In this document: piece by piece, positions 1-64,000 of the stretch
How the letters are laid out: each line of letters starts with the position of its first letter
Position numbering within the stretch: the stretch's first letter is position 1
NCBI RefSeq assembly: GCF_025717605.1
Contig: NZ_JAJIRQ010000009.1
Span: forward strand, 62,001 to 126,000
Source of the DNA: Paucibacter sp. TC2R-5
GTDB lineage: Bacteria; Pseudomonadota; Gammaproteobacteria; Burkholderiales; Burkholderiaceae_C
Length of the DNA: 64,000 nucleotides
Direction of reading: 5' to 3'
The notes under the pieces: generated by a model
What the model saw: only the letters and a program-made list of their open reading frames with translations
Database searches by the model: none
What the model was told of the DNA's origin: nothing
Made by a program: the position numbers and the translations under genes

Positions 1-1056
1 CTCAGCCAGTTGGATGCGATCGGCGATGTTGATCCGGTGGCCGAGGCCGATGTCTACCTGGCCTATGGCCGCGATTTGCAGGCCGAGGAAATTCTTAAAG
101 AAGCCTTGCGTGCGACGCCAGAGCGCATGGCGATCCGGCTCAAGCTGCTGGAGGTCTATGCCAAACGCCGCGACACCAAGGGTTTCGAGCAACTGGCTTT
201 GCAGCTCTTTGCAGATACCAAGGGGAGCGGCGACGATTGGGCGCGTGCCCAGGAACTGGGCCGCCAGATCGATCCAGAAAATCCGCTCTATCAGCCCGGC
301 GGTATGCCAAGCCAGCAAAGCGAGGGCCGCGAAGCGCATCCCGAGCCGACGGACGCCAGCAATATGCCGAACACGGTGGGTCTCCTGGCGACCGAGCCAG
401 CCGGTCGCAGCGCGGCGGTCGATGCCGGGCCCATGAGCGGTTTTGACCTTGATCTGGATTTGGATCTGCCTGAGCCGGCTTCGCCGACCGCAATGGAAGC
501 CACCCAGGCAATGACGACAACGGTGGAGCAAGCGCCGTTTTCCATGGACTTTGACTTGTCGGAGCCGCCTGCGCCAGCGCCCCCTGAGCCTGCTGCAGCA
601 AGTGCAGCGCCCGCCGGCAATGAGCTCGAGTTTGATTTGGACGACTTCGGCAGCTTGGATGACGAAGCCTCGAATCGCCCCGCGCCGGCCGATGCGGGCA
701 ATGCGCTCGACTTCGACCTCGGCTCGATTGATCTGTCCTTGCCCGAATTGCCCCAGGCTCCCGAGGCGCCGATTCCGGTGGCCGAATCGGTCGCCATGGA
801 CGGTGATTTTGGCGCGGAGTTTGAAGAGCTGATGAAGGCCGGGGAGCCCGAACAAACCGCAGCAGACCCCTTGGCCGACGCATTTGATGTGATGGAAGAC
901 GGCGGTGACCCTTTGATGCGCCAGCTGGAATTGGCCGACGAGTTCCGCCAGATCGGCGACACCGAGGGTGCACGCGAGGTGCTGCAAGAGCTGATCTCCA
1001 AATCCAGCGGACCCTTGCGCGACAAGGCTCAGGCGATGTTGAACGATCTGCGCTAG
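1..1056 (+). CDS. fimV: FimV-like polar/pilus assembly protein, C-terminal part (5' end outside window)
   Basis: The frame is open from the first base, so this is the 3' part of a longer gene. What is visible is a short TPR-like segment (about residues 15-90, with YLAYGRDLQAEEILKEAL), then a long acidic, Ala/Pro-rich linker with DLDLDLDL runs, then a conserved C-terminal helix pair (DPLMRQLELADEFRQIGD, ending in QAMLNDLR) typical of the FimV C-terminal domain. FimV is an inner-membrane peptidoglycan-binding (LysM) protein needed for type IV pilus assembly and twitching. The LysM part would lie upstream of the window. Its position directly before truA-trpF matches Burkholderiales and Pseudomonas gene order. 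An intrinsic terminator follows. Confidence 0.9.
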   Translation, partial: LSQLDAIGDVDPVAEADVYLAYGRDLQAEEILKEALRATPERMAIRLKLLEVYAKRRDTKGFEQLALQLFADTKGSGDDWARAQELGRQIDPENPLYQPGGMPSQQSEGREAHPEPTDASNMPNTVGLLATEPAGRSAAVDAGPMSGFDLDLDLDLPEPASPTAMEATQAMTTTVEQAPFSMDFDLSEPPAPAPPEPAAASAAPAGNELEFDLDDFGSLDDEASNRPAPADAGNALDFDLGSIDLSLPELPQAPEAPIPVAESVAMDGDFGAEFEELMKAGEPEQTAADPLADAFDVMEDGGDPLMRQLELADEFRQIGDTEGAREVLQELISKSSGPLRDKAQAMLNDLR

Positions 1057-1090
1057 GGCGGGATTTCACACCGTTGATGCACGACAATGC

Positions 1091-1119
1091 AAAGCGCCCG
1101 CCGAGCCGGGCGCTTTTTT
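1091..1119 (+). terminator. intrinsic terminator after fimV
   Basis: A GC-rich 8-bp perfect stem (AGCGCCCG / CGGGCGCT, arms 1093-1100 and 1107-1114) with a 6-nt loop is followed at once by a run of six T. It separates fimV from truA. Confidence 0.85.
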
Positions 1120-1150
1120 CATAGTGGAGCCATCAATTGAGTGAGGCGAG

Positions 1151-1951
1151 ATGCGCGTAGTTTTGGGAGTCAGTTACCGTGGTGGCGGCTATCACGGCTG
1201 GCAGGCCCAAGCCGACCGGCAAACCGTGCAAGATGTCTTGGAGGCCGCGCTGAAGAAGTTTAGCGCGAGCGATATTCGCACCGTCTGCGCCGGACGCACC
1301 GACACCGGCGTCCACGGTTTGAATCAGGTCGTGCACTTTGACACCGGCGTGATCCGCGACGCTGCTTCTTGGGTGCGCGGCACGAACTGTTTTCTGCCCA
1401 CCAATGTGGCAATCCAATGGTGCGTGTTCGCGGAGGAACCCTTCCATGCGCGCTTTGCCGCTCAAGGTCGCCGTTACAGCTATGTCTTGCTGGAATCCCC
1501 GGTGCGACCGGCGATCGAGGCCGGCTCGGTTGGCTGGGTGCATTACCCGCTCAACGGGGCGGCGATGCGTCAGGCCGCTGACCTGCTCCTCGGTGAGCAT
1601 GACTTCAGCGCTTTTCGCTCATCCGAATGCCAGGCCGCTTCGCCGGTCAAGACCATGCGCAGCATCACCATCACCCAGCAAGGTGACTACTGGCGTTTTG
1701 ACTTTGACGGTTCGGCCTTTTTGCACCATATGGTGCGCAATTTGATGGGCAGCTTGCTGGCGGTGGGGCGCGGCACACGCGACCAGGCCTGGTTTGCTGC
1801 AGTCTTGGCTGGCAAAGACCGCAAGTTCGCCGCACCAACCTTTCCCGCCGATGGCCTTTATTTCGTCGGCCCCTATTACGCCAGCGAGTACCAAATCCCT
1901 AGCCAAACCTCAGCAATGGCTTGGCTGCCCGGCCCGCCTCAAACAGCATGA
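1151..1951 (+). CDS. truA: tRNA pseudouridine(38-40) synthase TruA
   Basis: This 266-residue protein converts uridines 38-40 of the tRNA anticodon arm to pseudouridine. The diagnostic catalytic motif CAGRTDTGVHG holds the nucleophilic Asp. RYSYVLLESPVRP and the C-terminal FLHHMVRNLMGSL helix are also family hallmarks. Length is close to the E. coli enzyme (270). The ATG is preceded by a GAGGCGAG Shine-Dalgarno-like stretch. Its stop codon overlaps the trpF start (ATGA), so truA and trpF are probably translationally coupled. Confidence 0.95.
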   Translation: MRVVLGVSYRGGGYHGWQAQADRQTVQDVLEAALKKFSASDIRTVCAGRTDTGVHGLNQVVHFDTGVIRDAASWVRGTNCFLPTNVAIQWCVFAEEPFHARFAAQGRRYSYVLLESPVRPAIEAGSVGWVHYPLNGAAMRQAADLLLGEHDFSAFRSSECQAASPVKTMRSITITQQGDYWRFDFDGSAFLHHMVRNLMGSLLAVGRGTRDQAWFAAVLAGKDRKFAAPTFPADGLYFVGPYYASEYQIPSQTSAMAWLPGPPQTA

Positions 1952-2613
1952 AAAGAACCCGCATCAAAATTTGTGGCTTGACCCGTGAGGCAGATGTGCT
2001 CGCCGCCGTCGACGCCGGCGCCGACGCTATTGGCTTTGTTTTTTACGCCAAGAGTAAGCGTTATGTCACGCCCGCGCGGGCGGCCGAATTGGCGCGCTTG
2101 TTGCCGCCTTTTGTCACGCCGGTGGGCCTGTTCGTCAACGCCACCGAGGCCGAGCTACAAGCCGCATTGGAAGCTTTGCCGACTATGCTTTTGCAGTTTC
2201 ATGGGGACGAGTCGCCGCAAGATTGCGAACGGCCGGGCCGACCCTATATGCGTGCCGCGCGCATGGAGCCCGGCTTTGATTTGTTAGACTACGCTCAACA
2301 ATATTCAGCCGCCCAGGCGATTCTGCTCGACGCTCATGTCGAGGGCTACGGCGGTGGTGGAAAGGTCTTCGATTGGTCACTCATTCCAAAAAACCTGGGC
2401 TCTCCAGTCGTTTTGTCTGGTGGGTTGCATGCCGGAAATGTGCTGGCTGGGATCACGCAGGCGCGGCCCTGGGCCGTTGACGTCAGCTCGGGCGTAGAGG
2501 CGCAGGGACGCGGCCTCAAATGCGCCGAGCTGATGCGTGAGTTCTGTGAGGCTGTGGCCCGCGCCGATGCGCAGGTGGCTGTAGATCTCGCGGTGAGCAA
2601 TCCCGAAATCTGA
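1948..2613 (+). CDS. trpF: phosphoribosylanthranilate isomerase TrpF
   Basis: TrpF isomerises phosphoribosylanthranilate to CdRP in tryptophan synthesis and is a (beta/alpha)8 barrel of 221 residues here. The N-terminal MKRTRIKICGLT carries the catalytic Cys (residue 9), and AILLDAHVEGYGGGGKVFDW carries the catalytic Asp. The frame is open further upstream to an ATG at 1921, but the ATG at 1948 gives the family-standard N-terminus and an ATGA overlap with the truA stop, so I chose it. trpB follows after 9 bases, making truA-trpF-trpB-trpA one likely operon. I see no leader peptide or attenuator. Confidence 0.95.
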   Translation: MKRTRIKICGLTREADVLAAVDAGADAIGFVFYAKSKRYVTPARAAELARLLPPFVTPVGLFVNATEAELQAALEALPTMLLQFHGDESPQDCERPGRPYMRAARMEPGFDLLDYAQQYSAAQAILLDAHVEGYGGGGKVFDWSLIPKNLGSPVVLSGGLHAGNVLAGITQARPWAVDVSSGVEAQGRGLKCAELMREFCEAVARADAQVAVDLAVSNPEI

Positions 2614-2622
2614 GAGATTCCC

Positions 2623-3930
2623 ATGAGTAACTATTCCCAACCCGATGCCCAAGGGCATTTCGGTCCGGTCAAGGGCCAGACCTATGGAGGCAGCTTTGTC
2701 GCCGAGACCCTGGTCCATGCGCTTGATGAGCTGAACAGCGCCTACGCGCATTACAGCCAAGATCCGGACTTCATTGCCGAGTACAAAAAAGAGCTGGCTC
2801 ATTTTGTCGGCCGCCCAAGCCCGATCTATCACGCCGACCGGCTCAGCCGCGAGCTCGGCGGCGCGCAGATCTTTCTTAAGCGCGAAGACCTCAACCACAC
2901 CGGCGCGCACAAGATCAACAACACCATTGGCCAAGCGCTATTGGCCAAGCGCATGGGCAAAAAGCGCGTGATCGCCGAAACCGGCGCCGGCCAGCACGGT
3001 GTCGCCACGGCCACGATCTGCGCACGCTACGGCATTGAGTGCGTGGTCTATATGGGCAGTGAGGACATCAAGCGCCAGTCGCCCAATGTCTATCGCATGA
3101 ATTTGCTCGGCGCGCGGGTGGTGGCGGTCGAGTCGGGGTCCAAGACCTTGAAGGACGCGCTCAACGAGGCGATGCGTGACTGGGTGACCAATGTCGAGTC
3201 GACCTTTTACATCATCGGCACCGTGGCCGGCCCGCATCCCTATCCGATGATGGTGCGCGACTTCCAGCGCGTCATCGGCGACGAGTGCCTGGTTCAGATG
3301 CCCGAGATGATTGGCCGCCAACCCGATGCGGTGATTGCCTGTGTCGGCGGCGGCAGCAATGCGATGGGTATTTTCTATCCCTATATCGACCATGCCGGCA
3401 CGAGGCTGATCGGCGTCGAGGCGGCGGGTGAGGGGATCGCGAGCGGCAAGCATGCCGCGACGCTGTCAGCCGGCAGCCCGGGCGTCTTGCATGGCAACCG
3501 CACTTATTTGCTGCAAGACGCCAACGGGCAGATCATCGAAACGCATTCGATCTCGGCAGGCCTGGACTATCCCGGCGTCGGCCCCGAGCATGCCTATCTG
3601 AAGGACATCGGTCGGGCCGAATATGTCGGCGTCACCGATACCGAGGCCTTGGCGGCTTTCCATCACTTGTGCCGCACCGAGGGCATCATCCCGGCGCTGG
3701 AGTCCAGCCACGCGGTGGCCTATGCGATGAAGCTGGCGCCAAGTCTGCCGGCTGATCAGCATCTCTTGGTCAATTTGTCTGGTCGCGGCGACAAGGACAT
3801 CGGCACGGTCGCCGATCTGTCGCAGGCCGAGTTTTTCTGTCGGCCTTCTTGTAAGGGTCAATCGGTCAAGGGTCAATCGGCGAGCGCTGAGGTTCTTGTG
3901 GCTTTGCCTAAGAATGGAGTCCAGCCATGA
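2623..3930 (+). CDS. trpB: tryptophan synthase beta chain TrpB
   Basis: TrpB condenses indole with L-serine using PLP. The PLP lysine is K97 in [11 protein letters not shown], and the phosphate-binding loop is [10 protein letters not shown]. At 435 residues it is longer than the usual ~400. The extra length is mainly a C-terminal tail after the conserved LSGRGDKD region, about 30 residues long, containing an imperfect 5-residue tandem repeat ([10 protein letters not shown]) encoded by a 15-bp repeat near 3857-3882. The stop overlaps trpA by ATGA, as expected for genes whose products form the alpha2beta2 complex. Confidence 0.97.
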
Positions 3931-4724
3931 GCCGCATTCAAGCGACATTTGCACGCCTTGCCGCTGAGGGCCGCAAGGCCTTGATCCCCTTCGTCACCGC
4001 CGGTGATCCATTCCCCGATGTGACGGTCGAGTTGATGCTAGCGATGGCCGACGCCGGCGCCGATGTGATCGAGTTGGGCGTGCCGTTTTCCGACCCGATG
4101 GCCGATGGCCCGGTGATTCAACGCGCGGCCGAGCGGGCGGTCAAGGCAGGCATTGGCCTGACCCAGGTCCTGGCCGATGTGCAGGCCTTTCGCCAGCGCA
4201 ACCAAACCACGCCCGTGGTCTTGATGGGTTATGCCAACCCGATTGAGCGCTTTGGCTTGGATCGTTTTGTGCTGGAAGCCAAGGCAGCCGGCGTGGACGG
4301 CGTGCTGGTGGTTGATTACCCGCCCGAAGAATGCGTGCGTTTTGCCGCCTTGCTGAAGGCGCAGCAGATGGACGCGATCTTTTTGCTCGCGCCGACTTCG
4401 ACCGACGCACGCATGCAGCGCGTCGGCGAGGTTGCCAGCGGCTATGTCTACTATGTGTCGCTGAAGGGCGTGACTGGCGCCGGGCACCTGAACACGGCGG
4501 CGGTGGCCGAGATGATTCCGCGCATCCGGCGGCACATTTCGGTGCCGGTCGGTGTGGGTTTTGGCATTCGGGATGCGGCCACGGCGCGCGCGGTGGCCGA
4601 CGTTTCGGATGCGGTCGTCATCGGTTCGCGCCTGGTTGAACTGCTGGAGGTCCAGCCGCGCGATAATGTCGCGGTGACGGGTGCTCAGTTCATCCGCGAA
4701 ATTCGGAGCGCTTTGGACGCCTAA
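3927..4724 (+). CDS. trpA: tryptophan synthase alpha chain TrpA
   Basis: TrpA cleaves indole-3-glycerol phosphate and channels indole to TrpB. It is a 265-residue TIM barrel with the catalytic pair E49 ([12 protein letters not shown]) and D60 (MADGPVIQ). The phosphate-binding motif GVGFGIRD and loop [11 protein letters not shown] are present. The start overlaps the trpB stop by ATGA. A 45-bp gap with an AAAGGAG Shine-Dalgarno precedes accD, so the two may be cotranscribed, as in Pseudomonas and Burkholderia. Confidence 0.97.
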
Positions 4725-4769
4725 GGCGCTCGAAACTCCACCGATCATCAAGTTAAAAGGAGTCTGCTT

Positions 4770-5642
4770 GTGAGTTGGCTTGAAAAACTTCTGCCGCCGA
4801 AGATGCAGCAAACCGACCCGACCGAGCGCCGCATGGTGCCGGAAGGTTTGTGGATCAAGTGCCCGTCTTGCGAAACGGTCTTGTACAAGACCGACCTGGA
4901 GCAGAACGTCAATGTTTGCCCCAAGTGCAGCCACCATCATCGTATCGGCGCGCGCGCTCGGTTGAATGCTTTCCTCGACGGCGAAGGCCGTTACGAGATC
5001 GGTCAAGAGGTTTTGCCGGTCGACGCCTTGAAGTTCAAGGACAGCAAGAAGTACCCCGACCGGCTCAAGGATGCGCTGGAGCAAACCGGCGAAACCGACG
5101 CGCTGGTGGTGGTGGGCGGTGCCTTGATGACCATCCCCGTGGTGGCGGCCTGCTTCGAGTTCAACTTCATGGGGGGCTCGATGGGCTCGGTGGTCGGCGA
5201 GCGCTTTGTGCGCGGCGTCGAGACGGCGATTGAGCAAAAGACGGCCTTTATTTGCTTCACCGCGACCGGCGGTGCGCGTATGCAAGAGGGCTTGCTGAGC
5301 CTGATGCAGATGGCAAAAACGAATGCGTCTTTGACCCGTCTGGCCAAAGCCAAGCTGCCCTTCATCAGCATCTTGACCGATCCAACCATGGGCGGCGTAT
5401 CCGCCAGCTTCGCCTTCGTTGGCGATGTGGTGCTGGCCGAGCCCAAGGCCTTGATCGGCTTTGCCGGGCCGCGCGTGATCGAAAACACGGTGCGAGAGAA
5501 GCTGCCGCCTGGTTTCCAGCGTGCCGAGTTTTTGATGGAAAAGGGCGCGATCGACATGATTGTCGACCGGCGCGAGTTGCGCGAAACCGTGGCGCGCCAG
5601 TTGGCCATGCTGCAGCGCATGAGTTCGGACGCGGTCGCTTGA
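4770..5642 (+). CDS. accD: acetyl-CoA carboxylase carboxyltransferase subunit beta AccD
   Basis: This is the beta subunit of the carboxyltransferase that makes malonyl-CoA, the first step of fatty acid synthesis. It has an N-terminal four-Cys zinc finger (C31, C34, C50, C53: CPSC...CPKC) and then the crotonase-like carboxyltransferase fold ([26 protein letters not shown]). Length 290 is normal. The start is GTG, 7 bases after an AAAGGAG ribosome-binding site. An intrinsic terminator lies 33 bases after the stop. Confidence 0.97.
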
Positions 5643-5675
5643 TCGGTTCCCTGTTCTCGCTTTGATGATCCCCAG

Positions 5676-5709
5676 CGGCCAGGCCCACAAGGTCTGGCCG
5701 TCTTGTTTT
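5676..5709 (+). terminator. intrinsic terminator between accD and folC
   Basis: A 10-bp stem with one mismatch (CGGCCAGGCC / GGTCTGGCCG, loop CACAA) is followed by TCTTGTTTT. It lies inside the upstream-open part of the folC reading frame, which argues that folC starts after it, at 5722. Confidence 0.75.
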
Positions 5710-5721
5710 GCGCCAAAACAT

Positions 5722-7053
5722 ATGTTGCCTACCAGCTTAGAAGAATGGCTCGCGCACTGCGAGCGTTTGCATCCCAAAACCATAGACATGACACTGGATC
5801 GGGTGATCACGCTGCGTGATCGCCTGGGTCTGAAGTTCGAACCCCCGGTGGTGATGGTGGCCGGCACCAATGGCAAGGGTTCGACCTGTGCGATGCTGGA
5901 GTCGATTGCCTTGCAAGCCGGCTACCGGGTCGGCCTCTACATCAAACCGCATCTGGTGCATTTCCAGGAGCGCTGCCGGGTGGGCGGCGAATCAGTCTCG
6001 GCCGAGTCTTTGTTGCCCTACTTTGCAGCCGTGGAAGGCGCGCGCGGCGACTTGACGCTGTCTTACTTTGAGTTCACGACGCTGGCCATCATGCTGCGCT
6101 TGGCGGCCGAGCCGCTGGATCTGGTGATTTTGGAGGTCGGTCTGGGCGGGCGCCTGGACGCCGTCAATGTGGTCGATGCCGATTGCGCCGTCATCACCAG
6201 CATCGATCTGGATCACACCGAATATTTGGGCCCTGACCGCGAGTCGGTGGGGCGAGAGAAGGCCGGCATCATGCGGGCTGGTCGCACCGTGGTCGTCAGT
6301 GACCCTGTGCCGCCGGCCTCGCTGGCCGCACGCGCTGCCGAGATCGGCGCCGATTTGCGTCAGCTCGGCCGGGACTTCACGTACAGCGGCGACCGCCAGC
6401 AATGGCAATGGTCGGGCCGCGAGCGCCGCTTCAGTGGCATGGCTTACCCGGCGCTGCGGGGTGTCAACCAGTTGCTCAATGCGGCGGGCGTGCTGGCGGT
6501 GTTTGAAGTCTTGTACGAGCGCTTGCCCATCAGTGCGCAGGCGGTGCGCAATGGCTTGGCGATGGTGGAGTTGCCGGGGCGTTTCCAAGTGCTGGCAGGT
6601 CAGCCCAATCTGGTGCTGGACGTGGCGCACAACCCGCATGCGGTGGCGGCCTTGGCGCAAAACCTGGATCAAATGGGTTTCTTTCCGCGCACGCATGCGG
6701 TTTTTGGCGCCATGGCGGACAAAGACTTGGCCGGCATTTTTCAAAAAATGGCGCCGCTGGTCGATGTATGGCACTTTTGTGACCTTGAAATTCCGCGTGC
6801 GGCCAAGGCCGAAGCCTTGTTGGCACAGTTCGAGGAGCTTCGTTCGGCCGGCAGCTTGAAAGCACCGAAAGAATTGAGCCTGCAGGTGCACGCGAGCCCC
6901 GCCGATGCGCTGGCCGCAGCGGCTGTTGGCGCCGACCCCGCTGATAGAATTCTGGTCTTCGGTTCCTTCTACACCGTAGGCGGTGTGCTCAAGAATGGTG
7001 TGCCGCGTTTGCAGGCCGGCAAGCCGCCTCAAACGAGCATTGCTTTGTCTTGA
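5722..7053 (+). CDS. folC: bifunctional dihydrofolate/folylpolyglutamate synthase FolC
   Basis: FolC adds glutamate to dihydropteroate and folates. This is a Mur-ligase-fold ATPase of 443 residues. The P-loop GTNGKGST is at about residues 48-55. LEVGLGGRLDAVN, SIDLDHTEYLG and the C-terminal DVAHNPHA ligase motif are all present. The frame extends up to an ATG at 5662, but that stretch contains the accD terminator and is not family-like. MLPTSLEEWLAHCERLHP is the usual N-terminus, so I used the ATG at 5722. Confidence 0.95.
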   Translation: MLPTSLEEWLAHCERLHPKTIDMTLDRVITLRDRLGLKFEPPVVMVAGTNGKGSTCAMLESIALQAGYRVGLYIKPHLVHFQERCRVGGESVSAESLLPYFAAVEGARGDLTLSYFEFTTLAIMLRLAAEPLDLVILEVGLGGRLDAVNVVDADCAVITSIDLDHTEYLGPDRESVGREKAGIMRAGRTVVVSDPVPPASLAARAAEIGADLRQLGRDFTYSGDRQQWQWSGRERRFSGMAYPALRGVNQLLNAAGVLAVFEVLYERLPISAQAVRNGLAMVELPGRFQVLAGQPNLVLDVAHNPHAVAALAQNLDQMGFFPRTHAVFGAMADKDLAGIFQKMAPLVDVWHFCDLEIPRAAKAEALLAQFEELRSAGSLKAPKELSLQVHASPADALAAAAVGADPADRILVFGSFYTVGGVLKNGVPRLQAGKPPQTSIALS

Positions 7054-7058
7054 TTCCA

Positions 7059-7085
7059 AGGCTTCCGCAAGAAGCCTATTTGTCT
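7059..7085 (+). terminator. possible weak terminator after folC
   Basis: A perfect 7-bp stem (AGGCTTC / GAAGCCT) with a CGCAA loop is followed by ATTTGTCT. The T-tract is poor, so read-through into the SPOR gene is plausible. Confidence 0.4.
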
Positions 7086-7136
7086 AGCGTCATCTCGCTT
7101 CATCTCGTCTAGCCGGCTCACGCTGCCATTCTTGCC

Positions 7137-8069
7137 ATGGGTCTGTTGTCCTTTTTAAAACGCGGTGAAGCCAGTTCGGCCGCAACATCCGGCGCTAAAT
7201 CATCTGCCAAGTCGGGTGCAAAACCCGTTGCCGACGCGGCCGATGCCGTGCAGCATTTGCGGCTGCGCGCGCGTCACCGGCTGATTGGAGCTGCCTTGTT
7301 GGTCGGCGTGGGCGTGATTGGGTTTCCGTTGTTGTTCGAGACCCAGCCGCGTCCGATTCCGGTTGATTTGCCGATCGACATTCCCGGCAAAGAGGCGGTG
7401 CCGCCGCTGCGGGTGCCAGCGCCCGCGCAGTTGCAACTGCCTGCCTTGCCGCCGCTGCCCGCCACGACCGAGCAGGCCGACCGAGCCTCAGCTGAAAACT
7501 CAGTCCCGCCAGCCAGTTCGCACAAACAAGACGCCGCCGCGCCTCCGGTCAAAGAGCTTGTAGCTACCCTGCCAGTGGCCGGCGCTGCGAGGACTGAAAC
7601 AACGAAGACCGAAACAACGAAGGTCGAAGCAACTAAAGCCGAAGTCAAAACCGAAGCGAAAGCAGATGCAAAGCCGGAGCCGAAGGCTGAGCCCAAGCCC
7701 TCGGCAAAGTCCAGCGACAAAGCGCCGGACAAGAAAGTCGCTGAGCACCATCCCGACAAGGCAGCTTCGCAGCAAGAGGCCGCACGGGTGCAACTCTTGC
7801 TGGAGGGCAAGACCGCACAAACCAAGGCCACCGAAGCGGGGCAACGTGCGATCGTTCAGGTGGGGGCTTATGCCGATACGAATGCAGCGCAAGAGGTTCG
7901 TGCGAAGGTCGAAAAGCTGGGCTTGAAAACCTACACGCAGGTGCTTGAAACGCCCGCAGGCAAGCGCGTGCGGGTGCGCGTTGGACCTTTCGCCAGCAAG
8001 GAAGAAGCCGACAAGGCCGCCGCAAAACTGCGTGCCAGCGGCCTGTCACCCGCCGTGCTGACGCTTTGA
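7137..8069 (+). CDS. SPOR-domain membrane protein (DedD-like)
   Basis: A 310-residue bitopic membrane protein. It has a short cytoplasmic N-terminus, one membrane segment (about residues 48-65, LIGAALLVGVGVIGFPLLF), a long Pro/Ala/Lys/Glu-rich periplasmic linker with many EAKAEPK-like short repeats, and a C-terminal SPOR domain (about 236-310: AIVQVGAYAD...VRVGPFASKEEAD). SPOR domains bind denuded peptidoglycan at the division septum. The position between folC and cvpA is that of DedD in many Proteobacteria, so a role in cell constriction is inferred. Confidence 0.85.
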   Translation: MGLLSFLKRGEASSAATSGAKSSAKSGAKPVADAADAVQHLRLRARHRLIGAALLVGVGVIGFPLLFETQPRPIPVDLPIDIPGKEAVPPLRVPAPAQLQLPALPPLPATTEQADRASAENSVPPASSHKQDAAAPPVKELVATLPVAGAARTETTKTETTKVEATKAEVKTEAKADAKPEPKAEPKPSAKSSDKAPDKKVAEHHPDKAASQQEAARVQLLLEGKTAQTKATEAGQRAIVQVGAYADTNAAQEVRAKVEKLGLKTYTQVLETPAGKRVRVRVGPFASKEEADKAAAKLRASGLSPAVLTL

Positions 8070-8099
8070 AGAACGGCTTGAGTCGCGCGGTGGCCTTGA

Positions 8100-8600
8100 T
8101 TGAGTAATGTGACGAGTTGGGTCGACTGGGCCTTGGTGGGCCTGCTGGCCGTGTCGGCCCTGCTGGGTCTGTGGCGCGGTCTGGTGTTCGAGCTCTTGTC
8201 GATCGCGGGTTGGCTGATGGCTTATTTTGGTGCGCCGATCTTGGCTCCTTTGGTGGAGTCATGGCTGCCGCAGCAACGTTTCGAGGCCAGCTTGTTGCAT
8301 GTGCTGGGCTTGTGCCTGAGTTTTATATTGATTTTGCTGGTCTGGACCCTGGGTGCAAAGTTGGTGCGGGCATTGCTTCACGCCACGCCTTTGAGTCTGG
8401 TGGACCGTTTGTTGGGTTGTATTTTTGGATTTTTGCGCGGTTTGCTGGTGTGCTTGATCTTGGCAGTCTTGGTGGGCATGACGCCGGCCAAGGATTGGTC
8501 AAGCTGGCACGATTCACAGTTGGCCGCTGGCTTGCAAAAAGTGCTGAATGAAGTTCGTCCAGCCTTGCCGGATGAGCTGTTGAAATTGATCCCGGCCTGA
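8100..8600 (+). CDS. cvpA: CvpA family membrane protein
   Basis: A 166-residue protein with four predicted membrane helices, starting [25 protein letters not shown]. The WRG(L/F)VFE motif after helix 1 is typical of CvpA. The family was named for colicin V production and is linked to envelope stress; its biochemical function is unclear. The start is TTG at 8100 (a GTG at 8109 is an alternative). Placement directly before purF is the classical cvpA-purF arrangement. Confidence 0.9.
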
Positions 8601-8615
8601 GTTTTTACTCAGGCC
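8594..8615 (+). other. hairpin at the end of cvpA
   Basis: A perfect 9-bp inverted repeat (GGCCTGAGT / ACTCAGGCC) with a TTTT loop spans the cvpA stop codon. No T-run follows, so it is more likely an mRNA stabiliser or pause site than a terminator. Confidence 0.4.
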
Positions 8616-8653
8616 CTGAATATTGTTGTGTCCCCTCAAGACAAGGAAATACC

Positions 8654-10168
8654 ATGTGCGGCATCGTCGGCGTGATCTCTCGCTCACCGGTTAACCAGCT
8701 GATCTATGACGGCCTGCTGCTCTTGCAGCATCGCGGTCAAGATGCCGCTGGCATCGTCACCATGCAAGGCAATAAATGCTTTATGCACAAGGCCCGCGGC
8801 ATGGTGCGCGACGTGTTTCGTACCCGCAATATGCGCGCCTTGCCCGGCAATATTGGCCTGGGGCAGACACGCTACCCCACCGCCGGCAACGCCTATAACG
8901 AAGAAGAGGCGCAGCCTTTCTACGTCAACGCGCCTTTTGGTCTGGTGCTGGTGCACAACGGTAACTTGACCAATGCGCAAAGCTTGAAGACCGAGCTGTA
9001 CGACATTGATCGTCGCCATATCAACACCGAGAGCGACTCGGAAGTTCTGCTTAATGTGTTGGCGCATGAAATCGAGCAGGTGGTGCGTGACGCGCCGCTG
9101 ACCCCCGAAGGCATGTTCAAGGCCGTTAGCGCGGTGCATAAGCGCATCAAGGGCTCTTATGCGGTGATCGCGCTGATCGCCGGTCACGGCATGTTGGCGT
9201 TTCGCGACCCCTTTGGTATCCGCCCGCTGTGTTTCGGTCAGGCCGAAGATGGCGAGCATATGGTCGCCAGTGAAAGCGTGGCACTCGAAGGCACCGGCTT
9301 CAAATTGACGCGCGATGTTGCACCCGGCGAGGCCTTGTTCATCGATATGCAAGGCAAATTGCACACCCAGCAATGCGCTGAGAATCCCACGCTGAACCCC
9401 TGCATGTTCGAGTTCGTTTACCTGGCGCGCCCGGACTCCGTGATGGACGGCATCTCGGTCTACCAAGCGCGCCTGAATATGGGTGAGACCCTGGCTCAGC
9501 GTTTGATCTCCACCATGCCGCCAAGCGATATCGACGTGGTGATCCCGATCCCGGAGTCCAGCCGGCCGTCCGCGATGCAACTGGCGCACCGCATCGGCAA
9601 GCCTTACCGGGAAGGCTTCGTCAAAAACCGCTATGTCGGCCGCACCTTCATCATGCCGGGCCAGGGCGAGCGTAAAAAATCAGTGCGCCAAAAGCTCAAT
9701 GCGATCGGCTTGGAGTTCAAAAACCGCAATGTCTTGCTGGTTGACGACTCGATCGTGCGCGGCACCACCTCGAAAGAAATCGTGCAGATGGCGCGTGAGG
9801 CCGGGGCACGCAAGGTCTATTTGGCCTCGGCAGCGCCGCCGGTGCGCTTTCGCAATGTCTACGGCATCGACATGCCGACCAGCGAAGAGTTGGTGGCACA
9901 CAATCGCAGCAACGAGGAAATTCGTCAGTTCATCGGCGCCGACGCCCTGATCTATCAAGATGTTGATGCGATGAAGCGTGTTGTCGCTGCCTTGCAGCCG
10001 GCCTTGCAGGGGTTTGAGGCCTCTTGCTTTGACGGTGTCTATGTCACCGGTGATGTGACTGCTGAAGACTTCGCCAAGCTCGAAGCGCAGCGGCGCAGCC
10101 AGGGTGAAGAAGAAGACGGCCCAGCGCGCACAAGGCTGGCCTTGCAAAGTGGGGGTGAGGGCCGATGA
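8654..10168 (+). CDS. purF: amidophosphoribosyltransferase PurF
   Basis: PurF makes phosphoribosylamine from PRPP and glutamine, the committed step of purine synthesis. Its Ntn-type glutaminase domain starts MCGIVGV with the nucleophilic Cys2 exposed after Met removal and continues [13 protein letters not shown]. The C-terminal phosphoribosyltransferase domain has the PRPP motif [14 protein letters not shown]. Length 504 is normal. The stop overlaps metZ by ATGA. Confidence 0.97.
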
Positions 10169-11418
10169 GCAACGCGGTTAGCAAAGACGCGGCCCGCCGT
10201 TTGGCCCGCGCGCAGTTGCCGGACGGTTTGCGCCCCGAGACCTTGGCCGTGCGCACGGCCTTGGCGCCCAGCCAGCATGGCGAAAACTCCGAAGCGCTGT
10301 TCTTGACCAGCGCCTATGTGCAGCCCGACGCCGAAACTTCCGCACAGCGCTTCGCCGCGTCGGAGGATTTCACCTACTCGCGCACCAGCAATCCGACCGT
10401 GCGTAGCTTGGAGATGCGTCTGGCCGCGATGGAGGGAACGGAAGCCGCCATCGCCACCTCGACCGGCATGAGCGCCATCCTATTGCTTTGCATGGGCTTG
10501 CTCAAAGCGGGCGACCATGTGATTTGCTCGCGTTCGGTGTTCGGCTCGACCATCAATTTGTTTGCCAAAGAGTTCGGCAAATTCGGCGTCGAGACCAGTT
10601 TTGTTTCGCAGACCGATTTGCAGGATTGGCAATCTGCAGTTCGTCCGAATACATGCATTTTCTTTGCCGAGACACCGACCAACCCGCTCACCGAGATTTG
10701 CGATATCCGGGCGTTGGCCGATATAGCGCATGCGTGCGGTGCCTTGCTGGTGGTGGACAACACCTATTCGACGCCAGCCTTGCAGCAACCGGCCAAGCTC
10801 GGTGCGGATCTGATCATGCATTCGGCGACCAAGTATATGGATGGTCAGGGCCGAGTCATGGCGGGGGCTTTGTGTGGGCCCAACCATCTGATCAAGGATA
10901 TCTTTGCGCCGGTCTTGCGCACCGTTGGCATGACGCTCGCACCGTTCAATGCCTGGGTTGTTCTCAAAGGTCTGGAGACGCTCAGCCTGCGCATGCGTGC
11001 GCAAAGCGAGCAGGCCCTGGCCGTGGCGCGTTGGCTGGAGGCCCGGCCCGAAGTGGCTCGCGTCTATTGCCCCTCGCTGCCTTCGCATCCCCAGCATGAG
11101 CTGGCGATGCGTCAGCAATCGGGGCAGGGCGGGGCGGTGTTGTCGTTTGAGCTGCGGGCGGCGACGCCCGAGGCCGCACGAGCAGCCGCTTTCCACCTCA
11201 TCGACAGCACGCGCGTGCTGAGCATCGCCACCAATCTGGGCGACACCAAGTCCATCATCACGCACCCGGCCACCACTTCGCATGGGCGCCTCAGCGAAGC
11301 TCAGCGCCAAGCCGCCGGTATCAGCCAAGGGCTGATCCGCCTGGCCGTGGGGCTTGAGCATGTGGACGACATTACCGACGATTTGCTGCGTGGACTTTCT
11401 ACCTTGACCGCCCTATGA
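10165..11418 (+). CDS. metZ: O-succinylhomoserine sulfhydrylase MetZ
   Basis: A PLP enzyme of the Cys/Met-metabolism family that forms homocysteine from O-succinylhomoserine and sulfide. It has 417 residues with the PLP lysine K223 in [12 protein letters not shown], and YSRTSNPT and VVDNTYSTP as family motifs. The purF-metZ neighbourhood is characteristic of Pseudomonas and Burkholderiales. It overlaps both neighbours by ATGA. The substrate (succinyl versus acetyl ester) is inferred from context. Confidence 0.93.
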
Positions 11419-12818
11419 GCCTGAATCCAAACACTCCCATCCGAACGCGTATTGCGCCATCGCCCACCGGCTTCCTGCACCTGGGCACGGCCCGCACGGC
11501 CCTGTATTCCTGGGCTTTTGCGCGCCACTTTGGCGGCAAGTTTGTGCTCCGTATCGAAGACACCGACGTGGCACGCTCGACCCAGGATTCGGTCGAGCAG
11601 ATCCTTGCTTCTATGCAATGGCTGGGTCTGGACTATGACGAAGGCCCGATCTATCAAATGCAGCGCCTGGAGCGCTATAGCGCCGTGGTGGAACAGTTGA
11701 TTGCTGAGGGCAAGGCCTACCGCTGCTACTGCTCGCCGGCCGAGCTGGATGAAATGCGTGAGGCCCAACGCGCACGCGGTGAAAAAACGCATTACGACCG
11801 TCGCTGGCGGCCGGAGCCGGGCAAGGTCTTGCCTGCAGCACCCGAAGGCGTGCAAGCGGTTGTGCGTTTCAAGAATCCGCTTGAGGGCGATGTGACTTGG
11901 GATGATGTGGTCAAAGGTCCGATCACTATCAATAACCGCGAGATCGATGACCTGATCATCGTGCGCCCGGATGGCGTGCCGACCTATAACTTCTGCGTCG
12001 TGGTCGACGATTGGGACATGGCCATCAGCCATGTCTTCCGCGGCGATGAGCATGTCAACAATACGCCCTGGCAGATCAATATCTTCAACGCACTCGGTGC
12101 ACCATTGCCGCGTTTCGGTCATGTGCCGGTGATTCTGGGTGACGACGGCCAGAAGCTGTCCAAGCGTCGTGGCGCTGTCAGCGTGACTGCTTACGAAGAT
12201 GCAGGCTATTTGCCCGAGGCGATGTTGAATTACCTGTCGCGCCTGGGTTGGAGTCACGGTGATGACGAGTTGTTCTCGCGCGAGCAACTGGTGTCGTGGT
12301 TTGACGGCACGCACCTGAGCAAGAGCCCGGCGCAATGGGATCCGGCCAAGCTGGAATGGGTGAACAGCCAGTACATCAAGCAAGCCGATGACGAGCGATT
12401 GGCTGTTCTGGTAGCTGCTCAATTACTTAAGCGGGGCCTGAATGTCGACGCTGAGGCCTTGGTTCCCATGTGTGCGCTCTTCAAAGACCGCTGCGCGACC
12501 ACGGTAGCATTGGCGGACTGGCTGAGCATGTACTTCGCGCCGGTTGAGCCCAGCGCTGAAGATCTGGCGGCGCATGTCACCGAAACGGTTAAACCGGCGC
12601 TGCAAGCCTTGGCTGCTAAGTTTGCGGAGATTGACTGGAACAAGGTCGGCATTGCCGCTGCGATCAAGGAAACCGTCGCCGCGCACGGTCTGAAGATGCC
12701 GCTTTTGGCGATGCCGGTGCGGGCATTGGTGTGCGGACGGGTGCAAACCCCGAGCGTTGATGCCGTGTTGGCACTGTTTCCAAAAGAAATTGTGATCGAA
12801 CGCTTGCGCAACTCATAA
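11415..12818 (+). CDS. gltX: glutamyl-tRNA synthetase GltX
   Basis: A class I aminoacyl-tRNA synthetase of 467 residues that charges tRNA-Glu. The HIGH-type motif is [15 protein letters not shown] and the KMSKS-type motif is KLSKRRG. The start overlaps metZ by ATGA. A tRNA-Glu gene lies just downstream, so synthetase and cognate tRNA are adjacent. The 3' end of the gene contains the likely promoter of the tRNA cluster. Confidence 0.97.
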
Positions 12819-12833
12819 AATTCGTACTACAAT
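12804..12833 (+). promoter_or_regulatory. candidate sigma-70 promoter of the tRNA cluster
   Basis: TTGCGC (12804-12809) and TACAAT (12828-12833) are separated by 18 bases, overlapping the gltX stop, about 65 bases before the first tRNA. A GCTTGAACAGCGCGA stretch downstream recurs before the second and third tRNA-Ala genes. There the best -10-like hexamer is AATAAT at 13391-13396 (and its copy 523 bp on), a weaker assignment. Confidence 0.5.
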
Positions 12834-12897
12834 CTACGTCTTGCTTGAACAGCGCGAAACGACAAGGCCTTGAAATTCAAGGTTTTGGAAGTTTTAA

Positions 12898-12970
<73 letters not shown>

Positions 12971-12973
<3 letters not shown>

Positions 12974-13005
12974 AATATTATCGGTATAATGTTGATACTA
13001 TTTGG
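12971..13005 (+). other. trailer hairpin pairing the CCA end of tRNA-Ala copy 1
   Basis: CCAAATA, starting at the CCA of the tRNA, pairs with TATTTGG (12999-13005). In copies 2 and 3 the same place has a different but also self-complementary sequence (CCATTTGC / GTGAATGG, 13500-13521 and +523). The pairing, not the sequence, is kept. Confidence 0.5.
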
Positions 13006-13037
13006 ATGGCGCGCAGTTCAGGAAGTTAGAAGGTTTA

Positions 13038-13113
13038 GTCCCCTTCGTCTAGAGGCCTAGGACACCACCCTTTCACGGTGACTACAGGGGTTCGAATCCC
13101 CTAGGGGACGCCA
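13038..13113 (+). tRNA. tRNA-Glu(TTC), copy 1
   Basis: A 76-nt cloverleaf, acceptor GTCCCCT / AGGGGAC, discriminator G, CCA encoded. Anticodon loop CTTTCAC gives TTC. It is nearly identical to the E. coli tRNA-Glu sequence. Confidence 0.97.
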
Positions 13114-13129
13114 AGTTTTACAAAGCTTG

Positions 13130-13159
13130 GTAGTTGTTTGAAAATTTCGAAACAACTAC
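13130..13159 (+). other. spacer hairpin between tRNA-Glu and tRNA-Asp, copy 1
   Basis: A perfect 10-bp inverted repeat (GTAGTTGTTT / AAACAACTAC) with a 10-nt loop. It is duplicated at 13653-13682. The third spacer has a different 9-bp hairpin at the same place (14176-14198). It may be a processing signal in the tRNA precursor. Confidence 0.5.
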
Positions 13160-13197
13160 AAATTTGTTAAGTATATATGTGATACACTTATATGCAT

Positions 13198-13274
13198 GGA
13201 GTGGTAGTTCAGTTGGTTAGAATACCGGCCTGTCACGCCGGGGGTCGCGGGTTCGAGTCCCGTCCACTCCGCCA
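13198..13274 (+). tRNA. tRNA-Asp(GTC), copy 1
   Basis: A 77-nt cloverleaf, acceptor GGAGTGG / CCACTCC, discriminator G, CCA encoded. Anticodon loop CTGTCAC gives GTC. Confidence 0.97.
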
Positions 13275-13342
13275 AAATTGTGACGTTCAGCAAGATGCTG
13301 AATTGGTTTGAAGCAGCGAAGTATTTGCTGTTAGGTATCGCT

Positions 13343-13374
13343 AAAAGCGGCCAAGAAATTGGCCGCTTGTTTTT
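13343..13374 (+). terminator. intrinsic terminator after tRNA set 1
   Basis: A perfect 10-bp stem (AAGCGGCCAA / TTGGCCGCTT), GAAA tetraloop, then GTTTTT. Each tRNA set therefore ends its own transcript. Confidence 0.85.
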
Positions 13375-13426
13375 GAGTAGTGCAGTATTGAATAATCAAG
13401 CTTGAACAGCGCGATGCCCGGAATTT

Positions 13427-13502
<76 letters not shown>

Positions 13503-13560
13503 TTTGCTTTCGGGTGAATGGCAGGCGCGCAGTTCAAGGTGATTGAAATTTGAAGGTTTA

Positions 13561-13636
13561 GTCCCCTTCGTCTAGAGGCCTAGGACACCACCCTTTCACG
13601 GTGACTACAGGGGTTCGAATCCCCTAGGGGACGCCA
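13561..13636 (+). tRNA. tRNA-Glu(TTC), copy 2
   Basis: Identical to copy 1, exactly 523 bp downstream of it. Confidence 0.97.
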
Positions 13637-13652
13637 AGTTTTACAAAGCTTG

Positions 13653-13682
13653 GTAGTTGTTTGAAAATTTCGAAACAACTAC
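13653..13682 (+). other. spacer hairpin between tRNA-Glu and tRNA-Asp, copy 2
   Basis: Exact copy of the 10-bp inverted repeat at 13130-13159. Confidence 0.5.
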
Positions 13683-13720
13683 AAATTTGTTAAGTATATA
13701 TGTGATACACTTATATGCAT

Positions 13721-13797
13721 GGAGTGGTAGTTCAGTTGGTTAGAATACCGGCCTGTCACGCCGGGGGTCGCGGGTTCGAGTCCCGTCCACTCCGCCA
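13721..13797 (+). tRNA. tRNA-Asp(GTC), copy 2
   Basis: Identical to copy 1, exactly 523 bp downstream of it. Confidence 0.97.
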
Positions 13798-13865
13798 AAA
13801 TTGTGACGTTCAGCAAGATGCTGAATTGGTTTGAAGCAGCGAAGTATTTGCTGTTAGGTATCGCT

Positions 13866-13897
13866 AAAAGCGGCCAAGAAATTGGCCGCTTGTTTTT
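13866..13897 (+). terminator. intrinsic terminator after tRNA set 2
   Basis: Exact copy of the terminator at 13343-13374 within the 523-bp repeat. Confidence 0.85.
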
Positions 13898-13949
13898 GAG
13901 TAGTGCAGTATTGAATAATCAAGCTTGAACAGCGCGATGCCCGGAATTT

Positions 13950-14025
<76 letters not shown>

Positions 14026-14083
14026 TTTGCTTTCGGGTGAATGGCAGGCGCGCAGTTCAAGGTGATTGAAATTTGAAGGTTTA

Positions 14084-14159
14084 GTCCCCTTCGTCTAGAG
14101 GCCTAGGACACCACCCTTTCACGGTGACTACAGGGGTTCGAATCCCCTAGGGGACGCCA
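14084..14159 (+). tRNA. tRNA-Glu(TTC), copy 3
   Basis: Identical to copies 1 and 2. The exact repeat ends five bases after its CCA. Confidence 0.97.
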
Positions 14160-14175
14160 AGTTTGACAATGCTTG

Positions 14176-14198
14176 GTATTCGTCGCAGAGATGAATAC
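14176..14198 (+). other. spacer hairpin between tRNA-Glu and tRNA-Asp, copy 3 (diverged)
   Basis: GTATTCGTC pairs with GATGAATAC (one G-U pair) around a GCAGA loop. The primary sequence differs from the other two spacers but a stem of similar length sits in the same place, which suggests selection on structure. Confidence 0.45.
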
Positions 14199-14236
14199 AA
14201 ATTTTGTTCGATGCGCTGAAGCAATTCAATGCATTT

Positions 14237-14313
14237 GGAGTGGTAGTTCAGTTGGTTAGAATACCGGCCTGTCACGCCGGGGGTCGCGGGTTCGAGTCCC
14301 GTCCACTCCGCCA
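14237..14313 (+). tRNA. tRNA-Asp(GTC), copy 3
   Basis: Same mature sequence as copies 1 and 2, but outside the exact repeat, with a different leader. Confidence 0.97.
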
Positions 14314-14319
14314 ATATTG

Positions 14320-14358
14320 AAAGCCCCGGAAACAGTTGTTTCCGGGGCTTTTTCTTTT
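14320..14358 (+). terminator. strong intrinsic terminator ending the tRNA cluster
   Basis: A 15-bp perfect stem (AAAGCCCCGGAAACA / TGTTTCCGGGGCTTT) with a 2-nt centre is followed by T-rich CTTTT. It differs in sequence from the two internal terminators. Confidence 0.9.
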
Positions 14359-14413
14359 ACTGGTACAGCTTAGGCATCTTCTAGCCAGTGCTGCAACATT
14401 TTGGATGTACAGC

Positions 14414-14447
14414 AAGATATCTCAGTCAATAAGATATCTCAGGCAAT
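14414..14447. repeat. 17-bp direct tandem repeat in the tRNA-lexA gap
   Basis: Two adjacent 17-bp units (AAGATATCTCAGTCAAT, then the same with one T-to-G change). A looser relative (AAATATCTGATTTC) lies near 14498, at the lexA stop. No gene is seen in 14359-14491. Confidence 0.6.
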
Positions 14448-14491
14448 AGAAGCCGATTTTGTCTGCAAGTCAAACTCAGCTTCACAATAGT

Positions 14492-15223
14492 TCAGAGAAA
14501 TATCTGATTTCTTATCAATCCCACCGCCAAGCCTTCAAGCGAGAAACTTTCGTCGCCGGACTTGATGAGAATGGGTGAGAACTCAGGGTTCTCTGGCAAG
14601 AGCTCAATACCGCTGCGGCTGCGTTTAAAGCGTTTCACCGTGACTTCGTCGCCAATACGGGCTACCACGATTTGGCCATTGCTGGCTTCACTGATCTTCT
14701 GGACGGCCAGCAAGTCGCCGTCCATGATGCCAATGTCTTTCATGCTCATGCCCCGCACCTTGAGCAAGAAATCCGGTTGACGGGCGAACATATTTGCTTC
14801 AACGGTATAACTTTGTTCAATATGTTCTTGTGCCAGGATGGGCTGGCCTGCCGCTACCCTTCCTACCAGCGGCAAGGTGAGCTGCGCCAAGCTCGCCAAA
14901 GGCAGGCTGAATTGAGTGCCAAACGATCGCTGTTTTGACTCTGATTCGGGGGCTTTGCGGCCGTCTCTCGCATCCCGGGCCTCGTTCAAGGCGCGCAATG
15001 TGTCAGACTTCAGCCTGATGCCTCTCGATGTGCCGCCGACCAATTCGATCACGCCTTTGCGGGCAAGGGCTTGCAGATGTTCTTCGGCGGCATTGGCGGA
15101 ACGAAATCCTAACTCTCGTGCAATTTCGGCTCGGGTTGGCGGCGCACCGGTGCTTTCAATGGCGCTGCGTACCAAGTCGAGGATTTGCTGCTGGCGGGCG
15201 GTGAGTTTGGGGCTGACATCCAT
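14492..15223 (-). CDS. lexA: LexA SOS repressor / autoprotease
   Basis: LexA represses SOS genes and cleaves itself on RecA filaments. The N-terminal winged helix starts [21 protein letters not shown]. The Ala-Gly cleavage site is A125-G126 in GRVAAGQP, and the catalytic dyad is S160 (RGMSMKD) and K197 (EVTVKRF) with the canonical spacing of 37. At 243 residues it is about 40 longer than E. coli LexA. The excess is in the linker (about 73-112, rich in Arg/Asp/Glu/Ser). An AAAGAGGA ribosome-binding site precedes the ATG. Two LexA boxes upstream indicate autoregulation. Confidence 0.97.
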
Positions 15224-15246
15224 GGAAGTCCTCTTTTATTGCTGGC

Positions 15247-15262
15247 CTGAATATATATCCAG
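15247..15262. promoter_or_regulatory. LexA box 1 (lexA / asparaginase divergent region)
   Basis: CTGAATATATATCCAG fits CTG-N10-CAG and differs from the ideal CTGTATATATATACAG palindrome at two positions. It overlaps the expected lexA promoter. Confidence 0.85.
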
Positions 15263-15265
15263 TAA

Positions 15266-15281
15266 CTGTATTTTCATCCAG
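15266..15281. promoter_or_regulatory. LexA box 2 (lexA / asparaginase divergent region)
   Basis: CTGTATTTTCATCCAG fits CTG-N10-CAG and starts 19 bp after box 1, on roughly the same helix face. It ends 12 bp before the asparaginase start. Confidence 0.75.
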
Positions 15282-15292
15282 GTTGACGAAAA

Positions 15293-16270
15293 TTGCAAAA
15301 CACAAATGAACTGATCAGTGGTTTGTCCCAAACAAACCGAGCGGATTTAGTGGTGATATTGGGCACCGGCGGCACGATTGCCGGTACAGCGCAAGATGCA
15401 GCCGACAACGTCGGCTATCAGGCGGCGCAGTTGGGCGTTGCTGAATTGGTGCAGGCTATTCCGCCTTTGGGGCGACGGCAGTTAGAAACCGAGCAAGTTG
15501 CCCAACTTGACAGCAAGGACATGGATTTTGCGACATGGCAAAAGCTTGCTGTACGCGTGGCAGCGCATCTGGCCAGGCCCGAAGTTGCAGGCATCGTCAT
15601 TACCCACGGTACCGACACCTTGGAGGAAACCGCTTACTTTTTGCATCGCGTATTGGCACCTAGCAAGCCCTTGGTGCTGACCGCTGCGATGCGGCCTGCG
15701 ACAGCGCTGCAAACCGACGGTCCGCAGAATTTGCTGGATGCCGTCAATGTCGCACTTGACCCTCAAGCGCATGGCGTGCTGGTCGTTTTTGCGGGTGCAG
15801 TGCATTCGGCCGCTCAAGTGCGCAAGATTCACAGCTACCGGGTGGATGCTTTCGCTTCGGTTGATGGTGCGAGGTTGGCCGTTGTGGAAGAGGGTGCGGT
15901 TCGATGGCTGGGCGCGCTTGAAGGCGGGCAGCCGCCGTTTGGGCTGAGCATTGTCAGCGCCGCCGCAGCAAATTGGCCGCGCGTGGAAATCTTGCTGAAC
16001 TACGCAGGCGCTGACGGTGCGGTGGTCGATGCGCTGGTTAATTCCGGCGTGAATGGGTTGGTGGTAGCAGGCACCGGCAATGGGAGCTTGTCGCTGAAAT
16101 TGGACGCCTCCTTGCGCTCAGCCCAAGCACGGGGGGTGGCTGTGCTGCGCAGCACGCGCTGTGATGCCGGCCCGGTGACCGAGTCCGCAGACGCCTTGCC
16201 CAGCGCCGGTGCGCTCAGCCCGGTCAAGGCCCGGGTCGAGTTGCTGCTCAGGCTGATGGCGGCCGGCTGA
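15293..16270 (+). CDS. L-asparaginase family amidohydrolase
   Basis: A 325-residue asparaginase-fold enzyme that hydrolyses asparagine to aspartate and ammonia. The two catalytic threonine motifs are ILGTGGTIAG (about 22-31) and ITHGTDTLEET (about 103-113). No signal peptide is seen, so it is probably cytoplasmic. The first usable start is TTG at 15293, with a stop three codons upstream and no in-frame ATG before the catalytic motif. No clear Shine-Dalgarno is visible, so the start is uncertain. It diverges from lexA across two LexA boxes, so SOS control is possible but unproven. Confidence 0.88.
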   Translation: MQNTNELISGLSQTNRADLVVILGTGGTIAGTAQDAADNVGYQAAQLGVAELVQAIPPLGRRQLETEQVAQLDSKDMDFATWQKLAVRVAAHLARPEVAGIVITHGTDTLEETAYFLHRVLAPSKPLVLTAAMRPATALQTDGPQNLLDAVNVALDPQAHGVLVVFAGAVHSAAQVRKIHSYRVDAFASVDGARLAVVEEGAVRWLGALEGGQPPFGLSIVSAAAANWPRVEILLNYAGADGAVVDALVNSGVNGLVVAGTGNGSLSLKLDASLRSAQARGVAVLRSTRCDAGPVTESADALPSAGALSPVKARVELLLRLMAAG

Positions 16271-16287
16271 CTGGCCGCCATCGAGTC

Positions 16288-16713
16288 TTAGACCACGGTC
16301 AAGGTCACGTCGATATTGCCGCGCGTGGCGTTGGAGTAGGGGCAGACTTGGTGGGCAGCTTGGACCAACTGTTCGGCTGCTTCACGCTCCATGCCGGGCA
16401 GGCTGATATGCAAGGCCACCTGGATGCTGAAGCCGGTTGGAATTGGGCCAATGCCCACATCGGCGGTGATGGAAAGATCCGCCGGCAGAGCTGTCTTCGT
16501 CTTGCCCGCTACGGCCTTCATCGCGCCAATGAAACAGGCCGAATAGCCTGCCGCAAACAACTGCTCCGGATTGGTGCCAGGGCCACCTGCGCCGCCCAGT
16601 TCTTTGGGGGTCGACAAGGTGACGCTGAGCGCGCCGTCCGGGGTTGCCGAAGTGCCTTCGCGGCCACCGGTGGAAGTAGCGTGGGCGGTGTAGAGAACTT
16701 TTTCGAGTGCCAT
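16288..16713 (-). CDS. ohr: organic hydroperoxide resistance protein Ohr
   Basis: Ohr is a thiol peroxidase that reduces organic hydroperoxides using lipoyl cofactors. The two catalytic cysteines are C60 ([12 protein letters not shown]) and C124 ([14 protein letters not shown]), with TSTGGREG near the N-terminus. I chose the ATG giving [17 protein letters not shown] (141 residues) over an upstream TTG. It lies 17 bp after ohrR on the same strand, so the two are cotranscribed. It converges with the asparaginase gene. Confidence 0.95.
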
Positions 16714-16730
16714 TTTGCTGAAGTCTTTCT

Positions 16731-17225
16731 TCAAGGGTTGATGGAAGGAACGGGGGAGTTATTGAGCTGCTGGCGCAGCTGATGCAGACGCTGCGTCAGT
16801 GCCTGGAGTTCTTCAAGCGTGCAGGCGGTCGCGCAGGCCATTTGTGGCGGAATCTGGCGGGCTCGCACGCGTAGCGCGTACCCCGCTTCGCTGAGGAAAA
16901 TATCGACCCGGCGCTCATCGTCAAGAGCGCGCCGTCGATTGATCAAGCCATTGTTTTCGAGGCGTTTGAGCAAGGGCGTCAAGGTGCCGGAATCGAGCGA
17001 CAGGCGTTGCCCAAGGTTTGAAACGCTGACGCCGTCCGTCTCCCAGAGCCGCAGCATCACCAGGTACTGCGGATAGGTCAGCCCAAGCGCCGCAAGCAAG
17101 GGTTTGTATTGCTTGGTCATGGCCAAAGAACTGGCATAAAGCGCAAAGCAGAGTTGCCGGTCCAGGTGCAGCCATTCGTCGGCACTGGACCTCGCTACTG
17201 CTGAAATGGCTTTTCGACTAGGCAT
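16731..17225 (-). CDS. ohrR: OhrR, MarR-family peroxide-sensing repressor
   Basis: A 164-residue MarR-type winged-helix regulator. [15 protein letters not shown] carries the sensing cysteine (C26), equivalent to the reactive Cys of Xanthomonas and Bacillus Ohr[15 protein letters not shown] and [16 protein letters not shown] are the DNA-binding part. The ATG at 17225 gives the standard N-terminus; the frame is open a little further to a TTG. It is transcribed ahead of ohr and faces a perfect palindrome that is probably its operator. Confidence 0.93.
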
Positions 17226-17240
17226 GGGATGTAATGTAGG

Positions 17241-17257
17241 GTGCAATTCAATTGCAC
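17241..17257. promoter_or_regulatory. probable OhrR operator
   Basis: GTGCAATTCAATTGCAC is a perfect 17-bp palindrome (8-bp arms, one central base) 16 bp upstream of ohrR and 38 bp upstream of the divergent DUF1304 gene. AT-rich AATT palindromes of this kind are typical OhrR sites. Confidence 0.75.
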
Positions 17258-17295
17258 ACAATCTAAGTGGTTATTTGCAAACGGAGAGAGTTTCG

Positions 17296-17658
17296 ATGAT
17301 GACGCTGATCGCAAACGCTTTGCTGGCCCTGGTGGCTGCCCTGCACATCTATTTCTTGGTGCTGGAGATGTTTCTGTGGACCAAGCCGCTGGGGCTGAAG
17401 ACCTTCAGGCTGACACCCGAATTTGCCCAGGCCAGCAAGGCGCTGGCCGCCAATCAGGGGCTGTACAACGGCTTCCTCGCCGCAGGCCTGCTCTGGGGTT
17501 TGAGCTTGGGTGCTGCCGGCCATGCGGTGCAGTTGTTCTTCTTGGGTTGTGTGGTGGTGGCGGGCCTGTTTGGCGCCGCCACCGTTAGCCGCAAGATTGC
17601 TTTCATCCAGGCGCTGCCGGCCGCTTTGGGAGTGGCGGCCGTGCTGCTGAGCACCTGA
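17296..17658 (+). CDS. DUF1304 family membrane protein
   Basis: A 120-residue protein with about four hydrophobic helices, starting MMTLIANALLALVAALHIYFLVLEMFLW. The motif HIYFLVLEMFLW followed by NQGLYNGFLAAGLLWG is typical of the DUF1304 family, whose function is unknown. The ATG at 17296 has a GGAGAG ribosome-binding site; the longer upstream frame runs through the OhrR operator and is unlikely to be translated. Its divergent sharing of that operator suggests it belongs to the peroxide-response regulon. Confidence 0.85.
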   Translation: MMTLIANALLALVAALHIYFLVLEMFLWTKPLGLKTFRLTPEFAQASKALAANQGLYNGFLAAGLLWGLSLGAAGHAVQLFFLGCVVVAGLFGAATVSRKIAFIQALPAALGVAAVLLST

Positions 17659-17659
17659 C

Positions 17660-19654
17660 TCAGTTCGCGGCGTGCAGAGCGTCGACCTCGGCGCTGAGCT
17701 CTAGCCAGCGCAGCTCGGCAGCCGCGAGTTCGTCGTGAATCGCCTTGAGGCGCCGGCCGGACTCGGCAATTTGCGACGGTGAAGCGGTGCCCGCGCCGAG
17801 TTGCGCTTCGACCGCCGTGCGTTCGTCCGCCAGCTTGTTCAACGCGGCGTCGATAGCGTCCATTTCGCGGCGCAGCGGTTTGGTCTGTTCGGCCAGTTTT
17901 TGGCGGGCCTGCCCGCTGATCTTGCGGTCTGTGGGCGCGGCTGCGGCTACTGGCGTAGCGGCAACAGCCGCGACGGGCTTGGCGGTTTGTTTGCCAAAGT
18001 TCTTGGCCGCAGCCTTGGCGGCTTCCTTGGCGGCCTTGGCGGCTTCCTTGGATTGATCCAGCAGCCACTTTTGGTAGTCGTCCAGATCGCCGTCAAACGG
18101 CGCCACCACGCCCTTGGCCACCAGCCAGAACTCGTCGCAGACCTCTCGCAGCAAGGCGCGGTCATGGCTGACCAGCATCACCGTGCCCTCGAACTCGTTC
18201 AGCGCCATCGACAGCGCCTCGCGGGTGTTCAAGTCCAGATGGTTGGTAGGTTCGTCCAGCAGCAGTAAGTTGGGGCGCTGCCAAACCAGCATGGCCAGCA
18301 CCAGGCGGGCTTTTTCACCGCCCGAGAGGCTGCCGACCTCTTGATTCACCATCGCGCCGACAAAGCGGAACTGGCCCAAGAAGTCGCGCAACTCCTGCTC
18401 CCGCGCGCCGGTCCCGCCGTTGGCCGCCATGTCCTTGGCCAAGCGCACCATGTGTGAGAGCGGGCCTTCATCGGGGCGCAAGACGTCCATTTCCTGCTGG
18501 GCAAAGTAGCCGATCGTCAGGCCTTTTCCCTCGGTGATCATGCCGCCCATCGCGCGCTGCGCGCGGGCGACGGTCTTCACCAAGGTCGACTTGCCCTGAC
18601 CGTTGGCGCCCAAGATGCCGATGCGCTGGCCCGCGAGGACCGAGCGGTTGATACCGCGCACGATCACGTTCTCGCCTTCGTCGGTGTCGTAGCCGCAGGC
18701 GACTTCGTCGAACATCAACATGGGATTTGGCAGGTTCAAAGGCTCGCGGAACTCGAACGAAAAATCGGCCGACGCCAACACCGGTGCCAGGCGCTCCATC
18801 CGCTCCAGCGCCTTGACCCGGCTTTGCGCCTGCTTGGCCTTGCTGGCCTTGGCCTTGAAGCGGTCAATAAATTTCTGCAGATGCTCAATGCGGTCTTGCT
18901 GCTTGCCAAACGCCGCTGCCTGCAAGACCATGCGCTCGGCGCGCATCGACTCAAAGGCGGTGTAGTTGCCGCCGTAACGCATCAGCTTGGCTTCGTCCAG
19001 ATGCAGGGTTACTTTGGTGATGGCATCCAAAAATTCGCGGTCATGGCTGATCACGATCAGCGTGCCTTCGTAGCGCATCAGCCAGGCTTCCAGCCATACC
19101 AAGGCGTCCAAGTCCAAGTGGTTGGTGGGCTCGTCCAGCAGCATCAGTTCGGCCGGGCACATCAGTGCGCGGGCGAGCTGCAAGCGCATACGCCAGCCGC
19201 CCGAGAAGCTGTTCACCGGCGCGTCAACTTGCGCGCCCTTGAAGCCCAGGCCCATCAGCAGCGCTTGCGCACGTGGACGGGCGTCAAACGCGCCTGCGTC
19301 GCTGAGCATCGCGTGGGCATCGGCCATCGCGTGGCCGTCTTCGGCGGCTTCGGCCGCGTCCAGTGCCATGCGGGCTTCCATCAGGCGGCGGTCACCTTCC
19401 AGTACATAGTCGGTGGCCGGCATTTCGGTCTCGGGCATGTCCTGCGCAACTTCGCCGACGGCCCATTGACGCGGGATATCGACCTCGCCCTTGTCGTTTT
19501 GCAGGCGGTTAGTCAGCATCGCAAAGAGGCTGGATTTTCCGGCGCCGTTGCGCCCGACCAGGCCGATTTTTTCACCCGGTTGCAGGGTGACGGAGGCGTC
19601 GTCGAGGACGACCTTGGTGCCGCGCCGCAGCGTGATATTGCGTAGCGTGATCAT
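17660..19654 (-). CDS. yheS: ABC-F ATPase, YheS type
   Basis: A soluble 664-residue protein with two ABC ATPase domains. Walker A motifs are GRNGAGKSS (about 34-42) and GANGQGKST; the signatures are FSGGWRMRLQLARAL and LSGGEKARLVLAML. An ABC-F linker (KAKASKAKQAQSRVKALERME) joins the domains, and there is a C-terminal charged coiled coil after an Ala/Lys-rich segment. No membrane domain exists, so this is a ribosome-associated ABC-F translation factor. The start overlaps the prmB stop by ATGA. Confidence 0.92.
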   Translation of the reverse strand: MITLRNITLRRGTKVVLDDASVTLQPGEKIGLVGRNGAGKSSLFAMLTNRLQNDKGEVDIPRQWAVGEVAQDMPETEMPATDYVLEGDRRLMEARMALDAAEAAEDGHAMADAHAMLSDAGAFDARPRAQALLMGLGFKGAQVDAPVNSFSGGWRMRLQLARALMCPAELMLLDEPTNHLDLDALVWLEAWLMRYEGTLIVISHDREFLDAITKVTLHLDEAKLMRYGGNYTAFESMRAERMVLQAAAFGKQQDRIEHLQKFIDRFKAKASKAKQAQSRVKALERMERLAPVLASADFSFEFREPLNLPNPMLMFDEVACGYDTDEGENVIVRGINRSVLAGQRIGILGANGQGKSTLVKTVARAQRAMGGMITEGKGLTIGYFAQQEMDVLRPDEGPLSHMVRLAKDMAANGGTGAREQELRDFLGQFRFVGAMVNQEVGSLSGGEKARLVLAMLVWQRPNLLLLDEPTNHLDLNTREALSMALNEFEGTVMLVSHDRALLREVCDEFWLVAKGVVAPFDGDLDDYQKWLLDQSKEAAKAAKEAAKAAAKNFGKQTAKPVAAVAATPVAAAAPTDRKISGQARQKLAEQTKPLRREMDAIDAALNKLADERTAVEAQLGAGTASPSQIAESGRRLKAIHDELAAAELRWLELSAEVDALHAAN

Positions 19655-20544
19655 GATGCGAGTAGGGCCTTTTCTTTTCTCAATGCTGCAGGGGTAACGA
19701 TTAACACTTGATAGTCTCCGGCCGATGTTGCCATCCAGGCCACTTCAAGCTGCGGGAAGGCAGCGTAAAAATATTCGCACTCATTGCCGATTTCCAGCAC
19801 CAGCAGGCCGTTCTCGGTCAAATGCTCGGCGGCTTGACTGAGCAAGCGGCGCACAAAATCCATACCGTCCGCGCCACCCGCCAGGGCCAGTTCGGGCTCG
19901 GCGCGGTACTCGGCCGGCAGGGCTGCCATCGCGTCCGCGTTGACATAGGGCGGGTTGCACAAAATCAGGTCGTAACGCGCAGCTTCGGCGGCCACCGGCG
20001 CGAAGCCGTCTCCTTGCAGCAAGCGGATGCGTTCGCCCAGCCCATGTTTGTCCACATTGATGCGGGCCACGGCCAACGCGTCGGCGCTCAAGTCGATTGC
20101 GTCGACCTGCACTTCGGGCCAAGCCATCGCGGCCAGCACCGCCAGCGAGCCGTTGCCGGTGCACAGATCGAGCACCCGCCGGGTTTTATCCGACAGCCAG
20201 GAGTCGATCGCCTCATCGGCGATCAACTCGGCGATCAGGCTGCGCGGCACGATGCTGCGCTCGTCGATGTAGAAGGGCACCCCCTGCAGCCAGGCTTCCT
20301 GTGTCAGATAAGCGGCGGGCTTGCGGGTGGCAATGCGCTGCTCGAGCAAGGCCTCAATTTTGGCCAAGCTTTCAGGGCTCAACTCGATTTGCTCATGCTC
20401 GTCCAGGCTGTCGAGCGGGAAGCCGCAGCTCCACAGCACCAGCCAGGCGGCTTCATCAAAAGCATTCGTTGTGCCATGCCCAAAAGAAACGCCCGCTTCG
20501 GTCAAGCGGGCGGCGCTTTGTTCAATACAGTCAATCAGCTTCAC
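19651..20544 (-). CDS. prmB: ribosomal protein uL3 N5-glutamine methyltransferase PrmB
   Basis: A SAM-dependent methyltransferase of 297 residues that methylates a glutamine of ribosomal protein L3. The SAM motif is [13 protein letters not shown], and the substrate-glutamine motif NPPY is at about 197-200. The absence of a peptide-chain-release-factor neighbour and the N-terminal helix favour PrmB over PrmC. The start is GTG and overlaps the dapE stop by GTGA. The next gene, yheS, also acts on the ribosome. Confidence 0.92.
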
Positions 20545-21686
20545 AGCAGTAAGTTCTCCAGCGTCAAGCGGTAAATATTCTTCAAAGGATCCAGGCTGTC
20601 GGCGGGCAAGTACTCGTCGATCTTGTGGATGCTGGCGTTGATGGGGCCAAACTCGATCACCTGGGGGCAGATCTTGGCGATGAATCGCCCGTCCGAGGTG
20701 CCGCCGGTGGTGGAGAGTTGGGCCGTGAGGCCAGTCTCTTGGCGAATCGCGGCGCAGACGGCCTCGCTCAAGCTGCCGACCGGCGTCAAAAACGGCTCGC
20801 CGCCCAGCGTCCAGTCCAGTGCGTATTCGAGGCCGTGGCGCTCCAGCAGCGCCAAGACGCGGGCCTTCAAGCCTTCGGGTGTCGACTCGGTCGAGAAGCG
20901 GAAATTGAAGTCCAGCACCATCTCGCCCGGGATCACATTCGTCGCTCCGGTGCCGGCGCTGATATTGGAGATTTGGAAGGTGGTAGCTGGGAAATATTCG
21001 TTACCCGCGTCCCAGACCATGCTTGCCAATTCGGCCAAGGCCGGTGCTGCTTGATGGACCGGGTTGCGCGCCAATTGCGGATAGGCCACATGACCTTGAA
21101 TGCCCTTGACCCTGAGCTTGCCGCTGAGCGTGCCGCGGCGGCCGTTCTTCAACATGTCGCCGACCTTGTCGACGGAGGTCGGCTCGCCAACGATGCAGTA
21201 ATCCAAGCGTTGGCCACGCGCTTGTAAAACCTGGCAGCAAACCTTGGTGCCGTCGATCGACGGGCCTTCCTCGTCGCTGGTCAGCAAGAAGGCTAGGCTG
21301 CCCGCATGATCGGGGTAAGCGGCGACAAATTCTTCCGTCGCGACCACCATCGCCGCGACCGAACCCTTCATATCGGCGGCGCCGCGCCCGTAGATGCGGC
21401 CGTCTCGGTAGCTGGGCACAAAAGGGTCGCTGGCCCAGGCGTCCAGCCGGCCCGGCGGCACCACATCGGTGTGGCCGGCGAACATCAGCACCGGCTCCTC
21501 GGCCCGACCTCGCTTGATCGCCCACAGATTGCTAACGCGGAAATTCTCCGGGCCGCTGTCCATGCGTTCGATCTCGAAACCGATAGCCGCCAAGCGCACG
21601 GCAATCAGCTCTTGGCAGCCGGCATCCAGCGGCGTGACGGACGGGCGCGCGATCAGCGCCTCAAGCAGGGCAAGGGTGTCGGACAT
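20541..21686 (-). CDS. dapE: succinyl-diaminopimelate desuccinylase DapE
   Basis: A di-zinc M20 peptidase-family enzyme of 381 residues that releases succinate from N-succinyl-LL-diaminopimelate in lysine and peptidoglycan synthesis. Metal and catalytic residues are in [12 protein letters not shown] (H72, D74), [10 protein letters not shown] and [25 protein letters not shown] is the lid/dimer region. It follows pilU by 26 bp on the same strand and works with dapC and dapD upstream. Confidence 0.96.
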
Positions 21687-21712
21687 GTCTTTTTCTTGTT
21701 ATTGAAGCGGCT

Positions 21713-22870
21713 TCAGTCCTGGCGCACGTCCAGGGTGATCTCGGTAAAACTGGCCTCGTCACTTGGCGTTGCTTCGGGCTGCTTGGCCGAGGGCTTGCTG
21801 GCACCGGGTGCGTCGTTTTGCAAGCGCCAGAGCAGATTGGTCGGCGAGTCGGCAAAGGCCAAGCCTTCTTCGCGGGTAATGGTGCCGTCGACAATCAGCC
21901 GCGCGAAATGCTCTTCATAAGTCTGCGAGCCTTCGGCCATGGATTTTTCCATCGCCTCTTTGACGCCGGCAAAGTCGCCATGCTCGATCAACTCGGAGAT
22001 CAGCTTGGTGTTGAGCAAGATCTCGATCACCGGGATGCGCCCGCCTGCCGAGGCGCGCACCAAGCGCTGCGACACGATGGACTTCAGGCCCGCCGCCAAG
22101 TCGTTCAACAAGGCCGGGCGCGATTCCGGCGTGTAGAAAGACAAAATCCGGTTCAGTGCGTGATAGCTGTTATTGCCGTGCAAGGTGGCCAGCACCAGGT
22201 GGCCCGACAGCGCGTACGAGATCGCCGCCGTCATGGTCTCGCGGTCGCGGATTTCGCCGATCAAGATGCAGTCGGGCGCTTGGCGCAAGGCATTCTTCAG
22301 GGCAATCTGCAGCGAGGCGGTGTCGCGCCCGACTTCGCGTTGGTTGACCACAGAGCGCTTGTTGCTAAATAGATATTCAAGCGGATCCTCGATGGTGAGG
22401 ATGTGGCCGCTCATATTCTGATTGCGCTGCTCCAGCATCGAGGCCAGGGTCGTGCTTTTGCCCGTGCCGGTGGCGCCGACCATCAAGATCAGCCCGCGTT
22501 TTTCTTGCACCAGCTTGCCCAAGACCGGCGGCAGATTGAGCTGCTCCAGGGACGGGATATTGTGTGGAATATGGCGGAACACGCCGGCAATGCTGCCGCG
22601 CTGGCGAAAGCCAGAAAGTCGAAAACTCCCGACCTTGCTGACCGAAACGGCCATATTCAGCTCGCCGGTTGCGTCCAGCTCGGCCAGCTGCGCGGGCTCC
22701 ACTACCTCGGCGATCAACTGGCGCGGCTGGGTGTGCGTCAAGACCTGGTCGGACAACTGCACGATCTGCCCGTTCAGGCGAATCAAGACAGGCATATTGG
22801 CCGACAGGTAAACGTCAGACGCGCCTTTATCCGCCATCAAGCGCAAGATGCGCTCCATGTTCCCTGACAT
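21713..22870 (-). CDS. pilU: PilU, type IV pilus retraction ATPase
   Basis: A hexameric PilT-like ATPase of 385 residues. Walker A is GATGTGKST (about 132-140). The Asp and His boxes are HILTIEDPLEYLF and HLVLATLHGNN, with GEIRDRETM as Walker B. The long C-terminal tail ending ASFTEITLDVRQD is PilU-like rather than PilT-like. It lies between dapD and dapE inside a lysine-synthesis operon, with no partner pilT in the window, so a PilT elsewhere is expected. Confidence 0.9.
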   Translation of the reverse strand: MSGNMERILRLMADKGASDVYLSANMPVLIRLNGQIVQLSDQVLTHTQPRQLIAEVVEPAQLAELDATGELNMAVSVSKVGSFRLSGFRQRGSIAGVFRHIPHNIPSLEQLNLPPVLGKLVQEKRGLILMVGATGTGKSTTLASMLEQRNQNMSGHILTIEDPLEYLFSNKRSVVNQREVGRDTASLQIALKNALRQAPDCILIGEIRDRETMTAAISYALSGHLVLATLHGNNSYHALNRILSFYTPESRPALLNDLAAGLKSIVSQRLVRASAGGRIPVIEILLNTKLISELIEHGDFAGVKEAMEKSMAEGSQTYEEHFARLIVDGTITREEGLAFADSPTNLLWRLQNDAPGASKPSAKQPEATPSDEASFTEITLDVRQD

Positions 22871-22906
22871 TTCTAGCCCTCGCTCAAGCTGGCGTGCATT
22901 TGAAAA

Positions 22907-23728
22907 TCAGTCGCGCAAGAGGTCGTTGATGCTGGTCTTGGCGCGTGTGCCGGCATCAACCTTCTTCACGATGATGGCGGCATACAGGCTGTACTTGCCG
23001 TTGTTCTTGGGCAGGCTGCCGCTGATCACGACCGAGCCGGCCGGCACGCGACCGTAAGTGACGGTGTCGAGTTCGCGGTCATAAATCGGCGTGCTTTGGC
23101 CGATGTAGACGCCCATGGAGATGACCGAGTTTTCTTCGACGATCACGCCCTCGACCACTTCCGAGCGGGCGCCGATGAAGCAGTTGTCTTCGATGATGGT
23201 CGGGTTGCCTTGCAGCGGTTCCAGCACGCCGCCGATGCCCACACCGCCGCTCAGGTGCACGTTCTTGCCGATCTGCGCGCAGCTCCCCACCGTGGCCCAG
23301 GTGTCGACCATGGTGCCTTCGTCGACATAGGCGCCGATGTTCACATAGGACGGCATCAGGATCACGTTCTTGGCCAGGAAGCTGCCGCGTCGGGCGACGG
23401 CCGGCGGCACCACGCGCACGCCCGTGGCGCGAATCGCCTCTTCGGACAGGCCGCCGAACTTGGTCGGCACCTTGTCGAAGAAGGTCATGTCACCGGCGCC
23501 CATCAAGCGGTTGTCGTTCAGACGGAAGGACAGGAGCACCGCCTTCTTGACCCATTGATGCACGACCCATTGGCCCACCGACTGGCGCTCGGCGACGCGC
23601 AGGCGGCCGGCGTCCAGCTCGGCCATCACCTGTTCAACCGCTTCGCGCACTTCGGGTGCATTGGCAGCATTGATGGAGGCGCGACCTTCCCAGGCCAGGT
23701 CGATGGTGGATTGCAATGGATGGGTCAT
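22907..23728 (-). CDS. dapD: tetrahydrodipicolinate N-succinyltransferase DapD
   Basis: A trimeric left-handed beta-helix acyltransferase of 273 residues that succinylates tetrahydrodipicolinate. Hexapeptide-type repeats run through [29 protein letters not shown] and [26 protein letters not shown]. The ATG at 23728 ([16 protein letters not shown]) is the family start; the frame continues upstream into the dapC end but is not DapD-like there. It sits between dapC and pilU. Confidence 0.96.
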
Positions 23729-23774
23729 GAGTCGGCTCAAAAAAGTCAAAAGAAAGTAGCGAAGAAGGGCAGGG

Positions 23775-25016
23775 TCAAACTTTGGGCGAGAAGGAATGGA
23801 TATAGGCCGCGATGCGCTCGGCTGCTTCCAAGCATTCGCTCTGCTCGGCCACCAGGGCCAAGCGGATTCGACCCGCGCCAGGGTTGATGCCATGCGCATG
23901 ACGCGCCAGCAAGCTGCCCGGCAACACCGCGACATTGTATTGAGCCAATAGGCCCTGGGCGAAAGCGACGTCGTCGCCGGCGTGAATATGGCCGGGAACT
24001 TCGGCCCAAAGATAAAAACCCGCGTCCGGCAGCGCGACCTTCATATGCGCTGCCAGCAGCGGCGTGATTTGCGCGAACTTGGCACGGTACTCGGCCCGAT
24101 TCGCGACCACATGGGCCTCATCGTTCCAGGCCGCCACGCTGGCCGCTTGCACGATGGGGCTCATCGCGCTGCCGTGATAGGTGCGGTAGAGCAAAAAGCG
24201 CTTGATGATGCTCGCGTCGCCCGCCACAAAGCCCGAGCGCAGGCCCGGCACATTGGATCGCTTGGACAAGCTGGTGAAGGCGATCAGATTGCGGAAGTCG
24301 GCTCGGCCCAGCTGGGCCGCCGCCTCCAAGCCGCCCAGCGGCGCGGACTGCGGCCCCTCTTCACCAAAATAGATTTCCGAATAGCACTCGTCCGAAGCGA
24401 TCACAAAGCCATGGCGGTCGGACAGCTCGAACAGCGTTTGCCATTCGCTCAGCGGCATCACAGCGCCGGTCGGGTTGCCAGGCGAGCAGACGTAAAGCAG
24501 TTGGGTGCGGCCCCAAGTGGTTTCGTCGATTTCGCTCCAGTTTGCGGCGAAGTTTCGCGCAGGGTCGCTGTTGGCAAAAGCCGTCTGCGCGCCCGCCAAA
24601 AGCGCCGCGCCTTCATAAATTTGATAGAAGGGATTCGGGCAAACGACGGTGGCGCCGGGGCGGCTGGGGTCGATCACCGTCTGAGCCAAGGCGAACAAGG
24701 CCTCGCGCGAGCCGTTGACTGGCAGCACCTGGCTGGCCGGGTCCAACTGCAAACCATAGCGGCGCTGCAGCCAGGCACAGATGGCCTCGCGCAAGACCGG
24801 CTCGCCGGCCGTGGCCGGGTAGCCGGAGAGTCCCTTCATCGCCCCCATCAAGGCGTCTTCAATCAACTTCGGCGCAGGATGCTTGGGCTCACCAATGCCG
24901 AGGCTGATCGGGCGATAGGCGGGATTCGGCTTGATGCCTGCATTCAAGGCGCGCAGGCGCTCGAAGGGGTAGGGGTGGAGCTTGTCCAGCAGCGGGTTAT
25001 ACGGTGCGGTTTTCAT
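23775..25016 (-). CDS. dapC: succinyldiaminopimelate transaminase DapC
   Basis: A class I/II PLP aminotransferase of 413 residues. The PLP lysine is K252 in [27 protein letters not shown] and the [11 protein letters not shown] motif place it in the DapC family used by Beta- and Gammaproteobacteria. It transaminates N-succinyl-2-amino-6-ketopimelate using glutamate. It forms dapC-dapD-(pilU)-dapE with its pathway neighbours. The ATG start gives [24 protein letters not shown], typical of the family. Confidence 0.94.
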
Positions 25017-25065
25017 CTATTTTCAGTACAAACTACAGAACAAACGACCCACGCGGGCCTTTTCG

Positions 25066-25491
25066 TCAAAGCCAATTCTTGCAGTCCGGCTGCCCGCAAC
25101 GGCAGGCCAGGCGCCCTTCGTGGTGGGTCAGGCCATAGTCCACGGTGATTTCGTCTCCCACAGCCAGGTTGCGCAGCGCGAAGAATTCGACCGCGCCGTC
25201 CTCTACCTGGATGCGCGCATTCGGAGCGCAAGAGTGGTTGGTGAAGCGCATTGCGTCGGCCGAGCAGGTGGCGTCGATCGCGCGGCTGGCCGACAACTCC
25301 ACCAACATGATGCGTTGACGCCCCTGCGCGCGGCGCCTGGCTTCGGCCACGCTGATCGCCTCGCCGGTCAGGGTGCCTAGTTTGGCGCCAAGCAGCACTG
25401 CTTCATCTGCAAACACGCCGTAGCCGTCGATGCGGCTGCGACGCACGCGAACTGCGGCGTCTTGATGGGCATCGCTGGTGGCGAAGGACAA
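25066..25491 (-). CDS. small SET-domain protein (predicted protein-lysine methyltransferase)
   Basis: A 141-residue protein that is almost entirely a SET domain. It has an N-terminal strand (VRVRRSRIDGYGVFA), the pseudoknot motif RFTNHSCAPNA (NHS at about 85-87), GDEITVDYG with the conserved Tyr (119), and a post-SET zinc triad (C130, C132, C137: CRCGQPDC). All residues for SAM binding and catalysis appear intact. The substrate is unknown. It lies between queF and dapC on the same strand with short gaps, so it is cotranscribed. Confidence 0.88.
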   Translation of the reverse strand: MSFATSDAHQDAAVRVRRSRIDGYGVFADEAVLLGAKLGTLTGEAISVAEARRRAQGRQRIMLVELSASRAIDATCSADAMRFTNHSCAPNARIQVEDGAVEFFALRNLAVGDEITVDYGLTHHEGRLACRCGQPDCKNWL

Positions 25492-25503
25492 GGGATCAGC
25501 CGA

Positions 25504-26220
25504 TCAAGCCGATGGGCCGTGCAATAGGCCTGACTGAAAGCCATGTGCGGGCAAGTCCACGCGCGGCAGCGGCTGCCAGCCTTTTTGGCGATGCTCGACC
25601 ACCACATTGGTGTAGATGCCGCCGCGCACATACCACTTGGCCGTGATGCGGATAAAGCGCGGGTCGGTCACCTTGACGATGTCGTTTAGGATCGTGTTGG
25701 TGACCTTCTCGTGGAAGGCGCCTTCGTGGCGATAGCTCCAGAAGTACATCTTCAAGCTCTTCAGTTCGACGCAACGCTGGTCGGCAATCATGTCGATGGT
25801 GAAGTGTGCAAAGTCAGGCTGGCCGGTGAGCGGGCAGTGGCAGGTGAACTCGGGCACCTGGAACTGGATCACATAGTCGCGCTCAGGTGCAGGGTTGGGG
25901 AACACATGCAGCTCTTTGCTCGGCTTCGAGGGCGGGTTGGGCGGCATTTCGCGCTGCTTGGGTGCCATGGCCATGCTGACGGCGGGGGGCTTTCCAGCTG
26001 CATTTCCAGCTGCCTTCCCTGCTGTCTTGCTTGCAGCCTTGCCGGCCTTGGGTTCTTCGAGCTTCAGCACTTTGCGGGTCTTGGCTTCAAGCTCCAAAGT
26101 CTGGCGACCCTTGCTGCCGGTCTTGGCTGCAGTTTTGGCAGCAGTCTTGACGGCGCCTTTGTCTTCGACTTTGGCTGCGCTTTTGCTGACGGACTTGGAA
26201 GGAAGGTTGCTCTTGGCCAT
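25504..26220 (-). CDS. queF: preQ0 reductase QueF (NADPH-dependent) with a long N-terminal tail
   Basis: QueF reduces 7-cyano-7-deazaguanine to preQ1 for queuosine tRNA modification. The unimodular catalytic core (about 95-238) has the nucleophilic Cys in [13 protein letters not shown] (C129), the acid Asp136, and GAFHEKVTN. The first ~90 residues are an Ala/Lys/Ser-rich low-complexity tail absent from typical ~150-residue QueF. Internal ATG codons at residues 83 and 85 would give the standard size, but neither they nor the first ATG has a clear ribosome-binding site. Confidence 0.93.
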
Positions 26221-26307
26221 GGAATCAATGCAACACAGCTCGGCCGCTGGCGCGGCTGTGTCGGTGAGTAGAAAGGGGAGGCCGCGATGGTATCATCCAG
26301 GCCCGAT

Positions 26308-26331
26308 AAAGCGCCCGTTTGCGGCGCTTTT
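26308..26331 (+). other. hairpin in the queF-smc divergent region
   Basis: AAAGCGCC and GGCGCTTT pair around a 7-nt loop, followed by TGTG rather than a T-run. No (+) gene ends here, so it may lie in the smc leader. Its role is unknown. The rest of 26221-26424 shows no clear feature. Confidence 0.3.
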
Positions 26332-26424
26332 GTGTAAATAAATCAACGGCTTAGCAGCGGTTTTCGAAGTTCGCCCTGGCTTGAGAGGCGTACTTTTGAG
26401 GCTTGCTGTGGTGTTTTCGCGTCC

Positions 26425-29400
26425 ATGCGTCTGAATTCGATCAAGCTTGCGGGCTTCAAGTCCTTTGCCGATCCGACGGTGTTCCAGCTGCCTGGGCAGT
26501 TGGTGGGCGTGGTCGGGCCCAACGGCTGCGGTAAGTCCAACATCATGGATGCCGTGCGCTGGGTGCTGGGCGAAAGCAAGGCGTCCGAGCTGCGCGGCGA
26601 GTCGATGCAAGACGTGATCTTCAACGGCTCAGGCAACCGCAAGCCGGCCAGCCGCGCTAGTGTGGAACTGGTGTTTGCCAATGAAGACGCGCGGGCCGGC
26701 GGCCAGTGGAACCAGTTCGCCGAGATTGCCGTCAAGCGTGTGCTGACGCGCGACGGCAGCTCCAGCTATTTCATCAACAACCAGCCGGTACGCCGCCGCG
26801 ATGTGCAGGATGTGTTCCTGGGTACGGGCTTGGGGCCGCGCGCCTACGCCATCATCGGCCAGGGCACGATCAGCCGCCTGATCGAGAGCAAGCCCGAAGA
26901 GATGCGCATGTTTTTGGAGGAAGCCGCCGGCGTCTCCAAGTACAAGGAGCGCCGCCGCGAGACCGAGAACCGGCTGCGCGACACGCGCGAAAACCTGACC
27001 CGTGTCGACGACATCCTGCGCGAGCTCAACGCCAATCTTGAGAAGTTGGAGAAGCAGGCCGAAGTGGCGGCCAGCTACCGTGGCCTGCAAGACGCCGGCA
27101 CGCTCAAACTGCATCAGCTGTGGTTTTTGAAGCAGCGCGACGCCGCCGCGGAGCAGGGCCGCGTCAAAGCCGAACATCTGGAGGCCACCAATGCGCTGGA
27201 GGCTCGGCTGGCCGAGCTGCGCCATGTCGAGGCCGAGCTGGAAGCGGTGCGCCAGGCGCACTACGCGGCCGGCGACGAGTTGCATGCATCGCAGGGCCGT
27301 TATGCCGAGGCGCAGTTGGAGGTCAGCCGGCTGGAGGAGCGCATCCGCTATGTCGTCGAAGGCCGCCAACGTGTAGAGGCGCGCTTGATCGAGCTGCAGG
27401 CACAAAACCAGCAATGGCAAGAGCGCTCGCTCCAGTCCAAGGACGAACTGGAGACGATTGCCGAGCAAATCGCCGCCGCCGAGGAGCAAAGCGAAATCCT
27501 GGCCGCGCAGGCCGAGGAGCAAGCGCTCAATCTACCCAATGCCGAGGACGCCGTGCGGGCGGCGCAAGCGCGGGCCAATGAGCAGCGCGCATTGGTGGTG
27601 CAAGTGCAGCAACAAATCCAGGTGCTGGCGGCCGAAAGCCGCAGTGTTGAAGAGCAGACCCGCCAGTTGCGCACCCGGCGTGAGCGTCTCGCCGCTGAGC
27701 GGCAGGGTCTGGCCGCGCCCGATCAAGACAAGTTGGCCGAACTCAAGCGCACGAGTGAATCGGCCGACGAGGCCCGCGATATGGCCGACGCCCGCCTGCA
27801 TGAGCTGGGCGAACAATTGCCCCAGTTGGAAGAGGCCAGGCGTGCCGCGCAGACCGACACCAATCAACAATTGGCCAAGCAGGGGGCTTTGTCGGCACGC
27901 TTGGACGCCTTGCGTGCGCTGCAAGAAAAGGTGCAGACCGAGGGCAAGTTGAAGCCTTGGCTGGCCAAACATGGCTTGGATGGACTGGCCGGTTTGTGGA
28001 CGCGCCTGCACATCAAGCCCGGCTGGGAGAACGCGCTCGAGGCCTCGCTGCGTGAACGCATGACCGCACTTGAGGTGGGGCGGCTGGTGACGGTGCGCGC
28101 TTTTGAGCAAGACGCGCCGCCGGCTCGATTGGCGTTCTATTCGCCGCCGGCCATCACGATTGCCAACAGCCATCACACCTTGCCCCGTTTGAGCGACTTG
28201 CTGCGCCTGGACAGCCCAGGCTTGAGCGCCTTGCTGAATGACTGGTTGGAGGGCGTCTATACCGCCGAGTCGCTGGATGAGGCGATGGCAAATCGGGCCA
28301 GGCTGAGCCATGGTGAGCTGATCATGACGGCCGCCGGTCACGCGGTCAGCCAGTTTGCGGTGAGCTTTTATGCCCCCGACTCCGAGCAGGCCGGCATGCT
28401 GGCGCGGGCGCAGGAGATAGAGCATCTGGTGCTTGAGTTGCGTGCTCAAGCCTTGATTGCCGAAGAATCAAAGTCGGCCCTGGTGCGCGCCGAAGCTGGT
28501 TATACCGATGCTTCGCAGCGCTTGCTGGGCCTGCGCCGCGAGGCTGTCGAGAATCAGAATCGCGCCCACCAGCTGCATGTCGAGTTACTTCGACTGACCG
28601 GCCAGGCCGAAGCAGCCAGCAGCCGCCGCTCCCAATTGGAAGACGAGCTGTTCGAGATCGACGCGCAGGCCGAAGAGCTGCAAGAGCGCCGCATGACAGG
28701 CGAGGCGCGCTTCGAGGAACTCGATATGCAGCTCGCCACGACGCAGGAGCGCCACGCGGAGCTGGAGGATGCCACGCTGCTGGCCGAGCGCCGCCTGTCC
28801 GAGGCGCGCGAGCAACTGCGCGGCCTGGAGCGGCGCGCGCAAGAAGCGCAGTACAGCGCGCGCGCGCTGGCTTCACGCCGGTCTGAGCTGCAGCGCTCGA
28901 TTGAAACGGCTGCGCAGCAGCTGCAGACCAATCAGCAGTCGATGGAAAGCCTTCAGCGTGAGATGGATACGCTCAACGACGCGGCGGCGCAAGCTGGTCT
29001 GCAAGATGCCTTGGCGCTGAAGATGGAGCGCGAGCAGGCGCTGGCTGGCGTGCGCAGTGGCTACGACGATCTGAGCCTGCGCCTGCGCCAGATGGACGAG
29101 CAGCGCCTGGCTTTTGAGCGCAGCCTCGATCCACTGCGCGAGCGCCTGACCAAGCTGCAGTTGGAGGAGCAAGCCGCGCAATTGGGCGGCGCGCAATATT
29201 TGGAGCAACTGCTTGCGGCCGGTGTGGACATGGAGGCCTTGGCGCTGAATATTGAGGCGGGTCAAGTCAAGCTTTACGGCCTGCAAGGCGAGATCGACCG
29301 CATCAACCGCGAGATTGCCGCTTTGGGAGCGGTCAATCTGGCTGCACTCGACGAGCTGACATCCGCGCGCGAGCGCAAGACCTTTCTCGATTCTCAATGC

Positions 29401-29940
29401 GCAGACCTGCAATCGGCCATGAGCACGCTGGAAGATGCGATCCACAAGATCGACCTGGAAACGCGTGACCTGCTGGCGGCCACCTTCGAGCAAGTCAATA
29501 TGCATTTCGGCCGTATGTTCCCGATTTTGTTCGGTGGCGGCCAAGCCAAGCTGATGATGACCGGCGACGAAATTCTCGACGCCGGCGTGCAGGTGATGGC
29601 ACAGCCGCCGGGCAAGAAGAACAGCACGATTCACCTGCTTTCGGGTGGCGAAAAAGCGCTGACGGCGATTGCCCTGGTGTTCGCCATCTTTCAACTCAAC
29701 CCCGCCCCGTTCTGTTTGCTGGACGAGGTGGATGCACCACTGGATGACGCCAACACCGAGCGTTATGCCAAACTGGTGGCCGAGATGAGCAGCGGAACCC
29801 AGTTCCTCTTCATCTCACACAACAAGATCGCAATGGAAATGGCAGAACAATTGATTGGTGTGACCATGCAAGAGCAGGGCGTTTCGCGCATCGTGGCTGT
29901 CGATATGGACAAGGCTTTGGCCTTGGCAGAACTCACATGA
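26425..29940 (+). CDS. smc: chromosome segregation ATPase SMC
   Basis: A 1171-residue SMC protein. Walker A is GPNGCGKSN (about 31-39), followed by a long coiled coil, a hinge (about 500-660, around LKPWLAKHGLDGLAGLW), a second coiled coil, and the C-terminal head with signature LSGGEKALTAIALVFA and Walker B FCLLDEVDAPLDDAN. It compacts and segregates the chromosome with ScpA and ScpB, which are not in the window. The stop overlaps zipA by ATGA. Confidence 0.97.
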   Translation: MRLNSIKLAGFKSFADPTVFQLPGQLVGVVGPNGCGKSNIMDAVRWVLGESKASELRGESMQDVIFNGSGNRKPASRASVELVFANEDARAGGQWNQFAEIAVKRVLTRDGSSSYFINNQPVRRRDVQDVFLGTGLGPRAYAIIGQGTISRLIESKPEEMRMFLEEAAGVSKYKERRRETENRLRDTRENLTRVDDILRELNANLEKLEKQAEVAASYRGLQDAGTLKLHQLWFLKQRDAAAEQGRVKAEHLEATNALEARLAELRHVEAELEAVRQAHYAAGDELHASQGRYAEAQLEVSRLEERIRYVVEGRQRVEARLIELQAQNQQWQERSLQSKDELETIAEQIAAAEEQSEILAAQAEEQALNLPNAEDAVRAAQARANEQRALVVQVQQQIQVLAAESRSVEEQTRQLRTRRERLAAERQGLAAPDQDKLAELKRTSESADEARDMADARLHELGEQLPQLEEARRAAQTDTNQQLAKQGALSARLDALRALQEKVQTEGKLKPWLAKHGLDGLAGLWTRLHIKPGWENALEASLRERMTALEVGRLVTVRAFEQDAPPARLAFYSPPAITIANSHHTLPRLSDLLRLDSPGLSALLNDWLEGVYTAESLDEAMANRARLSHGELIMTAAGHAVSQFAVSFYAPDSEQAGMLARAQEIEHLVLELRAQALIAEESKSALVRAEAGYTDASQRLLGLRREAVENQNRAHQLHVELLRLTGQAEAASSRRSQLEDELFEIDAQAEELQERRMTGEARFEELDMQLATTQERHAELEDATLLAERRLSEAREQLRGLERRAQEAQYSARALASRRSELQRSIETAAQQLQTNQQSMESLQREMDTLNDAAAQAGLQDALALKMEREQALAGVRSGYDDLSLRLRQMDEQRLAFERSLDPLRERLTKLQLEEQAAQLGGAQYLEQLLAAGVDMEALALNIEAGQVKLYGLQGEIDRINREIAALGAVNLAALDELTSARERKTFLDSQCADLQSAMSTLEDAIHKIDLETRDLLAATFEQVNMHFGRMFPILFGGGQAKLMMTGDEILDAGVQVMAQPPGKKNSTIHLLSGGEKALTAIALVFAIFQLNPAPFCLLDEVDAPLDDANTERYAKLVAEMSSGTQFLFISHNKIAMEMAEQLIGVTMQEQGVSRIVAVDMDKALALAELT

Positions 29941-30998
29941 CTCTGACTGAAATGCTCGCCGTCGCCGGCGGCGTGGTGCTGGCCGGCGTTGTTGCCCACG
30001 GCGCTTGGAGCGCGCGCAAAGCCGGTCCGCGCCGTGCCGATGTGCAGGTAGAACCGGTGTTGGACGGGGCTAGGCAGGAGCCAGGCCTGGATGCATCCCC
30101 TCTGGGCGAGGCGGCGGTGTCGCAGGATGCCGGCATGCCGGCGGCCCCCTTTGTGCCCCGTCCGCCGCGCAAGCCCTCCGCCCGCATCGACGCCCTGATC
30201 GATGCGATTGCCACCGCCACGCTGGATGCGCCGATCAGCGGTGAGATGGCTATCTCGCATCTGCCTGGCAGCCGGCGCGCCGGCACCAAGCCCTTTCATA
30301 TCGAGGGCATGAATGCCGAAAGTGGCGAATGGGAGCTGCCCGCTCCTGGCCAGCGTTATGGCGAGTTCCAGGCTGGCGTGCAGATGGCCAATCGCAATGG
30401 CGCGATGAACGAAATCGAGTACTCGGAGTTCGTGCAAAAAGTGCAGAGCTTCGCCGACGGCGTGGGTGCTTTTGTGCAGTTCCCCGATATGTTGGATGTG
30501 GTCAGTCGGGCGCGTGAGCTGGATCACTTCGCGGGTGACCATGACGCCCAGTTGACAGTGATTCTGCGTGCGAAATCGGCCACCTGGACGCTGGGCTTTG
30601 TGCAGCAAGTCGCCGCGCGCCATGGTTTTGTGCCGGGTGCGATGCCGGGGCGCTTGGTGCTGGCTTCCGAGGAAGAGGGCGCGCCACCGATCCTGACCCT
30701 GAATTTCGAGTCGCAGGCGGCGCTGGCCGAGAACCCGCAGCTGTCCGCGCTGCGCGAGTTGTCTTTGTCGCTTGATGTGGCGCAGACGCCGGAGGCGCTG
30801 GAGCCTTTTGCCTCCTGGCAAGAGGCGGCCCGCGGTTTGGCGCGCGACATCGAGGCCGATGTCTGCGACGATAGGGGTCAGGTCTTGAATCTGCACGCCT
30901 TTGCCTCGATTGGCCAAGACCTGACGACGCTGTATCGCGCCCTGGCTTCGCGTGATTTGGCCGCCGGCAGCTTGGTCTCGCGGCGTCTATTCAGCTAA
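29937..30998 (+). CDS. zipA: ZipA-like FtsZ-binding cell division protein
   Basis: A 353-residue bitopic protein with an N-terminal membrane anchor (about 5-26, MLAVAGGVVLAGVVAHGAW), a variable Pro-rich linker, and a C-terminal domain (about 190-350) resembling the FtsZ-binding fold of ZipA (EIEYSEFVQKVQSFADGVGAFVQFPDM). ZipA tethers FtsZ to the membrane. The smc-zipA-ligA order, here with one extra gene before ligA, supports the assignment more than sequence identity does. It overlaps smc by ATGA. Confidence 0.85.
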   Translation: MTLTEMLAVAGGVVLAGVVAHGAWSARKAGPRRADVQVEPVLDGARQEPGLDASPLGEAAVSQDAGMPAAPFVPRPPRKPSARIDALIDAIATATLDAPISGEMAISHLPGSRRAGTKPFHIEGMNAESGEWELPAPGQRYGEFQAGVQMANRNGAMNEIEYSEFVQKVQSFADGVGAFVQFPDMLDVVSRARELDHFAGDHDAQLTVILRAKSATWTLGFVQQVAARHGFVPGAMPGRLVLASEEEGAPPILTLNFESQAALAENPQLSALRELSLSLDVAQTPEALEPFASWQEAARGLARDIEADVCDDRGQVLNLHAFASIGQDLTTLYRALASRDLAAGSLVSRRLFS

Positions 30999-31024
30999 AT
31001 TTGTTCAGCTAAAGAGGAGTCTCC

Positions 31025-34439
<3,415 letters not shown>

Positions 34440-34445
<6 letters not shown>

Positions 34446-35735
34446 TGAAGGCAGCAAGGCCAAAATGTCGCTGGCCATTCGCGCGGCGGCGCCGCGATGC
34501 TCGGCGGCAAACTGCCTGGCTTGTTCTGCGCGTTGACCGCCGGGCTCTTTGCAGATGCTCAGCGCCTGAGCCAGACCTTGGCTGATATCGGCCACACGCA
34601 AGGCCGCACCGGCCGCCTCGGCCAGCTCGGCCGCCTCGGCAAAGTTGAAGGTATGCGGGCCCATCACGATGGGGCAGCCACAAGCAGCCGCTTCGATCAG
34701 GTTCTGGCCGCCGAGTGGCGCGAAGCTGCCGCCCAGCAGGGCGTCATCGGCGACGGCGTAATACAGCGCCATCTCGCGCATCGAGTCACCGAGCCAGACC
34801 TGAGCCATCAATGCCTGCTCGGGCAAGCTGTCTTGCCAAGTGCTGCGGCGGGCCAGCGTCAGGCCGGCGTTCTCGACCAAGGCCGCCACTTCGTCGAAAC
34901 GCTGCGGGTGACGTGGCACGATCAAGAGAAGCGGCAGGTCTTGCTGCGGCAGCTGTCTCCAGGCCTGCAAGAGCATTGTCTCTTCGCCCTCGCGCGTCAC
35001 GGCGGCTAGCAGCACCGGCCGGCCCAGCTGCTCGTGCCAACGGCGCCCTTGCGTCAGCAGGCCGGCGTCCACCTGCATATCAAACTTCAAATTCCCCTGC
35101 ACCAGCACCTTGGGCACGGCGCTGGCGCGAAGGCGCTCGGCGTCGGCTTCGGTCTGCGCCAAGGCGAGCGTCAAGCGCCGCCCTGCCGGGTGCAGCAAGG
35201 CCTTGAAACGCTCACCCCGACGTTGGCTGCGCGCGGACAGGCGCGCATTGGCCAAGACCATGGGAATCTGCTGCCGGGCCGCTTCGAATTGCAATTGCGG
35301 CCAGATCTCGGTTTCCATCAAGATGCCAATGGCCGGCCGCCACTGCCGCAGAAAGCGCCGCACGGCGCCCGGCGTGTCGTAAGGCAGCCATGCTTGCGCA
35401 TCGCCATCGCGCAGCAGGCCCAAGCCGGCGGCGCGGCCCGTCGCCGTGCTGTGGGTCAGCAGCAGGCGCATGGCGGGGCGCTGCAAGCGCAGTTGATCGA
35501 TCAGGGCTGCGGCCGCACGGGTCTCGCCCAGCGACACCGCGTGCACCCACACCCAAGCGCTTGTTGGGGGCGTTGGACCATAAAAGCCCAGGCGCTGCAA
35601 TAGCCATTGGCGATACAGCGGCTCGGCCGCGCCGCGCCGCCACAAGCGCAGCAGATAGAAGGGCGTCAGCAGCCGCAACAGGCTTGTGTAAGCCCAGCGG
35701 CTGAGGCGCTCAGACCATGCTTCTGTGGGGGGCAA
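34440..35735 (-). CDS. waaA: 3-deoxy-D-manno-octulosonic acid transferase WaaA (KdtA)
   Basis: WaaA adds Kdo to lipid IVA, linking lipid A to core. It is a membrane-associated GT-B glycosyltransferase of 431 residues. The acceptor-side motif WVWVHAVSLGETRAA contains the catalytic Glu (71), METEIWPQL follows, and the C-terminal GGSFAPLGGQNLIEAAACGCPIVMGPH motif binds CMP-Kdo. The start is TTG, directly abutting the stop of the upstream phosphomannomutase gene (TGATTG). No ATG in range gives a family-like N-terminus. Confidence 0.93.
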
Positions 35736-37124
35736 TCAATGCCCTGCCGCAAAGGTGGCGTCGGGCTTGACGCGCTTGAGTTGCTCCAGCACATCATGCT
35801 GGATGCGGGCCAAGGCCTCGGGCGTGTGACCCTCGAAGCGCAGCACCAGGACCGGCGTGGTGTTGCTTGCCCGCACCAGGCCGAAACCGTCTTCATATTC
35901 GACGCGCAGGCCGTCGATGGTGATGATCTCTTTCGAGCCTGGGAACACGGCCACTTCCAGCAGCTTCTTGACCACCTCGTGGTGCTCACCCTCGGCGCAG
36001 GGCACATTGATCTCGGGCGTGTTGTAGCTGGTCGGCAGTGCGTTCAGCACGGCGCTGGGGTCCGCGAAGCGCGAGAGGATTTCCAGCAGACGGGCGGCGG
36101 TGTACATCGCATCGTCAAAACCGTACCAACGCTCGGCAAAGAAGATGTGGCCCGACAACTCACCCGCCAGCGGCGCGCCGGTTTCCTTCAGCTTGGCCTT
36201 GGCCAGCGAGTGGCCAGTCATCCACATCAGCGGCCGGCCGCCATGCTCGCGGATCCAAGGTGCCAGGCGCTGTGTGCACTTGACGTCGAAGATGATCTCG
36301 GCGCCGGGCTTGCGCTTCAGAATGTCGGCGGCGAACAGCATGATCTGACGGTCCGGCATGATCATGGTGCCGTCCTTGGTGACCACGCCCAAGCGGTCGC
36401 CGTCACCGTCGAAAGCCAGACCTAACTCGGCATCGCATGCATGGACGATGCGCTTGAGGTCTTCCAGGTTTTCTGGGCGCGATGGATCGGGGTGGTGGTT
36501 GGGGAAGTCTCCGTCGACCTTGGAATAGATGTCGATCACCTCGCAGCCCAGGGCGCGCAGGATCGCAGGTGCCGTTGCGCCTGGGATGCCGTTGCCGGAG
36601 TCGACGACGATCTTCATCGGGCGCTTGAGCTTGCAGTCTTTAACGATGCGTTGGCTGTACTCAGCCACGACGTCCATGGCCGCAGTGCGACCTGCACCTG
36701 TCTTGTAGTCCTCTGCTTCGATGCGGCGGCGCAGGCCTTGGATCTGCTCGCCGTAGACGGCCGCGCCCTTCAAGACCATCTTGAAGCCGTTGTAGTCCTT
36801 GGGGTTGTGGCTACCGGTCACCATGATGCCGCTGCGGCAGCCGTGTTTGGCGCGGGTCGCTGCAACGTAGTACAGCATAGGCGTGGTGACGGCGCCGAGG
36901 TCAACGACGTCCAGGCCGGTGGACTGCAGGCCTCGAATCAAGGCAGCCACCAGGCCGGGGCCGGAGACGCGGCCGTCGCGGCCGACGGCGACAGCTTTTT
37001 CGCCAAGGGCGCGAGCCTCGGTGCCGAAGGCACGACCGAGGTGTTCGGCCAGTTCTTCGTTCAATGTCGTGCCGACGACGCCGCGAATGTCATAGGCCTT
37101 GAAGATGGACGCGTGAACTTGCAT
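35736..37124 (-). CDS. phosphomannomutase/phosphoglucomutase (AlgC/ManB type)
   Basis: An alpha-D-phosphohexomutase of 462 residues interconverting hexose 6- and 1-phosphates for LPS and exopolysaccharide precursors. The phosphoserine is S105 in MVTGSHNPKDYNG, the metal loop is DGDGDRLG, and the sugar-binding GELSGHIFF and C-terminal RASNTTPVLVLRFE phosphate loop are intact. The ATG at 37124 (MQVHASIFKAYDIRG) is the family start; the frame is open 50 codons further. It diverges from a LytTR two-component system. Confidence 0.93.
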   Translation of the reverse strand: MQVHASIFKAYDIRGVVGTTLNEELAEHLGRAFGTEARALGEKAVAVGRDGRVSGPGLVAALIRGLQSTGLDVVDLGAVTTPMLYYVAATRAKHGCRSGIMVTGSHNPKDYNGFKMVLKGAAVYGEQIQGLRRRIEAEDYKTGAGRTAAMDVVAEYSQRIVKDCKLKRPMKIVVDSGNGIPGATAPAILRALGCEVIDIYSKVDGDFPNHHPDPSRPENLEDLKRIVHACDAELGLAFDGDGDRLGVVTKDGTMIMPDRQIMLFAADILKRKPGAEIIFDVKCTQRLAPWIREHGGRPLMWMTGHSLAKAKLKETGAPLAGELSGHIFFAERWYGFDDAMYTAARLLEILSRFADPSAVLNALPTSYNTPEINVPCAEGEHHEVVKKLLEVAVFPGSKEIITIDGLRVEYEDGFGLVRASNTTPVLVLRFEGHTPEALARIQHDVLEQLKRVKPDATFAAGH

Positions 37125-37193
37125 GTAGAAATTCCCTGGCTTGAATAAATCAACAAAATGAATTGGCGCGATTGTAGGCAAGGGATTTGACGC

Positions 37194-37223
37194 TTCGTCG
37201 CGGTGGCTGTCGATTCGTCGCGG
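37194..37223. promoter_or_regulatory. two direct TTCGTCGCGG repeats, candidate LytTR regulator site
   Basis: TTCGTCGCGG occurs at 37194-37203 and 37214-37223, a 20-bp period, between the phosphomannomutase and the divergent sensor kinase. LytTR proteins bind direct repeats about two helical turns apart, and the AlgR site in Pseudomonas contains TTCGTC. The functional link is inference. Confidence 0.4.
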
Positions 37224-37265
37224 CTCGGCCTCGGATTCAGCTTTGGCCTGCCTACACTGCCACGC

Positions 37266-38408
37266 ATGGAACACATCATCACCTCATTCAGGAGCGGCCT
37301 GCTGCAGGCATGGCGCACGTTCACCGTGTTGACCAAACACAGGACCGAGCCGACCTGGGCGCGGGTATTCATCAGCACTTGCATCGGTCTGAGTTTCACC
37401 TTGCTGTTTACTCTGGTGCCGGGATTGATTCTGGGGCGTCTGTTCGATGGGGCTTGGCTGCGCCAGACCTTGGGTGCCAATTTGATCCTGTGCCTGTGTA
37501 TCTCCTACACCATCCATGCTTTGTTTCGAGCCTCTGAGTTGCTCTTGCCGGCGGCGCTGATTGATCGCTTGCATGGCTTGCGAGGCGCCTGGCAGGCCGG
37601 GGTTTTTTCGGCCGGCATAGGCATAGCTGGCACCGCACTGGGTGGCTTCTTGGGTTTGATTTTTTTGGGGCAGGTCTTTGACATCGATGCCTTGGGCAGC
37701 TACTTGAGTCACCCCGCGAACTTGCGCATGTCCGGCTTTTTGACGCTGGTGATCACAGGCGGGAATCTGTTTTGGTGGAAGATGCGCAGCAAGCAGCAGG
37801 CGCTGCAACTGGCCGCCACCGAGGCGCGCTTGAGCTTGCTGCAGGCGCAAATTGAGCCTCATTTTTTGTTCAATACCTTGGCCAATGTGCAAAGCCTGAT
37901 CGACACCGATGCGCCGCGCGCCAAGCAAATGTTGGAGTCTTTTACCGACTATCTGCGTGCCAGCCTGGGTCAGCTGCGAAGGGCCGACAGCACCGTTGGG
38001 GCCGAGCTGGACATGGCACAAAGCTATTTGCAGCTCTTGCAAATCCGCATGGGCGAGCGGCTGAGTTTCGCGATTGAGGCCAGCGCCGAGGCGCGTGCTG
38101 CCGTGTTGCCGCCCTTGCTTTTGCAGCCCTTGATCGAGAACGCCGTGCACCACGGCCTGGAGCCCAAGCTGGACGGTGGCCATATTCAGGTCAGTGCAAG
38201 CGTCGAGTTGGGACGTTTGCTCCTGCGCGTGCAAGACAATGGCTTGGGGCTTCAAGCGCCGCGCCGCCCAGGGCGCAAAGGAGCAGGCATGGCGCTGGAG
38301 AATGTACGGGCGCGCTTGCTCGGCCGCTACGCTCAAGATGGCGAGCTGAGCCTGACCGAACTCAATGTGGGAACCTCGGCCCGCATCAGTCTGCCTTACA
38401 CCGCTTGA
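37266..38408 (+). CDS. LytS/AlgZ-type sensor histidine kinase
   Basis: A 380-residue membrane kinase. About four hydrophobic helices lie within residues 33-170. The His_kinase domain follows with the phosphorylated His at H199 in QIEPHFLFNTLANVQSL, the N-box NAVHHGLEPK, and a DNGLGL glycine box. The ATG at 37266 is chosen because the frame upstream runs through the repeat-containing regulatory region. The downstream LytTR response regulator overlaps or abuts it, so the pair is cotranscribed. The signal is unknown. Confidence 0.9.
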   Translation: MEHIITSFRSGLLQAWRTFTVLTKHRTEPTWARVFISTCIGLSFTLLFTLVPGLILGRLFDGAWLRQTLGANLILCLCISYTIHALFRASELLLPAALIDRLHGLRGAWQAGVFSAGIGIAGTALGGFLGLIFLGQVFDIDALGSYLSHPANLRMSGFLTLVITGGNLFWWKMRSKQQALQLAATEARLSLLQAQIEPHFLFNTLANVQSLIDTDAPRAKQMLESFTDYLRASLGQLRRADSTVGAELDMAQSYLQLLQIRMGERLSFAIEASAEARAAVLPPLLLQPLIENAVHHGLEPKLDGGHIQVSASVELGRLLLRVQDNGLGLQAPRRPGRKGAGMALENVRARLLGRYAQDGELSLTELNVGTSARISLPYTA

Positions 38409-38425
38409 AGAAAACGTTCGACATC

Positions 38426-39184
38426 ATGACTCTTGCACTTATTGCTGACGATGAGCCCCATTTGGCTCAATACCTGAAACAGCAACTGGCCGCGTGCTGG
38501 CCTGAGCTGGAAATTGTGGCAATCGCCAAGAACGGCCTTGAAGCGGCCGAGCAGATCAATGCTCTGCAGCCGGATATTGCCTTTTTGGACATTCAGATGC
38601 CGGGCCTGACCGGGCTGGAGGTGGCGCAAGGCATCGAGGGCCGCACGCGGGTGGTGTTCGTCACGGCTTATGACGAATATGCACTGGAAGCTTTTGACGC
38701 GGCGGCGGTTGACTATCTGCTCAAACCTCTGAAGACGGAGCGCTTGCTCGCCTGCGTGGCGCGAGTTAAAGCGGCGCTGGCTCAACCGCAAGCCGCTGAA
38801 GCCACGCGTTTGGCCGAGGCCTTGCAGCGCTTGATGCCGAGCACGGCAGCAAATCAGCCCAGACTGCGCTTTATCCGCGCCGGCAGTGCGGACCTGGTGC
38901 ATCAGGTCGCGGTGCAGGATGTGCTGTTCTTTCAGGCCGATGATAAATACACGGTGGTCAAAACGGCCCAAGCCGAGCATTTGATCCGCACCACGATTAC
39001 CGATCTGGCCGCGCAGTTGGACCCCGAACAGTTTTGGCAGGTGCACCGCTCGACGCTGATCAATCTGGCCCATCTGGCTGGTACGAGGCGAGACGAGATG
39101 AGCCGCCTGTTTGTGCGCATCAAAGGCCACGCGCAAGAGCTGCCCGTCAGCCGGGCCTATGTGCACTTGTTCAAGGCGATGTAG
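38426..39184 (+). CDS. LytTR-family response regulator
   Basis: A 252-residue regulator. The receiver domain (about 1-120) begins LALIADDEP, with phospho-acceptor D55 in AFLDIQMPGLTG, Thr in FVTAYDEYALEAF and Lys in DYLLKPLKTE. The C-terminal LytTR DNA-binding domain (about 145-250) includes VLFFQADDKYTVV and FWQVHRSTLINL. The ATG at 38426 gives the usual N-terminus. A TTG at 38405 overlapping the kinase stop (TTGA) is the alternative and would add seven residues. Confidence 0.92.
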   Translation: MTLALIADDEPHLAQYLKQQLAACWPELEIVAIAKNGLEAAEQINALQPDIAFLDIQMPGLTGLEVAQGIEGRTRVVFVTAYDEYALEAFDAAAVDYLLKPLKTERLLACVARVKAALAQPQAAEATRLAEALQRLMPSTAANQPRLRFIRAGSADLVHQVAVQDVLFFQADDKYTVVKTAQAEHLIRTTITDLAAQLDPEQFWQVHRSTLINLAHLAGTRRDEMSRLFVRIKGHAQELPVSRAYVHLFKAM

Positions 39185-39232
39185 AGTCGACGCCAATTCA
39201 GGGGGCTTACAAGAATTCAGACAGGCCCGATC

Positions 39233-40000
39233 ATGAGTTTCGTTTTCCACAAGAGCCGACGGCAGCCCATGACAGCTGTGCTGAAGGCCATGTTTTCGGC
39301 GCTGCTGATCGCCAACTCGGCAAGCGCCGCCGAAATGGAATGGTTGGCCGGCGAGCTGCCGCCTTTCGTGTGGCAGACGCAGGGCGGACCGCAAGGCTTG
39401 GCCTATGAGTTGGCGACGCAGATGTCGACCAAGATCGGTCGTCCTCTGTCGATGACGTTTTACCCCTGGGCCCGTGCGGTGCGCATGGCCGAAGGTGGCC
39501 CGAACTACGGCGTCTTCCCTTTGGCACGCACGCCCGACCGTGAGGCTCAGTTCAAATGGCTGATACCGCTGGCGCATGTGAACTACACCTTTTTTGGTCG
39601 CAGTGGCAGCAAGGTAGATCTGGATGCCTTGGCGGCTCTGCGAGGTCAAAGGGTGGGGGTTTTGCGGGGCTCACCCATCATCAAGAATTTGCAGGCTGAG
39701 AAATTTCGTCACATCGTGCAGGCTAAGGACTACAAAGAGCTTTTGCGCCTCTTGGCAGAAGACATGATTGCTGCCGCCTATGCCGGTGAGCCCATGTTGC
39801 GTGCCGCGATTGATGAATTCAAGTTCAGGCCGCAGGACTTTCGCTCAGGCCTGAACTTGAAGTCGGCTGAGCTATACATGGCGAGTTCACTGGCATTGGA
39901 TGGCGCAGAAGAAGAGCGTTGGCTGCAGGCCTACAGAGACTTGCAAGCCGACGGCACGGTCGCACGACTACAAAAAAAGTATTTGCAGCGGGAGCGCTGA
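39233..40000 (+). CDS. periplasmic amino-acid-binding-like protein (SBP_bac_3 family)
   Basis: A 255-residue secreted protein with a Sec signal peptide ending around NSASA-AEMEW. The mature part resembles family 3 solute-binding proteins (GPQGLAYELATQMSTKIGRPLSM, RGQRVGVLRGS, C-terminal ALQ/LQ-type helix LQADGTVARLQKKYL). No ABC permease or ATPase genes adjoin it, so it is an orphan binding protein or a sensor-type ligand binder. The first ATG gives a long 17-residue n-region; the ATG at 39269 gives a more usual signal peptide. Confidence 0.82.
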   Translation: MSFVFHKSRRQPMTAVLKAMFSALLIANSASAAEMEWLAGELPPFVWQTQGGPQGLAYELATQMSTKIGRPLSMTFYPWARAVRMAEGGPNYGVFPLARTPDREAQFKWLIPLAHVNYTFFGRSGSKVDLDALAALRGQRVGVLRGSPIIKNLQAEKFRHIVQAKDYKELLRLLAEDMIAAAYAGEPMLRAAIDEFKFRPQDFRSGLNLKSAELYMASSLALDGAEEERWLQAYRDLQADGTVARLQKKYLQRER

Positions 40001-40108
40001 GCCTTAGGTGCTCAGTGTTTGGTGTTGGGCGTGCGCTGGATGAACAAGGCGTGAAGTGGGCCTGAGGCCAACACAGTATGCTCTCCCGTCCTGCCGTGAT
40101 TGCGCTTG

Positions 40109-40984
40109 ATGAAAACCTTTGACATTGCTGAATTGACCTTGTTGGCCGCCATTTGGGGTGCCTCGTTTTTATTCATGCGGCTGGGTGCCCACGAGTTTGG
40201 GCCTGTGGCCATGGCGGCCATGCGAGTTGCGGGGGCCAGTTTGATGTTGTTGCCGCTCTTGGCCGCGCGCCAGGGGCTTGCGCAGTTAGGCCGCGAATGG
40301 CGGCCCTTGGCTGTGATTGGCTTGTTGAATAGTGCCTTGCCTTTCGCGCTGTTCAGCTTTGCGGCCTTGTCGATCTCGGCCGGCTTGTCCAGTATCGTCA
40401 ATGCGACCACACCTTTGTGGGGGGCCTTGCTGGCCTGGGTGTGGCTTGGCCAGCGTTTGAGCGGCTTGCGCATATTGGGCCTGGGTTTGGGTTTCGCTGG
40501 CGTGCTGTATCTGGCCTGGGACAAGGCTTCGTTCAAGCCCGGCTCCGACCATAGCGCGGTCTGGGCCTTGCTGGCCTGCCTGAGTGCGACCTTCTGCTAC
40601 GGTTTGGCGGCAAATTTCAGCAAGCGCTACACCGCCCATATTTCACCGTTGCTTGTGGCCACCGGCAGCCAAGTCTATGCGGCGATGATGCTGGCCCTGC
40701 CTGCGCTGCTGTTTTGGCCCAGTTCGGCACCCAGTGCGCAGGCATGGGCTGCGGTGGCGGCTTTGGCGCTGCTGTGCTCGGCCGTTGCTTACATCCTGTA
40801 CTTTCGCCTGATGAGCCGTATCGGGCCCACCAACACCATCGCCGTGACCTTCCTGATCCCAGTTTTCGCAGTGCTATGGGGCTATTTGTTCCTGGGCGAG
40901 GTCTTCACCCTCAAGATGGCTGCTGGCTGCGCCGTGGTCTTGTTGGGAACGGCTCTGGCTTTAGGCTTGCTGCAACGCAAATAA
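40109..40984 (+). CDS. EamA/DMT-family transporter
   Basis: A 291-residue membrane protein with about ten helices in two EamA repeats (ELTLLAAIWGASFLFMRLGAHEFGP and AVWALLACLSATFCYGLAANFSKRY, each followed by a TPLWGALLAW or FLIPVFAVLWGYLFLGE motif). Such proteins export amino acids or other small metabolites; the substrate cannot be read from the sequence. The ATG at 40109 is preferred over a TTG at 40100. It is the last GC-rich gene before the AT-rich segment. Confidence 0.88.
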   Translation: MKTFDIAELTLLAAIWGASFLFMRLGAHEFGPVAMAAMRVAGASLMLLPLLAARQGLAQLGREWRPLAVIGLLNSALPFALFSFAALSISAGLSSIVNATTPLWGALLAWVWLGQRLSGLRILGLGLGFAGVLYLAWDKASFKPGSDHSAVWALLACLSATFCYGLAANFSKRYTAHISPLLVATGSQVYAAMMLALPALLFWPSSAPSAQAWAAVAALALLCSAVAYILYFRLMSRIGPTNTIAVTFLIPVFAVLWGYLFLGEVFTLKMAAGCAVVLLGTALALGLLQRK

Positions 40985-41125
40985 GCGGTTTTCGGGCAAG
41001 GTGACGCCGCCGGACCAATAAGCATGAGCGCCGGGTGAAGCGCTGAAGTGTCGTGCTGATTGCTCAAACAGCAACGCTGCGCTGTGCAGTCGATTGGGGT
41101 CTAATGGGCTTTGTCAAAACACCAT

Positions 41126-41139
41126 AGTTCGATCGAACT
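41126..41139. promoter_or_regulatory. 14-bp perfect palindrome, possible operator
   Basis: AGTTCGATCGAACT is a perfect palindrome 234 bp upstream of the acyltransferase-PilZ gene. The regulator is unknown. Confidence 0.35.
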
Positions 41140-41294
41140 GTGATACGAGAACAGGCGAGGCGTCATGCTGGAGCAGGTTCTTGTTTTTGGATTGATGGCA
41201 ATTCTTATAGAGCTTTCAAATTTGTGGGATTGAGTCGCCACCTTGCCCACGAAGCTTAAAATTGAGTGTAAAAATATCAATATGAACTTCCACA

Positions 41295-41324
41295 TTGACT
41301 CGCGCTGAATGCATCGAAATTGAT
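41295..41324 (+). promoter_or_regulatory. candidate promoter of the acyltransferase-PilZ gene
   Basis: A near-ideal -35 TTGACT is followed after 18 bases by a poor -10 ATTGAT. The start codon lies 49 bp downstream, after a GAGAGG ribosome-binding site. Confidence 0.3.
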
Positions 41325-41372
41325 TTTCAAAAAGATGCGGGCGGCTAAGTTTCATTGAGAGGCGATAAATAA

Positions 41373-42662
41373 ATGAGTGAAGTTAAAAAAATAACCTTTG
41401 GTGGATTATTTAGGAAATACATTCGTATTTTATTCAAAAAACTTCCTGTTGATTTTAGATATCCCTTGTATCGCAGGCTGGCTCATGTTGATCCAAGTTC
41501 GGATATGCGCTTGGAGCTAAAAATTGCAGAGACCAAGGAGGAGCTCTCCGATTGTTTTAAAATTCTGCACGATTCATATACCGCCGGTGGCTATATGCGT
41601 CCTCATTCTTCGGGGATGCGGATAACAAAGTATCACGCGCTTCCTACAACTACAACTGTATGTGCAAAATACGATGGGAGAGTGGTTGGTACAATTTCAA
41701 TAATCAGAGAAGGTATTTTTGGGTTTCCGTTGCAGTCGGCTTTTGATTTGACAAAAGTTAGGGCCAAGGGGGGGCGTATCGCTGAAATATCTTCGCTGGC
41801 CATTCATCCGGATTTTCGAAACGTCGGCGGATCTGTATTTTTTTCGCTCATGAAATTTGTACGAGAGTATTGCGTAAATTTTTCGGAGGTACGCCATCTC
41901 GTGATAGCTGTCAACCCAAACAAGATTGATTTTTTTGAGGCAATACTGTACTTTTCCCGGCTGCAAGAGTCTGTGGTCGCAAATTATGATTTTGCAAATG
42001 GCGCGCCAGCTGTGGGTGCGACTTTGGATTTAAAAGAGTCGTCTGGGCTTCTTTTGCAAGGTTTTAAGGGGCGGCCCAAGAAAAATAATATATATAGTTA
42101 TTTTTATGAGATGGTTTCTAAAAATATAAGGTGGCCTGAGCGAAAATATCATATTACCAATGATCCAGTCATGACTCCTGGTATGTTGGATTATTTTTTC
42201 AATGTCAAATCATCTGTTTTCAATGATTTGGATGACACGCACAAATCGCTGTTGTGGTCAATCTATGATTTGGCGGAGTATCGTGGAATTTTGCCGATGC
42301 TTCAGGGCGCGGGTGATCATGGAAGGCCATTGCGGAGGCATCAAAGGTATTCAATTCGCTGCCCAGGAGATTTTTCTATCTGCATAGAGGGCAAGGAGAG
42401 AAAGTTTGTTATTGAAATCATTGAAATTTCAATATCAGGATTTCAGGCTGAATGCAAATTGCCTTTGCCATTGAATGTTGAGGGTGCTGGCGAAATTGAC
42501 CTTGGTCTGGCGGAGCGCTCAACGGTCAAGGCTAAAGCGGTTCGAATTCGGGACTCGGGGACGGGTGTTTTCTATGGATTCAAAATAAGCGAGTCTGACA
42601 ATTCATGGCGACAGTGCGTCGCCTCCTTGGAGGTCGGTATTACGACCGAGGATTTGAGGTGA
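41373..42662 (+). CDS. FeeM-like N-acyltransferase fused to a C-terminal PilZ domain
   Basis: A 429-residue soluble protein. Residues ~45-220 form a GNAT-like acyltransferase of the N-acyl amino acid synthase (FeeM) type. Recognisable parts are LKIAETKEELSDCFKILHDSYTAGGY, VVGTISII, and the core motif AEISSLAIHPDFRNVGG (137-153). Residues ~318-425 are a PilZ domain with RxxxR (RRHQR, 321-325) and an ExSxxG variant of the usual D/NxSxxG (EISISG, 351-356). FeeM enzymes acylate amino acids such as tyrosine from acyl-ACP; PilZ often binds c-di-GMP. The gene is markedly AT-rich with codon use unlike its neighbours, suggesting horizontal acquisition. The combined function is inference. Confidence 0.75.
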   Translation: MSEVKKITFGGLFRKYIRILFKKLPVDFRYPLYRRLAHVDPSSDMRLELKIAETKEELSDCFKILHDSYTAGGYMRPHSSGMRITKYHALPTTTTVCAKYDGRVVGTISIIREGIFGFPLQSAFDLTKVRAKGGRIAEISSLAIHPDFRNVGGSVFFSLMKFVREYCVNFSEVRHLVIAVNPNKIDFFEAILYFSRLQESVVANYDFANGAPAVGATLDLKESSGLLLQGFKGRPKKNNIYSYFYEMVSKNIRWPERKYHITNDPVMTPGMLDYFFNVKSSVFNDLDDTHKSLLWSIYDLAEYRGILPMLQGAGDHGRPLRRHQRYSIRCPGDFSICIEGKERKFVIEIIEISISGFQAECKLPLPLNVEGAGEIDLGLAERSTVKAKAVRIRDSGTGVFYGFKISESDNSWRQCVASLEVGITTEDLR

Positions 42663-42821
42663 GAAGGCGCAGCTGCCAAGTCTCAGGGCCAACGCTGTTA
42701 TGAAGATTTGGGCTTGCCGCTTTGCTGGCATGGTAGATATGCCGCTTAATGCGCAAAGCCATCTGAATAGTGTGATATCCAGAAATTCAAGGTGGCAAAA
42801 CTAGCGCATTGAGCAGCGAGG

Positions 42822-45404
42822 TCAAGCGTTGCTGGTCGCCCTGACTTCAGCCATGGTGGTGACGCCCTGCAAAACCTTGCAAATGCCGTCTTGGCGCAGG
42901 GAGCGCATGCCCTCAGCCAGCGCGGTTTGCAGCAACTCCTCTGCGCGTGCGCCGGTTTGAATCTGGCGGCGCAGGGTTTTCGACATCATCAAGAGTTCAT
43001 GCAGGCCGGCTCGTCCCTTGAAGCCGCTTTGCTCGCATGTCTCGCAACCGGGGCTGTGAAACTTCATCAGGCGGCCGTTGCTGCCGTAGTTGCCTAGCCA
43101 GTTGCTCAGCACCGACGCACGCGTCGGCCGCTGTTCGGGCGCAAAGGCATGCAGGTAATCACCCAGCCACTCATCTTGCTCTGACTCCTCCAAGGGGCTG
43201 CTGACCCGGCAGTTGGGGCACATACGGCGCACCAGGCGCTGCGCCAGCACGGCCAGCAAGGAGTCGGCGAAATTGAAGGGGTCCATGCCCATGTCGAGCA
43301 GCCGGGTGACGGTCTCGGCCGCGCTGTTGGTGTGCAGGGTGGACATCACCATATGGCCGGTCAGCGATGCCTCGACGGCGATCTCGGCCGTCTCCTCATC
43401 GCGGATTTCACCCACCATGATGACATCCGGGTCGGCGCGCAGAAAGGCCCGCAAGGCCTTGGCGAAGGTCCACTCGATGCGTGGATTCATCTGCACCTGG
43501 CGCAGACCGGCCTGGGTGATTTCGATCGGATCCTCGGCCGTCCAGATCTTGCGATCAGGGGTGTTGATTTGGCTCAGCGCGGAGTGCAGGGTGGTGGTCT
43601 TGCCCGAGCCGGTTGGGCCTACGCACAAAACCATGCCGTAAGGGCGGCTGATGGCGTACTTCAAATTCTTCAGGTTATCGGGCGACAGACCGAGCTTCTC
43701 CAGCGGGATCGGCTTTGACGAAGATAGCAAGCGCATCACCACATCTTCCAGGCCGTTATTGGTCGGGATCGTGGCCACCCGCAATTCCAATTTGTGCTGA
43801 GGCGAAAAGCGGGCGAAATTGATCTTGCCGTCCTGCGGCTTGCGGCGCTCGGAGATGTCCAGATCGCACATGATCTTGACCCGCGCAATCATCGCGTTAC
43901 GGTAGGTGTTGGGCAGTTCCAGATAGGGCTTCATCATGCCGTCGCGGCGAAAGCGGATCTTCAACTTCTCGGTGCCCGGATGGGTCTCGATATGAATATC
44001 AGAGACGCCTTGCGTGCTGGCATCGATGATCATGGTGTTGATCAGTCGAACCAGAGAGTTATCGCTTTGCTCTATCGGTGGGCCTTCGTCGCGCTGGCTT
44101 TGCTCCAGGCCTTCGCGCTCCAGGGTTTCCATCAGCTGATCGGCCTTGTCGAGCGAAAAGTCGGCCTGCAAGGACGGCAGATTCAACTCGCTGCGGGACA
44201 CGGCGTCGCCCCCTAGGCGCTCATAGGCTTCGGGAATCGCGAACTGCAGAGAGCCAATCTTGGTCAGAGTTGGCGTGACCTTGAGCTGGGAGATGAATTC
44301 GATTTCGTCGAGCGCGTCTCGCCGGGTTGGGTCCTCCATGGCCACGATCAAGCGGCCGTCGCGCAGCAACAAGGGCAAAACTTCAAGCCGCTTGGCGACG
44401 GCAAAAGGCAGCTTGCGAATGGCGTCGGGCTCGATCGCAAAGTTCTCCACGTCGACCAAGGGGTAACCCATCTTGCGCGCCAAGGCGGACTGCAGCGCCT
44501 GGCGTGTCACCACCCCATTTCGCACCAGCAACTCGCCAAGTGGCACCGAACGGTCGGCTCTTTGCAGCTCGAGTGCTTGCTCGAGCTGGGCCTGCGAGAT
44601 CAAGTCCAGCGCCAGCAGTGCCTCGCCAATCCGGACCATGGGCATACGGGCTTGCTGCTCGATCGCCAGCATCAGCTGTTCGGCGCTGACGATTTGCTGC
44701 GAAACCAGAATGTCGCCGACGCGGCGCGAGCGCAGGCCTTGCTGTTCGTTGGCGGCTGCGGCGATCTGCTCTGCCGTGGCCAGCTTGTCCTTGACCAGGA
44801 GGTCACCGATGCGCTCGCCGATATCCACATGGGCGAGCACCTCGCGCGGGATGAAGAGGCGCAACACGGCGTCGTCGGTGTCGCTCAAAGGGGGGAACAA
44901 AAACAGCCCCAGGTCGTCCTGGCAATGTCCTATCGTCACGCCCTGCAACTCGCCGCCACCGGCGAAGTAGAGCTTGAATTCGCTGCGTGGGCGCTGATCG
45001 AGCTGCCATTCATTGGCCGCTCCTTCCCCGGCTTGCCCGCTGCTGTCTGCGATCAGTGCTGCATTCCCCGTCCGAGCCTCAGCGATCACCGGGCGCGTCA
45101 ACTTCAGCACGCGGAACTGCCCGAATTTCAACGGCATTGCGTTGCGGGCCGGCGGAACCAAGATTTGCGCTAATCGCTCCTTTGGGGCCAGCGCGACCAA
45201 TTGGCCCACGCTTTTGCGGTTGTTCAGTCCGAGGACTTCGCAGGGCTCGGCGGTACTCGTGGCTTGCTGGCGAGGGTAGGCGGCATAGGGCGGGACCGGC
45301 CAGCTGAATTCGCGCACAAGGCCACCATAGTCCAAGCCGGCATCCGCCGGCGACTCGGCGAGGTCTGGGTGAGGCCATTGCAGTGGGGCAGACAAGTCGA
45401 TCAT
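42822..45404 (-). CDS. GspE/PilB-type secretion ATPase with four MshEN-like repeats
   Basis: An 860-residue ATPase. Residues 1-~195 are a region of unknown fold. Four 24-residue MshEN-like motifs begin at about 198, 228, 258 and 288 (RIGDLLV, RVGDILV, RIGEALL, PLGELLV), an exact 30-residue period, and lead into the GspE N-domain. The ATPase core has Walker A GPTGSGKTTT (596-605), Asp box IWTAEDPIEI, Walker B GEIRDEETAE, His box STLHTNSA, and a zinc tetracysteine (CPNC at 729-732, CETC at 787-790). The ATG at 45404 follows a GGAG site. MshEN binds c-di-GMP in MshE and PilB relatives. No secretin or pseudopilin genes adjoin it. Confidence 0.88.
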   Translation of the reverse strand: MIDLSAPLQWPHPDLAESPADAGLDYGGLVREFSWPVPPYAAYPRQQATSTAEPCEVLGLNNRKSVGQLVALAPKERLAQILVPPARNAMPLKFGQFRVLKLTRPVIAEARTGNAALIADSSGQAGEGAANEWQLDQRPRSEFKLYFAGGGELQGVTIGHCQDDLGLFLFPPLSDTDDAVLRLFIPREVLAHVDIGERIGDLLVKDKLATAEQIAAAANEQQGLRSRRVGDILVSQQIVSAEQLMLAIEQQARMPMVRIGEALLALDLISQAQLEQALELQRADRSVPLGELLVRNGVVTRQALQSALARKMGYPLVDVENFAIEPDAIRKLPFAVAKRLEVLPLLLRDGRLIVAMEDPTRRDALDEIEFISQLKVTPTLTKIGSLQFAIPEAYERLGGDAVSRSELNLPSLQADFSLDKADQLMETLEREGLEQSQRDEGPPIEQSDNSLVRLINTMIIDASTQGVSDIHIETHPGTEKLKIRFRRDGMMKPYLELPNTYRNAMIARVKIMCDLDISERRKPQDGKINFARFSPQHKLELRVATIPTNNGLEDVVMRLLSSSKPIPLEKLGLSPDNLKNLKYAISRPYGMVLCVGPTGSGKTTTLHSALSQINTPDRKIWTAEDPIEITQAGLRQVQMNPRIEWTFAKALRAFLRADPDVIMVGEIRDEETAEIAVEASLTGHMVMSTLHTNSAAETVTRLLDMGMDPFNFADSLLAVLAQRLVRRMCPNCRVSSPLEESEQDEWLGDYLHAFAPEQRPTRASVLSNWLGNYGSNGRLMKFHSPGCETCEQSGFKGRAGLHELLMMSKTLRRQIQTGARAEELLQTALAEGMRSLRQDGICKVLQGVTTMAEVRATSNA

Positions 45405-45519
45405 GCTTTCTCCGGATTCGCTTGAGCCCGCCCAGGCCAGATTGGGCAAGAAGGCGGCTCACTCCCTGCATGCTACGCGTTCGAGGGCGGGTCCAAAATG
45501 CGGAATTGAGCAAAGTGGA

Positions 45520-45537
45520 CCCGGCAGTTGTGCCGGG
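45520..45537. other. 7-bp hairpin in the ATPase-pcp divergent region
   Basis: CCCGGCA and TGCCGGG pair perfectly around GTTG. It has no T-run and may be an operator or leader structure. Nothing else stands out in 45405-45612. Confidence 0.25.
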
Positions 45538-45612
45538 CCTGTGTTAGAAACGCCGTCTATTTGGGCTGGGTCTGTGTGAGCTGTTGCCTTGGGCAGGGGT
45601 GGGGAGCGTGTA

Positions 45613-46254
45613 TTGAAGACGATTTTATTGACTGGATTTGAGCCGTTTGGCGGCGAGAGCATCAACCCTTCCTGGGAGGTTGCGCGTGCTTTGGATGGCG
45701 AGCAGATCGGCGACGCCCGCGTCGTGGCTCGGTGTTTGCCCTGCGTGTTTGGTGCGGCCTTGAGCAGCTTGAAGCAAGCCTTGCGCGAACATCCGCCGGC
45801 ACTGGTCTTGGCGCTGGGCCAAGCTGGCGGCCGCAGCGACTTGTCTCTGGAGCGGGTGGCCATCAATATCGATGATGCCCGCATCGCCGACAACGCCGGC
45901 CGGCAACCCATTGATGAGCCTGTGGTGGAAGGCGCGGCAGCGGCCTATTTTTCGACGCTGCCAATCAAGGCCATGATGGCGGGCCTGCGCGAGGCGGGCT
46001 TCCCGGCCGGGATTTCGCAAACGGCCGGCACCTTTGTCTGCAACCATGTTTTTTATGGGCTGCAGCATTTTCTGCAGGGTGGCCCGGTGCGCAGCGGCTT
46101 TATGCATATTCCCTTGCTGCCTGAGCAAGCGGCCCATTTGCCGGGGCAGGCCAGCATGGCGCTCAAGACCATGGTTGATGGCGTGCGGCTGGCCTTGGCC
46201 CTGGCCATGCGGGTCGATGTGGATGTGCGCCAGTCGGGCGGCAGCATCAGCTGA
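45613..46254 (+). CDS. pcp: pyrrolidone-carboxylate peptidase Pcp
   Basis: A cysteine peptidase of 213 residues that removes N-terminal pyroglutamate. The triad is E80 ([13 protein letters not shown]), C143 ([12 protein letters not shown]) and H165 (GFMHIPLLP). I chose the TTG at 45613 because it gives [14 protein letters not shown], the family N-terminus, 8 bases after a GGGAG ribosome-binding site; an upstream TTG would add eight non-family residues. It ends 40 bp before the convergent zf-HC2 gene. Confidence 0.93.
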
Positions 46255-46294
46255 AGGGCTTGCGATGCCGAGCAGTCGCTTGCCAGCCCGAGCT

Positions 46295-46486
46295 TCATTT
46301 CTGGGAATCGCTGCGCCACTGCGTCGCCGTCTGGCGCATCAACATCAGCTGTTTGCCGAAGTTGTTGCAGCCCGTGCAAAACAAGCAATGGGCTCGAATG
46401 ACGAGGCGCGCACCCGCGCCGAGTCGGCGGTCTTCGCCGGCCAAGGTCATCCGGGTGATGTCTTTGCAATTTGGCATCAGTTTCAC
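46295..46486 (-). CDS. small zf-HC2 (ZAS-type) anti-sigma-like protein
   Basis: A 63-residue soluble protein. LMPNCKDITRMTLAGEDRRL is followed by the zinc motif H-x3-C-x2-C (HCLFCTGC), which defines ZAS anti-sigma domains. It has no membrane segment. The GTG at 46486 is chosen because AAGGAG lies 9 bases upstream; the frame is open to an ATG at 46552 that would overlap the promoter. It diverges from the bufferin-type operon and no ECF sigma gene adjoins it. An anti-sigma role is inferred from the motif and the matched promoters. Confidence 0.72.
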   Translation of the reverse strand: MKLMPNCKDITRMTLAGEDRRLGAGARLVIRAHCLFCTGCNNFGKQLMLMRQTATQWRSDSQK

Positions 46487-46533
46487 GCCTGTTTTCTCCT
46501 TGATTGATCCACCAAGCTTGCGCGCAAGGGCTT

Positions 46534-46560
46534 GGTCGCGCCGCGCGTCCATTCCTTACA
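46534..46560 (-). promoter_or_regulatory. ECF-type promoter toward the zf-HC2 gene
   Basis: Read on the (-) strand: TGTAAGG (46560-46554), 15-bp spacer, CGACC (46538-46534). It lies about 48 bp before the GTG. The -35 half is within an 11-bp inverted repeat shared with the opposite promoter. Confidence 0.6.
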
Positions 46561-46604
46561 GCGCATGAAGGCTTGGCCGATTTGCAAAGTTTTTTGCGGA
46601 CCGC

Positions 46605-46632
46605 TGTAAGGATTCAAGCTTTGCTTGCGACC
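46605..46632 (+). promoter_or_regulatory. ECF-type promoter toward the bufferin-type operon
   Basis: TGTAAGG (46605-46611), 16-bp spacer, CGACC (46628-46632). It is the mirror image of the zf-HC2 promoter, with 11 identical bases around the -35 (CGCTGTAAGGA at 46602-46612 versus the complement at 46553-46563). One ECF sigma factor probably reads both. Confidence 0.6.
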
Positions 46633-46727
46633 CATGGGTGTCAACGGCATGATGCCTTGGCCTGAGACCCTGAAGTCGGGGTCTGCAAGCGTCTTTAGTT
46701 TTTTCGTTTCTTCCATTGGAGTCATTC

Positions 46728-47006
46728 ATGAAATCAAGCTATCTCGTTTCTTCCGCCGTCGCCGCTGCTTTGGCCATGGGGCTGGTGGGTCAAGTCGCTG
46801 CGCAGGACAAGGGCGCCAAGGAGAAGTGCTTCGGCATCGCGAAGGCGGGCGAGAACGACTGCGCCAACCTCAGCGGCACGCATTCGTGTGCGGGTCAGTC
46901 CAAGGTCGACAAGGGCGTCGATGAATGGAAATTCGTCCCCAAGGGCAGTTGCAAAAGCATGGCCGGCATGACGGCCGAAGAAGCCAAAGCCAAGATGAAA
47001 AGCTAA
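46728..47006 (+). CDS. bufA: DUF2282 bufferin-type RiPP precursor
   Basis: A 92-residue secreted small protein. A Sec signal peptide (about 1-25, MKSSYLVSSAVAAALAMGLVGQVAA) is followed by a mature part with four cysteines (C34, C45, C54, C75) in family-typical contexts: KCFGIAKAGENDCA, THSCAGQSK and VPKGSCKSM. In bufferins these cysteines are modified by the DUF692 enzyme and the product binds copper. The ATG at 46728 has a GGAG site 7 bases upstream. It heads the bufA-bufB-bufC-DoxX operon under an ECF-type promoter. Confidence 0.87.
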   Translation: MKSSYLVSSAVAAALAMGLVGQVAAQDKGAKEKCFGIAKAGENDCANLSGTHSCAGQSKVDKGVDEWKFVPKGSCKSMAGMTAEEAKAKMKS

Positions 47007-47056
47007 GTCTTGAATTGAACTGACAAGCCAGGCCGAGCGTGGAGAGGGCACAGCGT

Positions 47057-47950
47057 ATGAATTCGGAGCCGCAGTTCTCAATGTCGCAAGTCGGCATTGG
47101 TTGGCGCCAGCCTCATTACGAATCGTTGCTCAAGCGCGCGCCTGCGCTTGGCTTTTTGGAAGTGCATTCGGAGAATTTCTTTGCGCCGGGCGGCGCCGCA
47201 TTGGCAGTGCTGATGGCGGGCCGAGTGCAATATCCGATCAGCTTGCACGGCGTTGGTTTGGCCTTGGGCTCGGCTTGCGGGCTTGATGCCTGGCATCTTG
47301 AGCGCTTGGCAGATTTGGTGGACCGAGTCGATCCGGTGCGGGTCTCGGATCACGCGAGTTTTGCGCGCGTACCGGGGCAGGGCGGGCGCGCGAGCTTGCA
47401 CGCCAGTGATTTGTTGCCGATTGAATTCAATCAAAACAGCCTCGATGTGATGGTGAGCCATGTGCAGCAGGTGCAAGAGCGCCTGCGTCGGCCCATTTTG
47501 GTGGAAAACCTCAGTGCTTATCTGGGCTGGGATGACGCGGGTAGTGAAGGCCTGAGCGAAGTGGATTTTTTCAATCTGCTGACGCAGCGCAGTGGTTGCG
47601 GCTTGTTGCTCGACGTGAACAATCTGGTGGTCAATGCGCGCAACCAAGGCGCAAACAAGGCCGAGGCTGTGACACAGGCGCAGGCTTGGATTGACGCCAT
47701 TCGCTTGGGCAGCGTCGGTGAGATCCATTTGGCGGGCCATGCCGAATTGCCCGGCATCGTCATTGATGACCATGGCAGCCGGGTCAGCGCCGAGGTGTGG
47801 CAGGTTTTCTCTCATGCGATAGAGCGCTTGGGGCCGCTACCGAGTTTGATCGAGTGGGATACCGATGTGCCGGCGCTGGACGTCTTGCTAGGCGAGGCCG
47901 AGTTGGCCCGGCGAGCAATGGCCGAATGCTCTGGGCCGGTGACCGTATGA
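47057..47950 (+). CDS. bufB: DUF692 multinuclear iron oxidase (MNIO), BufB/MbnB-like
   Basis: A 297-residue TIM-barrel-type enzyme. Metal-ligand motifs are spread as expected: [63 protein letters not shown] and [12 protein letters not shown] enzymes use an iron cluster and oxygen to modify precursor cysteines, as in methanobactin and bufferin. The ATG at 47057 follows GGAGAGG; a GTG at 47039 is the alternative. It overlaps bufC by ATGA, consistent with an enzyme-partner pair. Confidence 0.92.
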
Positions 47951-48735
47951 CGGCGGCTTTGGCCAAGCGTCAGCAGGCTTTGCTGGCAGCCCTGCTGGGT
48001 CGCTCCGGCGGCGAGGGCAGTGGCTTGGTCGGTCTGCCCGGCGTGCGGAACATGCCGAGCGGATCGGCGCTGGAGCGCGGCTTGTTGGCCTATCGCCTGA
48101 ACGCCCAGGCGATGGCAGCGAAAGCGCTTGGCACGGTATTCGCACGCACCCAGACCGCCCTGGGTGATGAGGCATCCTTTGCCGCCATGGCTTGGGCTTT
48201 TTGGCGCCGCTTCCCACCAGAGCGAGGTGACTTGGGGCTGTGGGGAGGCAGCTTGGCGGAGTTTTTGGCGGAGCAAGACGGTATGCCTGTGTGGCTCTGC
48301 GATTTGGCGCGCATCGAGTGGGCGGCACATTGCTGCGAGCGCGCTGCCGACAGCGAGCTTGATGTGCCGTCGCTGGCCCTGTTGAGTGAACTGGAGCCGC
48401 AGCAGCTTCACCTGCGCTTCAGACCCGGCGTGCAATTGCTACGGGTGGAATCCAAAGCCTGGGAACAATGGTGCGATCAGATTCCGGATACAGCCGCGCA
48501 GGGCGAGGCTATTGGCCTGGTGATGGCTCGCAAGGCCTGGGTGTCGCAAGTGCATGCCGTGCAGCCCGGAGATTGGGCGCTGATGAGCAGGCTGTTGGAA
48601 GGGGCTGATCTGGATCAGGCGCTGCAGCAGGCGTTCGCGATGCAGGCAGAGTTTGATTTCTCGGCTTGGCTGCAGGCAGCCCTGCTCAAGGGCTGGCTCT
48701 GGGGCTTAGAGGCTGGCGAGAGTCAGCCTAAGTAA
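47947..48735 (+). CDS. bufC: DUF2063 partner protein (BufC/MbnC-like)
   Basis: A 262-residue protein of the DUF2063 family. It starts [18 protein letters not shown] and contains [31 protein letters not shown] and [15 protein letters not shown]2063 proteins present the precursor peptide to the DUF692 enzyme. The start codon overlaps the bufB stop by ATGA; the longer in-frame extension inside bufB is not family-like. Confidence 0.88.
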
Positions 48736-48806
48736 ATCACTATTTTGTTTGACCGAAGCGGCGGCGCGTCGTTTCGCAAACCATTTGAATCATAAGGACC
48801 TATGAC

Positions 48807-49307
48807 ATGAAGGCATTCTTTAGCCTGCTTTTGCTTGCTCTTTGCCACCCGGGCCAGAGCTGCAGCTTCGAGACCGGCTTGCCTCAGCCTTTTCGCCACG
48901 TCTTGGCCCACGCGCAAGCCCTGGCCTTGTTGATGGCGCGACTCTTTGTCGCCAAGGCCTTCTTTCTCTCCGGCCTGACGAAAATTCAGGACTGGTCGAC
49001 GACGCTGGCACTTTTCGAAACCGAGTACATGACGCCGCTGCTGCCGCCCGAAGTGGCTGCATGGATGGGTACCGGCGGCGAGTTGCTGTTGCCGGTCTTG
49101 TTGGTCCTGGGCTTGGGCGGGCGCTTTGCCGCTGTCGGGCTCTCGGTCGTCAACGTGATGGCAGTTTTGAGCCTGAGCGATATCGCACCGGCTGCGCTGG
49201 CCGGTCATCAGTTGTGGGGCGCGCTGCTGCTGGCGGTCGCTTTATGGGGCGCGGGTCGTTGGTCTTTGGATGCGCTGCTGCAGCGAAAATTTGGAACTTG
49301 TCCGTGA
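48807..49307 (+). CDS. DoxX-family membrane protein of the bufferin-type operon
   Basis: A 166-residue protein with about four membrane helices. It has the DoxX pattern LLMARLFVAKAFFLSGLTKIQDW...LFETEYMTPLLPPEVAAWMGTGGELLLPVLLVLGL. DoxX proteins regularly close DUF2282-DUF692-DUF2063 operons and may serve redox or export steps; the precise role is not known. AAGGA lies upstream of the ATG. The next gene, tolA, converges on it with 17 bp between the stops. Confidence 0.85.
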   Translation: MKAFFSLLLLALCHPGQSCSFETGLPQPFRHVLAHAQALALLMARLFVAKAFFLSGLTKIQDWSTTLALFETEYMTPLLPPEVAAWMGTGGELLLPVLLVLGLGGRFAAVGLSVVNVMAVLSLSDIAPAALAGHQLWGALLLAVALWGAGRWSLDALLQRKFGTCP

Positions 49308-49324
49308 ATAGGCGGGATAAGTTC

Positions 49325-50239
49325 TTAGTCCAGCGGCTGAAAGCTAATCACCAAGACCGGCGGAACCCGCCCGTCGACATCACGCGGTAGTTTTTCGGTT
49401 TTGTCGACGGCGCGCAGCACGGCCTTGTCCCACTCACCGTCGCCGCTGGGTTTCAGCAGCTTGCGCGAAATAATCGTTCCATCTGGCGCTACCCGCACTT
49501 CCACTTCGGCCACCGGGTTGCCGTTGGGGGAGTCGGTGAAAATGATGTTCGGCCGGATGCTGGCCTTGATGCGCCCGCCGTATGAGGCGGATGGCCCCGA
49601 ACTCTTCAGTGCCGTTCCGACAGCATTCGGTGCCCCGTTGGCGCCAGCCATGCCTTGTATGCGGCGCAAGTTTTCTTGCCGCTGTGCTTCGAGCTTGGCC
49701 TCGGCTTGTTTGTCTTGTTTATCCTGCTTGAGCTGGTTCTCTTTTTTATCTTTGTCCAGCTTGGCTTGCTTGAGCTTGTCCTCTTTGCGCTTATCTTCTT
49801 TGCGTTGATCTTCCTTGCGCTGCTCCTCTTTGCGCTGCTCGTCCTTCAGCGCTTGTTCGCGCTTCTTGCGCTCGGCCTCAAGTTCGGCTGCGCGCTTTTT
49901 TTTCTGTTCGCGAGCCACCGCAATTTCCGCTTCGCGCTCGGCCTGCGCCTCCTCTTCGACCGCCTTGGTCTGGGGCTTGGGCTCATCAGGCTTTTTATAG
50001 ACCTCTGGCTCCGGCTCGGGCGTGGGCGGAATGACCTCCTTGGGCGCGGCCGCTTGCGGCACTGCCGACCATAACTCCGCCTCAAAGGCAGGCGGCGCCT
50101 TGGTGCGCCAGTTCACGCCGGCACTCAGCGCTGCAAGCAGGGCTGCATGGGCGAGGGTGGCGAACAGCAAGCCACGCCCCATCATCGGCGTCTCGGGCGG
50201 GCGCAGTGGGTCTTTGGGGGACAAGAAGAGGGTCGACAT
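49325..50239 (-). CDS. tolA: TolA, Tol-Pal energy-transducing protein
   Basis: A 304-residue inner-membrane protein. It has an N-terminal membrane helix (about 22-41), a Pro-rich stretch (TPEPEPEVYKKPDEPKPQTK), a long Lys/Glu/Gln coiled coil with near-repeats (EEQRKEDQRKEDKRKEDK), and a C-terminal TonB/TolA-like domain (about 235-304, VEVRVAPDGTIISRKLLKPSGDGEWDKAVLRAV). It links TolQ-TolR force generation to the outer membrane. The ATG at 50239 is the likely start. TolB and Pal genes do not follow. Confidence 0.92.
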   Translation of the reverse strand: MSTLFLSPKDPLRPPETPMMGRGLLFATLAHAALLAALSAGVNWRTKAPPAFEAELWSAVPQAAAPKEVIPPTPEPEPEVYKKPDEPKPQTKAVEEEAQAEREAEIAVAREQKKKRAAELEAERKKREQALKDEQRKEEQRKEDQRKEDKRKEDKLKQAKLDKDKKENQLKQDKQDKQAEAKLEAQRQENLRRIQGMAGANGAPNAVGTALKSSGPSASYGGRIKASIRPNIIFTDSPNGNPVAEVEVRVAPDGTIISRKLLKPSGDGEWDKAVLRAVDKTEKLPRDVDGRVPPVLVISFQPLD

Positions 50240-50249
50240 CGCCTCGCTC

Positions 50250-50684
50250 TTAATTGCCGGTGCCGGCGTTCTTGACCGCCAAACCAACGCGCGCGATGCC
50301 GGCTGACTGCAAGACGTCCATCACCTTGACGATCGCCTCATATTTGACGTTCTTGTCACCCGAAATCACCACTGGCGTCGACGCCTCGCCCGCCTGCGCC
50401 TGCTTTACCTGCTCGGCCAGCTGTTTGAGGTTCAAGGGCCTGGCCTCTTCTTTGTCCAGCTTGAGCCTGAGCTTCTCGTCCGCGCCGACGATGACGTGAA
50501 TCACATGCTCAGGCTGAGCACGGCTCTTGCCAACGCTGGGCAGGTCAACCAGGCCGGTCGTGATCATCGGAGCGCTGACCATGAAGATGATCAAGAGCAC
50601 CAACATCACGTCGATGAAGGGCACCATATTGATTTCGTTGATGGTGCGACGGCGGCGTGAACCGCGTGAGCTGATGGCTGCCAT
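50250..50684 (-). CDS. tolR: TolR, Tol-Pal biopolymer transport protein
   Basis: An ExbD/TolR protein of 144 residues. Its single membrane helix holds the proton-path Asp in INMVPFIDVMLVLLIIFMVSAPM, followed by the periplasmic domain. It is encoded 17 bp after tolQ and 10 bp before tolA, forming the TolQRA motor operon. Confidence 0.95.
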   Translation of the reverse strand: MAAISSRGSRRRRTINEINMVPFIDVMLVLLIIFMVSAPMITTGLVDLPSVGKSRAQPEHVIHVIVGADEKLRLKLDKEEARPLNLKQLAEQVKQAQAGEASTPVVISGDKNVKYEAIVKVMDVLQSAGIARVGLAVKNAGTGN

Positions 50685-50701
50685 GGCTGTGGGTGGCCGA
50701 T

Positions 50702-51400
50702 TCAGCGGCCGGCCGGGCCGGCGGGCGCGGCTTGCGCGGCGTTGCGCTGCAAGATATTGGAGAACTCTTCAATGAAGGACTCCAGCGTGATCGCGCTGCG
50801 GTCAATCTGCCGGGCAAAACGGTTGTAGGCCAGGACGGCAGGAATGGCCGCAAAGAGGCCGATCGCGGTCGCAACCAAGGCTTCGGCGATGCCGGGCGCG
50901 ACGGTGGCCAAGGTCACTTGTTGCACATTGGACAGGCCAACAAAGGCGTGCATGATGCCCCAGATGGTGCCGAAAAGGCCGACATAGGGTGACACCGAAC
51001 CGACCGAAGCGAGGAAGGATAGATTGCTTTCCATCGCGTCCAGTTCGCGTTGAAAGCTTGCCCGCATGGCGCGCCGGGCGCCGTCCAGCAAGGCGCCGGC
51101 TTCGGTCACACGCCGCTCGCGCGACTTCAAAAACTCCCGCATGCCGGAGGCGAAAATGCGTTCCAGCGGCGCCCCGTCTGGCTTGGTGGAGACGGCGCTG
51201 AACAAGTCGTTGAGGTTCTTGCCCGACCAGAATTCCTGCTCAAATGCCTCGTTACTTGACTTGATGCGGGACAACGAGATCAGCTTGCTGAAGATCACGC
51301 TCCAACTCGCCAGTGAAACCAGCAGCAATGCGGCAATCACCAACTGCACCGTTAGGCTGGCATGGGCAATCAGGGAAACAATCGACAGGTCTTGATTCAT
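50702..51400 (-). CDS. tolQ: TolQ, Tol-Pal proton channel protein
   Basis: A MotA/TolQ/ExbB proton-channel protein of 232 residues with three membrane helices. Conserved parts are LLLVSLASWSVIFSKL (helix 1) and ASVGSVSPYVGLFGTIWGIMHAF...LATVAPGIAEALVATAIGLFAAIPAVLAYN (helices 2 and 3). The start overlaps the ybgC stop by ATGA. Confidence 0.95.
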   Translation of the reverse strand: MNQDLSIVSLIAHASLTVQLVIAALLLVSLASWSVIFSKLISLSRIKSSNEAFEQEFWSGKNLNDLFSAVSTKPDGAPLERIFASGMREFLKSRERRVTEAGALLDGARRAMRASFQRELDAMESNLSFLASVGSVSPYVGLFGTIWGIMHAFVGLSNVQQVTLATVAPGIAEALVATAIGLFAAIPAVLAYNRFARQIDRSAITLESFIEEFSNILQRNAAQAAPAGPAGR

Positions 51401-51828
51401 GGGTACAGGGAAGTGAGGGCCTGGGTCAAGGAGGCGGGTATGCGGGTTGGGAGTAAATCGCTGCTGCCGGCGTAGCTGCTCGGGCTCTTGACGCAGCCGA
51501 TGCGTATTTCACCCTCGGCCAGCAAGCGCTCGCCGCAGAAAGCTTGCTGAAACAGCAGCATGCTGGCACGGCCCAGATTGCGAACTTCGACGCTGACCTG
51601 CAGCAGATCGTCCAGGCGAGCGGGGCTGCGGTAGCTGACTTGGGTGCTGCCGACGACGAACATGACGCCGTCTTGATGCCGCATCAGTTCCTGCGAGAAG
51701 CCCATTTCACGCAGCCACTCGGTACGTGCACGCTCGAAAAATTTCAAATAATTGGCGTAAAACACCACGCCGCCCGCGTCGGTGTCCTCCCAGTAAACAC
51801 GCATTTCCCGCTTGAAGATGGCTGTCAT
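51397..51828 (-). CDS. ybgC: YbgC-type hotdog acyl-CoA thioesterase
   Basis: A hotdog-fold thioesterase of 143 residues with the active-site motif VYWEDTDAGGVVFYANYLKFFERARTEW. YbgC is regularly encoded first in the tol-pal operon and acts on acyl-CoA or acyl-ACP. The ATG at 51828 fits the family and overlaps the aminotransferase stop by ATGA; the frame is open further upstream. Confidence 0.93.
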   Translation of the reverse strand: MTAIFKREMRVYWEDTDAGGVVFYANYLKFFERARTEWLREMGFSQELMRHQDGVMFVVGSTQVSYRSPARLDDLLQVSVEVRNLGRASMLLFQQAFCGERLLAEGEIRIGCVKSPSSYAGSSDLLPTRIPASLTQALTSLYP

Positions 51829-53051
51829 GGGCGGGCCGCCAAAAACGAGCGCAGACGCTCCACTGCTTCTTGCAGATCGGCCATGCTGCTGGCGAAGGAC
51901 AGGCGCATCCATGACTCGGTGCCGGCGCGGCCAAAATCGCGCCCCGGGGTCAGGGCGAGCTGGGTTTTATTCATCAGCTCAAAAGCAAAATCCCAGCTGT
52001 TGGCGCAGACATCGGAGCAGTCAAACCAGACATAGAACGCACCGTCCGGTATGACGGGCACTTTGAAGCCCAGCGCCTGCAAGGCCGGCACTATGAAGTC
52101 GCGGCGCTCGCGCAAGGTTTCGCGGCGGCGTTCGAACTCGGCCAGCGAGGCCGGCTCAAAGCAGGCCAGCGCAGCATATTGCGCGATGCTGGATGCGCAG
52201 ATGAAGAGGTTTTGCGCCAGCTTCTCCACTGGTGCCACCAAGTCCGGCGGCAGCACCAACCAGCCGAGCCGCCATCCCGTCATGCCGAAGTATTTGGAGA
52301 AGCTGTTGACGGAGATCACGTCGTCCCCAAACTCCAAGGCGCTGCGTTGAAAGCGTTCGTCGTAGCTCAGGCCAAGGTAGATCTCGTCCACGATGGTGAA
52401 GCCGCCGCGCGCGCGCACGGCTTCGATGATGGCTTGCAGTTCATCAGGCGCGATCGAGGTGCCGGTCGGGTTGCTGGGCGAGGCCAGCAAGACGGCGCGG
52501 CTTTGACCTGCGTCGTCGTTTTCTGCCTGCGCGCTACTCAAGTCATCCCAGGCCGCGCAAACTTGGGCGCTGCTGGGCTGAAAACGCTGCTCCGGGCCGG
52601 CGGGGAGCAGCACCGCTTGCGCGTCGGCAGCGGCCACAAAATGGCGGTTGCAGGGGTAGCACGGGTCGGGCATCAGCACCCGGTCGCCGCGCTCGAACAA
52701 GGCCAAGCAGAGCAATTGCAAAGCGGCCGAGGCGCCGGCGGTGATGACGATGCGCTCGGGCGAAATATTCAAACCAAAGCGTTGCAGATACCAAGCCGAC
52801 AAGGCCTCGCGCAGCGCGGGTAAACCGGTGGCAGCGGTGTATTGGGTCAGGCCGTCTTTGATGCAGGCCTGGGCGGCGGCTTGGACGGCGGGCGCCGCCA
52901 CAAAATCGGGCTCGCCGATATTGAGGTAGATCATGCGCCGCCCGCCTAGAGCTGGATCGCACAAGGGGCCACGGGCAATTTCCGCAGCCGTCTTGGCGCA
53001 TTCCATCACGTAGAAAGGCTCGATCTGGTCGAGCCGGCCCGCCAGCTTCAT
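51825..53051 (-). CDS. class I/II PLP-dependent aminotransferase
   Basis: A fold-type I aminotransferase of 408 residues with the PLP lysine K253 in [18 protein letters not shown], plus SPSNPTGT and IVDEIYLGL(S)Y. The substrate cannot be read from sequence; the family includes aspartate, alanine-valine and related transaminases. The ATG at 53051 overlaps the nusB stop by ATGA, and its stop overlaps ybgC, so nusB, aminotransferase, ybgC and tolQ are tightly linked. Confidence 0.88.
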
Positions 53052-53620
53052 TTCAAGGTGTCGGGCGCCACGGCAGCAGCGGTGTTGGTCTTGGCGCTGC
53101 GGGCCGCTACTTCCACGGGCCGCAGATCGACGGCCGAGCGGTCGAGCACACCATTGACGTATTTGTGCCCGTCGGTGCCGCCAAAAGACTTGGCCAGCTC
53201 GACCGCTTCGTTGATGACGACGCGGTAGGGGATGTCCATGCAATGCTTGAGCTCGTAGGCACCAATCATCAGCACGCCATGCTCGATCGGCGACAGTTCG
53301 GTGGTCTTGCGGTCCACATGGCGGGAGAGCACTGCATCCAGATCGGCCGCTTCAAGAATGCAGCCATTGAGCAGGGCATCGAAGTGCGCACGGTCCACCT
53401 TGTCGAACTCATCCAGTTCGCGCATATGGGCGTCGATGGTGGCCACATCGTCACCGGTCACCAGCCATTGATAGAGTCCTTGCAGTGCGGCTTCCCGCGA
53501 GCGGCGGCGGGCCGACTTGGCCTGCGGGCGCTTGCTCGCTGATCTGTCGCTTGATTTGCTTGCTGTTTTTGCAGCGGGCTTGGGGTCCATCTTGGCGTCG
53601 GCCTTGGCGTTGTTGCTCAC
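53048..53620 (-). CDS. nusB: transcription antitermination factor NusB
   Basis: NusB, with NusE, binds boxA RNA in rRNA antitermination. The core (about 37-175) has [17 protein letters not shown] and [26 protein letters not shown]. The N-terminal ~35 residues form a Lys/Ala/Ser-rich tail, and a second tail follows the core, so at 190 residues it is longer than the usual ~140. The start is GTG overlapping the ribH stop (GTGA). ribH-nusB is a common pair. Confidence 0.95.
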
Positions 53621-54090
53621 TGCAGTTCTTCCATCAAATTGGCCATCTCGACCGCCACACGAGCCGCATCGCGGCCTTTTTCCTCGGCGCGCGCCCAGGC
53701 TTGTTGTTCGTTTTCGACCGTCAAAATTGCATTCGCAATCGGGATCTGGTTGTCCAGAGAGACCCGCGTGACAGCCGCACCACTCTCATTGGCGACCAAC
53801 TCGAAGTGGTAGGTCTCGCCGCGAATGATGCAACCCAGTGCAACCAGGGCCTCATAGTCTTCGCTGTCAGCCATTGCGTTGAGGGCAATAGGAACCTCCA
53901 GCGCGCCGGGCACAGTGACGTGGCGGATGTGGTGCTCGGCCACACCCAGCAGACGCAGCTCGGCAATACAGGCCTCGGCCAAGCGGCTGGTGATGGCGTC
54001 GTTGAATCTTGCCTGCACGATGCCGATGCGCAGGGTCTGCCCGTCCAAAGCGGCCTGCGATTTGGGCACGCCTTTGTCAGATGCTTGCAT
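53617..54090 (-). CDS. ribH: 6,7-dimethyl-8-ribityllumazine synthase RibH
   Basis: Lumazine synthase of 157 residues, the penultimate step of riboflavin synthesis. [34 protein letters not shown] and [11 protein letters not shown] (with the catalytic His) are present. The ATG at 54090 follows a GAGG site; the frame is open to a further start within ribBA. It is encoded just after ribBA. Confidence 0.95.
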
Positions 54091-54100
54091 GTGCTCGTCC

Positions 54101-55198
54101 TCAGTTCTTGTTGTTTGGGGCCACGAAGCCGGTGACCTCCAGCCCATAGCCGGTCATGCTGGGCATGCGCCTGGGGCTGCCGAGCAAGCGCATTTTGTGC
54201 ACACCCAGATCACGCAGAATTTGGGCACCGACGCCATAGGTGCGCAAGTCCATGACTTTGGGCGCGGCTAACTGCGGCTTTGCATTCAGGCGTGCCAGCA
54301 GGCCGGCGGCTTCTTCCCCACAGTTCAGGAGCACGGCCACGCCTGCCGGCGCGCGTTTGAGCTCAGCCAAGGCTTGCGGCAGCGGCCAAGCATGGCTGTT
54401 GCTGCCGGCGTCGAGCAGGTCAAGTACCGACAGCGGCTCATGCACGCGCACCATCACATCATCTTCGGCCGTCCAGCTGCCGTGGCTCAGTGCCAGATGA
54501 ACGCCGCCGGTGCGGTCGCTGTAAACGGCGCAGCTGAACTCGCCTTGCGGTGTGAGCAGCGGCCGCTCGGACAGGCGCGTGACCAGCGACTCATTGCGGC
54601 TGCGATGTTCGATCAGCGCAGCGATCGTGCCAATCTTGAGGCCATGTTCTTTGGCGAACTCGATCAAATCCGGCAAACGGGCCATGGTGCCGTCATCCTT
54701 CATGATCTCGCAGATCACGGCGGCCGGCTCCAAACCGGCCATGCGGGCGAAGTCGCAGCCGGCCTCGGTATGACCGGCACGCATCAAAACGCCGCCGTCC
54801 TGCGCTTGCAGCGGGAAGATGTGCCCGGGTTGTACCAGGTCGCGGGCCTCGGCTCCGCGCGCCACGGCCGCTTGTACGGTGCGCGCGCGGTCGGCTGCAG
54901 AAATGCCGGTCGTCACGCCGGTGGCGGCCTCGATCGAGACCGTGAAAGCGGTGGCGTGCTTGGTGCCATTGCGGCTGGCCATGGGCGGCAGCTGCAAGCG
55001 TTCGCAGCGTTCGCGCGTCAGGGTCAGGCAGATCAGGCCGCGGCCAAATTTGGCCATGAAGTTGATGGCTTCTGGGGTGACGTGCTCGGCGGCTAAAACA
55101 AGGTCACCCTCATTTTCGCGGTCCTCTTCGTCAACCAGGATAACCATACGGCCGGCAGCTAACTCGGCGACCAGCTCGGAAACAGGTGATATGGGCAT
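54101..55198 (-). CDS. ribB: RibBA: DHBP synthase with a degenerate GTP cyclohydrolase II half
   Basis: The N-terminal half (about 1-205) is an intact 3,4-dihydroxy-2-butanone-4-phosphate synthase (RibB), with [12 protein letters not shown] and [10 protein letters not shown]. The C-terminal half (about 210-365) has the GTP cyclohydrolase II fold, but the segment that should carry the three zinc cysteines (normally SECLTGDVFGSLRCDCG) is replaced by [20 protein letters not shown]. Only a C-less remnant and [10 protein letters not shown] remain. It therefore probably supplies only DHBP synthase activity, and a separate RibA is needed elsewhere. Confidence 0.92.
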
Positions 55199-55244
55199 AA
55201 ACCCGATTGTAAAGGGCGGCGCTCAAGGCTTTGGCATTGGCGGG

Positions 55245-56387
55245 CTAATCTCGACGCGGTCTGGCCCGAAGGCGCAGGTCCTCGCCGATCATGCTGCAGT
55301 CCAACCAGCGCCAAGACTGCACCTCTTGCAAGGACTCGAAGGGCCCGAGTGCGGCCATCTCCAAGCCTGGCCCCAGCAGCTTGGGCGCCATATAGACCAA
55401 TAATTCGTCGACCAAACCTTCGCGCAGCAGCGAGCCGTTGAGTTTGTGACCGGCTTCGATATGCAGCTCGTTGACACCGCGTGTGCCGAGGTCGCGCAGC
55501 ACGCCGGCGAGGTCCACCTTGGCCTTGGCGCCCGCTATCTCAATCAGCGTGGCGCCGCCGGCGCGCAAGGCCTGCGCGTGCGGCGCTTGCGTCTGGGGAT
55601 CGATCGCGCAATAAATCAAGACCTCGCCGGGCGGGGCCAGCACCTGTGCGTCGACCGGGGTTTCCAGGCGTGAGTCGATGACGACGCGCAGCGGTTGCAA
55701 GGCTGTCGGCACCAGGCGAACGTCCAGCCTGGGGTTGTCATCTCGCAAGGTGCCAATGCCGGTCAGGATGGCGCCCGCGCGGCGGCGCCAAGCGTGGCCG
55801 TCGCTGCGCGCCGGGCTGCTGGTGATCCATTGGCTGCGCCCGTTCAACAAGGCGGTGCGGCCGTCCATCGAGGCGGCAATCTTCATGCGCACAAAGGGCA
55901 GCCCGGTCTGCATGCGGGTGAAGAAACCGATATTCAGTTCTCGGGCCTCATCGGCCAGCAAGCCGACGCTGGTCTGCAGGCCGGCCGCAGCCAAACGAGC
56001 CATGCCCTGCCCAGCAACTTGCGGGTTAGGGTCTTCAATGGCCGCCACCACGCGAGCGAGGCCAGCACCGATCAAGGCCTCACAGCAGGGCGGGGTGCGG
56101 CCGTGATGTGAACAGGGCTCGAGCGTGACAAAGGCAGTGGCTCCCCGCATGAGCACACCTTGCAAGTCTGCGCCGCGCGCCTGTGCGTCGCGCAGCGCCA
56201 TCACCTCGGCATGCGCAGCGCCCGCCGCTTGGGTATGACCGCTGCCCAGCAGCCGTCCGTCCGTGGCCACAATCACACAGCCGACGCGCGGATTGGGGTC
56301 GCTCAAACCGATCGCCCCTTCGGCCAGCGCCAGCGCGTGGCGCATGGCACTCAAATCATCGGCAAAGTAGATCGGGCTGTCGTGCAT
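55245..56387 (-). CDS. ribD: bifunctional riboflavin deaminase/reductase RibD
   Basis: A 380-residue two-domain enzyme. The N-terminal zinc deaminase has [10 protein letters not shown] and [14 protein letters not shown]. The C-terminal reductase (about 150-380) has [13 protein letters not shown] and [15 protein letters not shown]. It performs the second and third steps of the GTP branch. ribBA follows after 46 bp; no riboflavin synthase gene lies between, unlike the common ribD-ribE-ribBA-ribH order. No FMN riboswitch is possible directly upstream because rdgC ends 6 bp away. Confidence 0.95.
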
Positions 56388-56393
56388 GAAAGC

Positions 56394-57407
56394 TCAGTCC
56401 CAGGGTGCCGGTTCGGCATCGGCAAGCGGCTGTTGCGGCTGTTGCGGCGCAGAGTCTTGCGCAGGAACGCTAGGCCTTGCAGGCTGTTCAGCCAGGGCCG
56501 CGCCGGCCGCCAAAAAGTCATGCTCACCGCCCAGGCCGTCGATCAACTCGGGGATCAGCTTGCACAGCTCGCCGGTCGCGATCGCTGCATCGGCGTCAAA
56601 AGCCTCGTCCTTGTCACCCGATTCTCGGCCCTCGAACACCACATCCAGGAAACTGATTTTCTTGATCTGCAAGGTGTCGGTGAGCATGAAGGACACCCGG
56701 TCACGCCAGCTCATGGCCAAACGTGTCGGCGATTTGCCGCCGGTCAGGTGTTGGCGCACCTCTTCAATGTCGAGTGAGTGGCGGGCATAGCGCACCACCG
56801 ACTTCATCTCGTCCACGCTCTTGAGCTCGCACTCGCGGTCGATCGTGAAGCCTTCCGGCGGCACGCCGTCCATCAGCCATGCCGCCATGCAACTGGCGGG
56901 TGCCTCAGCGGTCTGAATCAGATGCAGATTCAGGCCGGGCAACTCCTTGATCAGCAAGGTCACCACTTCTTCGGCCCGGCCGGCGCTGCCGGCGTCGATC
57001 ATCAACAGGTGCTGTGCAGGTGCAATCCAGACCCGAATGGCGGACTGCTTGGTAAAGGCCATGGGCAGCAGCTCCAGCGTCGCTTGCTCTTTCAGATCCT
57101 TGGTCTGCTTTTTGCCAGGTTTGCGGCCGGTTTCGGCTTCGATTCGCTCGGCCATTTCATCGGTGCGGCGTTTCACCACCGAACTGGGCAGCACGCGCTG
57201 TTCGATCATCAGCTTGAGCAGCCAGTGGCCGCCAATATCCTCGATCAACGGCGCATGTTCGATGCCACGAGGTGGCGCCCAACCCATCGATTGCTGTTGG
57301 GTCGCGCCGGTTTCAACGAAGGTCGTCTTGGCCAGGCTGTCTTCGATTTGTTCGATCGTGGGCTGCCAGTCAAGCCCTACGCGGTACACCATCAAGTTCT
57401 TGAACAC
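56394..57407 (-). CDS. rdgC: recombination-associated protein RdgC
   Basis: A ring-forming DNA-binding protein of 337 residues that antagonises RecA. FKNLMVYRV at the N-terminus, GWAPPRG, LLPSSVVKRRTDEMAERIE and the C-terminal SWRDRVSFMLTDTLQIKKISFLDVVFEG are typical. The GTG at 57407 is chosen because AAGGA lies 9 bases before it and it gives VFKNLMVYRV. An upstream TTG would sit one base from that site. Confidence 0.93.
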   Translation of the reverse strand: MFKNLMVYRVGLDWQPTIEQIEDSLAKTTFVETGATQQQSMGWAPPRGIEHAPLIEDIGGHWLLKLMIEQRVLPSSVVKRRTDEMAERIEAETGRKPGKKQTKDLKEQATLELLPMAFTKQSAIRVWIAPAQHLLMIDAGSAGRAEEVVTLLIKELPGLNLHLIQTAEAPASCMAAWLMDGVPPEGFTIDRECELKSVDEMKSVVRYARHSLDIEEVRQHLTGGKSPTRLAMSWRDRVSFMLTDTLQIKKISFLDVVFEGRESGDKDEAFDADAAIATGELCKLIPELIDGLGGEHDFLAAGAALAEQPARPSVPAQDSAPQQPQQPLADAEPAPWD

Positions 57408-57431
57408 TGCAGACAATCCTTGTTCACTGAA

Positions 57432-57453
57432 CCCGCTGTCGTCGTCCAGCGGG
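57432..57453. other. hairpin between pilV and rdgC
   Basis: CCCGCTG and CAGCGGG pair around an 8-nt loop. No T-run follows in either direction. It may be a weak terminator for the pilin operon. Confidence 0.3.
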
Positions 57454-57496
57454 CAAAGCGTGGATTGTCACTCAGTCGGCGCGAGCTTCCCGCAGA

Positions 57497-58741
57497 TCAG
57501 GGTTGATGCAAGACGGTGGCCGTGTTGCTGAAGTAGCCGGCAGCTGGATTGACTGCATGGCCGGCGGGGCAACTCTCGCTCGCCTTGATGACGAGAAAGT
57601 TTTGCCGCGTCAAGGCCGTGCTCACATTGACATAGTCCGCCGGATGCTCGGTGTTGGAGATACTGCCGTTGCCGTCATAGTCGGCCGAATAGCGACAAAC
57701 TCGGCGCTGATTCGGGTCTCCGTCGGCGAGCGGCAAGCCCGAGAGATTGAGGCGCGCCGACCAAACCCGAGGCAGCGAATTGTTGGGGTAGACAGCGCAG
57801 TAGTAGCTGATGACGGTGCCTGCGCTTGCTATTACTTCGACACTATCGTCATAGCACTCGTACGAAGGGGTTGAGGTGCTGGGCACGAGGCCTGCATCAA
57901 GTGCCTGGGCAGGACTGCCGGGCGCGCTGGAATCGGGCGGGGTGGCGAGCGAGAAGCGCACGAAACCGCTGAGCAAATAGCCAAAGGTATTGTTGCTGCA
58001 TGCCGCCACATCTTCCTTGCTTAGGCCTGTGGCCAAAGTGCCCATCGCGACCGTGCATTTGCCGATGATGACGCCGCTCAGGTTGTTAAACACCCAGGCG
58101 ACGGTGTCTTGGCGTGTTGGTACGAATACGCTGCTGCCATTGCCCAAATCATGGGCGCTGACGGGAATGCTTGCTTCCCGCCCGGCCGGGCCTTGTACGG
58201 TGAGGGCGGTGGGAGCCAAGGTCAGCGCCGTACTCAAGCCGGGGTCCGCGCGCGAAATAATGCTGTCGATCAGCACAAATTGGGCGCTGTTGGCCCGGTC
58301 CAGCCAGTCAACCCGGATTCTGACCGCCGTTTGAGCCGACTGGTCCTCCGCCCAGGGTGTCACGACGCGACTCAGGGAAAAAACAGCATTGCTGTTCGGA
58401 TCGCCGGCATTGGTGTTGGGTGCCTGTGTCTCTATGTCGGTATAAGCCAGCACCCCTGCTGCCGGATTGGCCGGGTCAGGGTGAGCCAGCAGCGAGTAGG
58501 TTCTTAGGCTCTCCATCTCTCTTTGAGCCAGTCGAATTGCCTCGCCGCGTTGCTTGGACAGGTCGGCGCCGCGACGCAGCTTGCCATGCAGCCCGGCCAG
58601 CGCCAACATGCCGACTGCCATGATCAGCAGCGCCACCATGGCCTCGATCAAGGCGACGCCACCGTCAAAATGCCTGCTGCTATTGCCGCTGCGACAGTTG
58701 CGAATGCACATGCTGCTGCACTTGGACCGGTGCTTAAACAT
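57497..58741 (-). CDS. pilV: PilV-like minor pilin (large)
   Basis: A prepilin of 414 residues. A short basic leader ends FDGG, then VALIEAMVALLIMAVGMLALAGL, with the conserved Glu5 after the processing site. PilV proteins are usually below 200 residues; here a long Cys-containing C-terminal region is added, ending in GYFSNTATVLHQP. The ATG at 58741 directly follows the pilX stop. It is the last gene of the minor-pilin operon. Confidence 0.82.
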   Translation of the reverse strand: MFKHRSKCSSMCIRNCRSGNSSRHFDGGVALIEAMVALLIMAVGMLALAGLHGKLRRGADLSKQRGEAIRLAQREMESLRTYSLLAHPDPANPAAGVLAYTDIETQAPNTNAGDPNSNAVFSLSRVVTPWAEDQSAQTAVRIRVDWLDRANSAQFVLIDSIISRADPGLSTALTLAPTALTVQGPAGREASIPVSAHDLGNGSSVFVPTRQDTVAWVFNNLSGVIIGKCTVAMGTLATGLSKEDVAACSNNTFGYLLSGFVRFSLATPPDSSAPGSPAQALDAGLVPSTSTPSYECYDDSVEVIASAGTVISYYCAVYPNNSLPRVWSARLNLSGLPLADGDPNQRRVCRYSADYDGNGSISNTEHPADYVNVSTALTRQNFLVIKASESCPAGHAVNPAAGYFSNTATVLHQP

Positions 58742-58742
58742 T

Positions 58743-60041
58743 TCAGTTCCACCAACTCCCCTGAACCCGTACAAAACTGCCAGCACGGTTCTTCAGCTCG
58801 TCCATCACGCTTGTCTGGTACCAAATGTCGACGGTGCCGTCGACGGTGAAATCACCGTCCACCAGCATGGCACCTTTCAACAGGGCCGGCTGCCCGGAGG
58901 AGTTGGTCCAAATGGTGTTGCCGCGCGCGTAGAACAGGCCAGTCAATTCCAGGCCCGCGTCGATGCGAACGGGACCCTCGGCAATGATGAGCATCGGGCT
59001 GGAGGCAGACCCCAAAACAGTGGCGCTCAAGATGTCGAGCGAACCTCTGACCCAGGCGAGCCTTGTGCCTTTGCCGTAGGCTGCGGCCAAAGCCGGCCCG
59101 CAGTCTCCCGCGCAAGTGACTTGGCGCATCGCGGGTTGATTCACATAGCGCTTGAGCGACATGCCAAAAAACATCTTGAACATTTGCTCCGGGGTGGCTG
59201 AGGCCAAAGCCGGGTCGGCGAATATCAGGCCCTGTTGCACAGGGGTGCCCGGCAAACTGTCAAGGCGAGTTTCCAGCAAATTGGGAACAGCATCGTCACT
59301 GGTCAAGAGCAACAGGCCGTTGCTGATTGCTTCGCTGTTGTGCAGCCCTATTCCGTTTGCGCCCAAGTTGATGCTGCCTTTGACGGTTAGGGCAGTGGCG
59401 GGCGGTACTTTCAAGGCACTGAGCAGTGCGGCGTCCAGTTGAACGACCGAGCGGGCCAACGCGATATCGCTGGACATGGCGTCAGCGTCGCAGTTTTGCG
59501 CGTTGCTGCTGGTGCAGCCTGCGGACTCAATGCGCAGATTGCCGGATCGATTGGCGACGGGTGAGATCAGGCTGACCTTGAAGCTGGGCTGCATATTGCC
59601 TGCGCTGGCCGGGGCTGCAGCTGCAGACCAAGTCCCCGTCGGGCAGTTGCAGGCCCAACCCTCTTGTGCTTCAGTGCGGACGCAGTCAGCGACGATTTTC
59701 CTGGTTGCAGTGCCGGGCGTGCTCACAATCGCAGCGGGCAGGATATCTCGGCTGGTGGGCGAAATAGTCAGGTAGCGGTCGCGAAATCGATCGGTTGCGG
59801 AGTTGCTGGCCAAGCAGGCTTGATCAATTTTGAGCCCATTGAGCATGCCGAGCGTCCATTCCGCACCGGCCTCCGCAGCCTCCAGTGACACCCCGGCACG
59901 GTAGTAGCTACTCGCAATGCGTTGCTCGAAAATCATGTTTCGACTGGCGTAGGCCGCCATCATGGCCATGATCAGAAACAGCACCATCACGACGACAAGC
60001 GTGGCCGCGCCACGCTCGTCCCGGCACGTTTGCGCCGTCAT
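58743..60041 (-). CDS. pilX: PilX-like minor pilin / pilus assembly protein (large)
   Basis: A 432-residue protein starting MTAQTCRDERGAATLVVVMVLFLIMAMMAAYASRNMIFEQRIASSYYRAGVSLEAAEAGAEWTL, the PilX pattern, in which the residue at +5 is not Glu. The C-terminal part is about twice the usual size and ends with LKNRAGSFVRVQGSWWN. Two Cys pairs are likely. It overlaps pilW by ATGA. Confidence 0.82.
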   Translation of the reverse strand: MTAQTCRDERGAATLVVVMVLFLIMAMMAAYASRNMIFEQRIASSYYRAGVSLEAAEAGAEWTLGMLNGLKIDQACLASNSATDRFRDRYLTISPTSRDILPAAIVSTPGTATRKIVADCVRTEAQEGWACNCPTGTWSAAAAPASAGNMQPSFKVSLISPVANRSGNLRIESAGCTSSNAQNCDADAMSSDIALARSVVQLDAALLSALKVPPATALTVKGSINLGANGIGLHNSEAISNGLLLLTSDDAVPNLLETRLDSLPGTPVQQGLIFADPALASATPEQMFKMFFGMSLKRYVNQPAMRQVTCAGDCGPALAAAYGKGTRLAWVRGSLDILSATVLGSASSPMLIIAEGPVRIDAGLELTGLFYARGNTIWTNSSGQPALLKGAMLVDGDFTVDGTVDIWYQTSVMDELKNRAGSFVRVQGSWWN

Positions 60042-60772
60042 GGACAGGCTCCGATGAGCTGATCATTGCGAACCCGGCTAGTCACCCTGACGGTTCGCTC
60101 CACCCTGCTGTCGTGGAAGGCGTGGCCCGTCAAGCTGATGTCAATGCGGCGAAGGTTTTGCCTTGGGGGGCAAGTCGTGCTGCTGGCTGGACATGCCGTA
60201 CTGCACAGATCCTCCAAGATGATTTGCTGTTCACTCAGGCCCACGTCAAAGGCGGTGATGACCAAGACATTGACGTCGGTCAAGGGTTGCCATCGGTCTC
60301 CGATGCGGAATTTGAGAATGCCGCCGTCTTCGATTTTGAATCCGAATTTCTCGGTGCTTGAACTCATCAAATTGTCTTCAGGGTCGGTAATGGCGACGCT
60401 GGTCGACCGGTTCCTGTCCTTGTGGCGGGAATAGCTGTATTCCAGGACCGAACTTCCACTGTCCGTTGCCAAGTTTGTTGCGGCATAGGCGTTCGTTACC
60501 GGCGCCGCTGCTGCGCCGGGTGACCACACCCCATTCTGAGGCGCTGCCCATGAGCCAGCGCGGCGCAAATCTCGCAGCATCAGATCGGCAGCGGCCCTGA
60601 GGTCTTGCTGCACCTGGGTCTCCAACGTAAGCCGCCTATGCTCCGCGAGCTGATTGGTCATCATCACGCTGGCTCCTGCCACCACAATCATGCCGATGGC
60701 AATTCCCACCATCAACTCCACCAGGCTGAAGCCGCAGTTGGCTTGATGGCGAACGCGTTTTAAGTAGGGCAT
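60038..60772 (-). CDS. pilW: PilW-like minor pilin
   Basis: A 244-residue prepilin with type III signal CG-FSLVELMVGIAIGMIVVAGASVMM and the PilW-type QDLRAAADLMLRDLRRAGSW. CSTACPASSTTCPP is a Cys-rich stretch near the C-terminus. An AGCGGAG ribosome-binding site precedes the ATG. The 105-bp gap to pilE shows no gene I can support. Confidence 0.88.
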   Translation of the reverse strand: MPYLKRVRHQANCGFSLVELMVGIAIGMIVVAGASVMMTNQLAEHRRLTLETQVQQDLRAAADLMLRDLRRAGSWAAPQNGVWSPGAAAAPVTNAYAATNLATDSGSSVLEYSYSRHKDRNRSTSVAITDPEDNLMSSSTEKFGFKIEDGGILKFRIGDRWQPLTDVNVLVITAFDVGLSEQQIILEDLCSTACPASSTTCPPRQNLRRIDISLTGHAFHDSRVERTVRVTSRVRNDQLIGACP

Positions 60773-60877
60773 GCCGGGACTCCGCTGAAATTGCCACCTA
60801 CTGGCCCAGCAAGATGTCGATGATGGCGAGGACGACCAGCACTTCTACATGCGTGACAACCCGCGAGCGATGCAGAT

Positions 60878-61381
60878 TCATTTTGGCCAGCATTTGCTTG
60901 AACTGTCTTGGTCGTTGCTGTCTTTGGCCTCGTAGAAGAGGCTACCGCCATCCATGCGAATCGACAGCGTCTTGCAATCACTGTCACTGCTTTGAGGGCT
61001 GGCAGAGTCGGGGATTGCCTTGGCGATATAGCCAAAATTGAAACTGACCGGATCACGCACGCCTGCTAGGCTGAGGGTGTAATGCCTGCTCGGCGATTGA
61101 GTGCCTAATTTCAGCTCATCATCGCCCAATGAAGAGGCGTAGCTGCCGCGATTGCTGCGCCAACGTTCTTGCGCTTGCGCAATACCCGCCAAAGCGTTGA
61201 TCGCGTCAGCGCGGCGACCCATGGCAACTTGCTTTTGATATGCGGGCAGGGCGACCAGGGCCAAGATAGCCACAATGACCATCACGATCATCAGTTCGAT
61301 CAAAGTAAATCCCGTCGCTGCGGACACTGCTTCGCTTCGATCGCGGGTTGCAAAGCAAGTTTTGGATATTGCTATTCCCAT
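60878..61381 (-). CDS. pilE: PilE-like type IV pilin
   Basis: A 167-residue prepilin with leader ending TG, then FTLIELMIVMVIVAILALVALPAYQKQVAMGRRADAINAL, the canonical N-methylated helix with Glu5. The C-terminal disulfide loop is probably between the Cys residues in SDCKTLSI and SSKCWPK. It is the minor or pseudo-pilin PilE of the FimT-PilVWX-PilE set rather than the major pilin. Confidence 0.87.
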   Translation of the reverse strand: MGIAISKTCFATRDRSEAVSAATGFTLIELMIVMVIVAILALVALPAYQKQVAMGRRADAINALAGIAQAQERWRSNRGSYASSLGDDELKLGTQSPSRHYTLSLAGVRDPVSFNFGYIAKAIPDSASPQSSDSDCKTLSIRMDGGSLFYEAKDSNDQDSSSKCWPK

Positions 61382-61485
61382 GCTGCGATTATGAAAATTT
61401 GGTGGGCGGCTGAGGCAGCCTTGCCTCGCCGCTTGTCCCTGGGAAATGGCCTTTGATCGTGTTCCCCTAATTCAAGGGGGAGGGT

Positions 61486-62043
61486 TCAGCAGCGGGGAAA
61501 TCGGCGCAATTCAGCGCTGGGCGAGCAAGTCCGGACCCGGCCGGCAATGCTGACCACATGGCGTATGGTTTCGCCGTTTGCGGCGCTGATGTCTATGCTG
61601 CCGGTACTGGTCACTGCGCCTTGCCGGGCTTGAAAGCTCATATTGCTGACATTGGCTCGGACGGCTATGTTCTGAGTCGAAGGAATCCACTCGAGCTTCA
61701 AAACCTGTTGGCTCGGGGCGCAAACTGATTGGCCGTCGGCCTCGCACTGGCATTGCCCAGGGGAGCCTGTATGCAAGATATAGCAGCTACCGCCAGGATG
61801 GCGGCTGAACCGCAGTTGCACGGCATCGGCCCGGCTGACAGCCTGGCTGCGCGCTTCTTGGAGATCGGCCATCATGGTCTGGGCCACCAATTCAAGACGC
61901 TGGCGTTGTCTGAGTTGATCCAGCGCGGGCAGCGCCATGGCCATCAAAATGGCTGTGATGGCAACACACACGCAAAGCTCAGTCAAGCTGAAACCGCGGC
62001 AAGTGGAGGGCGTGCTGGGCAAGGGGAGCATGGCGGGCCTCAT
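61486..62043 (-). CDS. fimT: FimT/GspH-like minor pilin
   Basis: A 185-residue prepilin with processing site RG-FSLTELCVCVAITAILMAMALPALDQLRQRQRLELVAQTMMADLQEARSQAV. The GspH/FimT pattern is clear, but the helix has two Cys residues at +7 and +9, which is unusual. It heads the minor-pilin cluster. The 104-bp gap to pilE contains an imperfect hairpin (61406-61432). Confidence 0.85.
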   Translation of the reverse strand: MRPAMLPLPSTPSTCRGFSLTELCVCVAITAILMAMALPALDQLRQRQRLELVAQTMMADLQEARSQAVSRADAVQLRFSRHPGGSCYILHTGSPGQCQCEADGQSVCAPSQQVLKLEWIPSTQNIAVRANVSNMSFQARQGAVTSTGSIDISAANGETIRHVVSIAGRVRTCSPSAELRRFPRC

Positions 62044-62144
62044 GTGCTCAGTTGAGGTCTGAGCACAATTTAGGCCGCAGTGGCGCGGACTTCTGTCCTA
62101 CTCGCGGGGGATGGGGTGGCTGCGCATCCCCTATTTGGGGGGGG

Positions 62145-62588
62145 TCAAATCTCTCGAATCAGTTGCCGGAATTCATCGACATCTTCAAAGCTGCGGTAAA
62201 CCGACGCAAAGCGCACATAAGCGACCTTGTCAATTCGTTTGAGCTCCCGCATCACAAGTTCACCGAGTCGGGTGGACGGCAACTCACGTGCCCCACTGGT
62301 CAAAAGCGTTTCTTCGATCTTGGCCAGTGCAGCATCGATTTGTTCAATGCTCACAGGTCGCTTGCGCAAAGCCAACTGCATCGAAGCGCGCACCTTTTTC
62401 GGATCGAAATCGGCGCGCGTGCCGTCTTTCTTCACCACCACAGGCAGAGCGATTTCAGCGCGCTCATAGGTGGTGAAGCGCTTGTCACAGCCCAGACAAC
62501 GACGCCTGCGGCGTACCACATCGCCCTCGTCCGACTCGCGCGTCTCGGCAACTTGCGTCTCGGTGTGGCTACAGAATGGGCATCGCAT
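62145..62588 (-). CDS. nrdR: transcriptional repressor NrdR
   Basis: NrdR represses ribonucleotide reductase genes, sensing ATP and dATP. The 147-residue protein has a zinc ribbon (C3, C6, C31, C34: CPFC...CLGC) and an ATP-cone (about 49-139, [26 protein letters not shown]). It lies downstream of glyA, 46 bp apart on the same strand, the usual glyA-nrdR pairing in Proteobacteria. Confidence 0.96.
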
Positions 62589-62634
62589 GAGCTGTGCGGG
62601 CGAGGCTGTTCAGCAGGGGCTTATGAAAGGTCTA

Positions 62635-63882
62635 TCAACGGTAGACAGGGAAGTCGCGCGTGAGCGCGGCAACCTTGGCGCGCACCGCTTCCAGATTCGC
62701 CTCGTCGTTGGGATTATCCAGGACATCGGCGATCAAGTTGGCGGTCAAACGAACCTGCTCTTCTTTGAAACCGCGAGTCGTCATGGCCGGCGTCCCCAAG
62801 CGAATGCCGCTGGTGACCATGGGTTTTTGCGGGTCATTGGGGATGCCATTCTTGTTACAAGTCATGTGCGCGCGACCCAAGACGGCTTCGGCTTCCTTGC
62901 CCGTCATGTTTTTCGGACGCAGGTCAACCAGCATCACATGGCTCTCGGTGCGGCCGGACACAATCCGAAGGCCGCGCTTGATCAATTCTTCGGCCAAAAC
63001 GACCGCATTTTTCAGCACTTGTTCTTGGTAGGCCTTGAATTCCGGGGTCAGGGCTTCCTTGAAGGCCACGGCCTTGCCGGCAATCACGTGCATCAAGGGG
63101 CCACCTTGAATGCCAGGGAAGATGGCGCTATTGATTTGCTTGGCGACATGATCCTTCATCAGGATGATGCCGCCGCGCGGGCCGCGCAGGCTCTTGTGAG
63201 TGGTGGAGGTCACCACGTCGGCATGCGGCACCGGGTTCGGGTAGACGCCGGCAGCGATCAAGCCCGCGTAATGCGCCATGTCGACCATGAAGTAGGCGCC
63301 GATTTCCTTGGCAATTTTGGCAAAGCGCTCAAAGTCAATGCGCAAGCTGTAGGCCGACGCCCCAGCGATGATCAGCTTAGGCTTGTGCTCGCGTGCGGTG
63401 CGCTCCATCGCGTCATAGTCGATCGCTTCGTTGGCGTCCAAGCCGTAGCTGACAACCTTGAACCACTTGCCGCTCATATTCAAAGGCATGCCGTGGGTCA
63501 AGTGACCACCTTCAGACAAGCTCATACCCATGATGGTGTCACCGGGCTGCAGCAATGCAAAGAACACGCCTTGATTGGCTTGTGAGCCGGAATTCGGCTG
63601 CACATTGGCATTCTCGGCACCAAACAATTGCTTGATCCGGTCGATCGCCAATTGTTCGACCACGTCGACATATTCGCAGCCGCCGTAATAGCGCTTGCCG
63701 GGATAGCCTTCGGCGTACTTGTTGGTCAGCTGACTCCCCTGCGCCTGCATGACAGCGGGCGAGGTGTAGTTTTCTGAAGCGATCAGTTCAATATGGTCTT
63801 CTTGGCGCTGGTTCTCGTTTTGAACGGCGGCCCACAAATCGGGGTCGACAAGCGCAAGAGTGGAAGTGCTACGGTCAAACAT
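62635..63882 (-). CDS. glyA: serine hydroxymethyltransferase GlyA
   Basis: A PLP enzyme interconverting serine and glycine with tetrahydrofolate. The PLP lysine is K230 in [14 protein letters not shown], with [15 protein letters not shown] and [13 protein letters not shown] as family motifs. I used the ATG at 63882 ([17 protein letters not shown]); an ATG at 63894 would add MHPP. Neither has a strong ribosome-binding site. Confidence 0.96.
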
Positions 63883-64000
63883 AGGTGGGTGCATTGCTCA
63901 AAAAGTGGAGTCCCCGACTTGTCAGCCCTTAAGGGGCTCGGCAAGACAAGGCTGCCCAGGCGAACGGCTGAAAACAGCTTCCGAACTCTAGAAGCTGCCC
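63883..64000 (-). other. glyA leader, cut by the window edge
   Basis: Read on the (-) strand, the leader has two small self-complementary stretches: AGCCCCTTAAGGGCT, then AGTCGGGGACT followed by CCACTTTTT. The second could act as an attenuator. I could not fit a glycine or tetrahydrofolate riboswitch to it. The upstream part is outside the window. Confidence 0.3.

Follow-up and report, generated by a model that had tools for sequence, protein, structure and literature searches.

What accounts for an anti-sigma gene that stands beside a copper-peptide operon without its sigma factor, and which sigma factor would serve the operon? The question is raised by a stretch of 64,000 nucleotides from Paucibacter sp. 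TC2R-5 (contig NZ_JAJIRQ010000009.1; hereafter, the window), where a small ZAS-type gene and a bufferin-type operon diverge from a region that holds two similar promoter-like sites.

The operon, the anti-sigma gene and the sites between them

The features of the locus are as follows.

46295..46486, minus strand: orphan ZAS anti-sigma gene, 63 aa, GTG start (NF052368, 58.6 bits; cut-off 50)
46535..46538, minus strand: -10-like CGAC towards the ZAS gene, N15 from the -35 (pattern search)
46554..46560, minus strand: -35-like TGTAAGG towards the ZAS gene (pattern search; kept in 4/4 orphan-ZAS genomes)
46605..46611, plus strand: -35-like TGTAAGG towards the bufferin-type operon (pattern search; relatives)
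46628..46631, plus strand: -10-like CGAC towards the operon, N16 from the -35 (pattern search; relatives)
46728..47006, plus strand: DUF2282 bufferin-type precursor, 92 aa (PF10048, 85.7 bits; cut-off 22.4)
47057..47950, plus strand: DUF692 (MNIO; MbnB/TglH/ChrH) enzyme (PF05114, 288.3 bits; cut-off 25)
47947..48735, plus strand: DUF2063 partner protein (PF09836, 40.8 bits; cut-off 27.2)
48807..49307, plus strand: DoxX protein (PF07681, 58.2 bits; cut-off 23.6)

A previous sequence-only reading had described a bufferin-type operon here, and our searches agree with it. The order DUF2282-DUF692-DUF2063-DoxX is that of the bufferin-1 cluster, all four proteins pass their Pfam cut-offs, and the precursor carries four cysteines (positions 34, 45, 54 and 75) as well as a signal peptide, judged by eye. 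The best NCBIfam model for the DUF692 enzyme was BufB, the bufferin maturase, yet the score of 291 bits is below the cut-off of 310; therefore, we name the operon bufferin-type rather than bufferin. The DoxX protein scored 49.7 bits with the NCBIfam HvfX model, below the cut-off of 80.

The NF052368 score of the anti-sigma protein (antisigmaE, NCBIfam) was obtained on a longer open reading frame, 46295-46552. Position 46552 was rejected as the start because the -10-like element at 46535-46538 falls within that frame; the GTG at 46486, with AAGGAG ahead of it, gives the protein of 63 aa. No Pfam match at E<=0.01 and no solved structure at E<=5 was found for it. Numbered from an internal MPNC, its zinc-ligand pattern is Cys4, His30, Cys34 and Cys37, that is, Hx3Cx2C plus an N-terminal Cys ligand. 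These are the positions given, in the available part of the report, for MseR, a small ZAS protein of Neisseria meningitidis with Cys4/His30/Cys34/Cys37 (PMC2893595).

The window has two copies of TGTAAGG-N14..17-CGAC (46560 to 46535 on the minus strand, N15; 46605 to 46631 on the plus strand, N16), against an expectation of 0.06 from 100 shuffles, none of which had two or more copies. The paired sites noticed in the earlier reading are thus real as a pattern, and its claim that operon and anti-sigma gene share one type of upstream site is also upheld: one copy faces each, with 44 bp between them. The two are predicted to act as promoters. A scan of the whole genome (5.13 Mb), which that reading had suggested, did find three copies of TGTAAGG-N15/16-CGAC, but a reversed control pattern had four. 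Rarity genome-wide is therefore uninformative, and it is place and conservation that mark the sites. The third copy and the four control matches show that the pattern arises by chance too. This third copy (C41:355498) lies upstream of a SEL1-like gene and is common to G004, the entire intergenic stretch being alike in both genomes; we do not claim it as a target.

A candidate sigma factor and the arrangements in relatives

Pfam searches revealed at least five ECF-type genes in this genome; frames were read at nine loci, four ECFs were scored by NCBIfam, and the fifth (L017) was judged by its frame. The ECF on contig C12 (C12:310706-311257), with 236 bits for TIGR02943 (cut-off 162.2) and 294.6 for NF009173 (cut-off 255), is the only match in the genome to the family alignment at E<=1e-30, and its own ZAS gene follows it. 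The solved structures matched by the C12 protein were general ECF factors only. The C12 ECF is a good candidate to drive both window sites, and we infer from sequence that it recognizes them. The earlier reading had envisioned an ECF encoded elsewhere that is held by the window ZAS and drives both sites. A candidate for the driver is now at hand, but the window ZAS cannot be credited with holding it alone: since the C12 ECF has its own ZAS, the window ZAS is a second, duplicated copy and not the sole inhibitor.

Among 59 genomes searched, DUF2282 was present in 38 and an NF052368 protein in 33. In 11 of the sampled relatives, the operon has as its divergent neighbors a ZAS gene and a C12-type ECF; seven belong to the same genus (G003, G006, G007, G009, G010, G012, G015) and four are other members of the family (G018, G023, G024, G029). 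Only a ZAS gene stands at the operon in four congeners, this genome included (G000, G001, G004, G005), and in these the ECF-ZAS pair sits elsewhere, adjoining a cytochrome b561 gene in 3/4. Neither arrangement was seen in what was found for the remaining 7/18 genomes of the genus; G008 has an operon without an adjoining ZAS, and G002 has neither operon nor ZAS. The operon-facing site is present in both arrangements.

In the midpoint-rooted tree, the displaced ECFs form a clade (100/99) nested in the clade of operon-linked ECFs (99/100), which takes in those of the genus plus G024 and G014. In the ZAS tree, the orphan and displaced-pair proteins group together (94/93), the order inside that group being unresolved. 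Judged by these trees and gene orders, the arrangement in the window is derived. The earlier description of an anti-sigma gene without its sigma thus stands insofar as the ECF is absent at the operon, but it describes a derived state, relatives having kept ZAS and ECF divergent from the operon.

A promoter-like motif within the sigma coding sequence

In relatives that keep the ECF gene at the operon, the ZAS-facing site lies inside that gene, where it is read as the codons TGT AAG ... NCG AC, within what we take to be region 4.2 of the ECF. A scan of the 500 nt before DUF2282 had suggested that this second site is peculiar to the orphan arrangement, a reading rejected once the site was found within ECF genes.

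In the first set of genomes, the full motif is present in 14/16 non-displaced ECFs (all but those of G018 and G028). These 16 exclude six more distant ECFs (two of G008 and one each of G011, G041, G054 and G055), five of which were readable at the site and had the full motif in 0/5. The cysteine at the site is encoded by TGT in 15/16 non-displaced ECFs, as against 3/46 other cysteine codons of the same genes. G028 has the sole TGC among the 16 and is also without a DUF2282 match. Outside the family, 13 ECFs were considered, and TGTAAG was found in 0/9 of those readable at the site.

A second, named set was drawn from 507 related stretches, of which it comprised the best 80; the search used peptide patterns lying outside the site. 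It was reduced to 79 loci by removing L286 (site not located), and for codon tests to 75 ECF genes by removing L270 (anchor missing) and the displaced L230, L237 and L239. Within these best 80 of 507, the in-frame full motif occurs in 60/75 family ECF genes, whereas 3.1 would be expected if the proteins were reverse-translated at the codon frequencies of the genes themselves; TGT stands at the site in 64/75 versus 27/202 other cysteine codons, and in 25/31 versus 10/79 after thinning to 31 genes (<65% third-base identity). The codon at the -10 ends in G in 73/75 versus 910/2814 elsewhere, across four amino acids (again from the best 80 of 507). The internal site is held as DNA: its codon choice goes beyond what protein and codon usage require. 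Searching by the family alignment gave 30 further loci, 14 of them new to the named set, with the motif in 11/14; six of the 14 are genomes of the first set, and the other eight have it in 8/8. These counts are not independent, given the relatedness of the genomes and the overlap between sets (e.g., L227 is G012 and L237 is G005).

A census of TGTAAG-N16/17-CGAC in the 79 named loci (best 80 of 507; 1.84 Mb over both strands) placed 61 copies in the ECF gene, 53 facing DUF2282, 13 elsewhere, and none facing an ECF start. In 61/79 of these loci, the motif lies in the sigma coding region and points towards the anti-sigma gene, as a nested anti-sigma promoter would; this genome no longer has a sigma coding region at that site. 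Among the same best 80 of 507, loci with DUF2282 have the internal motif in 54/62 and lack the full motif in 8/62; loci without DUF2282 have it in 7/17, three of the 17 being displaced copies. The site upstream of DUF2282 is present in 51/62 DUF2282 loci (best 80 of 507), with the longer gap in 36 and the shorter in 15, and is missing from the scanned stretch in 11/62. A score matrix missed the internal site in L109, L113 and L118, where plain patterns revealed it. Autoregulation of the ECF was rejected on the census result, and in the four displaced loci, no site facing the ECF start scored >9. An apparent tie of the internal motif to the presence of ZAS (0/4 versus 61/75, Fisher 0.002) was dropped, as a ZAS gene lies behind all four of those ECFs.

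It could be argued that the internal motif is no promoter at all, its codons being constrained by translation, by mRNA structure or by the protein, and that it was co-opted after loss of the ECF. The Cys, Lys and Thr at the site are indeed widely conserved in the ECF protein, and other codon columns are strongly biased too: two motif positions rank second and fourth of 184 columns, and ranks 1 and 3 fall outside the motif. A 5′ hairpin gave a weak average signal. However, neither TGT nor a third-base G across four amino acids is demanded by the protein, and the same elements face DUF2282. Moreover, the displaced ECFs, which still code, lose precisely the motif codons: 4/4 have TGC and altered codons at the Lys and Thr positions, with the motif absent. 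We therefore regard this explanation as unlikely.

Loss of the ECF gene from the operon has left TGTAAGGAA, the N15 gap and CGAC intact in 4/4 genomes, while most spacer bases differ. The spacer matches the ECF-internal spacer at 12/15 positions in G005, 10/15 in the window and in G001, and 5/15 in G004; random 15-mers have a mean best match of 6.3 (95%, 9; 99.9%, 11). Descent of the spacer from an ECF gene thus looks clear by its sequence for G005 and suggestive for the window and G001, and for G004 it would follow from position only. TGTAAG-N16-CGAC likewise precedes a solitary ZAS gene of another genus (G019, L150), where a stop codon interrupts the would-be ECF frame. That the motif bases persist outside a sigma coding sequence matches the prediction of promoter function.

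Another reading takes TGTAAGG-N-CGAC as the operator of a different regulator, or as a site for one of the other ECF-type genes, of which the genome has at least four. The two blocks, spaced N15-N17 and oriented towards genes, and the link of the motif to the C12 ECF family (11 relatives; DUF2282 at 62/79 named ECF loci, best 80 of 507) make this distinctly improbable. That the orphan ZAS is a decaying, functionless relic would fit its greater divergence (48-62% identity among orphans versus 69-80% among paired ZAS) but is hardly credible, given that frame and zinc ligands are intact in 4/4, that pN is well below pS (0.22-0.28 versus 0.56-0.73 among the four copies, dS being saturated), and that the promoter-like site is retained in all four genomes.

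The proposed circuit and its known counterparts

The reading that we favor, and consider likely, is that one C12 ECF targets both the bufferin-type operon and the window ZAS, and that a nested sigma-dependent promoter giving anti-sigma feedback was left behind in the window when the sigma gene went. In operon-linked relatives, the codons of ECF region 4.2 would hold a copy of the promoter that the ECF reads, aimed at the ZAS gene downstream. An active sigma factor would then yield more anti-sigma and no extra sigma, that is, negative feedback; since no site faces the ECF start, the sigma would not amplify itself. ZAS is predicted to hold the ECF until stress, possibly copper by analogy with other bufferin operons or another stress, disables the zinc-thiol protein and frees the sigma. 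The freed sigma would transcribe the operon and the ZAS gene, and new ZAS would refill the pool and end the response. In the ancestry of this genome, the ECF-ZAS pair may have undergone duplication or relocation; the operon would then have lost its ECF copy but kept the internal promoter and the ZAS. As the displaced ECF has lost the internal site, the two ZAS proteins could split the work, the paired one co-encoded with the sigma and the orphan one induced by it. The order of events, the signal and the peptide's function are all put forward here as probable rather than established parts of this scheme.

On balance, it also seems probable that, throughout this betaproteobacterial family, the DNA for the sigma's -35-reading helix-turn-helix doubles as its own promoter at the anti-sigma gene. 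The overlap would fix codons and perhaps the Lys and Thr, which are changed in the displaced copies, and the window would be a natural deletion in which the coding duty was lost and the promoter duty kept, with two anti-sigma copies dividing the co-encoded and feedback roles. If so, evolution has in some species separated the two roles of a single DNA stretch, that of coding for protein and that of promoter, and synonymous changes in the sigma gene are predicted to alter its anti-sigma level. The scheme also proposes how a copper-peptide operon is regulated and which sigma factor probably serves it. In the open-licence literature, we found no report of an internal anti-sigma promoter in the family of the C12 ECF. 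The comparisons that follow draw on the available parts of the cited reports.

Most of the other NMB214x genes of Neisseria meningitidis presumably correspond to the bufferin set. The sigma-E/MseR locus (NMB2140-2145) resembles ours in having an ECF, a small ZAS with the same ligands and a DoxX-family gene in the operon (PMC2893595, PMC3240639). It differs in being a single autoregulated operon with positive feedback and in its promoter (-35 GTMAGBWTT, -10 CGTCTAAH), and the available text describes no orphan anti-sigma (PMC2893595, PMC3240639). Sigma-E expression there is reported as unaltered by oxidative stimuli, despite a ZAS with the same ligands, which counts against a simple thiol signal (PMC2893595).

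The Caulobacter sigma-F regulon likewise includes an ECF-controlled DUF2282-DUF692-DUF2063-DoxX operon, with the promoter GTAACC-N16-CGAA; in contrast to our locus, its anti-sigma is a DUF1109 protein with six predicted TM segments, and the sigF promoter is itself sigma-F dependent (PMC3511200). Bufferin clusters with sigma and NrsF genes have also been described (PMC12452194). In Cupriavidus metallidurans, the copper-induced gigPABT operon is divergent from genes for an ECF and a putative anti-sigma, rpoQ-rsqA, which are read by the housekeeping sigma (PMC10304878). RsqA is predicted to be membrane-bound, control of gig by RpoQ is unproven, and the available text mentions no internal promoter (PMC10304878). 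Deletion of rpoQ raised and did not abolish gig expression (PMC10304878), a result that we count against our best explanation.

The circuit type itself is already known from Corynebacterium glutamicum. There, the SigH-dependent promoter PrshA lies within the sigH coding region and drives the anti-sigma gene rshA alone, and sigH is read from housekeeping promoters (PMC3489674). In contrast to our family, the sigma factor is the actinobacterial SigH, with another promoter sequence and regulon, sigma and anti-sigma are still adjacent, and the available part of the report states no codon-level conservation of PrshA (PMC3489674). New, if true, would be a promoter that overlaps the codons of the sigma's DNA-reading helix and is conserved throughout a family, and a sigma gene whose natural loss leaves its promoter behind.

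Possible stem-loop after the operon -10

Eight bases past the operon -10, the start of a possible stem-loop was noted:

Window 46640-46661: possible stem-loop, GTCAACGGCATGATGCCTTGGC

The mean folding z was -0.89 at 2-42 after the CGAC versus +0.45 at 42-82 (57/58 loci), and in many loci GTCG stood at the same position.

Further motif and DUF2282 copies in the genome

Two features were located elsewhere in the window's own genome (G000):

L003:1501-1527 (contig C41:355498-355524), minus: third TGTAAGG-N16-CGAC of the genome
L121:4822-5151 (given also as C41:447953-448102): second DUF2282 gene

The third motif copy is common to G000 and its congener G004 (fetched stretch L177), and the surrounding intergenic stretch is conserved. 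Genes resembling lipB and SEL1-repeat genes (named by eye) flank it, the SEL1-repeat-like gene being downstream. No match to DUF692, DUF2063 or DoxX was found near the second DUF2282 gene in stretch L121, which is bounded by the contig end.

Displaced ECF-ZAS pairs and a solitary ZAS gene

A cytochrome b561 gene is divergent from the displaced ECF-ZAS pair in three genomes (L169, L142, L143); no match to it was found beside the pair of congener G005 (L144). A solitary ZAS gene was found in another genus (genome G019):

L150:4183-4455, minus: solitary ZAS gene

No ECF gene of the C12 kind lies near it within the fetched stretch, and TGTAAG-N16-CGAC is present upstream. This solitary gene possibly represents a second orphaning event.
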